A stretch of 64,000 nucleotides of DNA from an uncultured Magnetospirillum sp. (GTDB lineage Bacteria > Pseudomonadota > Alphaproteobacteria > Rhodospirillales > Magnetospirillaceae): positions 1 through 64,000 of the forward strand of contig NZ_CAINTR010000201.1 in assembly GCF_903853455.1 (NCBI RefSeq), given 5' to 3'. Made by a program: the position numbers and the translations under genes. Every line of letters starts with the position of its first letter. Position 1 is the stretch's first letter. The notes beneath the pieces are model-generated. The model was not told the origin of the DNA and searched no databases. It saw only the letters and a list, made by a program, of their open reading frames with translations. Positions 1 to 64,000 of this stretch are shown piece after piece.

Positions 1-44
1 AGGGGTAGACGAAACTACTATCTAGAGGAGTTTCGTCTACCCCT
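1..44. repeat. Perfect 16-bp inverted repeat (AGGGGTAGACGAAACT / AGTTTCGTCTACCCCT), 12-nt spacer
   Basis: Direct reading; arms 1-16 and 29-44 are exact reverse complements. Confidence 0.9.
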
Positions 45-138
45 GACCACATCCAAAAAATACCAGGTCGATCCGGGTCATGGCTGGACCCATGGGACTG
101 GTCAGCAGCAAGATTCCCGGAATCTTTGATTTGGATGA

Positions 139-666
139 ATCCGTTGCGCCGTCGATTTCGCGATCCATGCGCCGGACCCTGCCGGCGATCAGCGTAACCA
201 CCATGCTCACCTCGCTTGGACCGAACGCGAGGTCCGGGGCGACGGCATGGGGGCGAAGGTCCGGGCATTCGGCGGCAAGGATCGCGCCGAAGAATTGCGC
301 CGTATCCGGCGGGCGTGGGAGGTGTGCTGCAATCGGGCGCTGGCCCGCGCCGGCCTTGCGCAGCGGATCGACGCGCGAACCCTCGCCGCCCAGAGCGTCC
401 CTCGGTCGGCGGGCCGGCATGTCGGCGCTGCCGGAACCGCCATGGCGCGGAGGGACACCGCCACCGGCAGACTCTGGCGGACGCTGGCTGCCAACGGGCG
501 CCAGGTCCTGACGACGGTCGCGCGAGCGCTGGCCGTGTTGGGTGACGTTTCCGCCGACGCTCGGGTTAAGGCGGCCCCGCCCGAACCTACCTTGCCTGAC
601 CTTCTCGCGACCGTTGCGGCAATCCGGCGACTTCATCGGACGGCAGTGCGCCAGATGACCCGGTAG
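139..666 (+). pseudogene. N-terminally truncated MobA/MobL family relaxase remnant
   Basis: The frame of ORF 247-666 is open from 139 and reads ...AVDFAIHAPDPAGDQRNHHAHLAWTEREVRGDGMGAKVR..., matching the MobA/MobL His-motif region; preceded by in-frame stops at 127 and 136. Confidence 0.7.
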
Positions 667-988
667 CGATGATCGCCATGCACAGGGTTTGGTCCGTCGC
701 TGTCAGATAGTCGGCGGCGTCGCGCAGCAGACCGCCGGCCAGACGAGCCCGTTTGTCCTTTGCACAGGTCGGGTCCCGCACCTCATTCATGGCGATGGCG
801 GCGGCGAACGGCAGACATGCGGCGGACACCTCCGTCCGCGACAACTGCCGCCCGGCATTCCATGCCGCGTGGACATTCTCACGCCAGCGGAGCAGCGCGA
901 TTGCCGAGCCCTTGCTGCGGCGGCTGGCGGACAGCACCTTGTCCCACAAAGAGAAGGCACGCCACGGGTTCTTTCTGATTGGGGTCAT
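587..988 (-). CDS. Hypothetical protein of the integrated element
   Basis: 133-aa ORF, same strand as and downstream of the DUF3987 gene. Confidence 0.45.
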   Translation of the reverse strand: MTPIRKNPWRAFSLWDKVLSASRRSKGSAIALLRWRENVHAAWNAGRQLSRTEVSAACLPFAAAIAMNEVRDPTCAKDKRARLAGGLLRDAADYLTATDQTLCMAIIATGSSGALPSDEVAGLPQRSREGQAR

Positions 989-1017
989 CGTCAGGTTCTC
1001 CTTGGATGTTCGGGGAG

Positions 1018-1045
1018 GGGGGCTGCTAAACCGCTAACCCTGCTA
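1018..1045. repeat. Left copy of imperfect inverted repeat flanking the DUF3987 gene
   Basis: CTGCTAAACCGCTAACCCTGCTA, inverted relative to 2232-2260. Confidence 0.65.
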
Positions 1046-1072
1046 CGGCACAGGGTTAGCGATATTCGCGGA

Positions 1073-2098
1073 TTAGCAGGGGGGCAGGTTGGGAAGGTTG
1101 AGGCGCCAGACGTCGCGGCGCGCCACGCCATCGACCTTGGTTCCGCCAGGCAGGCGGATGACCCAGTCATGGGCTTCCAGCACGGTCATGGCCTTGATGG
1201 CCGTCGCCTTGGTCCTGATCGCGTTCGGCCCGAACTGATAGACATCGGCCAGATGAACCAGCGCCTTGCCCCTGTTGATGAGCCAATCGCGAGTCATCTC
1301 CGCCAGTGCGACGTCATGGTCCAAGGGCGCGAACGCCGTCAGGCGCAGCGCCTCGTCCAGATAGTAGCGAACGAGGGAGACGGCGCGGTCAAAGGCATCA
1401 ACACCGATGGCGTAGGCGGTCGGGTCGGTGATGAAGGTCTGAACGGCGGCGAGACGCGCCGCATGCTCGGGAGCCTTGTTCGCCAATCCAGAGATGGCGG
1501 CAAAGCGTTGCCCCTGCGCAACCTCGCTTTCAATGTCGGTGTAGAATGCCTTGAACGCCTTGGCAGCGTCTTGGTCAAGCCGAACGGGCCGAGGGTCGAG
1601 GACATTGCGCTCACCCTTTTCCAGCGGCATCGGTTCGGCCAGCAAAGCCTCCAGAAGGCTGGAATACTCGCGCAGGATGGCATGGTCATCAACGGCGGAT
1701 TTGCGCTCGCCCGTGGCACCGACGGAGAGGAAGAACACCGAAACCGGCTTCTGGCTTCCCGTGGGCATGACCACGTCGATTTGTTGTTGGGCCGTGTAGG
1801 CACACGCGGCAAGCACCGATTGGGCGCAGATGGCGGCGGGGGCTTGGACCAATTCCTCGATGGCGCTGGCGGCCTGTTCGATGATGGGGCCGAGGGCGTC
1901 GAGCGGATAGGGTTGGGCAGGAGCGACGGGACGGGAGAGCGGTTGCGGCGGGCGTTGGAGATTGAACGGGTCGGCGGCTTGTTGTTGGGTGGTCGTGCCC
2001 CCGACGATTTGGAGGGCCGGTTGTTGGGGTTGTTGGTCGGCGGGTTGTTGCGGTTGGTCGGTCGGTTGTTGGGCTTGGACGGTGGCTTGTTGCGGCAT
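1073..2098 (-). CDS. DUF3987 (YfjI-like) domain protein, apparently internally deleted
   Basis: GATGERKSAVD Walker-A-like segment and C-terminal ...ISGLANKAPEHAARLAAV...; the usual middle segment is missing; Q/P-rich N-terminus; ORF can extend to 2149. Confidence 0.65.
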   Translation of the reverse strand: MPQQATVQAQQPTDQPQQPADQQPQQPALQIVGGTTTQQQAADPFNLQRPPQPLSRPVAPAQPYPLDALGPIIEQAASAIEELVQAPAAICAQSVLAACAYTAQQQIDVVMPTGSQKPVSVFFLSVGATGERKSAVDDHAILREYSSLLEALLAEPMPLEKGERNVLDPRPVRLDQDAAKAFKAFYTDIESEVAQGQRFAAISGLANKAPEHAARLAAVQTFITDPTAYAIGVDAFDRAVSLVRYYLDEALRLTAFAPLDHDVALAEMTRDWLINRGKALVHLADVYQFGPNAIRTKATAIKAMTVLEAHDWVIRLPGGTKVDGVARRDVWRLNLPNLPPC

Positions 2099-2231
2099 GG
2101 AACTTCCCCTGTCTGGAACGCCGACCCAGGTGGCCGGCAAACAGGACATAGGGCCGTCCGTGCAGGACGAAGCCGCAGCCCGCTCCGAAAGTTCACTTTT
2201 TGTTCAGAAGCCGGGGCTGAGGGACACCGCC

Positions 2232-2260
2232 TAGCAGAATTAGCAGTTTAGCAGGCCCCC
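2232..2260. repeat. Right copy of imperfect inverted repeat flanking the DUF3987 gene
   Basis: TAGCAGAATTAGCAGTTTAGCAGGCCCCC; reverse complement matches 20/23 of the core at 1023-1045. Confidence 0.65.
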
Positions 2261-2326
2261 ACGGTGAGGGCGGGACCATCCTCTGCCCCAGCGGCGGGCG
2301 GCGGCAGACAATGTCTGCCGTGGTGG

Positions 2327-4000
2327 CTACGGCTTCCAGATAAGCCCCAAATCGAGACCATAGGCCGCGTAGTCCAGCGCCTCGATCTGACGGTGAAGCG
2401 GGCCGATGTCGTAATCCGTGTATCCGTCCGTCTGCGCCGCACGGTCGAAGATCGGCAGTTCCTCATCGTGGCCCGCCATTGCCGCCACGGTCAGGGCGTC
2501 CACATTGGCCCTCGTTCGCATGCAGGTGATGAAGGTGCGGCGCAGGCTGTGGAAATCCATCAGCGGTTCATAAAGCCCACAATGCCGCCGGTAATCGGTG
2601 AAGTGGGTGCTGTAAGTGTCTCCGAACTTCTTCATCCGGCCCGTCGGCTTCAACTCCGGCCATATGCGGTTCCCCGCCTTCGTCGGATCGAACAAGGTGA
2701 GGAAGCCGAACCGGACCAGCGCCGAATGAACCGGAACATTTCGGATGCTGTTGCTGGTCTTGACCCGCCGGATACCCTCGTCATGGATCCGGATGAACGG
2801 AAGCCCATTCCGGTCGATGCCAAGGTCCTCATGGTGCAGTTGGGCCAACTCTTCCAACCTGGCCCCGGTCCAGAGCGCCGCGACCGGCAGCCACCAGTAG
2901 GCATCTCGATAGATGTTCCCGCCGGGTTTGTGCCGTTTGGTGAAATCGGTCGGTTTGCTCGCCGTCCCCTGCCAGATGGGCGTTTCGTGCAGACCGTTCA
3001 GTTTCTCCATGGGCCAAGACTTACGCTTCTTGGGCGACGGAACGAAATCGCTCAGGTCGATGTCGTCGAACATCTCGTTCATCGCCTCGGCGGTCGTGAA
3101 GTTGATGTGCCTGCGGGCCGTGTTGAAGAAGCTCTTCACATGCTGGACATGCTTTTCGATGGTCGTCGCGTTCATCGTCGGCTTGCCGAGAGATTTTGCC
3201 AGCAGCCGTTCGACGCTCGCCGTCCTGTCCTCCGGGGACTTGCCCGTAGAATTGCTCAGCCGTTCAATGGTGCGCACATAATCGATGACGTCGGTGCGCG
3301 TGTGGTCGGCCAGACGCTTGTCTCCGGTGATCCGGGCGAACAGGGTGATGAAGTTCATCACATGGCGATGGCTGTCATCGGCCAGCCGCCGTTCCTTCGC
3401 GTAGGATCCGTTGAGGAACTCCGACACCTTGGGCGTGGTGGCGCTTCTGATGGGAAGTCCGAGCCTACTGCTCAACGCCGCAATGGCCGCTTCGGCCTTC
3501 CCAATGACTTCCGAGTTGCGCAATTCGTCGTGCCTTTGCCGCAGATCCTGCGAGGCGTCCCGCAGCCCGATGGCCTCGCCCAATCTTTCGGGTGCTACGG
3601 TCTCGGCCAGTTTTCCCAGAAGGACCCCGCATTGCTCGACCGCCGCGCGTGACACCGCCTCGGCGGTCGTCCGCTTCCCCTGTTCCTGGTGGAGCGCGTC
3701 GTCGGTGGTCTCCAATAGGGCGACAAGATCGACGATGGCCTTATCCTTGTCGTTGACACTCAGGGCCAGGAGTTCTGCGACCCACTCGTCCTTCGATCCC
3801 GTCATGCCCCTCAATCCCTCGAAGATGTCCGCTATCCGGCCATACAGTCGGATGGCCCGCCGCTTGGCTTCCTTCGGACAGGCCGTCGCAAGGGTGCGGT
3901 GGATCTCGCCCCGTCCAACCACAGGAACCAAATCAGAGGGAACGCGGCAACGCAAGCGGTAGATACCGCCGCGCCGGGTGATGTGCTGGGCAACCGGCAT
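2327..4000 (-). CDS. Tyrosine-type site-specific recombinase/integrase
   Basis: GARLEEL...HSLRRTF...AGHDE catalytic motifs; adjacent to a tRNA gene; start chosen at MPVAQHITRRGG. Confidence 0.85.
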   Translation of the reverse strand: MPVAQHITRRGGIYRLRCRVPSDLVPVVGRGEIHRTLATACPKEAKRRAIRLYGRIADIFEGLRGMTGSKDEWVAELLALSVNDKDKAIVDLVALLETTDDALHQEQGKRTTAEAVSRAAVEQCGVLLGKLAETVAPERLGEAIGLRDASQDLRQRHDELRNSEVIGKAEAAIAALSSRLGLPIRSATTPKVSEFLNGSYAKERRLADDSHRHVMNFITLFARITGDKRLADHTRTDVIDYVRTIERLSNSTGKSPEDRTASVERLLAKSLGKPTMNATTIEKHVQHVKSFFNTARRHINFTTAEAMNEMFDDIDLSDFVPSPKKRKSWPMEKLNGLHETPIWQGTASKPTDFTKRHKPGGNIYRDAYWWLPVAALWTGARLEELAQLHHEDLGIDRNGLPFIRIHDEGIRRVKTSNSIRNVPVHSALVRFGFLTLFDPTKAGNRIWPELKPTGRMKKFGDTYSTHFTDYRRHCGLYEPLMDFHSLRRTFITCMRTRANVDALTVAAMAGHDEELPIFDRAAQTDGYTDYDIGPLHRQIEALDYAAYGLDLGLIWKP

Positions 4001-4101
4001 GGAATGCCTCCGTGGCAGGTCCACGGGACTGGTCCACACGAGTGGTCCACACGCCCGGATCAGGGGCGGCGAAAGGCGCGGATTTCCTTATGTTGAGAAA
4101 T

Positions 4102-4176
4102 TGGCTGGGGCGCCTGGATTCGAACCAGGGAATGGCGGTACCAAAAACCGCTGCCTTACCACTTGGCTACGCCCCA
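4102..4176 (-). tRNA. tRNA-Gln (TTG anticodon), CCA encoded
   Basis: TGGGGCGTAGCCAAGTGGTAAGGCAGCGGTTTTTGGTACCGCCATTCCCTGGTTCGAATCCAGGCGCCCCAGCCA folds as a cloverleaf; anticodon loop TTTTGGT. Confidence 0.95.
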
Positions 4177-4229
4177 CCATTGCGGGTCGGCACCATAATC
4201 CGAACCGCGACGGGTTTCAACGCCGGCTA

Positions 4230-5087
4230 TCAGTGTCCCAGCAACTCGGCCGGCGCCACCCACCAGCCCGGCCGGGCGGATTGGAGGCGGGCGGCGGCTT
4301 CGGTGGCGGTGGCTTCGGTGGCGAACAGGCCGAAGCAGGTGGCGCCCGAGCCCGACATGCGCGACAGCAGGCAGCCGTCCGATCCCGCCAGCGCCGCCAG
4401 CATTTCGCCCACCACCGGTTCGATGCTCACCGCCGCCGGGGTCAGGTCGTTGCGCCGCGCCGCCAGCGCCGCCGCCAGCGCCGGGGCGTCGGCGGGGCTT
4501 TCGGTCAAGGGATCGGCGGCGGAGAATGCTCCGGTCCGCGCCTTGAACACCGCCGGGGTATGCAGCGGCACCATGGGGTTGACCAGTACCAGCCAGGCCG
4601 GCGGCAGGGCCGGCGCCGGGCTCAACTGCTCGCCGATGCCGCACATGCGGGTGGGACGGCCGGCCAGGCAGACCGGGACGTCGGCGCCGATGGATAGCGC
4701 CAGGGCCTGCATGCGCTCGGGCGGCAGGCTGACCTGCCACAGTTGCGCCAGACCCTTGAGGGCGGCGGCGGCGTCGGCCGAACCGCCGCCGATGCCGGCC
4801 GCCACCGGCAGCCGTTTGGTGAGGCGGATGGCGGCACCCTTGGTGATTCCGGCGGCCTCGGCCAGCAACCGCGCCGCCTTCAGGACAATGTTTTCGCCTT
4901 CGGTGGGGATCAGGGCGGCGGTGGGACCGACGACGTCGAGGGAGAGGCCCTCGGCGGCCGAAATCTCCAGGCTGTCGCCCACTCCGGCGAAGGCCACCAG
5001 GGAGTCGAGCAGGTGGTAGCCGTCGGCGCGCTTGCCGACCACATGCAGGGACAGGTTGACCTTGGCAGGCGCGAAGACGGAGATCAT
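4230..5087 (-). CDS. ispE: 4-diphosphocytidyl-2-C-methyl-D-erythritol kinase
   Basis: FAPAKVNLSLHVVGKRADGYHLLDSL and GHMK-type PVAAGIGGGSADAAA motifs. Confidence 0.93.
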   Translation of the reverse strand: MISVFAPAKVNLSLHVVGKRADGYHLLDSLVAFAGVGDSLEISAAEGLSLDVVGPTAALIPTEGENIVLKAARLLAEAAGITKGAAIRLTKRLPVAAGIGGGSADAAAALKGLAQLWQVSLPPERMQALALSIGADVPVCLAGRPTRMCGIGEQLSPAPALPPAWLVLVNPMVPLHTPAVFKARTGAFSAADPLTESPADAPALAAALAARRNDLTPAAVSIEPVVGEMLAALAGSDGCLLSRMSGSGATCFGLFATEATATEAAARLQSARPGWWVAPAELLGH

Positions 5088-5092
5088 GGGGC

Positions 5093-6805
5093 TCACCGCA
5101 GCGGCGTGGCGGGCAGTTGGCCGGACGAGATCTTGGCCTTGAGCGGCTCGATCTGCTCGGGTTCGGGGTCCAGCGTCAGAGCGCGCTGCCACTGATAGCG
5201 GGCCTCGTCGAAGCGGCCGACCTGCCACATGGCGTCGCCCAGATGCTCGTTGATGGTGGGGTCTTCCGCCTTCAGCTCGGCGGCGCGCTCCAGCTGCTTG
5301 ACCGCCGCTTGGAAGTCGCCCAGGCGATACAGCGCCCAGCCCAGGGAATCGACGATGGCGCCGTCATTGGGCCGCAGCTCGACGGCGCGCTCGATCATCT
5401 TGCGCGCCCGATCCAGGTTGAGGCCCAGGTCGACCCAGGTGTAGCCCAGGTAATTCAGCACGTCGGGCTGATCAGGCTTGAGCCGCAGCGCTTCGAGGAA
5501 GTCGGCCTCCGCCTTGGGCCACTGGTGTGAGCGTTCCAGCGCGATGCCGCGGGCGTAGTAAAGCGGCCAGCCGGGCACCTCGCCCATGTGTCCGGCGCGG
5601 GCGATGGCCTGGTCGTAGGCCTGCGCCGCCTCGGGGAAGCGCTTGTGGCGGCGCAGGACGTCGCCCAGGCTCATCAGGGCGTCGAGGCTGTCGGTCCGTT
5701 CGGCCGCCAGCGTCTTCAGGGCGGCGATGGCGCCATCGGTGTCGCCGGCCTCGTCCAGGTTGAGGGCCAGCCGCATGCGGGCGAAGCCGGCGCTCTGGTG
5801 GCGCTTGTCGATGGCGGCGTAAACGGCGTTGGCCTCGGTCAGCCGCCGCTGCTGCCCCAGGGTGTCGGCCACCAGCAACTGCGCCAGCGGGAAATCCGGC
5901 CGCAGGGCCAGGGCCAGCCGCGAGAACACCAGGGCCAGGTCGTGGGCGTTGCCCTGGCGCACCAGCGAGGCGGTGTCGAACATGGCTTCGGCCAGACCGG
6001 CGGCGGCGGAGTCCACCGCGCGGGGCAGGTTGGCGCCGGCGGCCAGCTGGATCCGGCCGTCCAGCAGCGAGCGGTCGCCGTGTTCGGCGTAATAGCGCAG
6101 GTAAAGCTCGCGGGCGGCGTCCATGCGGCCGGCCCGCTGGTAGAATGCTCCCACCGTCTCCACCGTGCGCACGCTGGTCTGGCTGGACAGCGCCGCCCGG
6201 TAATGCTTGTCGGCCAGGTCGGTCCGGTCGGCCAGGTCGGCGATCAGGCCGGCGTGGAATTCATAGATGGGGGCGAAGCCGACCGTGTCGGTGCGCGGCG
6301 CCAGGGCTTTCAGCGCGCCATCGGTGTCGTTCTGACCGACCCGCGCCCAGGCGGTCAGCAGCGGTCCGAGGAAGCCGTTGATGCCCTTGTGCGGCAGGAC
6401 GGCGAATTGCTTCTCGGCGGCGGCGAAATTGCCATCGCGGGCGTCGCGCACGCCCATCATCAGGGCGGGAAGCGGCGCGTCCTCGTCGATGGCCAGCAGG
6501 CGTTCGGCCATGGGGGCCGCCTCTTCCAGCCGCCCTTCCGCCAGCAGCAGGGTAAAGGCCCGCTGTTGCAGGTCGATATTGTCGCGATCACGCTTGGCGG
6601 CGGTGGCGTAATAATCGGCGGCGGCGCGGGTGTCGCCATGGGCCTGGGCGAAGCGTCCGGCCAGATAGGCGCCCAGCCCGGTCTCCTCGCCGGTGGAGGC
6701 CGAACCTTCCGACAGGTCGGGCTGGTTGCTGGATTGGGGCATGCATCCCCACAGGGCGGCGACCACCACCGCGACACATGACAGACGACCAACCGAATTG
6801 ACCAT
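5093..6805 (-). CDS. Tetratricopeptide repeat lipoprotein
   Basis: Lipobox-like ALWGC near the N-terminus; many TPR units. Confidence 0.85.
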   Translation of the reverse strand: MVNSVGRLSCVAVVVAALWGCMPQSSNQPDLSEGSASTGEETGLGAYLAGRFAQAHGDTRAAADYYATAAKRDRDNIDLQQRAFTLLLAEGRLEEAAPMAERLLAIDEDAPLPALMMGVRDARDGNFAAAEKQFAVLPHKGINGFLGPLLTAWARVGQNDTDGALKALAPRTDTVGFAPIYEFHAGLIADLADRTDLADKHYRAALSSQTSVRTVETVGAFYQRAGRMDAARELYLRYYAEHGDRSLLDGRIQLAAGANLPRAVDSAAAGLAEAMFDTASLVRQGNAHDLALVFSRLALALRPDFPLAQLLVADTLGQQRRLTEANAVYAAIDKRHQSAGFARMRLALNLDEAGDTDGAIAALKTLAAERTDSLDALMSLGDVLRRHKRFPEAAQAYDQAIARAGHMGEVPGWPLYYARGIALERSHQWPKAEADFLEALRLKPDQPDVLNYLGYTWVDLGLNLDRARKMIERAVELRPNDGAIVDSLGWALYRLGDFQAAVKQLERAAELKAEDPTINEHLGDAMWQVGRFDEARYQWQRALTLDPEPEQIEPLKAKISSGQLPATPLR

Positions 6806-6911
6806 ATGACTTTTCCGATTTCCGGGACACCCGAGGACCGGGCGTCCCCATATGATACCCTCGATTTCAAGGGTGCCCGAGAATGCGGGCACCCTTGGGG
6901 AACACGAAGCT

Positions 6912-8534
6912 TTACATGTTGGGATAGTTGGGTCCACCGCCACCCTCGGGAACTACCCAATTGATATTTTGGGTGGGATCCTTGATGTCGCAGGTCTTGC
7001 AGTGCAGGCAGTTCTGGGCGTTGATCTGCAGCCGGGGGTTGGAGCCGTCGTCGTTGCGGATGATCTCGTAGACCCCGGCCGGGCAGTAACGCTGCTCGGG
7101 AGCGTCGTAATGCTCGAGATTGATGGCGATGGGCACGGCGGCGTCGCGCAGCTTGAGATGCGCCGGCTGGTTCTCCTCGTGATTGGTCGAGGAGATGAAC
7201 ACCGAGGACAGCTTGTCGAAGCTGACCACTCCGTCGGGCTTCGGGTAGGCGATCTTGGGGCAGTCCGCCGCCTTCTTCAGCGCCAGATGGTCGGAATGGT
7301 GGTGCAGCGTCCACGGCATCTTGCCGCGGAACAGATAGGTCTCCAGCGCCGCGTAGGCGATGCCGCCCCACAAGCCCCAATGGAAGCTGGGGCGGATGTT
7401 GCGGACCTCGTGCAGTTCCGACCACACCCAGCTCTTCTTCAGGCGTTCGGGGTAGGCGACCACCTCGTTGGAGCCGCCGTCATGGCCTAGCGCTTCTGCG
7501 ACGGCTTCGGCGGCGATCATGGCCGACTTCATGGCGGTGTGGGTGCCCTTGATCTTGGGCACGTTGAGGAAGCCGGCGGTGTCGCCCACCAACACGCCGC
7601 CGGGGAAGCTGAGCTTCGGGATCGACTGCAAGCCGCCTTCCGACAGGGCGCGGGCACCATAGCTGATGCGCCGGCCACCCTCGAACAGCGGACGGATGGC
7701 GGGATGGGTCTTGAAGCGTTGGAACTCGTCGAACGGCGACAGATGCGGGTTGGCGTAGTCGAGGCCGACCACGAAGCCCACCGCCACCTGGTTGTTTTCC
7801 AGGTGATAGAGGAACGAGCCGCCATAGGTCTGGGTGTCCAGCGGCCAGCCGACGGTGTGCAGGATGGTGCCGGGCTTGTGCTTGGCCGGATCGACCTCCC
7901 ACAGCTCCTTGATGCCGATGCCGTAGGTCTGGTCCTCGCAGTCGCGGCGCAGGTCGAACTTGTCGAACAGGGCCTTGGTCAGCGAGCCCCGGCAGCCCTC
8001 GGCGAAGATGGTCTGACGCGCCCACAGCTCGACGCCCGGCGTGTGGTTGGCGGTGGGCTGGCCGTCCTTGCCTAGCCCCATGTCGCCGGTGGCGACGCCC
8101 TTGACCGAGCCGTCGTCGTTGTACAGCACCTCGGCGGCGGCGAAGCCGGCGAAGATCTCGACGCCCAGCGCCTCGGCCTGCTGGCCCAGCCAGCGGGTGA
8201 AGTTGCCCAAGGACACGATGTAGTTGCCGTGATTGTTCATCTGCGGCGGGGTCATCAAGGTGATGGCCTTGGACTTGGTCAGGAACATGAAGCGGTCGTC
8301 GCTGGCCGGAGTCAGCAGCGGCGCGCCCTGTTCCTTCCAGTCGGGCAGCAGCTCCGACAGGGACCGGGTCTCGATCACCGCGCCCGACAGGATATGGGCG
8401 CCCACCTCCGAGCCCTTCTCCAGCACGCAGACACTCAGCTCGGCATTGAGCTGCTTGAGACGGATCGCCGCCGACAGTCCCGAAGGACCGCCGCCCACGA
8501 TCACGACGTCGAATTCCATGCTCTCACGTTCCAT
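6912..8534 (-). CDS. Electron transfer flavoprotein-ubiquinone oxidoreductase
   Basis: N-terminal FAD motif [14 protein letters not shown] and C-terminal Fe-[19 protein letters not shown]. Confidence 0.93.
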
Positions 8535-8671
8535 AACGCTCACGACTCCCCTTGCACCGCAGTCTCCACGCCCGCGCCGCCGACAGACCAATTGCCTCTA
8601 TAGCACACCCTCAGGGACAGTTTCGACAAGCGGTTATCGCCTGGGGAGGGATGCCGTGTTAGTCTTCGGCC

Positions 8672-9496
8672 ATGCAAACTCAGGGTCATCCTTACGACAT
8701 CCTGCGCTGGTACCTGGATGCCGGCGTCGATGAAACCATCGGCGAGGCGCCGGTGGACCGCTATGCCGCCTTGCAGCGGGCGCAGCAGGTCCGCGCGGCG
8801 GCGGCCCAGACTCAGTCACCGGCTCCCCAGCAGCGTCCCGGCGCCCCGGGCCCGGCGCCTGTCGCCGCCCCGGTTGCCGGCGCGGCGGTCCCCGGAACCG
8901 CCGCCCATATCGCCGCCGGCTGCGCCACCCTGGCCGAGTTGCGTATCGCCCTGGAGGGGTTCGAGGGGCTGTCCCTCAAGCACGCGGCGGCCAGCACGGT
9001 GTTCGCCGACGGCAATCCCGAGGCGGCGGTGATGTGCATCGGCGAGGCTCCCGGTCAGGAGGAGGACCGCCAGGGCCTGCCCTTCGTCGGACCCAGCGGC
9101 AAGCTGCTGGACCGCATGCTGAAATCCATCGGGCTGGACCGCAGCACCGCCTATATCACCAACGTGGTGCCGTGGCGGCCGCCGGCCAACCGCAAGCCTA
9201 CCCCCGACGAGGTGGCGGTGTGCATGCCCTTCGTCAGCCGCCATATCGAGCTGGTGGACCCCCAGGTGCTGATTCTGTTCGGCGGCGCCGCCGCTTCGGC
9301 CCTGCTGGCCAAGGCCGAGGGCATCAACCGGCTGCGCGGGCGCTGGTTCGAATTCAACTCCCCCGGCCTGCCGCGGCCGGTGCCGGTGCTGGCCACCTTC
9401 CATCCCGCCTATCTGCTGCGGACCCCCGAGGCCAAGCGTGACGCCTGGCGCGATCTGCTGATGGTCCACAAGAGGCTGACGGCGGGGCGGCATTGA
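8672..9496 (+). CDS. Uracil-DNA glycosylase, family 4/5-like
   Basis: GEAPGQEEDRQGLPFVGPSGKLLDRML and HPAYLLR motifs. Confidence 0.85.
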   Translation: MQTQGHPYDILRWYLDAGVDETIGEAPVDRYAALQRAQQVRAAAAQTQSPAPQQRPGAPGPAPVAAPVAGAAVPGTAAHIAAGCATLAELRIALEGFEGLSLKHAAASTVFADGNPEAAVMCIGEAPGQEEDRQGLPFVGPSGKLLDRMLKSIGLDRSTAYITNVVPWRPPANRKPTPDEVAVCMPFVSRHIELVDPQVLILFGGAAASALLAKAEGINRLRGRWFEFNSPGLPRPVPVLATFHPAYLLRTPEAKRDAWRDLLMVHKRLTAGRH

Positions 9497-11580
9497 CGGA
9501 TAAGGCGACCGCTTTGGGGCAGGCCGAAACCCTGCTGCGCTCCGGCAACGCCGCCGAGGCGGCCCGGCTGTGCCGGCGGATTCGCCGCCAATGGCCCGAT
9601 GACGCCACCCTGCTCAAGCTGGAGGGTATCGCCGCCTATCTGCTGGGCCGGCCCGGCGAGGCCGCCGCCGCGCTGGCCCGCTATGTGGAGCGGGCTCCCG
9701 GCGACGTGGGCGGGCTGGTCAATCTGGGCAATGCCCAGCAGGCGCTGGGACGGGCGGCCGAGGCGGTCGCCAGCTTTCGCCGCGCCCTGGCGCTGCACCC
9801 CCAGGCCGCCGCCATTTTCTACAATCTGGGCAACGCCCTGTCCGAGACGGGCGACGATGTCGCCGCTGCCGAGGCCTTCGGGCGGGCGGTGGCGCTGCAA
9901 CCCGGCTATGGCAAGGCGCTGAACGGCCTCGGCCTCGCCTTGACCGCCCTGGGACGAGGCGAGGAGGCGGTGGCGGCGTTCGACCAAGCCATGGCGCTCG
10001 ATCCGTCATCAGCCGAGCTTCGGACCAATCTCGGCAACACTTTTCAGGGGCTGGGCCGGTTCGAGGAGGCGGTCGCCGCCCATGGCCAGGCCATCGCCCT
10101 GCGGCCGGATTTCGCCGAGGCCGAGACCAATCTCGGCAGCGCGTTGCAGGATCTCGGCCGGCTCGACGAGGCCATCGCCGCCCATCGCCGGGCGGTGGCG
10201 CTGCGGCCCAACTTGGCGCGGGGCCTCAACAATCTCGGTACCGCCCTGTTCGCCGCCGCCGACCACCAGGGGGCGGCGCGCTGCTACGACGCCGCCTTCG
10301 CCATCGACCCCGAGATGCGGACCCAAAGAAACATCCTCGCCGCCGCCGTGTACCGCGACGACCTCGATGACGCGGCGGTGGACGCGATTCATCGCGACTT
10401 TGGCGCCCGGTTCGCCGGTCTGGCCCTGTCGCCGGATGACCGTGTTCCAGAGGGTCCCATCAAGGTCGGCTATCTGTCTTCCGATCTCCGCGCCCACCCG
10501 CTGGCCGGCAACCTGATGGCGGCGCTCGACCATATGGATACGGCCGCCTTTCCCGCCTATTTCTACGCCAATGTGGCGCGGCCCGACGCCACCACCGCCC
10601 GCATCCGCGACGGTGCCGCCGGCTGGTGCGACATCTCGCGCCTCGGCGACGCCGAGGCGGCGGCCCGCATCCGGGCCGACGGCATCCAGATCCTGGTCAG
10701 CCTGGGCGGACGCTTCGACGACAATCGTCCGACCATCTGCGCCTATCGCGCCGCACCGGTCCAGATCAGCCTGTTCGACGTCGCCACCAGCGGTCTGGCC
10801 GAAATGGATTACCTGTTGACCGACCGCCTGCTGCTGCCGCGCCACAGCCGGGAATTCTTCACCGAGCGGCCGCTGTGTCTGCCCCGGTTTTATGTGGCCG
10901 ACCTGCCCGACGACCTGCCGCCGATCCGGGCGTCGAGGCGAAGCGGCGGCGCGGTGTTCGGCTGCTTCAACAATCCCAGCAAGGTCACCGCCTCGGTGCT
11001 GACTCTGTGGGGCCGTATCCTGGCGGCCCTGCCCGAATCGCGGCTGGTGCTGAAATACCAGGACCGCTACGCCTCGCGGGAGATTTCGCAGCGCTTCCTG
11101 GCCGGCCTGACCGCCGGAGGGGCGCGGCCCGATCAGGTGGAGCTGCTGACCGGGGCGGAGAGCTATGGCGCCTTCCTCGACCGCTACAACGACATCGACG
11201 TGGCGCTGGACCCGTTCCCGTTCAGCGGCTCGACCACCAGCTTCCAGGCCCTGTCCATGGGGGTCCCGGTGGTGACTTGGTCGCAGAGCCGCATGGTGAG
11301 CCGCTGGACCGCCGCCATGGTCAAGACCCTGGGCCTGGACGAGTTGGTCGCCGGCTCGGCCGACGCCTATGTGGCGGCGGCGGTGGCGGCGGCGGAGCGT
11401 CGCGACCAATGGCGGCAGCGGCGCCCTGACATCCGTGCCAGCCTCGCGGCATCGCCGCTTTGCGCCGGCAAACGCTGGGCCGGCCACCTGCAAAGACTGT
11501 ATGGCGCGGTCTGGCGGCGCCATCTCCGAACCGCATCGAGTCGGGAGTCAGTTGCGCGTCTCCCGGCACGCCCTATATAA
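9493..11580 (+). CDS. TPR protein with O-GlcNAc transferase (SPINDLY/GT41) C-terminal domain
   Basis: TPR array, then KVGYLSSDLRAHPLAGN ... DPFPFSGSTTSFQALSMGVPVVT. Confidence 0.85.
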   Translation: MTDKATALGQAETLLRSGNAAEAARLCRRIRRQWPDDATLLKLEGIAAYLLGRPGEAAAALARYVERAPGDVGGLVNLGNAQQALGRAAEAVASFRRALALHPQAAAIFYNLGNALSETGDDVAAAEAFGRAVALQPGYGKALNGLGLALTALGRGEEAVAAFDQAMALDPSSAELRTNLGNTFQGLGRFEEAVAAHGQAIALRPDFAEAETNLGSALQDLGRLDEAIAAHRRAVALRPNLARGLNNLGTALFAAADHQGAARCYDAAFAIDPEMRTQRNILAAAVYRDDLDDAAVDAIHRDFGARFAGLALSPDDRVPEGPIKVGYLSSDLRAHPLAGNLMAALDHMDTAAFPAYFYANVARPDATTARIRDGAAGWCDISRLGDAEAAARIRADGIQILVSLGGRFDDNRPTICAYRAAPVQISLFDVATSGLAEMDYLLTDRLLLPRHSREFFTERPLCLPRFYVADLPDDLPPIRASRRSGGAVFGCFNNPSKVTASVLTLWGRILAALPESRLVLKYQDRYASREISQRFLAGLTAGGARPDQVELLTGAESYGAFLDRYNDIDVALDPFPFSGSTTSFQALSMGVPVVTWSQSRMVSRWTAAMVKTLGLDELVAGSADAYVAAAVAAAERRDQWRQRRPDIRASLAASPLCAGKRWAGHLQRLYGAVWRRHLRTASSRESVARLPARPI
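11551..11578 (+). promoter_or_regulatory. Candidate heat-shock (RpoH-type) promoter for dnaK
   Basis: GTTG-N17-CCTATAT resembles alphaproteobacterial CTTG-N17/18-CYTATNT; lies in the 3' end of the upstream ORF. Confidence 0.5.
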
Positions 11581-11702
11581 CGCCGGTGGGGCGGTGTCAG
11601 CCGCTCCCGATCATATGCTGGAATTCAACGCCATGGGGGTCTCGGGGCGGCTGCTGAAGCCAACAGGGCCGCCGGGATCTGCCGAACAGGAATGAGGACG
11701 AC

Positions 11703-13625
<1,923 letters not shown>

Positions 13626-13645
13626 GCCTGTTTGTTGATCCAAGA

Positions 13646-13671
13646 GTCGGCGGCACGGCGGTGCCGCCGAC
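13646..13671 (+). terminator. dnaK-dnaJ intergenic hairpin (attenuator/terminator-like)
   Basis: GTCGGCGGCAC-GGCG-GTGCCGCCGAC, 11-bp perfect stem followed by TTCTTT. Confidence 0.6.
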
Positions 13672-13692
13672 TTCTTTACGGATGCGAAGCGC

Positions 13693-14835
13693 ATGAGCAA
13701 GCAGGATTTTTACGAACTTCTCGGCGTCGAACGTGGGGCCACGGCCGACGATATCAAGAAGGCCTATCGCAAGATGGCCATGCAGTATCACCCGGACCGC
13801 AATCCCGGGAATGCGGCGGCCGAGCAGAAGTTCAAGGACATCACCGAAGCCTACGACGTGCTGAAGGACGAGCAGAAGCGCGCCGCCTATGACCGCTTCG
13901 GCCATGCCGCCTTCGAGCAGGGCGGTGGTGGCTTCGGCGGCGGCGGTGGTTTCGGCGGCGGTGGCGGCGGCTTCGCCGACATCTTCGACGAAATGTTCGG
14001 CGAATTCATGGGCGGCCGCCGGGGTCAGGCCACCGGCCGTGGCGCCGACATGCGCTACAACATGGAAATCTCGCTGGAAGACGCCTTCGCCGGCAAGGCG
14101 ACCGCCGTCAAGGTGCCGTCGTCCACGAGTTGCGAGGACTGCAAGGGCACCGGCGGCAAGGACGGCGCCCAGCCGGTGTCCTGCAATACCTGCCACGGCG
14201 CCGGCAAGGTCCGCAGCCAGCAGGGCTTCTTCACCATCGAGCGCACCTGCCCCAGCTGCCAGGGCATGGGCAAGGTCATCAAGGACCCCTGCCGCTCCTG
14301 CGGCGGAACGGGGCGCACCCGCAAGGAAAAGACCCTGTCGGTCACCATCCCGGCCGGGGTCGAGGACGGCACCCGCATCCGGCTGGCCGGCGAAGGCGAG
14401 GCCGGCATGCGCGGCGCCCCGCCGGGCGACCTCTATATCTTCCTGACCATCCAGGCCCACCGCATCTTCCAGCGCGACGGCGCCAACATCTTCTGCCGGG
14501 TGCCGATCCCCATGACCACGGCCACCCTGGGCGGCGCCATCGAAGTGCCCACCATCGACGGCAGCAAGGCCAAGGTCACCATCCCCGCCGGCACCCAAAG
14601 CGGCCACCAGTTCCGCCTGCGCGCCAAGGGCATGAGCGTGCTGCGCAGCCCGGCACGCGGCGACATGTTCATCCAGGCCATGGTCGAAACCCCGGTCAAC
14701 CTCACCAAGCGCCAGATCGAACTGCTCAAGGAATTCGACCAGAACGGCGAGGGCGAGAAGGCCAAGAACTCACCGGAAAGCCACGGCTTCTTCGCCAAGG
14801 TCAAGGAGCTGTGGGACGACCTCAAGGAGGTCTGA
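13693..14835 (+). CDS. dnaJ: Chaperone DnaJ
   Basis: J-domain with HPD, G/F-rich region, four CxxCxGxG-type zinc motifs. Confidence 0.98.
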
Positions 14836-14849
14836 GGGGCGAAAAGACT

Positions 14850-14872
14850 GCGAAGGGACATAGTCCCTTCGC
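14850..14872. terminator. Hairpin between convergent dnaJ and GGDEF/EAL gene
   Basis: GCGAAGGGAC-ATA-GTCCCTTCGC perfect 10-bp stem. Confidence 0.5.
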
Positions 14873-14887
14873 GCATCCCTGGTCCTT

Positions 14888-16981
14888 CTAATACGCCTGT
14901 TCCAACGCTGGAATGCCATGCTCCAGCAGCTGGGTGAACGCCTCGGCGTCCACCGGCCGGCTGAACAGGTAGCCTTGCATGGTGGTGCAGCCGCGCTCGG
15001 CGAGGAATTTGGCTTGGCCCGGGGTCTCGACTCCCTCGGCGATCACCGCGAAGCCCAGATTGACCGCCAGCGCCATGATGGAGGCGATGATGGCGCCGTC
15101 CTTGGCGTCGTCGGGCAGGTCATCGACGAAGGTGCGGTCGATCTTCAAGGTGGTGACCGGAAACAGCTTGAGATAGGCCAGCGACGAATAGCCGGTGCCG
15201 AAATCGTCCAGCGACACCTTGACTCCCATGGCGGTCAGTTGCTCCAGGATCTCGATGGCGCGGTCCACGTCGCTGGCCATCATGGTCTCGGTGATTTCCA
15301 GCTCTAGCATGGTCGGCGGCAATCCGGCCTTGGCCAGCACCGTCTTGACCTTGTCCTTCAGGCGGCCGTCGTGGAACTGGGCCGGCGACAGGTTGACGCT
15401 GATGGACGGCGGCTCCAGCCCCGCCGCGCGCCAGCGGGCCATCTGGGCGCAGGCCTGACCCAGCACCCAGTCGTCGATGGCGCCGATCAGGCCGGCCCGC
15501 TCGGCCACCGGGATGAACAGGGCGGGCGAGACGTCGCCGCGCTCGGGATGGCGCCAGCGGATCAGCGCCTCGGCGCCGACGATGCGGCCCAGGGCGACAT
15601 CGACCTTGGGCTGGTAGGCCAGACGGAACTGCTCGTCGGCCAGGGCGTGGCGCAGATCGTTCTCCAGATTGACCCGGTCCGCCACCTGACGGTCCATGTC
15701 GGTGTCGAAACAACTGAAGGCATGGCCGTTGCGCTTGGCGTGGTACATGGCGGCGTCGGCGCGCGACAACAGGCTTTCGGCGTTGTCGGCGTCGTCGGGA
15801 TAGAGCGCCACTCCGATGCTGGTCGATGAGAACAGCTCCAGCTCGTTGATGGCGAAGGGCTCGGCGAAGGCGTAGAGCACCTTGTTGATGCAGACCTCGG
15901 CAGTGCCGTGGTCGGCGACGCTGGGCAGCACCACGACGAATTCGTCGCCGCCCAGCCGCCCGATGATGTCGCTGGAGCGCACGCAGGCCTTGAGGCGGCG
16001 CGCCACCTGCCGCAGCAGTTCGTCGCCGACGGCGTGGCCGAAGCTGTCGTTGATGTCCTTGAAGCGGTTGACGTCCAGGTACAGCACCGCCAGACGCTCG
16101 CCGTTGCGCTCGGCGCGGATGATGGCGTCGGCCAGACTCTCCATCACCGTGCGGCGGTTGGCCAGCCGGGTCAGGCTGTCATGGCTGGCGTGAAAGCGGA
16201 TGCGCTGCTCGTCGCGGCGATGGCTGGTGATGTCGCGCAGCAGCAGCACGAAGCGGTCGGCGGCGCTGTCCTCGCCGGCGATGGCGGTCACTGCCAGGGC
16301 GGTGGGAAAAGGGTCGGCATCCTTGCGTCGAGCCCAGGATTCCCCCGACCACAAACCACCGCTGGCGGCCAGCCGCCAGACCTCCTCCATGTCGGCGAAG
16401 CCGATCATTTCGATGGCGAACAGGTCGCAGGGCCGGCCCGTCACCTCGGCGGCGGTCCAGTCGGTGATGCGCTCGAAGGCGGCGTTGACCGCCAGCACCA
16501 CCCGGTTGGCATCGGTGACCACGATGGCCTCGCCCACCGTCTCGAACACGGCGGCGGCCAGCCGCAGCGATTCTTCGGCCCGTTTGCGCTCGCTGATGTC
16601 CTGGACGGTGCCTTCGTAGCAGACCACCCTTCCTTCGGCGTTGCGCACCGCGCGGGCGTTTTCGGAGATCCAGATGATGTCGCGGTTCTTGCCGTAGACT
16701 CGGGCCTCGAAATTGCGCACCACCGAATCGCGGTCGAGGCTTTCCTTGAAGCGGTCGCGGTCGGTGGGGTTGACGTAAAGGTCGTGGGCGATGTCGGTCA
16801 GCCCGGCGATCAGATCGGCCGGGCCGTCATAGCCGTAGATGCGCGCCAGCGCCGGGTTGGCGTCGAGATAGCGGCCGTCCGGCGTCGTGCGGTAGATCCC
16901 CTCCACCGCATTTTCGAATAACGAGCGGTAGCCGCCGAGATCATCGTCGCCTGGGGGTGGGGAAAGGGCGCCGCCGGTCAT
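14888..16981 (-). CDS. PAS-PAS-GGDEF-EAL cyclic-di-GMP signalling protein
   Basis: GRLGGDEFVVVLPS and GAEALIRWRHPERG both intact. Confidence 0.9.
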   Translation of the reverse strand: MTGGALSPPPGDDDLGGYRSLFENAVEGIYRTTPDGRYLDANPALARIYGYDGPADLIAGLTDIAHDLYVNPTDRDRFKESLDRDSVVRNFEARVYGKNRDIIWISENARAVRNAEGRVVCYEGTVQDISERKRAEESLRLAAAVFETVGEAIVVTDANRVVLAVNAAFERITDWTAAEVTGRPCDLFAIEMIGFADMEEVWRLAASGGLWSGESWARRKDADPFPTALAVTAIAGEDSAADRFVLLLRDITSHRRDEQRIRFHASHDSLTRLANRRTVMESLADAIIRAERNGERLAVLYLDVNRFKDINDSFGHAVGDELLRQVARRLKACVRSSDIIGRLGGDEFVVVLPSVADHGTAEVCINKVLYAFAEPFAINELELFSSTSIGVALYPDDADNAESLLSRADAAMYHAKRNGHAFSCFDTDMDRQVADRVNLENDLRHALADEQFRLAYQPKVDVALGRIVGAEALIRWRHPERGDVSPALFIPVAERAGLIGAIDDWVLGQACAQMARWRAAGLEPPSISVNLSPAQFHDGRLKDKVKTVLAKAGLPPTMLELEITETMMASDVDRAIEILEQLTAMGVKVSLDDFGTGYSSLAYLKLFPVTTLKIDRTFVDDLPDDAKDGAIIASIMALAVNLGFAVIAEGVETPGQAKFLAERGCTTMQGYLFSRPVDAEAFTQLLEHGIPALEQAY

Positions 16982-17091
16982 GACCTTCATCCTGTTGACA
17001 CATTGCCACGAGACCCTGCCACTCCCGCTTTGCCCACGGCAAGAGAATCCGGCGCATGGCTCGTCGCGACAAGAGATAAGGCTCGCCGGTT

Positions 17092-18993
17092 TCAGGCCGG
17101 ATCGCCGTTGGTCTGATATTCCGGCACCAGACGGCGCAGGATGGCCATGGCGGTGGCGGGCTGATGGGCACGGCAGGCCTGGCTCAGCTCGTCGATGGCG
17201 ACGCCCAGCTCCTCGGCGTCCACCGCGCGCGGCGCCGCCACCAGCACGCCGGGCCGGCCGGTGGCCACCGGCGGTTCGGCGCCGTGGAAGATTTCCTCGA
17301 ACAGCTTCTCGCCGGGACGCAGGCCGGTGAAGGTGATCTGGATGTCCTTGTCGGGGCGCAGGCCGGCCAGACGGATCATCTGGCGGGCGAGATGGACGAT
17401 CTTGACCGGTTCGCCCATGTCGAGCACGAAGATCTTGCCGCGATAATCGGGATGGGCCACGCCGAAGGCCGAGGCTTGCAGCACCAGCTCCACCGCTTCG
17501 TGCACCGTCATGAAATAGCGGGTCATGTCGGGATGGGTGACGGTGATGGGACCGCCCGCCGCCAACTGCTGCTGGAACAGCGGCACCACCGAGCCGGTGG
17601 AGCCCAGCACATTGCCGAACCGCACCGTGACGAAGCGGGTGCCGCCCGGCTGCTCGCCCACCGCCAGATCCAGCGCCTGGGCGTACATCTCGGCCACCCG
17701 CTTGGACGCACCCATGACATTGGTGGGGTTGACCGCCTTGTCGGTGGAGATCTGCACCATCAGGCCGACGCCGTTCTCCATGCAGGCATCGACCACGATG
17801 CGGGTGCCGACCGCATTGGTCAGCATGCCCTCTTCCGGGTTGTACTCGACCATGGGGACATGCTTGAGGGCGGCGGCGTGGAACACCAGCTCGGGGCGGT
17901 GTTCCGCCATCACCGAGCCGACCCGCACCGCGTCGCGCACATCGCCCAGCACCGGCACATGCTCGGGGCTGCCGCCCTGGCGCGAAAGTTCCTGGTCGAT
18001 GGTGTAGAGGTTGAACTCGCAGGCCTCGAACAGCACCAGCCGCGCCGGGCCGAAGGCGGAGATCTGGCGGACCAGCTCCGAACCGATGCTGCCGCCGGCG
18101 CCGGTGACCATGATCCGGCGTCCCTTGATCAGGCCCTCCATGCCTGCGCGGTCCAGCGCCAGTTGCGGCCGGCCCAGCAGGTCCTCCACCGCGATGGGCC
18201 GCAGGGTGACCTGGTCGCTGACCCCGTCCTGGAGGTCGGTCAGCCGCGGGATGCGGGCCAGGGTCATGCCCAGCCGGTCGGCGGTGTCGAGCAGGTCGCG
18301 CACCACCGCGCCGTCCAGGCGATGGTCGGTGATGATCAGGCGCTGCGGCGCCTGGCCCCGGCGCTTCAGTTCCGCCACCACCTCGTCCAGCTCGTCGATG
18401 GAGCCCAGCACGTCGATGCCGTGGATGTTGCGCCCCACCCGGGCGCCGCGTTCGCTGACCACGCCGATGGCGCGGTATTCGGCGTCGTCGGCGCGGGTGG
18501 CGCGGATGAACAATTCCGCCTCGTCGCCGGCGCCCACCAGCAGGACGGGGATGGCGTCGCCACGGGCCGAGCGCACGGCCTGGACCTTGTCCTTGAAGGT
18601 GCGGTAGAGGAAACGCGGCCCACCCAGCAGGGTCAGCAGCACGAACCAGTTGATGACCAGCACCGAGCGCGGCAGGCTTTGCAACCGGGTCATCAGGAAC
18701 AGCAGCGCCATGAAGATCAGGACGGTCAGCGTACTGGCCCGCACCAGCGCGGTCATGTCGTTGACCGAGGCGTAGCGCCAGACCCCGCGATAGAGGCGCT
18801 GGGACAGGAAAACCGGCACCGCCACCAGGGCGAACAGGACGGTTCCCAGCAGCAGATCGCCGCTGCCCCAATACTGCCAGACGTCGTCGCCCAGGCGCAG
18901 ATACAGCGCCGCGACGAACGACACCGCCGCCATGACGATGTCATGGGCGAAAGCCACATGGGCGCGAGACAGATTTTCCTTCATTCCCCCCAA
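17092..18993 (-). CDS. Nucleoside-diphosphate-sugar epimerase/dehydratase (CapD/FlaA1/WbpM-like polysaccharide biosynthesis)
   Basis: N-terminal TM segment; IMVTGAGGSIGSELVRQ Rossmann motif. Confidence 0.9.
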   Translation of the reverse strand: MGGMKENLSRAHVAFAHDIVMAAVSFVAALYLRLGDDVWQYWGSGDLLLGTVLFALVAVPVFLSQRLYRGVWRYASVNDMTALVRASTLTVLIFMALLFLMTRLQSLPRSVLVINWFVLLTLLGGPRFLYRTFKDKVQAVRSARGDAIPVLLVGAGDEAELFIRATRADDAEYRAIGVVSERGARVGRNIHGIDVLGSIDELDEVVAELKRRGQAPQRLIITDHRLDGAVVRDLLDTADRLGMTLARIPRLTDLQDGVSDQVTLRPIAVEDLLGRPQLALDRAGMEGLIKGRRIMVTGAGGSIGSELVRQISAFGPARLVLFEACEFNLYTIDQELSRQGGSPEHVPVLGDVRDAVRVGSVMAEHRPELVFHAAALKHVPMVEYNPEEGMLTNAVGTRIVVDACMENGVGLMVQISTDKAVNPTNVMGASKRVAEMYAQALDLAVGEQPGGTRFVTVRFGNVLGSTGSVVPLFQQQLAAGGPITVTHPDMTRYFMTVHEAVELVLQASAFGVAHPDYRGKIFVLDMGEPVKIVHLARQMIRLAGLRPDKDIQITFTGLRPGEKLFEEIFHGAEPPVATGRPGVLVAAPRAVDAEELGVAIDELSQACRAHQPATAMAILRRLVPEYQTNGDPA

Positions 18994-19129
18994 CCTTGGG
19001 ACAGCCTTCGGACCCCATACTTAGCCGACCCCGGCCGGAATTGCCAGACCGGGCTCCTGGCAACTGGAACCGAAGGGGGAAATGGGTTATGGCTGAGGCC
19101 TTCGCCTTCCGCCGGAGCCCATCGCCCGC

Positions 19130-20887
19130 ATGTGTGGCCTCGTCACCATCTTCGCCTACGGTTCGGACGTCCATCTGGTCGATCCCATGGAGATGATCCG
19201 CATCCGCGACGCCATGCGCAAGCGCGGCCCCGATGGCGAGGGGGCGTGGATGGGGGCCTATGGCCGGGTGGTGATGGGGCACCGCCGGCTGTCCATCATC
19301 GATCTCAGCCCGGCGGGGGCGCAGCCCATGGTCGCCGCCGATGGCGACTGCACCATCGTCTTCAACGGCGAGATCTACAATTATCGCACCCTGAAGAAGC
19401 GGCTGGAGGCCCAGGGGGTCAAGTTCCGCTCCGGCTCGGACACCGAGGTGGTACTGGAGATGTACCGGCGCGAAGGCCCGGCCATGCTCGCCAGTCTGCG
19501 CGGCATGTTCGCCCTGGCCATCTGGGACGGGCGGCGCAACGGCCTGCTGGTGGCCCGCGACGGGCTGGGGATCAAGCCGCTTTACGTCGCCGATGACGGC
19601 CGGACGGTACGGGTCGCCTCCCAGGTCAAGGCGCTGCTGGCCGGCGGCGGGATCGACACCAGTCCCGATCCCGCCGGCCATGCCGGCTTTTTCCTGTGGG
19701 GTCACGTTCCCGAGCCCCATACCCTGTATCGCGGCATCAAGGCGCAAAAGCCCGGCACCTGGGACTGGTGGGGTCCGGGCGGCGAGCGCGAGTCCGGGAC
19801 CTTCTTCGACCTGGGGGCCGAGCTGCGCCATCCCTCGCCGGTGGCCGGGGTGGATCTGCGGGCGGCGCTGGAAGATTCGGTGGCCCACCACCTGATCGCC
19901 GATGTGCCGGTGGGGGTGTTCCTGTCGGCCGGCCTCGATTCCACCACGCTGTGCGCCATGGCGGCGCGCCAGGCGCCAGGCCGGCTGCTGTCGGTCACCC
20001 TGGCCTTCGCCGAGTTCGAGGGGACCGAGCAGGACGAGGCCCCGCTGGCCGAACTGGCCGCCCATCATTTCGGTTCCGATCACACCACGGTGCGCATCCC
20101 CGGCCACGACTTCGCCGCCCAGCGCGACCAGATCCTGGCCGATATGGACCAGCCGTCCATCGACGGCGTCAACGTGTGGTTCGTCGCCCGCGCCGCCGCC
20201 GCCTGCGGCCTCAAGGTAGCGCTGTCGGGCCTGGGCGGCGACGAGCTGTTCGCCGGCTACGACAATTTCCGCCAGATTCCCCGGCTGGTCTCGCTGCTGA
20301 AGCCCTTGGCGGCGGTGCCGTCGCTGGGGCGGGGCTTCCGGAAGGCGACGTCCCATTTCGACTGGGTGCTGGGCAAGCCCAAGCTGGCCGGCATCCTGGA
20401 ATACGGCACCTCGCTGTCCGACGCCTATCTGCTGCGGCGCGGCCTGTTCATGCCGTGGGAGCTGGGCGAGGTGATGGACCCCGACATGGCCCGGGCCGGG
20501 CTGGAGAGCCTGGCGCCCCGGCTGCGGCTGGCCGAGGCCGCCGAGGGCATGGGCGACGACCAGTTGGCCATCTCGGCCATGGAGATGCAGTTCTACATGC
20601 GCAACCAGCTGCTGCGCGACGCCGACTGGGCCGGCATGGCCCATTCCCTGGAAATCCGGGTGCCGCTGGTCGATACCGCCCTGCTGCGGGGGGTTCTGGC
20701 CATGCATGCCGCCGGCAAGGCGCCCACCAAGCGCGACATGGCGCTGTGCGCCAATCCGGCGCTGCCCGAGTCCATCCTCAACCGCCCCAAGACCGGCTTT
20801 TCGGTGCCGGTGGCCGGATGGCTGGGCGAAAGCTCGCTGCGCGGCTGGGCCAAACGGGTTCACGCCGCCGCCCTGGGGAAACCATGA
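19130..20887 (+). CDS. Asparagine synthase (glutamine-hydrolysing)-like protein
   Basis: MCGLV N-terminal Cys; FLSAGLDSTTL PP-loop; SGLGGDELFAGY. Confidence 0.9.
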   Translation: MCGLVTIFAYGSDVHLVDPMEMIRIRDAMRKRGPDGEGAWMGAYGRVVMGHRRLSIIDLSPAGAQPMVAADGDCTIVFNGEIYNYRTLKKRLEAQGVKFRSGSDTEVVLEMYRREGPAMLASLRGMFALAIWDGRRNGLLVARDGLGIKPLYVADDGRTVRVASQVKALLAGGGIDTSPDPAGHAGFFLWGHVPEPHTLYRGIKAQKPGTWDWWGPGGERESGTFFDLGAELRHPSPVAGVDLRAALEDSVAHHLIADVPVGVFLSAGLDSTTLCAMAARQAPGRLLSVTLAFAEFEGTEQDEAPLAELAAHHFGSDHTTVRIPGHDFAAQRDQILADMDQPSIDGVNVWFVARAAAACGLKVALSGLGGDELFAGYDNFRQIPRLVSLLKPLAAVPSLGRGFRKATSHFDWVLGKPKLAGILEYGTSLSDAYLLRRGLFMPWELGEVMDPDMARAGLESLAPRLRLAEAAEGMGDDQLAISAMEMQFYMRNQLLRDADWAGMAHSLEIRVPLVDTALLRGVLAMHAAGKAPTKRDMALCANPALPESILNRPKTGFSVPVAGWLGESSLRGWAKRVHAAALGKP

Positions 20888-21714
20888 GTTTGCGCGAGAT
20901 CCTGGCCGGTCCCGCCCTCGGCCTGTGGCGGCTGGCGCGGCTGGTGCACCCGGCCGAGGAGAGCAGCTTCCGCATCCTGCTCTTCCATGACATTCCGCAA
21001 TCGCAACGACAGGCGTTTCAGAGCCTGGTGGGCGGCTTGGCGGCCAGAAACGCGCTGATCGACCCCGCCGAGGCGGCGCGGCGGCTGGGCGGGGGCGGCG
21101 GCAAGCCGGGCGTTCTGCTCAGCTTCGACGACGGTTTCGTCTCCAATCTGGCGGTGGCCGAGACCGTGTTGGCGCCGCTGGGGGCCAAGGCGCTGTTTTT
21201 CGTCTGCCCCGGCCTGATGGAGTTGAGCGGAGAGGCTCAAGGGGCCGCCATCGCCGCCAACATCCTGCGCGGCCGCCGGGAGGCGCCGGAAGCGGTGATG
21301 GATTGGGCGGCGGTGGAACGGTTGCGGGCGGCGGGGCACGTCATCGGCAACCATACCCTTGACCACCGGCGGCTGAGCGACCTGTCGCCCGGGCAGCGGG
21401 CCGAGCAGATCGGCCGCTCCGCCGAGATGCTGACGGCGCGGCTGGGGGAGCGGGCGGACTGGTTCGCCTACACCTTCGGCGACGTGGCCAGCATCGACGC
21501 CGCCGCCTTGGCCGAGATCGGCCGGCATCATCGCTTCTGCCGCTCGGGGGTGCGGGGGAGCAACGATTCCGATACGCCGCCGCTGGCGCTGCGGGGCAAC
21601 CACGTGGACCTCGCCGCCAGCCCCGCCTGGCAGGCGCTGGCGGTGGAGGGCGGTCTCGATTTCCGCTACCGCGCCCAGCGCTGCCGGCTGGACGGGATGG
21701 TGAACGGTCTTTGA
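20884..21714 (+). CDS. Polysaccharide deacetylase family protein
   Basis: LLSFDDGFVSNL motif and HxxxH-like IGNHTLDHRRL; ATGA overlap with upstream gene. Confidence 0.85.
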   Translation: MSLREILAGPALGLWRLARLVHPAEESSFRILLFHDIPQSQRQAFQSLVGGLAARNALIDPAEAARRLGGGGGKPGVLLSFDDGFVSNLAVAETVLAPLGAKALFFVCPGLMELSGEAQGAAIAANILRGRREAPEAVMDWAAVERLRAAGHVIGNHTLDHRRLSDLSPGQRAEQIGRSAEMLTARLGERADWFAYTFGDVASIDAAALAEIGRHHRFCRSGVRGSNDSDTPPLALRGNHVDLAASPAWQALAVEGGLDFRYRAQRCRLDGMVNGL

Positions 21715-21720
21715 GGCCGA

Positions 21721-21748
21721 CGAACCAATGGATTCATCCATTGGTTCG
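21721..21748. repeat. Perfect 12-bp stem hairpin CGAACCAATGGA-TTCA-TCCATTGGTTCG
   Basis: Direct reading; followed by GGAGTTGCG, as is the hairpin at 34142-34162. Confidence 0.8.
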
Positions 21749-21768
21749 GAGTTGCGGGCAAAGCCCGG

Positions 21769-21827
21769 CGCGCCCCATGGCGCGGGAGCCAAGGCGGACG
21801 GAGGTCCGCCGCCCGGCGATTGAGGGG
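21769..21827 (+). repeat. Intergenic repeat family copy A
   Basis: CGCGCC-ccat-GGCGCG + GGAGCCAA + hairpin GGCGGAC-ggag-GTCCGCC + GCCCGGCGATTGAGGG. Confidence 0.8.
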
Positions 21828-21861
21828 CGATGAGGCGAGCCTTTTCAGAGGCTCGCCGGCA

Positions 21862-22449
21862 CTACAGCACCCAGCGGCCGAGGAAGTTGCGGATCAGCTG
21901 GCTCATCTGCTCGTCGATGTCCTTGGCCAGGCTTTCGCTGATGTCATAGAGTACCCGGTCGCGCTCGTTGAGGGTGATGCCCTCGGTGACGGTGCGCGAG
22001 CGGCTGGAGCGGGCCACGGTCTCGCCGACCACCATGTGGCGGGCGTCGAGGATCTGCACCGCCACGTCCAGGGTGGCGTCGTAGCGCATCTCCTGCTCCT
22101 TCTTGAAGGCGCCGGTCAGGCCCTTGTCGATGGCCAGCGGCACCTCGATCACCTTGGCGTCGCGGATCACCACCCGGGCATAGCCGTCCCGGCCCATGGG
22201 CTTGAGCCGGTCCTGGGCCCAGCGCTGGGCGGCCGCTTCCGGCGAGACCGGCATCAGATGCTCGATATTGGGGCTGCGGCCGGGCGGAACGTATTCCGAC
22301 ACGATCTCCAGCTGACCCACGTCGAGATTGAACGGCCGCAGATTGGCGAAGCTGATCTCGGGCAGGGTCTGCATGGGCGGCTTGGTGTTCTGGCAGGCGG
22401 TGACGGCGAGGGTGGCCAGAACGGCCACCACCAGATGGAGGTGCCTCAT
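21862..22449 (-). CDS. Putative lipoprotein of unknown function
   Basis: Signal peptide with lipobox LAVTAC; conserved-looking 195-aa ORF. Confidence 0.75.
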   Translation of the reverse strand: MRHLHLVVAVLATLAVTACQNTKPPMQTLPEISFANLRPFNLDVGQLEIVSEYVPPGRSPNIEHLMPVSPEAAAQRWAQDRLKPMGRDGYARVVIRDAKVIEVPLAIDKGLTGAFKKEQEMRYDATLDVAVQILDARHMVVGETVARSSRSRTVTEGITLNERDRVLYDISESLAKDIDEQMSQLIRNFLGRWVL

Positions 22450-22507
22450 CGGAAAATTCCCTTGCTTGGAAGATGCTGAGTTCATATTGGCAGCTCGCCC
22501 GGCCGCG

Positions 22508-23749
22508 TCAAGACGACAGGGGATTTAGGTCACGACGATCACTGCGCCATAACCGCCGCCACAGCAGCGTCAGCAGCAGCGCCAGCAGGAGCGGCGTCAT
22601 CGGAACGGCCGCCAGTTCGCCCATCTGGCGCGCCAGCACCGGCAACAACCAGAGCAGGACCAGCAGGGTCTTCTCCCAGGGCCGGAAGCCGGCGCGACGC
22701 CCCTCCGCCACCAGCCAGGCCACGGGCAGGGCGAGGAGGACCAGATCGTAGTCGAGGACATAAGGGGTGGTAAGCGGCGTCGCGGCGACCAGAACCGCCG
22801 CCTTGAGCGCCAGCGGCGCCTCCCGCTTCCGCCATGCCGCCACGACCACGATGACGACCACCAGCAGTACGCCTCCCTGGATGGCATAGGCGAGGCCGAT
22901 GCCGCCGCCCAGCATGCGCACCGCCGAGAACACGCTCTGAATCTTATGCCAGCCGGTGGCGCCCTGCTCGATGATGGTGGTGCGGGTCAGCGCCAGGCTG
23001 CCGAAGAAGGCCCGCCAGCTCGCCACGCCGAACAGCCACAGGCTCAAGGACACCGTCGCCAACAGGGACAGACCGGCCCCCGCCAGCACCCGCCAATGGC
23101 CGCCGGCGATCAGGGCCAGCGGCAGCAGCAGGCCGAATTGCGGCTTGTAGGCCAGGAGGCCGAGCAGCATTCCCGCCAGCAGCGGCCGGCGGTCCAGCAG
23201 CAGCAGGCCGCCGCCCATCAGGCCGACGGTGAGGAAGCCGTTCTGGCCGTGCATCAGGTTGATCCACAGGCCGGGGAAGGCCAGAATCGGCAGAATGGCC
23301 GGCCGCTCCGGCAGGATGCGGCGTACCGCGCTCCAATAGGCGGGGAAAGTGGCGGCCAGATAGAGCGCCAGCGCCCACAGATAGGGCAGCAGCGCCAGCG
23401 GCGCGGCTACGAGCAGGAACAAGGGCGGATAGTGCCAGCCGTAATAATCGGGATGATCGGCGCCGACCACCCGCCGTTCCACCTCGGCATGGCGGGGCCA
23501 GTCCCAGGATTCGGCCGGCCGGCCCTCCAGCGTCATGGCCGAGGCGGCCCAGACGTTGAGGAAATCGGTGCCCAGCACCTTGCCGGTGCGGTCGATCACC
23601 CCCTCGGCGGTGGCGACCCAGAATCCGGCGACCGCCAGCCATACCACCAGGAAAATGGCGGGATAGACCCGCAGCCGCTCCGGGGTCAGCCAGGACCCGT
23701 TTCTGAGGGAGGTGAGGAGGCCCGCCGCCCGCCGCCCGAGGCCCATCAC
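22508..23749 (-). CDS. Multi-pass membrane glycosyltransferase family 87 / DUF2029-like protein
   Basis: Hydrophobic multi-TM protein with HGQNGFLTVGLMGGGLLLLDRRP. Confidence 0.75.
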   Translation of the reverse strand: MMGLGRRAAGLLTSLRNGSWLTPERLRVYPAIFLVVWLAVAGFWVATAEGVIDRTGKVLGTDFLNVWAASAMTLEGRPAESWDWPRHAEVERRVVGADHPDYYGWHYPPLFLLVAAPLALLPYLWALALYLAATFPAYWSAVRRILPERPAILPILAFPGLWINLMHGQNGFLTVGLMGGGLLLLDRRPLLAGMLLGLLAYKPQFGLLLPLALIAGGHWRVLAGAGLSLLATVSLSLWLFGVASWRAFFGSLALTRTTIIEQGATGWHKIQSVFSAVRMLGGGIGLAYAIQGGVLLVVVIVVVAAWRKREAPLALKAAVLVAATPLTTPYVLDYDLVLLALPVAWLVAEGRRAGFRPWEKTLLVLLWLLPVLARQMGELAAVPMTPLLLALLLTLLWRRLWRSDRRDLNPLSS

Positions 23750-24651
23750 CGATCCAACTCACCCAGGGCGATGGTATGGTCGGCGCAGCAGAACTCGCAG
23801 GTGACCACGATGGCGCCCTGCTCGTTGGCCAGCGCGTCCAGATCGGCACGCGGCAACGAGGCCAGCGTCGCCTTGACCCGGTCGCGCGAGCAGCGGCATT
23901 TGGCTTCCAGCGGTTTGGGCTCGAACACCAGCAGCTGCTCGGCGTGATACAGCCGGTACAGCAATTGCTGCGGCGACAGGGCGGGGTCGAGCATTTCGGC
24001 GGCGGAGATGCTGCCCAGCAGGATGCCAGCCCGGCGCCAGCCCTCCTCGGCATCGTCGGCCACCAGGATGGGAGCGTTGCTGGCGCCGGCCGGCATGCGC
24101 TGGATCAACAGCGCCGCGGCGCTCCAGCCCTGGCCCGCCGTCGGCGGCTGCACCGCCACTTCGATGGCGGTGTCCAACTGCTCCGACTGCTTGAAATAGG
24201 TCCGCGCGCATTCTTCCAGGGTGTCGCCGATCAGCTCGACGATGCCTTGATAGCGCTCGGTGTCGGGTCCCTGGTCGACGGTGAAGGCGAGATAGCCGCC
24301 ACCCAGCATGTGCGGCACCGAGGCGTGGCGGCGCACCTCCACCCCCGCCAGCTTGTCGGCGGCGAAGCGGGCATGGGCGCGGATCTGGCCGGAACTGGTG
24401 ATGTCGGCCACCAGCAGCGAGACCGGGCCGGCGCCCTGGGCCTGCAAGGTGAAGATGCCGTCGAATTTGAGCTGGGCCGCCAGCACCACCGCCAGCGCCA
24501 CCGTCTCGGCCAGCAGGGCGCCGACCGACGGGGGGTAGCCGTGCTGCTGGTCGAGGATGGTGTCGAGCGCCGGACCCAGCCGGGCCAGCCGGCCGCGCAC
24601 CGCGCCGCCGCCCACCGAGAAGGACAGGACCTGGTCGACCACAGCGGTCAC
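23746..24651 (-). CDS. hslO: Hsp33 redox-regulated chaperone
   Basis: CRCSRDR ... CEFCCADH cysteines; Hsp33 domain; GTG start overlapping argF stop. Confidence 0.9.
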
Positions 24652-25550
24652 CCCAGGCACCAGGTGAGGATGCCCTTTTGCACATGCATGCGGTTCTCGG
24701 CCTCGTCCCAGACCACCGATTGCGGGCCGTCCATCACCGCATCGGTGACCTCCTCGCCGCGATGGGCCGGCAGGCAGTGCATGAACAGCGCGTCGGGCGC
24801 GGCGCCGGCCATCAGGGTTTCGTTGACCTGATAGGGGGCCAGCACTTCGTGGCGGTCCTGGTCGCGGCAGCCCATGGAGACCCAGGTGTCGGTCATCACC
24901 AGATGGGCGCCGCTCACCGCCTGGAGGGGGTCGGCGGTCAGCTCGACCTTGGCACCCCTGGCCCGGGCCCAGCTCACCGCCGCCGTCGAGGGCATCAGAG
25001 AACCGGGGCAGGCCAGTCTGATTTCGCAGCCGAAATGACCGGCGGCATGGAGCCAGCTGGCGGCCACGTTGTTGCCGTCGCCGACCCAGGCCACGGTCTT
25101 GCCGGCCAGCGGCCCGCGATGTTCCTCGAAGGTCATGATGTCGGCCATGACCTGGCAGGGATGGGATTCGTCGGTGAGGCCGTTGATCACCGGCACGCTG
25201 GCGTATTTGGCCAGTTCCACCAGCTTGTCCGGCCGGTCGGTGCGGATCATCAGGGCGTCGACGAAGCGCGACAGGACGCGGGCGGTGTCGGCGATGGTCT
25301 CGCCCCGGCCCAGTTGGGTGTCGCCGCTGGACAGCATGATGACGTCGCCGCCCAGTTGTTTCATGCCGGCTTCGAACGAGACACGGGTGCGGGTCGAGGG
25401 CTTCTCGAAGATCATGGCCAGCATCTTGCCGGCCAGCGACGCCGGCCGGCCCTTGCCGGCCTTGTAGGCGACGCCCAGATCCAGGATGTGGCGTAGCGTC
25501 GGCGTGTCGAACGTGTCGAGATCGAGGAAATGCTTGGGTGCGGGACTCAA
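24648..25550 (-). CDS. argF: Ornithine carbamoyltransferase
   Basis: [13 protein letters not shown] and [11 protein letters not shown] motifs. Confidence 0.95.
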
Positions 25551-26719
25551 CGAGGCACCTCACTGAAGGTACGCGACAGAATGTCGATGGCCTCGTCGAT
25601 CTCCCGCTCACCGATGATCAGGGGCGGCAGCAGCCGCACCACGTTGTCGCCGGCCCCCACCGTCAGCAGGCCGTTGGCCAGCAGCTTCGCCGACAGCTCG
25701 GTGTTGGGGATGCGGGCCTTGAGACCCAGCATCAGGCCGCGACCGCGAATCTGCTCGACCACATGGGGGAAGCGGGCGCAGGTCTCTTCCAGCCGGCCGC
25801 GCAGCAGCGTGGCCATCTGCTCCACATGGGGGAAGAAGCCGGGCTCGGCCATGACGTCCAGCACCGTGTCGGCCGCCGCCATGGCCAGCGGATTGCCGCC
25901 GAAGGTCGATCCGTGGGCGCCGGCGGTCATGCCGCGCGCCGCCTTCTCGGTGGCGAGGCAGGCGCCGACCGGAAAGCCGCCGCCGAGGCCCTTGGCGATG
26001 CCCATGACGTCGGGGGCGATGCCGGCCTGCTCGTGGGCGAACAGGGTGCCGGTGCGGCCCATGCCGGTCTGCACCTCGTCGAACATCAGCAGCACGCCGA
26101 ACTCGTCGGCGGTGGCGCGCAGCCGGCGCAGATAGTCGGGGTCGCCGGGAATGACGCCGCCCTCGCCCTGGACCGGTTCCACCAGGATGGCGGCGGTCTC
26201 GGCGGTGATGGCGGCACGCATGGCGTTGAGGTTGCCGTAGGGAACGTGGTCGAAGCCTTCCACCGCCGGGGCGAAGCCTTCCATGTGCTTTTTCTGGCCG
26301 CCGGCGGCGACGGTGGCTAGGGTGCGGCCGTGGAAGCCGCCCTCGGCGCAGATCACCCGGTACCGCTGGGGATTGCCGCCGGCATGATGGTATTTCCGCG
26401 CCATCTTGATGCAGCATTCCATGGCTTCGGCGCCGGAATTGCAGAAGAACACGGTGTCGGCGAAGCTGCGCGCCACCAGCTTGGCGGCGACCTTCTCCTG
26501 GCCCGGAACCCGGTAGAGATTGGAGCAGTGCCACAGCTTGCCGGCCTGCTGGCGCAGCGCCTCGACCAGTCGGGGATGGGCGTGGCCCAGGGCGGTGACG
26601 GCGACGCCCGACCCGAAATCCAGGAAGCGGCGGCCATCGGTGGCGTACAGATACGCCCCCTCTCCCCGCTCGAAGGCAAGGTCGGCGCGCGCATAGGTCG
26701 GCATAACCACTGGAACCAT
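25547..26719 (-). CDS. argD: Acetylornithine aminotransferase
   Basis: Class III aminotransferase; operon with argF. Confidence 0.93.
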
Positions 26720-26849
26720 TTCCGCTCTCCCGAACGCCCTAAGGCCAATGCCGGTAGCCTCGCTGCGGGAGCGAAAACGACCGACGCGCTCATGGAAAGC
26801 GGCGGAGTATCGTTAAGAATTCCAACAATGTCAACCGCAGGGAGGCGAA

Positions 26850-26925
26850 AAGCTTATGTCTTCAGCTTGTAGCCGATCATAGCTTGCCAGCAAGCCCATG
26901 ACGGTATCTTGCCCGAAATACCCAC
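26850..26925 (-). pseudogene. Possible fragment of the 3' end of an ABC-2 permease gene
   Basis: Minus-strand frame ends ...CWQAMIGYKLKT*, resembling the intact permease C-terminus ...TWRMLATGYKLKT* at 28827; short match only. Confidence 0.3.
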
Positions 26926-26976
26926 TCAGTTGAATCCCTGGCAACGAATGGCCATCAACGGTATCATCGCCGTGTT

Positions 26977-28797
26977 TTGCGCGTGGCGAGGGGCACGGTG
27001 ATGATGAGGAACCGGTTCGCGACGGTGGGTGGGGTGCGGCTGCTGATCGGGTTGGGCCAGGGATTGGTCCTCTATCTTCTTGCCTTGGCGGCAACCGACG
27101 AGACTTGGCCAGCGACGGAACGGTTCCTCTTCGCGCCAATGTTTCTAACTGCGCTGTATGCGCCTCTCGCAGCCCTGTTCGGCCTGAACCGCATGGATGC
27201 CCGCCGATTGACCGGATGGACCGCGACGGTGGCGGTCATCCTCGTCGGCCTGGCCTTGCACGATGTCAACCGCCGCCTCGGCGCGCCTGACGGCGGTGTC
27301 ATGGGCTGGTGGAGCGGGAAAGCCATCAGGCCCTCGCCTGTATTGATGATCCATGCCGCTATCGGCTTGTTCATCGCCCATGCCCTGGTGGTCGCGGCGA
27401 CGGAAGAAGGCAAGGCCATCGCCAGATACTCCAGGTATTTCGATGTCGCGTGGAAACAAGGCGTTCAGACGGTGTTCGCGGGGGTTTTTGTCGGCATATT
27501 TTGGCTGATATTGCATCTCGGCGCGGCGCTGTTCGACATGCTGCACCTGAGTCTTTTTCACGAAACGATCAGCAAGCCGTGGTTTTACTGGCCAGTGACG
27601 TTTCTTTCCCTGTCTGCCGCCATCCATCTGACCGATGTCGCTCCGGGGATCATCGGTGGCATCCGCACGGTGGCCCTGGTGCTGTTGTCATGGCTTTTGC
27701 CGATCCTTGTCCTGATTACGGCTGGATTCCTGGTGGCCTTGACGGCGACGTCCCTGACGCTGTTGTGGAACACCCGACACGGGGCGGAGGTGGTCCTGAC
27801 AGCTACCGCTGGATTGATCATCCTGGCCAATGCCGCCTACCAACAAGGCCCGCCCCGGAACGGCGAGGAAGGCCACACGCCTGCGCGAATTCTCGCATGG
27901 GCGGGTGTCGCGGTCGGCCCACTGGCCTTGGCCCTGGTCGGGTTGGCCGGATATGCGACCTTGTTGCGGGTGTCGCAATATGGCTGGACGACCAACCGCG
28001 TCATCGTGGCCGCCATTGTTTTTATCGCGGCCGTGTACGCTGTCGGCTACACGCTGGCCGGGCCGTGGAAGAACACGCCCCGGACACGATGGGAGGCGAC
28101 CAATGTGGCGGCGTCGTTCGTCATCCTGATTGTCATGTTGTCGCTGCTGTCGCCGGTCGCCGACCCATCTCGCATCGCCGTCACCAGTCAGGTGGCGCGG
28201 TTGGAGGCCGGAATCCTGGCGCCGGAGAAATTCGATTTTTACGCCTTGCGGTTTGACGGTCAGCGATACGGGCAGGAAGCACTGGGCCGCTTGGCCGCGA
28301 GCTCCGATCCCCAGATACGGGAAGGGGCGGTTGCGGCATTGAAGGAAACGAATCGCTGGGCGGCTCGTCTGCTCGTAAAACCTCGTCCGTTATCGCCGGA
28401 CGAGATCGCCGCCAATATCACGGCCCACCCGAACGGTCACGCCCTGCCGTCCACCCTGTTGGAGATCGACTTCTCCAAGACAGGATACCTGAAACCCGGC
28501 TGTTTCACGACGCGCGGTCAGGCATGCGACGCTGTATTCCTGGGAAAAGCGAGCGATGGCATGGAGATCGCCGTCATTCTCGATGCGAACAAGGCGAGAC
28601 CCGGCGTCCTTGTCAAGGTCGGCACGGATGGACGGTGGTTGGTCGTGGGGACTCTTTCCGTGCTGTGCCAGGAATTCCGCAATGCCCTGTTCAACGGCAG
28701 CTACGCTTTTCTTTCGCCGGTCATTTCAGATATTGGCATCGGCGGCCAGCACATACACCCGCATATCACCGACGATCCGTACCGCTGCAAGGATTGA
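26977..28797 (+). CDS. DUF4153 family multi-pass membrane protein
   Basis: Long hydrophobic N-terminal half followed by a soluble domain; family-like sequence. Confidence 0.7.
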   Translation: MRVARGTVMMRNRFATVGGVRLLIGLGQGLVLYLLALAATDETWPATERFLFAPMFLTALYAPLAALFGLNRMDARRLTGWTATVAVILVGLALHDVNRRLGAPDGGVMGWWSGKAIRPSPVLMIHAAIGLFIAHALVVAATEEGKAIARYSRYFDVAWKQGVQTVFAGVFVGIFWLILHLGAALFDMLHLSLFHETISKPWFYWPVTFLSLSAAIHLTDVAPGIIGGIRTVALVLLSWLLPILVLITAGFLVALTATSLTLLWNTRHGAEVVLTATAGLIILANAAYQQGPPRNGEEGHTPARILAWAGVAVGPLALALVGLAGYATLLRVSQYGWTTNRVIVAAIVFIAAVYAVGYTLAGPWKNTPRTRWEATNVAASFVILIVMLSLLSPVADPSRIAVTSQVARLEAGILAPEKFDFYALRFDGQRYGQEALGRLAASSDPQIREGAVAALKETNRWAARLLVKPRPLSPDEIAANITAHPNGHALPSTLLEIDFSKTGYLKPGCFTTRGQACDAVFLGKASDGMEIAVILDANKARPGVLVKVGTDGRWLVVGTLSVLCQEFRNALFNGSYAFLSPVISDIGIGGQHIHPHITDDPYRCKD

Positions 28798-28826
28798 CCG
28801 CGGTACGGATCGGCGGGCATCGCGCC

Positions 28827-29639
28827 TCACGTCTTGAGCTTGTACCCCGTCGCCAGCATGCGCCAGGTGGCGGCCAGCAGGACGGCGTTGGCCAGGGCCA
28901 CCACCGCCATGCCGAGGCCGACCGAGCCGTCGCTGCTGCCGATGAAGCCGGCCCGGAAGCCGTCGATCATGTAGAAGAACGGATTGCTCAGGGCGAAGGC
29001 GTGGAAGCCCTCGGGCAGGCGGTCGATGGAATAGAAGGTGCCCGACAGGAAGGACAGCGGCGTGACGAGGAAATTGGTCACGGCGGCCATGTGATCGAAC
29101 TTGTCGGCCCAGATGCCGGCCATCATGCCCAGCAGCGACAGCATCAGCGAGCCCATGACGGCGTGGTAGACGATCAGTCCCAGGTTGTGCACATGCATGG
29201 GCACGAACACGGTCATGGCGCCGGTGACGGCGACGCCCACCGTCAGGCCGCGGGCGACGCCGCCCAGCGCCACCGCCAGGGTCACCTCGGTCCCGGACAG
29301 CGGCGGCATCAGCATATCGACGATGTTGCCCTGGACCTTGGCGATGATCAGCGAGGACGAGGTGTTGGCGAAGGCGTTCTGCACCATGGCCATCATGATC
29401 AGGCCGGGGCTGAGGAATTCGACGAAGGGCACGCCCTTGACCTCGGCGGCGACCCGGCCCAGCGCCAGGGCGAACACCGCCAGGAACAGCAAGGTGGTCA
29501 CCACCGGCGCCAGCACGGTCTGGAAATAGACCTTGAGGAAGCGCCGCACCTCCTTCATGAACAGGGTCCAGGCTCCCAGCCAGTTGACCGGGCCGTAGCT
29601 GCGCGGCGACGGCGGCAGGGTGTTCAGATCGTCTCTCAT
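28827..29639 (-). CDS. ABC-2 type transporter permease
   Basis: Six-TM ABC-2 profile; FLSGTFYSIDRLPEGFHAFALSNPFFYMIDGFR. Confidence 0.88.
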   Translation of the reverse strand: MRDDLNTLPPSPRSYGPVNWLGAWTLFMKEVRRFLKVYFQTVLAPVVTTLLFLAVFALALGRVAAEVKGVPFVEFLSPGLIMMAMVQNAFANTSSSLIIAKVQGNIVDMLMPPLSGTEVTLAVALGGVARGLTVGVAVTGAMTVFVPMHVHNLGLIVYHAVMGSLMLSLLGMMAGIWADKFDHMAAVTNFLVTPLSFLSGTFYSIDRLPEGFHAFALSNPFFYMIDGFRAGFIGSSDGSVGLGMAVVALANAVLLAATWRMLATGYKLKT

Positions 29640-29654
29640 GCTAAACTCGCCTCC

Positions 29655-30224
29655 ATGACCGCACGGCCGGAACGGCGTCCGCCGCCGAAGATCACCGCAT
29701 CCTATCTCGAGAATGCATCGCTGCATTATCTCGAACGCTTCTCCTCGTCCAGGGCCAACCTGCGCCGGATCCTGATGCGCAAGGTCGATCGCTCACTGGC
29801 CCACCACGGTGGCGAGGCCGCCGAGCTTGCCCCGCTGGTCGATGCCGTCATCGCCAAACTGGCCGGCCTCGGCTATCTCGACGACGGCGCCTATGCCGAG
29901 ACCAAGGTCCGGACCCTGCACCGTCGCGGCGGATCGCTGCGCACCATCCGCGCCACCCTGGCGGCGAAGGGGGTGGAGGCGGACACCGCCGAGGCGGCGT
30001 TGGCGACTCTGAGCGAGGCCGGTCCCGATCCCGACCGCGCCGCCGCTGTCGCCCTGGCGCGCCGCCGCCGGCTGGGACCGTTCCGGACGGCGGACAAGCG
30101 GGCGGCGTTTCGCCTCAAGGATCTGGCCGCCCTGGGGCGGGCCGGGTTCGGCTGGGCCATCTGTCGGACGGTGATCGACGCCGCCAGCGTCGAGGCGCTG
30201 GCGGAGGAGGAGCAGGGCTCCTAG
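29655..30224 (+). CDS. recX: Regulatory protein RecX
   Basis: [24 protein letters not shown]...[11 protein letters not shown]. Confidence 0.85.
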
Positions 30225-30871
30225 ACGTTGGACAAGCCGCCGCCGTGCTGATTGTGGATCAGGGCCATGAACTCGCGCCGCGTGGCGGCGTCGTCGCGGA
30301 ACTGGCCCAGCATGCGGCTGGTCACCATGGTGACGCCGGGCTTGTGGATGCCGCGCGTGGTCATGCACTGGTGCGCCGCCTCGATCACCACCGCCACGCC
30401 CTTGGGCTGAAGCACGTCGTTGATGGTGTTGGCGATCTGGGCGGTCAGCTTCTCCTGGATCTGGAGACGGCGGGAGTAGATCTCCACCACCCGGGCCAGC
30501 TTGGAGATTCCCACCACCCGCCGGTCGGGGAGATAGGCCACATGGGCCTTGCCGATGATCGGCACCACATGGTGCTCGCAATGGGATTCCAGGCGGATAT
30601 CGCGCAACAGCACCATCTCGTCGTAGCCGTCGGTTTCTTCGAAGGTCCGGTGCAGGATCTCGGTGGGGTCCTGGTCGTAGCCGGAGAAGAACTCCTCATA
30701 GGCCCGCACCACCCGGTCGGGCGTGCCGACCAGCCCTTCGCGGTCGGGGTCGTCGCCGGCCCAGCGCAGCATGGTGCGCACCGCTTCCTCGGCCTCGGCG
30801 CGGCTGGGGCGCGGCTGGGCATGGGGGAGCAGCTCCTTCGGCAGAACCCGGCTGGTGTTGTCAGCGCTCAC
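30221..30871 (-). CDS. folE: GTP cyclohydrolase I
   Basis: [33 protein letters not shown]. Confidence 0.97.
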
Positions 30872-30925
30872 GGCAATTCCCCTTATTGAATACCGGCAAG
30901 CCGATAAATCGACTTGCCTGTTGTC

Positions 30926-30983
30926 CCCTCAGGCGCCGGGCGGGACGCCTCCGCGTCCCTTGGCTTTCGCGCCATGTGGCGCG
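30926..30983 (-). repeat. Intergenic repeat family copy B
   Basis: On minus: CGCGCCAcaTGGCGCG + AAAGCCAA + GGGACGC-ggag-GCGTCCC + GCCCGGCGCCTGAGGG. Confidence 0.8.
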
Positions 30984-31088
30984 GCGGCCTTTGGCCTTGC
31001 CTCCTGGCGAATGAGACTGTCATTCGCCCGTCGGTATAAACGGCGGGTGAATCGGATGTGGGTCCGCTTTCCGCCGATTGCAAGCGTG

Positions 31089-31481
<393 letters not shown>

Positions 31482-31503
31482 GCAAGGCGTCCTGAAAGCC
31501 GGT

Positions 31504-31553
31504 CCGAGACCCTTTATATTAGGCCGCTGGCGGCGGATGTAAAAGGGTCTCGG
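31504..31553. repeat. 12-bp inverted repeat (CCGAGACCCTTT/AAAGGGTCTCGG) enclosing a nested GCCGC-tg-GCGGC hairpin
   Basis: Direct reading, between metZ and apaG. Confidence 0.75.
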
Positions 31554-31565
31554 AAAATAGATCCA

Positions 31566-32798
31566 TCAGGTGCCGGCCCGGTCCAGCGCCCGGCTCAGGT
31601 CGTCGACCAGGTCGTCGCCGTCCTCGATGCCCACCGACAGGCGCAGCATGCCCTCGCCGATGCCCATGCCCAGCTTGTCTTCTGGCGACAGGCGCTGATG
31701 GGTGGTGGTCCAGGGATGGGTGACCAGGCTTTTGGCGTCGCCCAGATTGTTGGAGATGTCGATCAGCTCAAGGGCGTCGAGCAGGCGGTAGGCCGCGTCC
31801 TTGCCGCCTTTCAGCACCACCGCCAGGATGGAGCCCCAACCCCGCATCTGCCGCGCCGCCAAGACATGCTGGGGATGGCTTTCCAGGCCGGGATAGAGGA
31901 CGCGGGCCACTTCCGGCCGGCTTTCCAGGAACCGCGCCACTTTGAGGGCGTTGGCGCAGTGGCGCTCCATGCGCAGGTCCAGCGTCTCCAGCCCCTTGAG
32001 CAGCAGCCAGGCGTTGAACGGCGACAGCGCCGGGCCGGTGTTGCGCAGATAGGGGCCGAGCACGTCCTGGCAGAAGGCCGGGTCGGCCAGCACCGCGCCG
32101 CCCAGGCAGCGTCCCTGGCCGTCGATGTGCTTGGTGGCGGAATAGACCACCACGTCGGCGCCCAGCGCCAGGGGGCTTTGCAGCATGGGGGTGGCGAAGA
32201 CGTTGTCCACCACCAGCCGGGCGCCGGCCTTGTGGGCCAGGGCCGCCACCGCCGCGATGTCGATGATCTCCAGGGTGGGATTGGCGGGGGTCTCGATGAA
32301 GACGCAGGTGGTGGGCTGGGACAAGGCCGCGGCCCAGGCGTCCAGGTCGGGACCGTCGACGAAGACCCGCTCGATGCCGAATTTGGGGCACAGCTCGTTG
32401 ATGATCCACTGACACGACCCGAACAGGGCGCGCGACGCCACGATGCGGTCGCCGGCCTTCAACTGGCACATCAGGGCGGCATGCACCGCCGCCATGCCCG
32501 AGGCGGTGGCGCGACAGGCGATGGCGGCGCCGGGGGGGACACCCTCGATCTCGGCCAGGCGCTGCTCGAAGGTGGCCACGGTGGGGTTCTTGAAGCGGGA
32601 ATAGACCATGCGGTCGAGGGTGCCGTCGAAGCTCTGCTCGGCCTCGGCGGCGCTGTCATAGACATAGCCCGAGGTCATGAACAGGGCCTCGGAGGTCTCG
32701 GAAAAGCCGGTGCGGGTCAGGCCGCCGCGCACCGCGCGGGTGCGGGGGCGCCAGGTGCGGGTGGGCTCGGCACCGGTTTTGGGGGGAGTGTCTGTCAT
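31566..32798 (-). CDS. metZ: O-succinylhomoserine sulfhydrylase
   Basis: Cys/Met metabolism PLP enzyme; YSATKHIDGQGRCLGG lysine motif. Confidence 0.93.
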   Translation of the reverse strand: MTDTPPKTGAEPTRTWRPRTRAVRGGLTRTGFSETSEALFMTSGYVYDSAAEAEQSFDGTLDRMVYSRFKNPTVATFEQRLAEIEGVPPGAAIACRATASGMAAVHAALMCQLKAGDRIVASRALFGSCQWIINELCPKFGIERVFVDGPDLDAWAAALSQPTTCVFIETPANPTLEIIDIAAVAALAHKAGARLVVDNVFATPMLQSPLALGADVVVYSATKHIDGQGRCLGGAVLADPAFCQDVLGPYLRNTGPALSPFNAWLLLKGLETLDLRMERHCANALKVARFLESRPEVARVLYPGLESHPQHVLAARQMRGWGSILAVVLKGGKDAAYRLLDALELIDISNNLGDAKSLVTHPWTTTHQRLSPEDKLGMGIGEGMLRLSVGIEDGDDLVDDLSRALDRAGT

Positions 32799-32810
32799 GT
32801 CGCCTCCTGA

Positions 32811-32848
32811 AAAAACAAAAACCCCGCCCGTGGAAAAGGGGTCGGGGC
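32811..32848 (-). terminator. Rho-independent terminator between SAM-II aptamer and metZ
   Basis: CCCCGaCCC-CTTTTCCAC-GGGCGGGG followed by TTTTTGTTTTTT. Confidence 0.8.
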
Positions 32849-32865
32849 TCTCCAGGGAGCGCGCG

Positions 32866-32922
32866 AACCTCTTTAGCGGGTTGTTTAACGTGGCCGCAAT
32901 CCGGTTGGACAAATCACCACGA
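32866..32922 (-). ncRNA. SAM-II riboswitch aptamer
   Basis: CGTGGTGATTTGTCCAACCGGATTGCGGCCACGTTAAACAACCCGCTAAAGAGGTT matches the remembered SAM-II consensus; upstream of metZ. Confidence 0.9.
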
Positions 32923-33009
32923 CACGAGTCATAGCGCCGGGGAAAGCCGGGCGTCAAGACCGATGCGCGGGTCCTTGCGTTGCAGGCACGTGGGGGCTAC
33001 CTATGACTC

Positions 33010-33723
33010 ATGCAAACGGTTTCCGACATCGAGTCCTGGGTGTTCGACCTCGACAACACGCTGTACCCGGCGGCGTCGAGCCTGTTTCCCCAGATCGACA
33101 TCCGCATGCGGCGCTTCATCGCCGAGCGGCTGAACCTGCCCATGGACGAGGCGTTCGCCCTGCAAAAGCGCTATTACCGCGAATTCGGTACCACCCTGCG
33201 CGGTCTGATGCTGGTGAACAAGATGGAGCCCGAGGCTTTCCTGTCCTTCGTCCACGACATCGACTGCACCGTGCTGGACCGGGCCCCGCGCCTGGACGCG
33301 GCGCTGGCGGTGCTGCCGGGGCGCAAGGTGATCTTCACCAACGGCTCCGAGCGCCATGCCGAGAACGTGCTGGCGCGGCTGGGCATCGCGCGGCATTTCG
33401 AGGGCATCTTCGACATCAAGGCCGCCGGCTTCATCCCCAAGCCGCAGCCGGAATGCTACCGGCTGATGGTCGAGCGTCACGCCGTCGATCCCCGCTCCGC
33501 CCTGATGGTGGAAGACATCCAGCGCAATCTGGTGCCGGCGGCGGCCATCGGCATGACCACCTTGTGGGTGCGGGAAGACAATCACCCCGATGCGGCGGTG
33601 CTGAAACAGGACGAGGCCGACCTCTCCCATGTCCACCACGTTACCGACGACCTGACGGCGTGGTTGGAGGCGGTGACTCAGAACGGCGGCTTGCGGGTCG
33701 GCTTGCCCTCGGCATCGCGGTAG
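33010..33723 (+). CDS. Pyrimidine 5'-nucleotidase (HAD superfamily)
   Basis: WVFDLDNTLYPA; FTNGSERHAE; K and D motifs. Confidence 0.9.
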   Translation: MQTVSDIESWVFDLDNTLYPAASSLFPQIDIRMRRFIAERLNLPMDEAFALQKRYYREFGTTLRGLMLVNKMEPEAFLSFVHDIDCTVLDRAPRLDAALAVLPGRKVIFTNGSERHAENVLARLGIARHFEGIFDIKAAGFIPKPQPECYRLMVERHAVDPRSALMVEDIQRNLVPAAAIGMTTLWVREDNHPDAAVLKQDEADLSHVHHVTDDLTAWLEAVTQNGGLRVGLPSASR

Positions 33724-34133
33724 GGGAACAGCCCGACGCTGATGCTATGGGTCATGTGGACCGCCTTGGCGATGGCCTGCTCGGCCAGCATGGGGGTCAG
33801 GGTCTCGGCCGCCGCCTGACGGAACACCGTGAGCCACAGGTCGAAATGCACCGGTTCGACCGGCAGGCGCATGTGCGAGCTGAACACATTGCCCCGGTAG
33901 CGGTCGGTGCCCAGCAGCGAGCGCGACCAGAAATCGGCGACGACGGTGATGTGTTCATCCCAATCGGTGATCGCCGCCTCGAACAGCGGCCCCAGCACCG
34001 GGTGCTGGCGTCCGATCTCGTAGAAGCGTTCCACCAGCCGGCGGAGGCGGGCCTCGGTATCCGGGTCGGGCCTGGGAGTCGCCACCCCCACGGAAATGAC
34101 GGTTTTCGGTTGGTTCAAGGCAGTCTCCTCCAT
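33678..34133 (-). CDS. Group III truncated haemoglobin
   Basis: VERFYEIGRQHPVLGPLFE...WDEHITVVADFWSRSLLGTDRYRGN. Confidence 0.88.
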   Translation of the reverse strand: MEETALNQPKTVISVGVATPRPDPDTEARLRRLVERFYEIGRQHPVLGPLFEAAITDWDEHITVVADFWSRSLLGTDRYRGNVFSSHMRLPVEPVHFDLWLTVFRQAAAETLTPMLAEQAIAKAVHMTHSISVGLFPYRDAEGKPTRKPPF

Positions 34134-34141
34134 GGTACCGA

Positions 34142-34186
34142 CGACCGAAGGGCATTCGGTCGGAGTTCGCGCCCGGCGCCTGAGGG
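34142..34186 (+). repeat. Intergenic repeat family copy C (partial)
   Basis: Hairpin CGACCGAA-gggca-TTCGGTCG + GGAGTTCGC + GCCCGGCGCCTGAGGG. Confidence 0.6.
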
Positions 34187-34192
34187 CATTTA

Positions 34193-34633
34193 CTAAGGTC
34201 TCAGATAGCTCCAGCCCTGCTCTTGCAGGTCGATCAGGGTGACGGCACCGGCCTCCACATGGGTGACCCCGTCGAGGATGGGGATCTCCTTGCCCTCGGC
34301 CTTGTGCAGGGCGGCCAGGGTGTTGTCGCAGACGTCGAAGCTGACTTCCGGCACACCATCGACGAAGGACTTGACCCGAGTGGCCAGCGGCGAGGTATCG
34401 GCGCGCACCAGGGTCACGCCGGGGCCGAAGGTGACGATGCGCACCTCCACCGGCTGCTTGCGGCCCTGGTAGGTCTTGACGATGTTGATGGCGTTGTTCA
34501 GCGCCAGGTTCATGCGCGCCGGATCATTCTCGGAAACCTGGATGGCGACGCGGTGAGGTTGGGGCTCCCCGGCCAGGGCGGGAGAGACGACGGCGAGGGC
34601 GAACAGAATGGCCAGGACGGCGTGACGGATCAT
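34193..34633 (-). CDS. Secreted DsrE-family protein
   Basis: Signal peptide, then DsrE-like VAIQVSENDPARMNLALNNAINIVKTY. Confidence 0.8.
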   Translation of the reverse strand: MIRHAVLAILFALAVVSPALAGEPQPHRVAIQVSENDPARMNLALNNAINIVKTYQGRKQPVEVRIVTFGPGVTLVRADTSPLATRVKSFVDGVPEVSFDVCDNTLAALHKAEGKEIPILDGVTHVEAGAVTLIDLQEQGWSYLRP

Positions 34634-34662
34634 GGGGCAATCTCCGAAATTCGCGACCGACT

Positions 34663-35100
34663 CTACCGCTTTTCCTTGAAGAAGGCTCGCAACAGCTCGG
34701 CCGCCCGACTTTCGTCGATGCCGCCGTAGATTTCCGGCCGATGGTGGCAGGTGGGATGGTCGAATACCTTGGCGCCGTGCTCGACGCCGCCGCTCTTGGG
34801 GTCGTAGGCGCCGAAATAGATCCGGCGCAGCTTGGCCAGCGACAGGGCGGCGGCGCACATGGGGCAGGGCTCCAGGGTGACGTAGAGATCGCAGCCCTCC
34901 AGCCGTCCCGACCCGGCCGCCGCGGCGGCGCGGATCGCCAGCATCTCGGCATGGGCGGTGGGATCGCGCAACTCCTCGACCCGGTTGCCGGCGGCGGCCA
35001 GCACCACATCATCCCTGACCAGCACCGCGCCCACCGGCACCTCGCCGCGATGGGCGGCGGCCTCGGCCTGCTCGAAGGCGATCTGCATGAACCGGTTCAT
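34663..35100 (-). CDS. tadA: tRNA-specific adenosine deaminase
   Basis: HAEMLAIRAA and PCPMCAAAL motifs. Confidence 0.93.
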   Translation of the reverse strand: MNRFMQIAFEQAEAAAHRGEVPVGAVLVRDDVVLAAAGNRVEELRDPTAHAEMLAIRAAAAAGSGRLEGCDLYVTLEPCPMCAAALSLAKLRRIYFGAYDPKSGGVEHGAKVFDHPTCHHRPEIYGGIDESRAAELLRAFFKEKR

Positions 35101-35155
35101 GATGTCCGCTTTAGCATGGCTTCGCGCCGGCCGGAACTGTATAGGAAGGCCTAGA

Positions 35156-35247
35156 GCGAGGCGAAGCCGAAGCGCGGGAGCGTTGAGCGACCCGGAGCTT
35201 TAGCGGAGGAGCCAAGGGCGCGGGCGCGCCCGCCCGGCGCTTGAGGG
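35156..35247 (+). repeat. Intergenic repeat family copy D (divergent left half)
   Basis: GGAGCCAA + GGGCGCG-gg-CGCGCCC + GCCCGGCGCTTGAGGG, ending 7 nt before the ATG at 35255. Confidence 0.7.
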
Positions 35248-35254
35248 ACCAACT

Positions 35255-35968
35255 ATGACGTCTAAACCCATCATCGGCATCACCTTGGACAGCGAGGAGC
35301 CCGGCGGCTATTCCAAGATGCCGTGGTACGCGCTGCGTCGGAACTACTGCGAGACGGTGGTAGCGGCCGGCGGCGTTCCGGTGCTGCTGCCGCACGAGCC
35401 GGAGTTGGCCTCGGCCTATCTCGACCTGATCGGCGGACTGATCGTCACCGGCGGCGCCTTCGACGTGGACCCGGCGCTGTTCGGCGCCGCCAGCCGCCAC
35501 GCCACCGTGACCCTGAAGGCGCGCCGCACCGAGTTCGAGCTGGCCATCGTCAAGGGGGCGCTGGAGCGCGACCTGCCCATTCTCGGCATCTGCGGTGGCC
35601 AGCAGTTGATGAACGTCGCCCTGGGCGGCACCCTGATCCAGCACATTCCCGACGAGGTCGGCGATTGCCTGGCCCATGAACAGCCCAATCCCCGCACCGA
35701 GCCCGGCCATGACGTCGAGGTGCTGGCGGGGTCCAAACTGGCCGCCATCGTCGGCACGGCGCGGATTGCGGTGAACTCGGCCCATCATCAGGCGGTCAAG
35801 GACGTCGCCCCCAACTGCGTGGTCGACGCCGTCGCCCCCGATGGGGTGATCGAGGGCATCGAGGACCCGACTCGGCGGTTCTGCATCGGGGTGCAGTGGC
35901 ATCCCGAATATCATATCAGCCCGGCCGATGCGGCCCTGCTGCGGGCTTTCGTGGAGGCATGCCGATGA
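35255..35968 (+). CDS. Gamma-glutamyl-gamma-aminobutyrate hydrolase family (peptidase C26)
   Basis: GICGGQQLMNVALGG nucleophile; VQWHPEY. Confidence 0.9.
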   Translation: MTSKPIIGITLDSEEPGGYSKMPWYALRRNYCETVVAAGGVPVLLPHEPELASAYLDLIGGLIVTGGAFDVDPALFGAASRHATVTLKARRTEFELAIVKGALERDLPILGICGGQQLMNVALGGTLIQHIPDEVGDCLAHEQPNPRTEPGHDVEVLAGSKLAAIVGTARIAVNSAHHQAVKDVAPNCVVDAVAPDGVIEGIEDPTRRFCIGVQWHPEYHISPADAALLRAFVEACR

Positions 35969-35994
35969 TGCGCCCGACGACTGTGGTACAAAAC

Positions 35995-36083
35995 CGGAGC
36001 GCAGCGACTAGCCCGCTGAGGGCGCGCGCCACATGGCGCGAAAGCCAAGGGATGCGGCACGCATCCCGCCCGGCGCTTGAGGG
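35995..36083 (+). repeat. Intergenic repeat family copy E (long form)
   Basis: Left block + CGCGCCAcaTGGCGCG + AAAGCCAA + GGGATGCG-gca-CGCATCCC + GCCCGGCGCTTGAGGG; 49/52 identical to copy G over the left block. Confidence 0.9.
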
Positions 36084-36092
36084 ACAAAAAAT

Positions 36093-37031
36093 ATGACCGA
36101 AGAGAAGGGCGAGCGGATCGCCAAGCGGCTGGCCCGCGCCGGTCTGTGCTCGCGCCGCGATGCCGAGCGCTGGATCGCCGCCGGCCGGGTGGTGGTCAAC
36201 GGCTCCAAGCTGGACAGCCCCGCCTGCGTGGTGACCCCCAGCGACGTGGTGGTGGTGGACGGCCAGCCGTTGGGCGAGCCGGAACGCACCCGGCTGTGGC
36301 GCTATCACAAGCCGTCCGGGCTGGTGACCACCCATCGCGACCCCGAGGGGCGGCCGACCGTGTTCGACAAGCTGCCCGAGGGCATGTCGCGGGTGGTGTC
36401 GGTGGGGCGGCTGGACCTCAACTCCGAAGGGCTGCTGCTGCTGACCAACGACGGCGAACTGGCGCGCAAGCTGGAACTGCCGTCCAACAACTGGGTGCGC
36501 CGCTACCGGGTGCGGGTCCATGGCGAGGTCAAGCCCGATGCCCTCGCCCGGCTGGAACACGGCGTCACCGTCGATGGCGTCGCCTATGGCGCCATCAATG
36601 CCACCCTCGACCGTCAGCAGGGCGCCAATGCCTGGCTCACCGTCAGCCTGCGGGAAGGCAAGAACCGTGAGATCCGCCGGGTGATGGAATTTCTCGGCTG
36701 GCCGGTGACCCGGCTGATCCGCGTCGCCTACGGCCCGTTCCAACTGGGCACCCTGGCCGAGGGCGCGGCGGAGGAGGTTCCGGGCAAGGTGATGCGCGAG
36801 CAGATGGGCGAGGGCAAGGCGGTGTTGCATGCCAAGCCCGACGCCAAGCCGGCCGGCGAGCGCGAGAAGGACCAGCGCGTCGCCGCCAAGGCCCGCAAGC
36901 ACAAGCTGGCCGACGACAAGCGCGCCGCCGAGGCCAAGAAGGCGGTGAAGCCCTATTACGCCGCCGACGGCAGCAAGACCGAAGCACCCACCAGGGCCAA
37001 ACCCCATGCGACTCGTCGCCGGACGCCATAA
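36093..37031 (+). CDS. Pseudouridine synthase (RsuA/RluB family)
   Basis: S4 domain RIAKRLARAGLCSRRDAERWI; GRLDLNSEGLLLLTNDG. Confidence 0.93.
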   Translation: MTEEKGERIAKRLARAGLCSRRDAERWIAAGRVVVNGSKLDSPACVVTPSDVVVVDGQPLGEPERTRLWRYHKPSGLVTTHRDPEGRPTVFDKLPEGMSRVVSVGRLDLNSEGLLLLTNDGELARKLELPSNNWVRRYRVRVHGEVKPDALARLEHGVTVDGVAYGAINATLDRQQGANAWLTVSLREGKNREIRRVMEFLGWPVTRLIRVAYGPFQLGTLAEGAAEEVPGKVMREQMGEGKAVLHAKPDAKPAGEREKDQRVAAKARKHKLADDKRAAEAKKAVKPYYAADGSKTEAPTRAKPHATRRRTP

Positions 37032-37629
37032 GGGGCGGCGGCTGACCGCTCCGCCCGGCCGCATCGCCCGTCCCACCGCCGACCGGGTGCGCCAAGCCCT
37101 GTTCGACATCCTCGCCCATACCGATCTGGTGGAGCTGGAGGGCGCGGTGGTGGTGGACGCCTTCGCCGGTTCGGGGGCGCTGGGGCTGGAGGCGCTATCG
37201 CGCGGCGCCGCCCATGTCAGCTTTCTCGAACTGCACGCCGAATCCCTGGCCGCCATTTACGCCAACGTCACGGCGCTGAAAGAGGACGGCCGCACCAAGG
37301 TGATCCGCGCCGACGCGACCAAGCCGCCCGCCGCGCCGGCGCCCTGCACCCTGGCCTTGCTCGACCCGCCCTATCATTCCGGGCTGGCCCTGCCCTGTCT
37401 CGCCGGCCTCGCCGCCAAGGGGTGGCTGGCCAAGGAGGCGCTGGTGGTGGTCGAACTGGCCGAGGACGAGGACTTCGCCCCGCCCGCCGGGTTCGAAGCC
37501 GTGGACACCCGCCGTCATGGCGCCGCGAAATTGGTGTTTGTGGTCTATGGGGTGGAAAATTCTTCCACACGTTATTATAGTGAGGAGGAAGCCGACGCCG
37601 GGGGGCTACCCGACGCCGGCCGCTCCTAG
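37006..37629 (+). CDS. rsmD: 16S rRNA (guanine966-N2)-methyltransferase
   Basis: GRHKGRRLTAPPG...RPTADRVRQALFDIL, LLDPPY motif. Confidence 0.92.
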   Translation: MRLVAGRHKGRRLTAPPGRIARPTADRVRQALFDILAHTDLVELEGAVVVDAFAGSGALGLEALSRGAAHVSFLELHAESLAAIYANVTALKEDGRTKVIRADATKPPAAPAPCTLALLDPPYHSGLALPCLAGLAAKGWLAKEALVVVELAEDEDFAPPAGFEAVDTRRHGAAKLVFVVYGVENSSTRYYSEEEADAGGLPDAGRS

Positions 37630-37706
37630 GCCCTTGTTACCATCAGGCGGATGTGAATCCGCCAGATGCGGAACCTGAGCACCAGGAGAAAGGGCATCGA
37701 GTTCAT
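37626..37706 (-). CDS. Candidate small protein, 26 aa: MNSMPFLLVLRFRIWRIHIRLMVTRA
   Basis: AAGGAGG Shine-Dalgarno followed by AAAGTGC-ATG; not in the ORF track because it is short. Confidence 0.5.
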   Translation of the reverse strand: MNSMPFLLVLRFRIWRIHIRLMVTRA

Positions 37707-37720
37707 GCACTTTCCTCCTT

Positions 37721-37751
37721 GACGGCGGACCGGCTGATCCGGCCCGCCGTC
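37721..37751. repeat. Strong hairpin upstream of the candidate sORF
   Basis: GACGGCGGaCCGG-CTGAT-CCGGcCCGCCGTC, 12 bp with one mismatch. Confidence 0.75.
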
Positions 37752-37812
37752 GTCGTTTATATCAGAGATTTTCTAGCGCAAGACGGGTAATCCCTGTCTC
37801 TCGGGGGACCCC

Positions 37813-39216
37813 ATGATCTATTCCATCGTTTCCGCCGTCTTGTCCCTGGCCGCCCTGGCGGCGGTGCTGGTGCTGCTGCTGCGCCGCAAGGAGGATCTGT
37901 CCGAACGGCTGGAGCGGCTGGAACGGGTGCTGCGCGACGAAGCGGCGCGTGGCCGCGACGAAGCCGCCACCCAGGCCCGGCTGGGGCGGGAAGAGATCGG
38001 CGGCCTCATCCGCGCCTTCCAGGACGGCGCGGTGGTCCTGGCGGAAAAGAACCATACCGAACTGCGGCTGCTGGTGGAGCAGAAGCTGGCGGAATTCCGC
38101 GCCGACCAGGCCACCCAGGGCCGCGCTCTGCGCGAAGAGGTCGCCGCCGGCCTCAAACAGCAGGGCGAGACCCTGACCCATACGCTGCGGGAGCGGCTGG
38201 AAACCGTCACCAAGGCGGTGACCGAACAGACCCGCACCGTGGCGGAACAGTTGGAGAAGCTGCGCGGCGAGAATACCGCCAAGCTGGAGCAGATGCGCCA
38301 CACCGTGGACGAGAAGCTGCAAGGCACCCTGGAAAAGCGGCTGGGCGAATCCTTCAAGCTGGTCAGCGACCGGCTGGAGCAGGTCCATAAGGGCCTGGGC
38401 GAGATGCAAAGCCTGGCCAACGGCGTCGGCGATCTCAAGCGGGTGCTCACCAACGTCAAGACCCGCGGCACCTGGGGCGAGGTCCAACTGGGCAATCTGC
38501 TGGAGCAGATCTTCCGCGCCGACCAGTATATGCGGGAAGCCAATTGCAAGAAGGGCAGCGCCGAGCGGGTGGACTACGCCATCCGCCTGCCCGGCAAGGG
38601 CGACGAGGACCCCGAGGTCTTGCTGCCCATCGATTCCAAATTCCCCAACGAGGATTACGAGCGTCTGCAAATGGCGGTGGAGCGCGCCGACCCCGAGGCG
38701 GTGGAGGTTGCCGCCAAGGCGCTGGAGACCAGGGTCAAGTCCTTCGCCCGCGACATCCGTGACAAATACATCAATCCGCCCACCACCACCGACTTCGCCA
38801 TCCTGTTCCTGCCCACCGAGGGGCTGTATGCCGAGGTGCTGCGCCGGCCCGGCCTGATGGACATGATCCAGCGCGACTACAAGGTGGTGGCGGCGGGGCC
38901 GACCACCCTGGGGGCCATCCTCAACGCGGTGCAGATGGGCTTCAAGACCATGGCCATCGAGAAGCGCTCCTCCGAGGTGTGGGAGATCCTGGGCGCGGTC
39001 AAGACCGAGTTCGGCAAGTATGGCGACGTGCTCGACAAAGTGCAGAAGAAGTTGCAGGAGGCTTCGTCCTCCATCGACGCCGTCGCGGTCAGGCGCCGCG
39101 CCATCGACCGCCGCCTGCGCTCGGTGGAGGCCATTCCCGATGCCGGAGTGGACACCCTGCTGGCCATTGGCGCCACCGCCATCGAGGATGGCGGCGAGGA
39201 GGAGGCGGAAGCCTAA
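37813..39216 (+). CDS. rmuC: DNA recombination protein RmuC
   Basis: N-terminal TM, coiled coil, RmuC nuclease-like domain ([15 protein letters not shown]). Confidence 0.93.
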
Positions 39217-41873
39217 AGCAACCGCTTCAACTCGTAGATCAGATCCAGCGCTTGGCGCGCCGTCAGGTCGTCGGGGTTGACGCTTTTCAGGCTCTCTTCC
39301 ACCGCCGAGGGCTTGGCGGCGGCGGCCGGCTTCGGTCGGGGCGCCATGGCGGCGAACAGCGGCAGGTCGTCGGCCAGTTTGGCCATGCCTGAGGCCTGAT
39401 CCGACTTTTCCAGGATGGCCAGCACCTCTTCCGCGCGGCCGACCACCGCGCCGGGCAGGCCGGCGAGGCGGGCCACATGGATGCCGTAGGAGCGGTCGGC
39501 GGCGCCGGCCCCAACCTCGTGCAGGAACACCACGTCGCCCTGCCACTCCTTGACCTTCATCATATGGCAGGACAGCGCGGCCAGCTTGGCGGACAGCCGG
39601 GTCAGCTCGTGGTAATGGGTGGCGAACAGGGCGCGGCAGCGGTTGACCTCGTGCAGGTGTTCGACCACTGCCCAGGCGATGGACAAGCCGTCGAAGGTGG
39701 CGGTGCCGCGGCCGATTTCGTCGAGGATCACCAGGGCGCGCGATCCCGACTGGTTGAGGATGGCGGCGGTCTCCACCATCTCCACCATGAAGGTGGAGCG
39801 GCCGCGCGCCAGGTCGTCGGCGGCGCCGACGCGGGAGAACAGCCGATCGACCACCCCCAGATGGGCGGATTCGGCCGGCACGAAGGACCCCATCTGGGCC
39901 AGCACCGCGATCAGGGCGTTCTGGCGCAAGAACGTGCTTTTGCCCGCCATGTTGGGGCCGGTGATCAGCCACAGCCGCTGGGCCTCGGACAGGTCGCAGT
40001 CATTGGCGACGAAGCTGCCGCCCTGGGCCGCCTCCAGCGCCGCTTCCACCACCGGATGACGGCCGCCGACGATATGAAAGGCGGTGCTGGCGTCCACCAG
40101 CGGCCGGGCCCAGCGCTTGGTCGCCGCCAGCTGGGCCAGGGCGCCGGCGGTGTCCAGGGTGGCCAGGGCGGTGGCGGTGCGGGCGATTTCGGCGGCGCGC
40201 AGGGTGACCTCGCGCACCAGATCGGCGAACAGCTCCTGCTCCAGGGCCAGGGCGCGGTCGGCGCTTCCGGTGATGCGGCCGGCCAGTTCGATCAGCTCGG
40301 TGGTGGTGTAGCGGGCCGAGGTGGCCATGGTCTGGCGATGGATGAAGCCCTCGCCCAGTTTGTCGGCCTGCTTGGCCGGCACTTCCACATGGTAGCCGAT
40401 GATGTTGTTGTGGCTGATCTTGAGGTTGGCGACCCCGGTCTCCTCGGCATAGCGCAGTTGCAGCCGCATCAGCGCCCCCTTGCCCTCGGTGCGCAACGCC
40501 TTGGTCTCGTCGAGGGCGGGGTGGTAGCCCTCGGCGATGAAATTGCCGTCGCGGGCGTTGAGCGGCAGGTCGGGGGCCAGGGCGCGGCCGAGACGGTCCA
40601 CCAGCACCGAATGTTCGCCCAGCTCCCGGGCGCAATCGGCCAGACCGGGCGGCGCGTCCAGCGCCGGGGCGGACACCAGGTTGCGCAAGGACGGCACCTC
40701 GGCCAGACCGTCGCGGATGCCGGCGAGGTCGCGCGGCCCGCCGCGTCCCAAGCTGAGGCGCGACAGGGCGCGCTCGATATCGGGGCAGCGCTTGAGCGCG
40801 TCCCGCACCCCGCTGCGCACGCCCTCGTGCTCGACGAAGAACGCCACCATGTCGAGGCGGCGGTCGATCTCGGCCGGATCGGTCAGCGGCGCCGCCAACT
40901 GCGCCGCCAGAAGCCGGGCGCCGGCTCCTGTCACCGTGCGGTCGATGGTGGCCAGCAGGGAGCCCTTGCGCTCGCCGGTCAGGGTCTCGGCCAGCTCCAG
41001 GTTGCGTCTTGTGGCGGCGTCGATCTCCATCACCGCGCCCTCGGCGAGGCGCTTCGGCGGTGACAGGCGGGGCATCTTGCCCTTCTGGGTCAGCTCGACA
41101 TAGTCGACCAGGGCGCCGCCGGCCGCCAGTTCGGGCCGCGAGAAGGCGCCGAAACCGTCCAGGGCGCCGACGCCGTACAGCGCCTCCAGCCGCCGCTTGG
41201 CATTCTCGGAATCGAAGCGGGCGGAGGGCAGCGGCGACAGCACGGTCTTCCACTCGGCCCAGACCTCGAACAGCGATTCGGTGCCCAGCAGGCGGTCGCC
41301 GACCAGCAGCTCGCCGGGGGACAGCCGCGCCAGGGCGGCGGCGAGCGTCTTGGCCGACAGCGCCTGGGTGGAGAAATCGCCGGTGGAGACATCGACCCAG
41401 GCCAGGCCCAGCGCTCCCTGCGCCTCGGCCACCGCCGCCAGGTAGTTATGGCTGCGGGCGTCGAGCAGGGTGTCCTCGGTCAGGGTGCCGGCGGTGATCA
41501 CCCGGACCACGTCGCGGGCCACCACCGATTTCGAGCCGCGCTTCTTGGCCTCGGCCGGGTCTTCCATCTGCTCGCCGATGGCGACCTTGAAGCCCGAGCG
41601 CACCAGCTTGGCCAGATAGGCCTCGGAGGCGCGCACCGGCACGCCGCACATGACGATATCCTCGCCCAGATGCTTGCCGCGCTTGGTCAGCGCGATGTCG
41701 AGCGCCGCCGAGGCCTTGACCGCGTCATCAAAGAATAATTCGTAGAAATCGCCCATGCGGTAGAACAGCAGGCAATCGGCATGGGCCCGCTTGATGGCGA
41801 GGTACTGCGCCATCATCGGCGTGGCGTCGCCCAGGTCTTGAGCGGGGGGAACGGGCGGGAGGTCGGCGGTCAC
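39213..41873 (-). CDS. mutS: DNA mismatch repair protein MutS
   Basis: [44 protein letters not shown]. Confidence 0.98.
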
Positions 41874-42002
41874 GGGCGGTCTGCTGCTGCGAGGGGGCGG
41901 GTGCCGGGCACAGTATCATGGACGATGAGGCGCGACACCCCCTAGGCAGAGTCCTCGCCTTGGCGCACAATTGAAACCCCAGGCGATGACGAGGAGACCA
42001 TC

Positions 42003-42518
42003 ATGACCACCACCACCCAGCCCCGCACCGCCGCGCTTCGCGAGGTGGTCGGCACTTTCGCCGATCGCGGCCATTTTGAATCCGCCGTCAGCGCCCTGCG
42101 GGAAGCGGGCGTCGAGCGCGACCGCCTATCGGTCCTGAGTTCCCACGATTCCCTGGAAGTGGCCGGGGGCAAGGCCCAGAAGTGGCGCGACGGCCTCGTC
42201 GCCCTGGTGGGCGAGATGAAATACGAAGGCCCCCTGGTGGCCGCCGGCCTGATCGCCCTGGCGGCTGGTCCGGTGGGCGTGGTGATCGCCGGTCTGGTGG
42301 CGGCCGGCGTCGGCGGCGCCGCCTTGAAGGAATTGCTGGACGAGGTTGCCGCCATTCCCGATTCCGGCGATTTCGCCCGTGCCCTGGCCGCCGGTGCCGT
42401 CATCCTGTGGGTCAGCACCGAGACCACCGCCGAGGAGGAGAGAGTCAAGGCGCTGCTGGCCCGGACCGGCGGCAGCGACATCCACATCTTCGAGCGGGCC
42501 AAGGGCAAGCGCCACTGA
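42003..42518 (+). CDS. Hypothetical protein with central glycine-rich hydrophobic segment
   Basis: 171-aa ORF, VVGTFADRGHFESAVSALREAGVERDRLSVLSS. Confidence 0.7.
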   Translation: MTTTTQPRTAALREVVGTFADRGHFESAVSALREAGVERDRLSVLSSHDSLEVAGGKAQKWRDGLVALVGEMKYEGPLVAAGLIALAAGPVGVVIAGLVAAGVGGAALKELLDEVAAIPDSGDFARALAAGAVILWVSTETTAEEERVKALLARTGGSDIHIFERAKGKRH

Positions 42519-42593
42519 AGACGGGTTGACCACCGAGGGTTCCGGCGAGGGCGAATGCCCCGCCGACGGACGAAAACAGGGAAGACACGGACC

Positions 42594-44894
42594 ATGACAG
42601 CAAACTTCAACACCACCTCGGCCAACGGCGACGAGGCCAAGGCCGCCGGCGCTCTCGAACGCGACACCCTGCTGATGCACGCCTCCGGGCGGCCCGGCAA
42701 GATCGAGGTGGTCCCCACCAAGCCGCTGATTACCCAGCGCGACCTGTCGCTGGCCTATTCCCCCGGGGTGGCCTTTCCCTGTCTGCACATCGCCCGTGAT
42801 CCGGCGCTGGCCTACGACTACACCGCCAAGGGCAACCTGGTGGCGGTGATCTCCAACGGCACCGCCGTGCTGGGCCTGGGCGATCTGGGGGCGCTGGCCA
42901 GCAAGCCGGTGATGGAGGGCAAGGCGGTGCTGTTCAAGCGCTTCGCCGACGTGGACGCCATCGACCTCGAGGTCGATACCCACGACGTCGAGGAGTTCAT
43001 CAATGCGGTGCGCTATCTGGGGCCCAGCTTCGGCGGCATCAACCTGGAAGACATCAAGGCCCCCGAGTGTTTCATCATCGAGCAGCGCCTGCGCGAGCTG
43101 ATGCCGATCCCGGTGTTCCACGACGACCAGCATGGCACCGCCATCATCTCCGCCGCCGGCCTGATCAACGCGCTGGACCTCACCGGCCGCGACATCGCCA
43201 CCACCAAGGTGGTGGTCAACGGCGCCGGCGCCGCCGCCATCGCCTGCATCGAGCTGATGAAGGCCATGGGCATCCGGCACGAGAACGTGGTGATGTGCGA
43301 CACCAAGGGGGTGATCTATCAGGGCCGCACCGAGGGCATGAACCAGTGGAAGTCGGCCCATGCGGTGCCGACCAAGGCCCGCACCCTATTCGAGGCCATG
43401 GACGGCGCCGACGTCTTCCTGGGCCTGTCGGTCAAGGGCGCGGTGACTCCCGAGATGGTCGCCGCCATGGCGGCCAAGCCCATCATCTTCGCCATGGCCA
43501 ACCCCGATCCCGAGGTCACCCCGGAGGAGGTCAAGGCGGTCCGCTCCGATGCCATCATCGCCACCGGCCGTTCGGACTATCCCAACCAGATCAACAATCT
43601 TTTGGGCTTCCCCTACATCTTCCGCGGCGCCCTGGACGTGCGGGCCTCGACCATCAACGAAGCCATGAAGATCGCCGCCGTCAAGGCCATCGCCGCCCTG
43701 GCCCGCAAGGACGTGCCCGACGAGGTCGACGCCGCCTATTCCGGCCGCCGCCTGCGCTATGGTCCCGAATACATCATCCCGGTGCCGTTCGACCCCCGGC
43801 TGATCGCGGCGATTCCGCCGGCGGTGGCCAAGGCCGCCATGGATACCGGGGTGGCGCGCAAGCCCATCATCGACATGGAGGCCTACAAGCGGGAACTGTC
43901 GGCCCGCCTCGACCCGACCTCGGCCAGCATGCAGGCCATCACCGAGGCGGTGAAGGCCAACCCCAAGCGGGTGGTGTTCGCCGAAGGCGAGGAGGAAAAG
44001 CAGATCCGCGCCGCCGTGGCGTTCAGCAATGCCGGCCTCGGCCATCCCATCCTGATCGGCCGCGAGGAGCGCATCCGCGCCACCATGAAGGCCATCGGCC
44101 TGCCGGCGGCCGAATCGCTGGAGATCATCAATTCCCGGCTGTCGCCCCAGACCAAGCATTACACCGACATGCTGTACGAGCGCATGCAGCGCAAGGGCGC
44201 GCTTTATCGCGACGCCCAGCGTCTGGTCAACCAGGAGCGCAACATCTTCGCCGCCCTGATGGTTCAGGCCGGCGACGCCGACGCCATGGTGACCGGCCTG
44301 ACCCGCAACTACTGGCAGGCCTTCGAGGAAATCCAGAAGGTGATCGATCCGACGCCGGGCGAGCTGATGTTCGGTATGACGGTGTTCATCGCCAAGGGAC
44401 GGGTGGTGTTCGTCGCCGACACCACGGTGATGGAGACGCCGACGCCGGAGCAACTGGCCGACATCGCGGTGCAGACCGCCCATAAGGCGCGGCAGATGGG
44501 CCACGAGCCCCGCGTCGCCATGATCAGCTATTCCACCTTCGGCAATCCCAGCAACGACCGCGCCGAGCGGGTGCGCGAAGCGGTGGAGATCCTGGACAGC
44601 CGCAAGGTGGACTTCGTCTATGACGGCGAAATGGGCGCCGACGTGGCGCTCGATCCCGACCTGCTCAGCCATTATCCGTTCTGTCGCCTGAAGCAGCCGG
44701 CCAACGTGCTGGTGATGCCCGGTCTTTATTCCGCCACCATCGGCTCGAAGCTGTTGCAGAAGCTGGGCGGGGTCAGCGTCATCGGCCCCATCCTGGTGGG
44801 CTTGTCCAAGCCGGCGCAGATCACCTCCATGGACGCCTCCGCCAACGACATCGTCAACATGGCGGTGCTGGCCTGCTACGACGCGTTGAAATAG
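42594..44894 (+). CDS. maeB: NADP-dependent malic enzyme fused to phosphotransacetylase-like domain
   Basis: Malic enzyme N-half and PTA-like C-half. Confidence 0.93.
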
Positions 44895-44898
44895 CCCC

Positions 44899-46308
44899 AT
44901 GAGCCGGCGCGGTCCCGTCACCATCGGTCGTATCGTTTCGGTGGCGGTGCTGCTGTCCAGTCCCACCGGCATCGTCCTGATGATCCTGGCCGCTACCAGC
45001 CACATGGCGGCCGGGCCGGCCTTCGGGGCCTGGGCGGCGGTGGCGGCGGCCCTGGTGGTGATGGTGCGCTCCCATCTCGGCGACCTCGACGCCCTGGCGC
45101 GCTGGATCCGTTCGCTGGCGCTGGGTGACGAATCGGGACCGCCGCCGGGTCGCGAGGACACCACCCTGGCCGAGACCGTCGCCGCCGTCGGCGGTCTGCG
45201 CCGCATGTGGCAGCACAAGTCGGCGGAGCTGGCCGAGGCGGCCAGGCGCAACGAAAGCCTGCTGGACAACCTGCCCGATCCGCTGCTGCTGCTCGACCCG
45301 GCCCGCAAGGTGGTGCGGGCCAATCAGGCGGCGGCGCGGCTGTTCGGCCGCGATCTGGCGGGGCGCGACATGGCCGCCTTCCTGCGCGATCCGGCGGTGC
45401 TGGAAATCACCGAGGCGGTTCTGGCCGGGCTGGCGAGCTCGCGCGAATGCGAATTCGCCCAGATGGTGCCGCTGGAGCGGGTGTTCCTGGCCCGCGCCGA
45501 GCGGCTGCAGGGCCAGCCCGCCGACGGCGGCACCGCCATCCTGACCCTGCACGATCTCACCACCATCAAGCGCATGGAGCGCATGCGCGCCGATTTCGTC
45601 GCCAATGCCAGCCATGAATTGCGCACGCCGCTGGCGGCGCTGTCGGGGTTCATCGAAACCCTCCAGGGCCCGGCCCGCGACGACGAGGAGGCGCGCGAGA
45701 AGTTTCTCGCCATCATGGCCGAGCAGGCCGGCCGCATGGCCCGGCTGGTGGCCGATCTGCTGTCGCTGTCGCGCATCGAGCTGAACGAACATACCCCGCC
45801 CAGCGAGCGGGTGGACCTCGTCCGGCTGGTCACCACCGCCGCCGAGGCGCTGAAGCCGCTGGCCCAGGCCAAGGGCATGACCATTCGCCTGGATCTGGAT
45901 CCCGGACTGGCGGCGGTGGTCGCCCAACCTGACGAGCTGGCGCAGCTGTTCCAGAACCTGCTGGACAACGCGGTCAAATACGGTCGCGACGACACCGAGA
46001 TCGAGGTCCGCGCCGCCGCCGCGACCGCCGCTGAATTGCCGCGCTCCGCCGGCACCCTGCTGCGGGCCGATCCGGTGGTCAGGGTTTCCATCCGCGACCA
46101 TGGCGAAGGCATCGCCAAGGAACATCTGCCGCGTCTGACCGAGCGCTTCTACCGGGTCGATACCGCAAGGTCACGCAAGATGGGCGGCACCGGCCTGGGG
46201 CTGGCCATCGTCAAGCACATCGTCAACCGCCATCGCGGTCTGCTGACCATCGACAGCAAGGTCGGCGAGGGCACCACCTTCACGGTTTGGCTTCCCGCCG
46301 CTCCTTAA
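44899..46308 (+). CDS. Sensor histidine kinase, PhoR-like
   Basis: VANASHELRTPLAALSGFIETL H-box; N, G1 and G2 boxes. Confidence 0.88.
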   Translation: MSRRGPVTIGRIVSVAVLLSSPTGIVLMILAATSHMAAGPAFGAWAAVAAALVVMVRSHLGDLDALARWIRSLALGDESGPPPGREDTTLAETVAAVGGLRRMWQHKSAELAEAARRNESLLDNLPDPLLLLDPARKVVRANQAAARLFGRDLAGRDMAAFLRDPAVLEITEAVLAGLASSRECEFAQMVPLERVFLARAERLQGQPADGGTAILTLHDLTTIKRMERMRADFVANASHELRTPLAALSGFIETLQGPARDDEEAREKFLAIMAEQAGRMARLVADLLSLSRIELNEHTPPSERVDLVRLVTTAAEALKPLAQAKGMTIRLDLDPGLAAVVAQPDELAQLFQNLLDNAVKYGRDDTEIEVRAAAATAAELPRSAGTLLRADPVVRVSIRDHGEGIAKEHLPRLTERFYRVDTARSRKMGGTGLGLAIVKHIVNRHRGLLTIDSKVGEGTTFTVWLPAAP

Positions 46309-46313
46309 ATAAG

Positions 46314-46369
46314 CCTCAGTTGCCGGCGCCCACATCCGTGGGCTTGGCTTTCGTGCCACGAGGCGCGCC
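46314..46369 (-). repeat. Intergenic repeat family copy F
   Basis: On minus: CGCGCCTCGTGGCACG + AAAGCCAA + GCCCAC-ggat-GTGGGC + GCCGGCAACTGAGG. Confidence 0.7.
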
Positions 46370-46401
46370 GGCCCTTGGCCGCAACTCCCTTCGGTCGGCT
46401 C

Positions 46402-47628
46402 TCAGTCGCCGGGGGCGGCTTGCCGCCGCACCAGACTGAAGAAGATCACCGTCGCCAGGGCGGCCAGCACCGCCATGGCCGTCGCCATGGGCCGAGCGCT
46501 GCCGTCGAACACCAGACCGCCCACCCAGCCGATCACCGCTCCGCCCGCCATCTGGGAGAAGCCGATCCCGGCCGAGGCGGCGCCGGCCATGTGGGGAAAC
46601 GGCGCGATCGCCCCGGCGGTGGCGTTGGGCATCACCAGGGCGGCGAACGAGAAGAACACCATCATCGGCACCATCACCGAGGCGACCCGGCCGACCATGC
46701 CGATGCCCGACTGGGCGATGCCCGACCAGGCCAGCCCGGCCATCACCATGCCGGCCAGGGTGCAGCCCACCAGACCGATCCCGACCATGCGCTCGATGCC
46801 GATGCGATGGGTGACGCGGGCGGCGACGAAACCGCCGACCAGATAGCCCAGCGAGGCCATGGAGAAGCCGAGGCCGAAATACTGGGGCGGCAGCCCCAGG
46901 GCGTCGATCAGCACGAAGGACGAGCTGGACAGGTAGATGAAGACGCCGCCGAAGATCACCGTCACGGTCAGGACATAGCCGACGAAGCCGCGGTGGCGCA
47001 GCAGGGCGCCGTAATTCTCCAGCATGCGGCCGGGATCAAGCGCGGTGGGGTCGGGGTGCTGGTTGGTCTCGCCCAGCAGCCGCCAGACCATGACCAGCAG
47101 AATCACCCCGAACAGGGCCAGCAGCAGGAAGTTGGAGCGCCAGCCGAACCAGATGTGGAACCAGCCGCCGATGGTGGGCGCCACCAGCGGCGCCAAGGCC
47201 ATGGCCGAGGCCATGTAGCTCATCACCTTGGCCGCCTGCTCGCGCGGGAAGATGTCGCGGACCACGGCGCGGCTGACCACGGGACCGCAGCAGGCCCCCA
47301 GCGCCTGGACGAACCGCCCGGCGATCAGCGTCTCGATGGTGGGCGCCACGACGCAGAACAGGCTGGCGGCGACATAGAGGACCACGCCGCCCATGATGAC
47401 GCGGCGACGGCCGAAACGGTCCGACAGCGGCCCGTAGCCCAACTGCATCACCGCGAAGCCGGCGACGAAGGCCGACAGTGTCATCTGGACCATGGCGGTG
47501 GTGGTCTTGAGATCGCGGGCCATGTCGGGCAGCGACGGCAGATAAAGATCGGTGCACATGGGTCCGAACGCCACCAGCAGGGTCAGCAGAACCGCCAAGG
47601 TGCGGGTGGGCGCGATGATGGGGGTCAT
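46402..47628 (-). CDS. Bcr/CflA family MFS drug-resistance transporter
   Basis: 12-TM MFS; FGPMCTDLYLPSLPDMARDL; GPLSDRFGRRRVI. Confidence 0.92.
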   Translation of the reverse strand: MTPIIAPTRTLAVLLTLLVAFGPMCTDLYLPSLPDMARDLKTTTAMVQMTLSAFVAGFAVMQLGYGPLSDRFGRRRVIMGGVVLYVAASLFCVVAPTIETLIAGRFVQALGACCGPVVSRAVVRDIFPREQAAKVMSYMASAMALAPLVAPTIGGWFHIWFGWRSNFLLLALFGVILLVMVWRLLGETNQHPDPTALDPGRMLENYGALLRHRGFVGYVLTVTVIFGGVFIYLSSSSFVLIDALGLPPQYFGLGFSMASLGYLVGGFVAARVTHRIGIERMVGIGLVGCTLAGMVMAGLAWSGIAQSGIGMVGRVASVMVPMMVFFSFAALVMPNATAGAIAPFPHMAGAASAGIGFSQMAGGAVIGWVGGLVFDGSARPMATAMAVLAALATVIFFSLVRRQAAPGD

Positions 47629-48329
47629 GGGGCGGATCCATAGCGGTGCAGGCCGGGTCCGTGCAGCTTCAGCCAGGAGCGGGCCGGCTTGGGATTGCCG
47701 ACCAGGGTCTCGACCAGCCGCCAGAAGTCGGGGCCGTGGTTCATTTCGGCCAGATGGGCCACTTCGTGGGCGACCACGTAATCCAGGATCCAGCCTGGCG
47801 CCAGGATCAGCCGCCACGAGAACGACAACTCGCCATCGGCGGTGCACGAGCCCCAGCGCGACTTGGTGTCGCGCACCGTCACCCGGGCGACCTTGCGGCC
47901 GATGCTTGCGGACAAGCTGCGCGAGCGATGGGCCAGCACCAGCCGGGCCTCGTCGCGCAGGAAGGCGCCGACCCGCCGCGCCACATGCTCCTCGCGCCCC
48001 GAGACGTTGATCCGGCCCTCCTCGGCCCAGACGCCGCGCCGGGCGGTGGGCTGATGATTGATCCGATGGGGAAGGCCCATGAACGGCAGTTCGGCGCCGG
48101 GGGCCAGGGCGATTCGCTCGGGCATGGAATCCAGCCGGCCGGCGATCCAGTCGCGCTGATGGTGGGCGAAGCGCTCGGCCTCGGCCAGCGGCACGCCCAC
48201 CGGCAACACCACCACCACGCCGTCGCCGCCGGGGGCGATGCGCAGGCTCATGCGGCTGGCCGTGCTCGACCGACGGACGGCAAGCGACAGCTCACGACCG
48301 GCGATGTCGAGGCGAAGCGAAGGGCTCAT
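47625..48329 (-). CDS. M48/YgjP-like (SprT/WLM-type) metallopeptidase
   Basis: [19 protein letters not shown] HExxH motif; SRWGSC. Confidence 0.9.
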
Positions 48330-48415
48330 GGGGAGGTGATAACGCGGTAGGACCACTCAAGACAACCTTTGCCTCGCTCTTGCCCCGGCATCCCTGGTCT
48401 GCGACAGTCGCCGCC

Positions 48416-49903
48416 ATGACCGCAATCCGATCGCGCAAACCCGCCCTGATGCTGCAAGGCACCGGCTCCGACGTGGGCAAATCGCTGCTGGCGGCCGGGC
48501 TGTGCCGGCTGTTCGCCCGGCGCGGCCTCGCCGTGCGGCCGTTCAAGCCGCAGAACATGTCCAACAACGCCGCCGTGACCGAGGATGGCGGCGAGATCGG
48601 CCGCGCCCAGGCGTTGCAGGCCCGCGCCTGCGGGGTGCGGCCGCGCTCCGACATGAACCCGGTGCTGTTGAAGCCGCAGAGCGAGACCGGCGCCCAGGTG
48701 GTGGTCCAGGGCAAGGTCGTGGCCAGCGCCACGGCGCGCGACTATTACGCCTTGAAGCCCTCGCTGCTGCCCAAGGTGCTGGAAAGCTTCGCGCGGCTGG
48801 AGGCCGAGGCCGACCTGATGGTGGTCGAAGGGGCCGGCAGCGCCGCCGAGGTCAACCTGCGCGCCGCCGACATCGCCAATATGGGCTTCGCCGAGGCCGC
48901 CGACATTCCGGTGGTGCTGGTGGCCGATATCGACCGGGGGGGCGTCATCGCCGCCATCGTCGGCACCCATGCCCTGCTGCCGGAGACCGAGCGCGCCCGG
49001 CTCAAGGGCTATGTCATCAACCGCTTTCGTGGCGATCCCGCCCTATTCGCCCCGGCGGTGGACATCATTTTCGAACGCACCGGTCTGCCCTGCCTCGGCA
49101 TCATTCCCTGGTTCGCCGATGCCGCCCTGCTGCCGGCCGAGGATGCCGCCTCCCTGACCGGTCGGTCGAGTGGCGGTGACGGCATCCGTATCATCGTGCC
49201 CCGGTTGTCGCGCATCGCCAATTTCGACGATTTCGACCCGCTGGCGGCGGAGCCCGATGTGCGGCTGGAGATGGTGGCGCCGGGGCGGCCACTGCCGCTC
49301 GACGCCGACCTGATCATCCTGCCCGGTTCCAAATCCACCATCGCCGACCTGAATTTCTTGCGGCAGCAGGGCTGGGACATCGACATCAAGGCCCATCTGC
49401 GCCGGGGCGGCCGGGTGCTGGGGATCTGCGCCGGCTATCAGATGCTGGGCGGCCGCGTCGCCGACCCGCTGGGGGTGGAAGGCCCGGTCGGCGGAGTCGC
49501 CGCCGGGCTGGGGCTGCTGGCGGTGGACACGGTGATGGAGGGCGACAAGGTGCTGACCGAGATGGCCGGCACCGCCGCCGGCGGCGTGGCGGTCCGGGGC
49601 TACGAGATGCATATGGGGCGCACCAGCGGTCCCGACACGGCGCGGCCGCTGCTGACGCTGGACGGCCGGCCCGATGGCGCGGTGTCGCGCGACGGTCTGG
49701 TGTCGGGGTGCTATCTGCACGGGCTGTTCGCCTCGGATTCCTTCCGCGCCGGCTTTCTCGCCGGGCTGCGGCCCGGTCGCGGCGGCGGTCTGGCCTACGA
49801 GACCCTGGTGGACGACGTGCTGGACCGTCTGGCCGACCATCTGGAGCGGCACATGGCGGTCGAGCCGTTATGGCGGATTGCTAACCGAACGGATCCGGGC
49901 TGA
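48416..49903 (+). CDS. cobQ: Cobyric acid synthase
   Basis: [32 protein letters not shown]. Confidence 0.95.
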
Positions 49904-50234
49904 AGGCCCGCTCCTCCATCACCCGGACCTCGCTGTCCAACAAGGCCAGATAGGCGTCGTAGGCGGGAGTGGTGGGGATGTCGAGACCGCGCAGCTCCAT
50001 TTCCGAGGTCAGGTCGGTCTGTTCGTGCATCAGGTCGGTGTCGAAGGGGCGGATCTGGCTGCATTGCCGCGACAAGGTCCAGCTACGCAGCAGCAGTTCG
50101 TCGGGCAACCGGGCATAACGCTGCCCGCGCCCAACATAGTCGTTGTGGCGCCGGAGCTTGCCGTCATTCAGCCATGCGGCGATCCGCGCCTGCATGGGAT
50201 TGTCTGGCTTGGCCATGGGCATACCCGGAAACAT
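49881..50234 (-). CDS. Hypothetical protein
   Basis: 117-aa ORF converging on and overlapping cobQ by 23 bp. Confidence 0.6.
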
Positions 50235-50259
50235 TCGACAGGGTTACTATAGCTTAAGT

Positions 50260-51255
50260 CTAGGATTGGAGCCAGAGCAGCAGAACCACCGATCCGGCAT
50301 CCAGGACGCAGGCGACGGTGAACAGGTGCAGCGCCCGGTGGATATCGGCGATGCCGGCCCGCGCCCGGCCCGACCCGATCCATTTCTCGTCCACCACCAG
50401 ACCGGGATATTTGCGCGGCCCGCCCAGGGCCAGACCCAGGGCGCCGGCGGCGGCGGCCTCGGGCCAGCCGGAATTGGGCGAGCGGTGATGGCGGGCGTCG
50501 GTGACCATGGTGACCAGTGCCGCCACCGGCTTGCCCTTGGGCACGAACGGCGCCGCCAGCGCCAGCATCAGGGCTGCCATGCGCGCGGGGACGAGGTTCA
50601 GCAGGTCGTCCAGCCGGGCCGCGGCCATGCCGAAGGCGCGGTACTTGTCGTTGCGGTAGCCGACCATGCTGTCCAGGGTGTTGACCGTCTTGTAGAGCAG
50701 TAGGCCGGGCAGGCCGGCGACGGCGTACCAGAACACCGGCGCCACCACCCCGTCGGCGAAGTTCTCGGCCAGGCTTTCGATGGCGGCGCGGGCGACGCCA
50801 TACTCGTCCAGCGACAGCGGGTCGCGCCCGACGATGCGCGACACCGCGTAGCGCCCGGCCTCGACGCCGCCCTGGGTCAGGGCCAGGGCCACGTCGTGGA
50901 CATGCTCGAACAGCGAGCGCTGGGCCAGCAAGGTGGCGGCGACGAACACCTCGACCAGCCAGACATGCGGCAGGGTCCGGGCCAGAAAGGCGATCCCCCC
51001 GCCGACGGACAGCGCCATCGCCGCCATGACGAACACCAGCAGGACGCCGCGCAGCCGGCGGTCCGCCTCCGAGCGTTCCGGTTTGTTCAACCGCTTGTCG
51101 AGGCTGGCGACGACGCGGCCGATCATCACCACCGGATGGGGGATGACGCGGAACAGCCAGCCCATCTCGCCCAGCGCCGCGTCCACCGCGATGGCCATGA
51201 ACAGCATCAGCAGCGGGTCGGGGGTATGGCCGAAATGGGTGAACAGCGGAAACAT
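50260..51255 (-). CDS. cbiB: Adenosylcobinamide-phosphate synthase
   Basis: HPVVMIGR; CbiB-like TM protein near cobQ. Confidence 0.92.
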
Positions 51256-51333
51256 GGCGCCAAGATGCGGCGGCGGCGCGGGCGCGTCAACCTGGGCAAT
51301 CGCTATCGGCGATTGCCCAAAGCATTGCATACG

Positions 51334-51418
51334 CCTCAAGCGCCGGCGCGAGCATCCGCTCGCTGGGGCTTCCGCGCCACGTGGCGCGCGCCCTCAACGG
51401 GCTAGTCGCTGCGCTCCG
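51334..51418 (-). repeat. Intergenic repeat family copy G (long form)
   Basis: On minus: left block 49/52 identical to copy E; hairpin GCGAGC-ggat-GCTCGC + GCCGGCGCTTGAGG. Confidence 0.9.
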
Positions 51419-51505
51419 AATGGGCGCGTCAACACCCCCCACCCGTTCTATTGTCTCCTTGTCCTCGCGATGCCATCCTTGCGCCAGGGATTCAATCCGG
51501 GAGAG

Positions 51506-52372
51506 ATGGTGATGGACGATCACGTCAAGAGTCTGCTGCCCAATGCCGACATGACCCGGCGCGGCTTCGTGTCGGCGGCGGTGCTGGCCACCGGCTACGC
51601 CCTGGCGGTCAGCCCTGCTTCGGCCGAGGCCATCGCCACCGACGCCACCGGCCTTTCCGCCGGGGCGGTGATGATTCCCACCACCGGCGGCACCTCCATG
51701 CCGGCCTATGCCGCCATGCCGGCCGGCACGGGGAAATTCCCCACCGTGCTGGTGGTGCAGGAGATCTTCGGCGTTCACGAGCATATCCGCGACATCTGCC
51801 GCCGGCTGGCCAAGCTGGGCTATCAGGCGGTGGCGCCGGAGCTGTATTTCCGCCAGGGCGATCCCGCGGTGATCTCCGACATTCCCACCATCTTGTCCTC
51901 CATCGTCGCCAAGGTCCCCGACGCCCAGGTGATGGCCGACCTGGACGCCACCGCCGCCTGGGCGGCGGCCAATGGCGGCGATCCGGCCCGCCTCGGCATC
52001 ACCGGCTTCTGCTGGGGCGGACGCGTCGTCTGGCTGTATGCCGCCCATAATCCCAAGCTCAAGGCCGGGGTGGCGTGGTACGGCAAGCTGGTCGGCGAGG
52101 CGTCGGCGTTGACGCCGAGGAATCCCATCGACGTGGCGGCGGAGCTGACGGCGCCGGTGCTGGGCCTGTATGGCGGCGCCGATCAGGGCATTCCCCAAGA
52201 CACGGTCGAGCAGATGCGAGTGGCGGTGAAACAGGCCAAGGTGGCGGTGGAGATCAAAGTCTATCCCGACGCGCCCCACGCCTTCCACGCCGACTACCGC
52301 CCGTCCTACCGCGAGGCGGCGGCCAAGGACGGCTGGGGCCGGTTGCAGGCGTGGTTCAAGGCGAATTTGTAG
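51506..52372 (+). CDS. Dienelactone hydrolase family protein, Tat-like signal
   Basis: [34 protein letters not shown] nucleophile region. Confidence 0.88.
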
Positions 52373-52375
52373 ACA

Positions 52376-52957
52376 TCAGCACGTCACCCGCTCGACCGTG
52401 CCGCCCTTGAGGACGAACACCGCGTCCTGGGGGCTGTCGCCGCGCATGGCGGTGTCGGGGTCCTGGCCGAGATAGAGGCCGCGCAGCACCCGGCCGGCGA
52501 TGCCGTGGCTGACCACCACCAGCCGCTCGCCGGGCTGGAGGTCGGCCAGCCACGTGGCCAGCCGGGCGGCGACAGCGGAGTGGCTTTCGCCGTCGGGGCT
52601 GTGGAACACCCAGTGGCCGAGGCCGCTGCCGCCGGTCGTCTCGGGCGGCAGCTCGGCCTTGAGCCGGCCGGACAGGCTGCCGGTGTTCACCTCTTTCAGA
52701 CGGGGATCGAAGGTGGTGGTGGCAGCGTCGAGGCCGGCCAGTTCGCACAGGATGCCGGTGGTCTGGGCGCAGCGTCCCAGCGGGCTCGACACCACCCGCC
52801 AACTCTGGCCGTCACCGATCAGGCGGCGGATGGCGACGCCGTAGCGGCAGGCCTGCTCGGTGCCCTTGAGGGTCAGCGGCGAATCCAGGTGGCCCTGGAT
52901 GCGGCCTTCCCGGTTGAAGACGGTCTCGCCGTGGCGGACCAGGATGATGGTGGGCAT
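52376..52957 (-). CDS. Histidine phosphatase family protein
   Basis: ILVRHGETVFNREGRIQG. Confidence 0.9.
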   Translation of the reverse strand: MPTIILVRHGETVFNREGRIQGHLDSPLTLKGTEQACRYGVAIRRLIGDGQSWRVVSSPLGRCAQTTGILCELAGLDAATTTFDPRLKEVNTGSLSGRLKAELPPETTGGSGLGHWVFHSPDGESHSAVAARLATWLADLQPGERLVVVSHGIAGRVLRGLYLGQDPDTAMRGDSPQDAVFVLKGGTVERVTC

Positions 52958-53012
52958 TGTCGGGGGTGCGCGAGGGGCCTCGCGGCCCCTCGCATCCTTG
53001 CTATGTTATGAA

Positions 53013-55409
53013 CTACCCGCGCAGCTCGCCGCCGGTGGCCTTGGTCACCGCGGCGACGATCTTGGCGCCGACCGCCTCGATCTCCTCGTCGGTGAGGGTC
53101 TTGTCGGTGGGTTGCAGGGTCACGGTGATGGCCAGCGACTTCTTGCCCGCCGCCATCTTGTCGCCCTCGTAGAGGTCGAACACCGTCACGTCGGCGACCA
53201 GGGTCTTGTCGGCGCCCTTGGCGGCGCGCACCACCGCGTCGGCGGCGACCGCGCTGTCCAGGGTGAAGGCGAAGTCGCGCTCCAGCGGCTGGAACGCCGA
53301 GGCCCGCAGCAGCGGCCGCGCCTTGGTGGCTTTGGGCTTGGCCGGCGGCAGCGCCTCCAGGAACAGCTCGAAGCCGACCACCGGCCCCTTGACGTCGAGG
53401 CTTCCCAGGATGCCGGGGTGGATCTCGCCGAACAGGGCGATCAGCTTGTTGCCCAGCTTCAGCGAGCCGGAGCGGCCGGGGTGGTACCAGGACGGGGCCT
53501 CGGTCCCCACTTGCAGGCTGTCGGGATTGCCCCCGGCGGCGGCGATGGCGGCCAAGGCGTCGGCCTTGGCGTCGAAGGCGTCGACGGCCCGGGCGGGGTC
53601 GGCCCAGTGACGGTCTCTGGCCTTGCCGGCGCGGATGCCGGCGGCGACCTGACGCTGCTGGCCGGGTTCGGGACCGTCGAACTGCGGCCCGATCTCGAAC
53701 AGCCCCAGGTCGCGCATGCCGCGGTCGGCGTTGCGGCCGGCCGCCGCGATCAGGTTGGGCAGCACCGAGGGGCGCATGACGTCGAGATCGCTGGAAATGG
53801 GATTGGCCAGATGCATCTCGGGGGCGCCGCCGCCGAACAACTTGGCCTGGGCTTCGGGCAGGAACGACCAGGTCACCGTTTCCACCAGTCCACGCGACGC
53901 CAGCTGACGCCGCACCCAGCCGGAACGGCGCTGACCGGGGGTCAGCACCGGCTTGGGCATGGGCGAGCGCGGCAGCGGCACCGACGGGATGTTGTCGTAG
54001 CCGTTGATGCGGATGACCTCTTCCACCAGATCGTGCTCGGCGGCGATGTCGCCGCGCCAGGACGGCGGATTGATCAAGAGGCCGTCATCATGCTCGGCCA
54101 CGGCGCAGCCCAGGTCGTTGAGGACGGCCTCCATGCGGGCGACCTGGACCTGGACGCCGCCCAGGGCGGCGACCCGCTCGGGCCGCAGCACGATGGATTG
54201 CTGCCAGTCGGGCTCGGTGCCGGCGATCACCGGCTCGGAAGCCTCGCCGCCGCACAGATCGATGATCATGCGGGTGGCCAGCTCCATGGCCGGCACCACG
54301 AAACCGGGATCGACGCCGCGTTCGAAACGGAAGCGGGCGTCGGACAGGATTTCCAGCCTGCGGCCGGTGGCGGCGGTGCGGATGGGATCGAAATAGGCGG
54401 CTTCCAGGAAGACCTCGGTGGTGGTCTCGGTGCAGCCGGAATGCTCGCCGCCGATGATGCCGGCCAGCGCCTCGGGTCCGGCTTCGTCGGCGATCACCGT
54501 CATGCTGGCATCCAGGGCGTAGGTCTTGCCGTTCAGCGCCGCCAGGCTCTCGCCCGGCTTGGCCAGCCGGGCGCGGATGTCGCCCTTGACCTTGGCGGCG
54601 TCGAACACATGCAGCGGCCGCGACAGGTCGTAGGTGAAGAAGTTGGTGATGTCCACCAGCACCGAAATGGGGCGCAGGCCGATGGCGGTCAGGCGGTCCT
54701 TCAGCCATTGCGGACTGTCGCCGTTGGTCACGCCGCGAATATGGCGGCCGGCGAACAGCGGGCAGGCGGCCGCGTCCTCGGGCTCGAACTCCAGGCGTAC
54801 GCCGATGGGGCTCTTGAACCTGCCCGGCACCGGCTCGACCTCGAGCGGCTTCAGGTTGCCCAGCCCGTAGGCGGCGAGATCGCGGGCGATTCCGCGCACG
54901 CCCAGGCAGTCGGCGCGGTTGGGGGTGACCGAAATCTCGATCATGGGATCGAAGCTCATGATGTCGAGCAGGCGGGCGCCGACGGCGAGGTCGGCCGCCA
55001 GTTCGGCGATGCCGTCATGGTCCTCGCCCAGTTTCAGTTCGCGCCACGAGCACATCATGCCCTGGCTCTCGACGCCCCGCACATTGCCCTTCTTCAGGGT
55101 TTCGCCGTTATGGGGAATGCGGGTGCCGGGCAACGCCAGGATCACCTTGAGACCGACCCGGGCATTGGGGGCGCCGCACACCACCTGGATGGTGGCGCTG
55201 CCGGTGTCGACCTTGCACAGTTTCAGCTTGTCGGCGTTGGGGTGCTTTTCGGCCTCCAGGACATGACCCACGACGAAGCCGTCCAGATGCTTGGAGGGGT
55301 CGTCGATGCTCTCGACCTCCAGACCCACGGCGGTGAGGCCGATCTCGATCTGGTCCAGGGTGGCGGTGGTCTCAAGGTGGTCCTTGAGCCAGGCAAGCGT
55401 GAACTTCAT
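53013..55409 (-). CDS. pheT: Phenylalanine-tRNA ligase beta subunit
   Basis: [22 protein letters not shown]3/B4 and B5 domains. Confidence 0.97.
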
Positions 55410-56482
55410 CGGGTCAACCCTCCCGAAAGCGTGGGGACGTCCAGCGGCACGAAGCCGTAATGCTTCAGCCAGCGCAGGTCGGAATCGAAGAAGGTGCGCA
55501 GATCGGGGATGCCGTATTTCAGCATGGCCACCCGCTCCACTCCCATGCCGAAGGCGAAGCCTTGATAGCGGTCGGGGTCGATGCCGCAATTCCTGAGCAC
55601 ATTGGGATGGACCATGCCGCAGCCGAGGATCTCCAGCCAGCCGGCGCCGGGGCCGATCTTGAGTTCCCCGCCCTCGCGCGAGCAGCCGATATCGACCTCG
55701 GCCGACGGCTCGGTGAAGGGGAAGAAGCTGGGGCGGAACCGCACCGGCACGTCGTCCACCTCGAAGAAGGCGCGAACGAACTCGATCAGGCAGCCCTTGA
55801 GGTGACCCATATGGGTGGCCTCGTCGATCACCAGCCCCTCCACCTGATGGAACATGGGCGTATGGGTCATGTCGGAATCGCAGCGATAGGTGCGGCCCGG
55901 CACCAGCACCCGGATCGGCGGCTTGTCGCTCAGCATGGTGCGGATCTGCACCGGGCTGGTATGGGTGCGCAGCAGGTGACGCCCTCCTTCCGGCCTTTCG
56001 CCGAAATAGAAGGTGTCGTGCATCTGGCGGGCGGGATGCTCGGGGGGAATGTTCAGCGCGGTGAAATTGTGGAAGTCGTCCTCGATATCGGGACCTTCGG
56101 CCACCACGAAGCCCATCTGGGCGAAGATGGCGGTGATTTCCTCGATGGTCTGGCTGATGGGATGGATGCGGCCCAGGGTGTCCGGGCGCGCCGGCAGGGT
56201 GACATCGATGCGCTCGTGGGCCAGCCGCTGGTCCAGCGCCTTGGTGTCCAGCACCGCCTTGGCGGCATCCAGGGCGGCGGCGACCTCGTCGCGGACGGCG
56301 TTGAGGGTGGCGCCGGCGGCCTTGCGCTCCTCGGGGCCCATGGCGCCGAGCGTCTTCATCAGGCCCGAGATGGTGCCCTTCTTGCCCAAGGCGGCGACGC
56401 GGGCGGCATCCAGTTGGTCCGGCGTGCTGGCCGCCGCCACGGCGGCCAGGGCTTCGGCGCGGATCTTATCGAGGTCCTGCAT
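55406..56482 (-). CDS. pheS: Phenylalanine-tRNA ligase alpha subunit
   Basis: [12 protein letters not shown]; class II aaRS motifs. Confidence 0.97.
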
Positions 56483-56504
56483 GGGTTTGTCCTATCCCCT
56501 AGAA

Positions 56505-56540
56505 CAGGAAAAGGGGCCGCCCCGATTGGGCCGGCCCCTC
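56505..56540 (-). terminator. Rho-independent terminator/attenuator between rplT and pheS
   Basis: GGGGCCG-gcccaatcgggg-CGGCCCC followed by TTTTCCTGTT. Confidence 0.7.
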
Positions 56541-56569
56541 TCCATCACTTTAGCTTCCGTCAGGAAGTC

Positions 56570-56926
56570 TTACTGGAGGGCGGCCTGGGCCTTGTCCACC
56601 AGCGACTTAAACGCTTCCGGCTCGCGGATGGCGATGTCGGACAGCACCTTGCGGTCGAGCGCGATGTTGGCCTTCTTCAGGCCGTCCATGAAGCGCGAAT
56701 AGACCATGCCATGGGCGCGGGCGCCGGCGTTGATGCGCTGGATCCACAGGGCGCGGAAGTTGCGCTTCTTGGCACGACGGTCGCGGTAGGCGTAACGCAG
56801 CGCCTTCTCGACCTTCTGGATAGCGATCCGGAAGCAGGTGGAGGAGCGGCCGCGGTAACCCTTGGCGAGCTTGAGAATCTTCTTATGACGGGCGTGGGTG
56901 GTCACGCCCCGCTTGACGCGAGCCAT
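56570..56926 (-). CDS. rplT: 50S ribosomal protein L20
   Basis: [27 protein letters not shown]. Confidence 0.98.
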
Positions 56927-56929
56927 GGA

Positions 56930-57133
56930 TCAGCCTCCGTTCGGCAGGTAGAACTTCTTGACGTTGTCGCTGTCGGTCTTGAACAGCATGAAGGTGCCGC
57001 GATGCTGGCGCTTCATCTTCGACGTCTTGGCGCTCAGGCAGTGGCGCTTGAACGCGACGTTGGCCTTCACCTTGCCGGTGCCGGTGAGCTTGAACCGCTT
57101 TTTGGCGGAGCTCTTGGTCTTCATCTTGGGCAT
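56930..57133 (-). CDS. rpmI: 50S ribosomal protein L35
   Basis: [23 protein letters not shown]. Confidence 0.98.
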
Positions 57134-57270
57134 TTTCGCTTTCCTTGATCTGGAAGTGTCTCAGCGAGAAGAAACGGCAAGGCAGCCCTGACAGCCTTGT
57201 CCGTTCAGGAAGGGGACGCTTATAGCGTGCGGCACATGCGATTGCAAGGGGAGGAGAGTCATTTCTGGTG

Positions 57271-57329
57271 CCCCTCAATCGCCGGGCGGCGGACCTCCGT
57301 CCGCCTTGGCTCTCGCCGCACGAGCAGCG
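57271..57329 (-). repeat. Intergenic repeat family copy H
   Basis: On minus: CGCTGC-tcgt-GCGGCG + GAGCCAA + GGCGGAC-ggag-GTCCGCC + GCCCGGCGATTGAGGGG. Confidence 0.75.
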
Positions 57330-57383
57330 CGGGCGCACTTGCGCCCGTGTGCGGCAGCGGCAGGATATCACAAGGCCGGGTGG

Positions 57384-57764
57384 TCAGGCGCCGACGCCGC
57401 AATAGCGCGCCACCTCGTCCAGCAGCTTGCGGATGGAGATGGGCTTGGTGATCACCTGCTCGAACCCTTCCGCCAGGAAGCCGGCCACCGAATCGGGATC
57501 GGCGAAGGCGGTCACCGCCACCACCGGCACGTCGCGGGTGCGGGCGTCGGCCTTCAGCAGCTTGAGCAGGTCCACCCCGGAATATTTGGGCAGCTGGATG
57601 TCCATCAGGATGACCGCCGCGCCGCTGGCGGCGGTGAGGTCGACCAATCCGTCGCCGTCGGAGGACTTGACGGTAGCGTAGCCGGCGATGCTGAGCGCCT
57701 GTTCCAGCAGCTTCATGTTCATCGCGTTGTCTTCGACGATGACGACGGTTCCCGTCATAGTCAT
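57384..57764 (-). CDS. Single-domain response regulator, DivK-like
   Basis: VVIVEDNAMNMKLLEQAL...ILMDIQLPKYSG...VAVTAFA...ITKPIS. Confidence 0.85.
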   Translation of the reverse strand: MTMTGTVVIVEDNAMNMKLLEQALSIAGYATVKSSDGDGLVDLTAASGAAVILMDIQLPKYSGVDLLKLLKADARTRDVPVVAVTAFADPDSVAGFLAEGFEQVITKPISIRKLLDEVARYCGVGA

Positions 57765-57771
57765 TACCCCC

Positions 57772-60700
57772 TCAAAGTTGCCCTGCCCCGATCGGGAGAG
57801 CCTTGCCGGCGCGCCGGGCATTATAGTCGGTAACGAAGGCGGTGAAATCAACGACCTGTAACGGCCGCCCGATCAGGTAGCCCTGGATCTCGTCACAACC
57901 GTGGCGGGCCAGCAGGGAAGCCTGGGTTTCGGTCTCGACGCCTTCGGCGATGGTCTTCAACGACAGCGAATGCGCCAGCGAGATGATGGCGTTGACGATG
58001 ACGCGGCTGTCTTCGTCCTGGTCCAGGTCGCGCACGAAGGCGCGGTCGATCTTGACCGTGTTGATGGGGAAGCGCTTGAGATAGGCCAGCGACGAATAGC
58101 CGGTGCCGAAATCGTCGATGGACAGCGTCACTCCCAGCTTGGCCAGGGCGCGCAGCATCTTCAGCGTGCCTTCGCCGTCGGCCATCAGCATGCTTTCGGT
58201 CAGTTCCAGGTCGATGAGGGTGGCGTCTACCCCCGCCTCGGCGATGGCGTCGGCGACGATGTTGGGCAGGTCCTGCTCGCGGAACTGGCGGCCGGAGACG
58301 TTGACGCCCAGGCGAAGGCCGGTGATCCCCTGGTCGGTCCACTGCCGCAGATGGCGGCAGGCGGATTGCAGTACCCAGGTTCCCATGGGGACGATCAGCC
58401 CGGTCTCCTCGGCCACCGGAATGAACTTGTCCGGCAGGATGATGCCCAGTTCGGGGTGGCGCCAGCGGATCAGCGCCTCGGCCCCTACCAGGGCGTAGCT
58501 GCCGAGATCCACCTGCGGCTGGAAGAACAGCTCGAACTGGCCGGCCTTCAGCGCGTCCTTGATGGAGCGTTCCAGGGTCAGGCGCTCGGTCACCGCGTAG
58601 GACATGGCGGCGTCGAAGAAGCCCAACCGCTCGTCCACCTGACGCTTGACCGAGTGCAGCGCCATTTCGGCATTGCGCAGCAGGTCCAGGGCGTCGTCGC
58701 CGTCGCGGGGATAGAGCGCCACCCCCATATCCACCGGGATGACCAGTTCGGAGCCATGCACCATGTGCGGCCTGGACAGGACCTCGCGGATCCGCTCCAC
58801 CGCCTTCGACATATCCTCCAAATCGGTCAGTTGCGGCAGCACCACCGCGAATTCGTCGCCGGCCAGCCGTCCCGCCGTGCCGGTGACCCCGACCCCCTGG
58901 GCCAGCCGCCGCCCGGTCTCGCGCAGCAAGGCGTTGCCGGCGTCATGACCCAGCGAATCGTTGATGGTGGTGAAGCCGTCCAGGTCGATGGTCAGCACCG
59001 CCACGAACTGGCCGGCGGCCCGCGCCATGGCCACCGCCTGCCCCAGGCGGTCGGACAGCAGCGCCCGGTTGGGCAGGTCGGTGAGCGAGTCGTGATTGGC
59101 CAGATAGGCGACGCGCTGGGCCAGTTGCTTGTTTTCGGTGAGATCGCGGATGGTGCCGGTGAACAGGCGGCGCTTTTCCACCCGCAGCTCCGAGACCGAC
59201 AGATGGACGGGGAACACCGAGCCGTCCTTGCGCCGTCCCATCACCTCGCGGCCGATGCCGATGATGGCGCCGACGCCGGTGGCGATGTAATTCTTGATAT
59301 AGCCGCTATGGCGGCCGGCGTCGGGTTCGGGCATCAGCACCGAGACGTTGGCCCCCACCACTTCCGACAGCGAGTAGCCGAAGATGCGCTCCACCGACAG
59401 GTTGGCGTTCAGGATGGTTCCGTCTTCGTCGATGGTGACGATGCCGTCCAGCACGGTGTCCATGATGGCGCGGATACGGTGCTCGCGCGCCGCCACCGCC
59501 CGCATGGCCGCCGTCACCTCGGTGGTGTCGCGCCCCACCAGCAGGGTGGCGCTCTGATGTTCACGGCGCAGCGGCACCGCCGACAGTTCGATGTCGCGGA
59601 CCCGCCCGGCGAAGGTCACCACCTTGACCGGCAGGGGATGGCCCTCCTCGTACAGGGCGTCGAGGCCGCCGTCGAAGATGGCCCGGTAGTCGGGATGGAT
59701 GAACTCGGTGATGTGCTTGCCTTCGCACGCACTTGCCGAGGGTGCCCGCAGCATGCCGAGGCCGGCGGCGTTGATGCGCTCGATGATGCCGTCGACGCAG
59801 ACGCAGATCAGGTCGGGCGACAGCTCCACCAGATCGCGATACGAGACCTCGTCCTTGAGCAGCGCCGATTCCAGCATGGACACGTCGGTGATGCGGTCGA
59901 TCAGCTTCAGGATCTGGCTGCCAGATTTGAGGATGGAATCGGCGTATTCGCGATAGCCGCTCGGCGCCAGCGGCCCCAGCATTTCGCTGGAGATCAGTTC
60001 GGCGAAGCCGATGACGTCGTTGAGCGGGGTGCGGATGTCGCGGCTCATGCGGCCCATGAACTCGGTCTTGGCCCGGTTGGCGAAATCGGCCGCTTCCTTG
60101 GCCTCGGCCAGTTTGGCAGCGGCGGCGCGCTCGGAGGTGATGTCGCGCGAGAACATGGCGCAGCGATGTTCGTCGGGGGTGACCCCCATCACCGCCAGCA
60201 GGCGCTTGGCGAACCAGTGCAGGCCGTCCGTATCCTCGAACTCGACGGTCTTGCCGCTTTCCAGCGCTTGCAGCAGATAGGCCCGGCAGTAGGTCACCAG
60301 ACTGACCGGCAGCAACTCGAAGATCGAATGCCCGATCAGATTCTCCGGCGATTGGGCGAAATACTGCTCGGCCTCGGCGTTGAGGGTGATGATGGCGCCG
60401 TCCGAATCCAGCAGCAGGGCGACGTCGTGGCTGGCGTCCAGCAGCGCCTGGTTGGTGCGGTGCGACGCTTCCAGCGCGCTGCGGCCGTGCTGGCGTTCGA
60501 TGGCGTGGCGGATCACCCGCGGCAGCATGGTGAGGCCGGCGTCGGACTTGACCACGTAGTCCTGGGCGCCGGCGCGGATGGCTTCCTGGGCCACCCGCTC
60601 GTCATCCAGGCTGGTCAGGACCACCAGGGTCTTGTCGGGAGCCCAGGCCTTGAGCGCCAGCACCGATTCGATGCCCGAGGCGTCGGGCAGGCCCAGGTCG

Positions 60701-60876
60701 GACAAGATGCAGTCGAAGTCGTTGAACGGCGCCAGCGGCCGCGCCTCGGCCAGGGTGGCGCAACAGCGGGTGGTCCAGCCCTGCGTCGCATCGGCCAATT
60801 CGATCTCGATCAACCGCTGGTCACCAGGGTTGTCTTCAATAATAAGCAGGCGGACAGAATCGGTGGCGAAGGTCAT
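57772..60876 (-). CDS. REC-PAS-(degenerate HisKA)-PAS-PAS-GGDEF-EAL cyclic-di-GMP protein
   Basis: Receiver DNPGDQ...SDLGLPDASG; MSRDIRTPLNDVIGFAE; LAGDEF; GAEALIRWRHPELG. Confidence 0.88.
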   Translation of the reverse strand: MTFATDSVRLLIIEDNPGDQRLIEIELADATQGWTTRCCATLAEARPLAPFNDFDCILSDLGLPDASGIESVLALKAWAPDKTLVVLTSLDDERVAQEAIRAGAQDYVVKSDAGLTMLPRVIRHAIERQHGRSALEASHRTNQALLDASHDVALLLDSDGAIITLNAEAEQYFAQSPENLIGHSIFELLPVSLVTYCRAYLLQALESGKTVEFEDTDGLHWFAKRLLAVMGVTPDEHRCAMFSRDITSERAAAAKLAEAKEAADFANRAKTEFMGRMSRDIRTPLNDVIGFAELISSEMLGPLAPSGYREYADSILKSGSQILKLIDRITDVSMLESALLKDEVSYRDLVELSPDLICVCVDGIIERINAAGLGMLRAPSASACEGKHITEFIHPDYRAIFDGGLDALYEEGHPLPVKVVTFAGRVRDIELSAVPLRREHQSATLLVGRDTTEVTAAMRAVAAREHRIRAIMDTVLDGIVTIDEDGTILNANLSVERIFGYSLSEVVGANVSVLMPEPDAGRHSGYIKNYIATGVGAIIGIGREVMGRRKDGSVFPVHLSVSELRVEKRRLFTGTIRDLTENKQLAQRVAYLANHDSLTDLPNRALLSDRLGQAVAMARAAGQFVAVLTIDLDGFTTINDSLGHDAGNALLRETGRRLAQGVGVTGTAGRLAGDEFAVVLPQLTDLEDMSKAVERIREVLSRPHMVHGSELVIPVDMGVALYPRDGDDALDLLRNAEMALHSVKRQVDERLGFFDAAMSYAVTERLTLERSIKDALKAGQFELFFQPQVDLGSYALVGAEALIRWRHPELGIILPDKFIPVAEETGLIVPMGTWVLQSACRHLRQWTDQGITGLRLGVNVSGRQFREQDLPNIVADAIAEAGVDATLIDLELTESMLMADGEGTLKMLRALAKLGVTLSIDDFGTGYSSLAYLKRFPINTVKIDRAFVRDLDQDEDSRVIVNAIISLAHSLSLKTIAEGVETETQASLLARHGCDEIQGYLIGRPLQVVDFTAFVTDYNARRAGKALPIGAGQL

Positions 60877-61022
60877 AATCGAACGACCATGCAACATCCT
60901 GGCAACCTTGTAAATGCTCGCCGAGCGGGGGTTGGGGTTTCCTATCTGTTGGGATAGGAGGGAGGCTGCCGTAAGCTGGTCGGGCAGGGGCCAAGTGTGG
61001 CGGATTTTAAGTCGGGAGGGCC

Positions 61023-62225
61023 ATGACACGCGATTCCGAAGCCTCGACCGGAGCCCCCGCCGTCTTCTGCCTGTGCGCGGCAGAGGTGCTGACCATGGTC
61101 GGCATCTTTTCGTTTCCGGCGTTGCTGCCGGGGTTCATGGTCGAGTGGTCCCTGTCCAACACCGAGGCCGGCTGGATCTCGGGAGTGGTATTCGCCGGCT
61201 ACACCGTGGCGGTGCCGTTTCTCACCGCCTTGACCGACCGCGTCGACGCCAAGCGGGTCTATCTGGCCGGCGCCGTGATCGCCGCCGTTTCGGCCCTGGG
61301 CTTCGCCCTGACCGCCGAGGGCTTCTGGTCGGCGCTGGCCTGGCGGACCTTAAGCGGCGTCGGCCTGGCCGGCACCTACATGCCGGGGCTCAAGGCCCTG
61401 GTCGACCGAGTGGCCGGCCCCCGGCAGCCGCGCTGGATCAGCTTCTACACCGCCAGCTTCTCGCTGGGGACCTCGGGCTCGTTCCTGGTGACCGGGGTGG
61501 TGGCGGCGGCCTTCGGCTGGCGGGCCGCCTTCGCCCTGGCGGCGGGTTCGGCCCTGGCGGCGGCGGTGCTGGTGGCGGTGAGTCTGCCCGCGGTGCGGCC
61601 GGTGGCTCCGGCGCGCCGGACCAATCCGTTCGACTTCGCGCCGGTCCTGCGTAACCGCGCCGCCATGGGCTATGTGCTGGGCTACGCCGCCCATGTCTGG
61701 GAACTGTTCGGCGCGCGGTCGTGGATGGTCGCCTTCCTGGCCTGGGTGCTGGCGGCGCAGCCCGGCGCCGCCGGACCGTCGCCCACCGCCGCCGCCACCA
61801 TCGCCGCCCTGCTGGCCGTGGTGGCCAGCGTCGTCGGCGCCGACCTGGCGGTGCGGTTCGACCGCCGCCGGGTCTGTGCCGCCGCCATGCTGGCCTCCGC
61901 CCTGCTGGCGGCGGTGATCGGCTTTTGCGGCGGCCTGCCCTATGGCGCGGTGGTCGGGCTGATGCTGTTCCACACCGTGCTGATCCAGATCGATTCGGCG
62001 GCGCTGACCACCGGCGCGGTGATGGCGGCGGAGCCGGCGCGGCGCGGGGCCACCATCGCCATCCATTCGCTGCTGGGTTTCGGCGCCGGCTTCGTCGGGC
62101 CGCTGGCCTTCGGCATGGTGCTGGACCGGGTCGGCGGCGCCACCACCGGCCTGGCCTGGGGTCTGGCCTTCGCCTCGCTGGGAGCGGTGGCGGCGTTGGG
62201 GCCGCTGGCGCTCAGGCTCCGCTGA
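61023..62225 (+). CDS. MFS transporter
   Basis: 12-TM MFS profile. Confidence 0.88.
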   Translation: MTRDSEASTGAPAVFCLCAAEVLTMVGIFSFPALLPGFMVEWSLSNTEAGWISGVVFAGYTVAVPFLTALTDRVDAKRVYLAGAVIAAVSALGFALTAEGFWSALAWRTLSGVGLAGTYMPGLKALVDRVAGPRQPRWISFYTASFSLGTSGSFLVTGVVAAAFGWRAAFALAAGSALAAAVLVAVSLPAVRPVAPARRTNPFDFAPVLRNRAAMGYVLGYAAHVWELFGARSWMVAFLAWVLAAQPGAAGPSPTAAATIAALLAVVASVVGADLAVRFDRRRVCAAAMLASALLAAVIGFCGGLPYGAVVGLMLFHTVLIQIDSAALTTGAVMAAEPARRGATIAIHSLLGFGAGFVGPLAFGMVLDRVGGATTGLAWGLAFASLGAVAALGPLALRLR

Positions 62226-63051
62226 GGATCGCCGCCAGTCCCTCGCGGTAGGTGGGGTATTTCAACACCACCCCCAATTCCTCCTTCATGCGCCGGTTGG
62301 CGACCCGCTTGTTGTCGGCGTAGAAGCTCAGCGCCATGGGCGACAGGCTGGCCCTGGCTTCGTCCCAGCTCAATTCGGGCGGCGGCGCGACTCCCAGCAG
62401 GCGGCAGGCCTCGGCGATCACCTCCTGGGGCGGTGCCGCGTCGTCGTCGCACAGATTGTAGACGGCGCCCGGATGAGGCCGGGCCAGCGAGGCCAGCACC
62501 GCGCCGGCGATGTCGTCCACATGGATGCGGCTGAACACTTGTCCCGGCTTGACGACGCGCTTGGCCGTGCCGGCCCGGACGGTGTCGATGGCCGAGCGGC
62601 CCGGCCCGTAGATGCCGGCCAGACGGAAGATGTGGGCCGGCAGGGCTTGCCAGGCCTGTTCGGCGGCGAGCCGGCGGCGCGAGCGGTCGAGGCTGGGGTC
62701 CGGTGGGGTGGTCTCGTCGACCCAGCCGCCGCCGTGGTCGCCATAGATGCCGGTGGTGGACAGATAGCCGACCCAGCCGGGACCTTGCGCCCGGATGGCC
62801 GCGCCCATGATGTCGAGCACCGGGTCGCCTGCCGCGTCGGGCGGCACCGAGGACAGCACCGCCGTGACGCCGTCCAGCGCCCCGGCCGGCAAGGGATGGT
62901 CGCGGTCGAAGGGCAGTGTTTCGATACCGGGCAGGTCGGGAGTTTCGCCGGAGCGGCTGGTGCCGACCACGCTCCAGCCGGCGGCCAGCAGGGCGCGGGC
63001 GATCACCCGGCCGGAAAAGCCCAGTCCGAACAGGAAGAAGCGCTTGGTCAT
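62212..63051 (-). CDS. NAD-dependent epimerase/dehydratase (YeeZ-like)
   Basis: FFLFGLGFSGRVIARAL; YLSTTGIYGDHGG. Confidence 0.85.
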   Translation of the reverse strand: MTKRFFLFGLGFSGRVIARALLAAGWSVVGTSRSGETPDLPGIETLPFDRDHPLPAGALDGVTAVLSSVPPDAAGDPVLDIMGAAIRAQGPGWVGYLSTTGIYGDHGGGWVDETTPPDPSLDRSRRRLAAEQAWQALPAHIFRLAGIYGPGRSAIDTVRAGTAKRVVKPGQVFSRIHVDDIAGAVLASLARPHPGAVYNLCDDDAAPPQEVIAEACRLLGVAPPPELSWDEARASLSPMALSFYADNKRVANRRMKEELGVVLKYPTYREGLAAILSGA

Positions 63052-63074
63052 GCCATCCTCTCCGGTCTGATGAA

Positions 63075-63245
63075 TAACCCTCTCCCTCCAGGGAGAGGGT
63101 GGCCGTAGGCCGGGTGAGGGGCCGCGCGCGTCGGCGCGCCATGTGACTGGGTTACCGCCTGAACCGTTATTGTCCGCGCTACCGCGCGTAATGCCCCTCA
63201 CCCCTCGCTTCGCTCGCCCCTCTCCCTGGAGGGCGAGGGGGCGTG
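63075..63245. repeat. Head-to-head pair of CCCTCTCCCTCCAGGGAGAGGG-type palindromic repeats
   Basis: CCCTCTCCCTCCAGGGAGAGGGTGGCC...GGGTGAGGGG, then inverted CCCCTCACCCC...CCCCTCTCCCTGGAGGG. Confidence 0.8.
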
Positions 63246-63251
63246 AGAGGA

Positions 63252-63962
63252 TCACCCGGCCTTGGCGGGACGCCCGGCCTGGGGAGCTTCGGGGTCGCGC
63301 AGCACATAGCCGCGCCCCCACACCGTCTCGATGTAGGATTCGCCGCCGGTGGCGGTGGACAGCTTCTTGCGGAGCTTGCAGATGAAGACGTCGATGATCT
63401 TCAGTTCAGGCTCGTCGATGCCGCCATAGAGGTGGTTGAGGAACTGCTCCTTGGTCAGGGTCTGGCCCTTGCGCAAGGATAGCAGTTCCAGGATGCCGTA
63501 TTCCTTGGCGGTCAGGTGCAGCGGATCGCCGGAGACCGCGACGGTGCGGGCGTCCAGGTTGACCGCCAGCTTTCCGGTCTCGATCACCGACTGGGCATGG
63601 CCCTTGGAGCGCCGCACGATGGCCTGGATGCGGGCCACCAGCTCGCCCTTGTCGAACGGCTTGGTCAGGTAGTCGTCGGCCCCCGATCCCAGGCCCTTGA
63701 TCTTCTTGTCCGGCTCGGTCAGGCCCGACAGGATCAGCACCGGCGTCTCGATGCGGGCGGCGCGCAACCGGCGCAGCACCTCGTAACCGTCCATGTCGGG
63801 CAGCATCAGGTCGAGCAGGATGATGTCGTAATCATAGAGCTTGCCGATCTCGAGACCGTCCTCGCCGAGCGCGGTCGTGTCCACCACCATGCCCTCTGCC
63901 TTGAGCATGGCTTCGATGACTTTCGACATCATTGGATCGTCTTCGACCACCAGAACGCGCAT
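63252..63962 (-). CDS. ctrA: Cell-cycle response regulator CtrA
   Basis: [30 protein letters not shown]...[19 protein letters not shown]; winged-helix C-terminus. Confidence 0.95.
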
Positions 63963-64000
63963 CGCAAGGTTCCCGGTTTCTTTTCGTCTCTACGATATCT

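Follow-up and report, generated by a model that had tools for sequence, protein, structure and literature searches.

Hairpin chains in an uncultured Magnetospirillum probably belong to a modular family of mobile palindromic repeats of Alphaproteobacteria, apparently undescribed

Among the described repeats that come closest to the elements considered here, the RIME (Rhizobium-specific intergenic mosaic elements) are alphaproteobacterial intergenic mosaic repeats with palindromes, and the pneumococcal BOX elements are modular repeats made of interchangeable structured subunits. The CGTC-REPs, one of the REP/BIME superfamilies, are typical of Alphaproteobacteria and have no known transposase (Di Nocera et al. 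2013, PMC3733652); they are defined by a CGTC tag, an 8-9 bp stem that starts with AT, and the tail CCA (PMC3733652). Rickettsia palindromic elements (RPE) are also alphaproteobacterial, similar in size to the present element, and tolerate translation (review PMC10969869). Finally, the Caulobacter CIR are, in the account of Chen and Shapiro (2003) as cited in PMC10969869, long intergenic repeats tied to CcrM GANTC sites.

Here we describe repeats in a 64,000-nt stretch of an uncultured Magnetospirillum genome (contig NZ_CAINTR010000201.1; hereafter the window), which probably represent an apparently undescribed family of mobile alphaproteobacterial repeats, palindromic and modular, each built as a mosaic chain of hairpins. 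All eight copies (A-H) located by a first-pass annotation are present in the window, each of them read directly (Table 1). The build ascribed to them, with a box, a central hairpin and a tail, is found in seven, where the box is spelled AGCCAA or AGCCCC; copy C had been misread in this respect, as it consists of an outer hairpin joined to the tail only. The central arms are as proposed in the other copies, except that those of D were given as 7 bp, which would leave a 2-nt loop; they form 6 bp around a loop of 4 nt. The places of the copies proved right, but several extents had been understated, among them those of copy A, which ends with another hairpin, and of copy B.

Table 1. Repeat copies and associated features in the window.
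Feature	Position	Strand	Content and comparison
Copy A	21717..21859	+	Hairpin 1 (21717-21751), hairpins 2 and 3, then AGCCAAG box
Copy A, continued	from 21787	+	Box, hairpin 4 GGCGGAC-GGAG-GTCCGCC, tail; trailing hairpin 5 at 21834-21859; not in relative G011
Copy B, full length	30890..31037	-	5' end ATACCGAC, 3' end CCGGTAT, hairpins 1-5; not in G011
Copy B, hairpin 4		-	GGGACGC-GGAG-GCGTCCC
Copy C	34140..34186	+	Hairpin 1 (GACCGAA/TTCGGTC) fused with tail CCCGGCGCCTGAGGG; neither AGCCAAG box nor hairpin 4
Copy D	35154..35247	+	Operon-class 5' module, AGCCAAG, hairpin 4 GGGCGC-GGGC-GCGCCC, tail; gene start just downstream
Copy E	35995..36083	+	Module GGAGCGCAGCGACTAGCCCGCTGAGGGC, hairpin 3 CGCGCC-ACAT-GGCGCG, AAAGCCAAG, hairpin 4 GGGATGCG-GCA-CGCATCCC, tail GCCCGGCGCTTGAGGG
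Predicted in-phase micro-ORF through copy E	35965..36096	+	43 codons; begins within the ATGA that stops the upstream gene, ends within the ATGA that starts the downstream one
Copy F	46314..46413	-	First tail (46397-46413), hairpins 1, 2 and 3, AGCCAAG, hairpin 4 GCCCAC-GGAT-GTGGGC, tail
Copy G	51334..51418	-	5' module like that of E, hairpin 3, hairpin 4 GCGAGC-GGAT-GCTCGC, tail; not in G011
Copy H	57267..57348	-	5' hairpin ACGGGCGCAAGTGCGCCCG, hairpin 3, AGCCAAG, hairpin 4 GGCGGAC-GGAG-GTCCGCC, tail; not in G011
Peptidase C26 / glutamine amidotransferase gene	35255..35968	+	Between D and E; anchor for orthologous sites
S4-domain RNA pseudouridine synthase gene	36093..37031	+	Downstream of E; in G008, the element lies in frame within the gene
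SAM-II (SAM_alpha) riboswitch	32852-32930	-	68.9 bits; upstream of a reverse-strand gene called at 31565-32732
Further insert	63038-63256		Missing in G011; holds an unrelated long inverted repeat (CCCTCTCCCTCCAGGGAGAGGG ... CCCTCTCCCTGGAGGGCGAGGG)

Up to five hairpins (hp), strung together by fixed linkers, make up the element: hp1 - hp2 - hp3 - AAAGCCAAG - hp4 - GCCCGGCGNYTGAGGGRCA - hp5. Complete copies (L152, L167, L171 and copy B of the window) read ATACC-hp1-hp2-hp3-AAAGCCAAG-hp4-GCCCGGCGNYTGAGGG-hp5-GGTAT, and ATACC...GGTAT ends, as in a terminal inverted repeat, are seen in this minority of full-length copies; in the genome of the window, most copies extend no further than the tail. A second class, the operon class, begins with ATGAGCGAG and differs in its 5' module. 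Tails frequently bound a unit on either side and also occur without the hairpin 4 core (e.g. at site E of relative G001). The arm type is independent of the hairpin 3 type (p 0.33) as well as of the tail variant (p 0.23), from which it follows that the modules recombine. Many copies (L031, L043, L060, L072 and others) additionally carry a guest insertion, CCGCCGGCTTCGCCGGCAGAN(13-17)GCRCGCCTGCGCGTGC, within the loop of hairpin 2 or 3.

The 5.18-Mb genome holds 133 occurrences of the core, AGCCAAG-hairpin-(GC)CCGGCGNYTGAGG (71 + 62 for the pattern AGCCAAGN{10,30}CCGGCGNYTGAGG), and 0 of a reversed control pattern; measured against this control, the two-box pattern lies far beyond chance expectation and tells copies and controls apart without error. 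The strict pattern is present in 38 of the 60 nearest relatives, with 1 to 102 copies and with favoured arms that differ from genome to genome; Phaeospirillum, Paramagnetospirillum and Magnetospirillum are the named neighbours. In a draw of alphaproteobacterial genomes, 30 of 385 carry the core, many families being represented, and the linkers are identical across the class while the arms differ. All ten matching genomes in a draw of 399 from the phylum are Alphaproteobacteria, and the core was found in none of about 260 other Pseudomonadota examined. We also considered and rejected a plasmid or phage origin: copy E with its flanks found no match among phages or plasmids, and only replicons of Niveispirillum, which carry similar sequence, match a copy from another genome. 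A copy from another family (L177) had no blastn match among 72,556 plasmids.

The element appears to be mobile, as five of the eight window copies are missing from G011. One contig of this relative aligns with the window at about 84-92% identity; the alignment is interrupted at A, B, F, G and H, positions at which G011 holds hardly any sequence or none. At copy F, the site in G011 is cleanly empty, and the insertion is bordered on both sides by a 13-bp near-direct repeat (GGCTTCCCGCCGC / GGCTTGCCGCCGC); a consistent target-site duplication was not found, F alone showing one against an empty site. The site of copy D is common to G011, there without box and hairpin 4, and is empty in G001 and G002. 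Tracing the gene between D and E into 55 genomes of the family showed a different site E in the window's own genome and in each of four others, of which G001 has the tail only, G002 an operon-class copy, G011 two copies in tandem and G008 a copy placed in frame within the downstream gene; most remaining genomes have a bare stop/start overlap there. In G012, a tail alone lies in frame within a protein gene. The analysis tied neither a transposase nor a reverse transcriptase to the element. Y1_Tnp (PF01797) has no match in the window's own genome and is also missing from G001, G011, G021, G034, G040 and G032, which hold 32-102 copies each. Separately, the window and contig C23 of G011 differ by a large inversion or rearrangement with breakpoints near 14835/14922 and 30205/30223, the first of which bears a small hairpin-bearing sequence.

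How does this element compare with the described families? None was recognised in the first-pass annotation, and the searches agree: no Rfam family matches the window at gathering score or the surroundings of copies B-E at E<=1, and those defining features of GTAG-REP and CGTC-REP that were examined are absent. Like the GTAG and CGTC superfamilies of REP/BIME (PMC3733652), the element is short, palindromic, intergenic and of high copy number, has variable stems, forms dimer-like arrays and is rare at divergent promoters. In contrast to them, it lacks a GTAG or CGTC tag next to its core hairpin, stems starting with AT and a CCA tail; it has fixed linkers and up to five hairpins, and many of its carrier genomes are without Y1 transposase genes. 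A GTAG-REP/RAYT origin was rejected because Y1_Tnp is missing from the window's own genome and several high-copy genomes, and because the core hairpin of the copies inspected is bordered by AGCCAAG and GCCCGGCG rather than by an unpaired GTAG tag. CGTC-REP was rejected as well, since the stems of hairpin 4 start with G-C after CCAA and are followed by the tail GCCCGGCGNYTGAGGG, at variance with the rules for tag, stem and tail. At locus L173, a CGTC-REP-like repeat (GAGATCCCGGCCTTCGCCGGGATGACG) lies beside the element, ahead of its first copy, so both kinds may occur together.

The remaining families were considered by their descriptions. The element resembles RPE in its in-frame occurrence inside a gene in G008, but RPEs fuse into proteins, whereas the present element mostly forms separate predicted micro-ORFs between operon genes. 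It resembles RIME1 and RIME2 as an alphaproteobacterial, intergenic, mosaic palindromic repeat, and pneumococcal BOX in its modular, interchangeable subunits, although BOX comes from a different phylum. With the Caulobacter CIR, in so far as the cited account describes them, it shares being an intergenic repeat in Alphaproteobacteria; a CcrM-linked CIR was rejected, given 0 GANTC in 147 cores and a flank density near background. Overall, the element works like a REP/MITE and, like RPE, tolerates translation. Literature searches, in which subscription journals are poorly covered, found no description of the repeat; an earlier one may exist.

Throughout the family, the flanks are nearly invariant and the hairpin arms hypervariable. 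Nevertheless the arms pair: 138 of 171 distinct hairpins from the window's own and related genomes do so fully, against 24.6 ± 4.1 when 3' halves were swapped among copies of equal length (maximum 39 in 200 shuffles), where the relatedness of the copies means that these pairing counts are not independent events. In 56 distinct sequences of equal length, pairing extends to 96.7% of the stem cells, compared with 66.1% after shuffling, and the respective covariation scores are 0.688 and 0.161, the former being reached by 0 of 500 shuffles; pairing falls to 29-60% if the partner is slid by 1-3 columns. The middle four stem pairs switch between C-G and G-C in near-equal numbers, in genomes of many families. 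Other hairpins behave alike, with hairpin 3 paired in 47 of 88 cases (11.9 shuffled) and hairpin 1 in 24 of 48 (9.5 shuffled). The compensatory change seen by the first-pass annotation is thus genuine, and holds genome-wide and class-wide; what that reading overlooked were the mobility, the modularity, the presence of more than one hairpin, the ties to gene boundaries and the translational phase in operons.

Its proposal that the element is a structured RNA or a DNA cruciform survives in part, through the covariation. An RNA helix is expected to accept G.U and to reject A.C. In 175 distinct hairpins, 1045 of 1118 stem pairs are Watson-Crick, and the departures comprise 16 G.T, 12 A.C, 26 G.A and 6 T.C; G.T is not clearly above A.C, so these counts do not establish selection at the RNA level. 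The excess of G.A, together with a G at the first loop position in 154 of the 175, sets one strand apart, a result that speaks against a cruciform of full symmetry. The reading we favour is that a single strand, of DNA or RNA, would fold. A recurrent, class-wide variant of hairpin 4 pairs only with tandem G.A mismatches (e.g. GCGAGC-GGA-GCGAGC and GGGAGC-GGAC-GCGACC).

The surroundings of the element were analysed in 60 genome stretches and the window, with our own gene calls, made by codon usage. Among 107 distinct copies, 40 lie in tandem sense, 23 in tandem antisense, 23 in convergent and 10 in divergent contexts, the rest being in called genes or at stretch ends; most are intergenic, and divergent sites account for 10 of 96. 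In 22 of 50 sense copies, a start codon, mostly ATGA, follows 8-11 nt past the tail TGAGG, across a shared spacer that resembles GRCAWAAACA; judged by this spacing, the GAGG of the tail is rightly placed for acting as a putative Shine-Dalgarno sequence. In 47 of the 97 downstream neighbours listed, the copy faces the end of an opposing gene, and in most of these 47 the stop codon is within about 23 nt of the tail.

At the loci of the window's own genome, 23 sense copies have both an ATGA 6-12 nt past the tail and an upstream stop/start junction, and a predicted micro-ORF joins the two in 22 of them, which span at least a dozen different spacings, though many of these copies share ancestry and the 22 are not independent events. 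Two of them, L040 and L068, use another frame of the same DNA, with the predicted coupling kept. In a control of 23 copies with the upstream junction but without ATGA past the tail, the core is open in any phase in 8 and closed in 15. From the predicted frames, 22 of 23 versus 8 of 23 supports selection for uninterrupted translation across inserts in operons. Junctions in distant genomes are joined in phase in only three of eight cases, one of the three being the own locus again, so the adaptation to operons may be specific to the window's own genome or genus. At L052, a 45-nt insert leaves the micro-ORF frame intact.

Tentatively, and with somewhat less than even confidence, we propose an unnamed, class-wide alphaproteobacterial element that is read by the fold of its hairpin chain and its linkers and that, bringing its own ribosome-binding tail and open frame, inserts without uncoupling coupled genes. 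Within the reading as a family of mobile repeats, which we consider more likely than not, the mobilising machinery, for which a Y1/RAYT transposase of the genome itself does not come into question, would recognise the linkers and the folding ability of one strand, and the letters of the stems may drift or be exchanged provided that they still pair. Gene-breaking insertions would mostly be lost, leaving survivors in intergenic gaps. In a sense copy between translationally coupled genes, the next ATG follows the tail TGAGGG at the spacing of a Shine-Dalgarno sequence, and a predicted open frame that links the stop/start upstream with the ATGA downstream takes in the hairpins; ribosomes could thereby cross the structured insert and start anew on the gene that follows. 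Copies in which the structured part stayed untranslated would break the coupling of the operon and be lost.

Much of the evidence is shared with a plainer account, to which we give an even chance: a selfish element of the REP/MITE type without any host role, in which phase and Shine-Dalgarno placement reflect the loss of harmful insertions. Insertion polymorphism, the spotty distribution (30/385), the intergenic location and the scarcity of divergent sites (10/96) all fit, and the account is compatible with the reading as a family of mobile repeats, the sole difference being a benefit to the host. Nothing decisive speaks against it, though conservation of the tail as a putative ribosome-binding site could mean domestication. 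We regard as unlikely a structured RNA, be it a 5'-UTR regulator or a small RNA, whose fold rather than stem sequence is conserved and which was duplicated later. It would account for the covariation, the G-rich GNA/GNRA-like loops, the G.A mismatches on one strand and the tails near start codons; yet a typical RNA family would show an excess of G.T over A.C in its stems, a cis-regulator would not usually face opposing gene ends in 47 of 97 listed cases, and the fast gain of copies, the diverse neighbour genes and the empty Rfam search tell against it too.

The pairing itself may have an origin other than selection. If template switching or conversion between the arms restored perfect palindromes, arms would need no selection to pair, and the few stem departures, the lack of wobble bias and the perfect arms of most copies are what one would expect; but such a process leaves unexplained the fixed linkers, the purine-rich loops, the tandem G.A on one strand and the free combination of whole hairpins, and we consider it improbable. 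Very improbable, in our estimate, is that the copies are small protein-coding cassettes with the peptide as their function: peptides such as MSEAKPKRGSVERPGAQRRSQGAARPRPALEGLEQ recur in operon copies, but L040 and L068 use a different frame, the Pfam search was empty, and copies in other contexts are mostly closed (15/23). The frame difference and the empty Pfam search also led us to reject a coding repeat as such.

Many bacterial palindromic repeats have no known transposase, and the present family makes the question testable: its stems, well over a hundred different ones within a constant sequence setting, form a natural series for distinguishing whether a mobility machinery reads a DNA or an RNA fold. 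Relatives of cultured magnetospirilla carry the family in abundance and with recent activity, and its phase-preserving micro-ORFs would show how insertions can remodel operons while leaving translational coupling intact.
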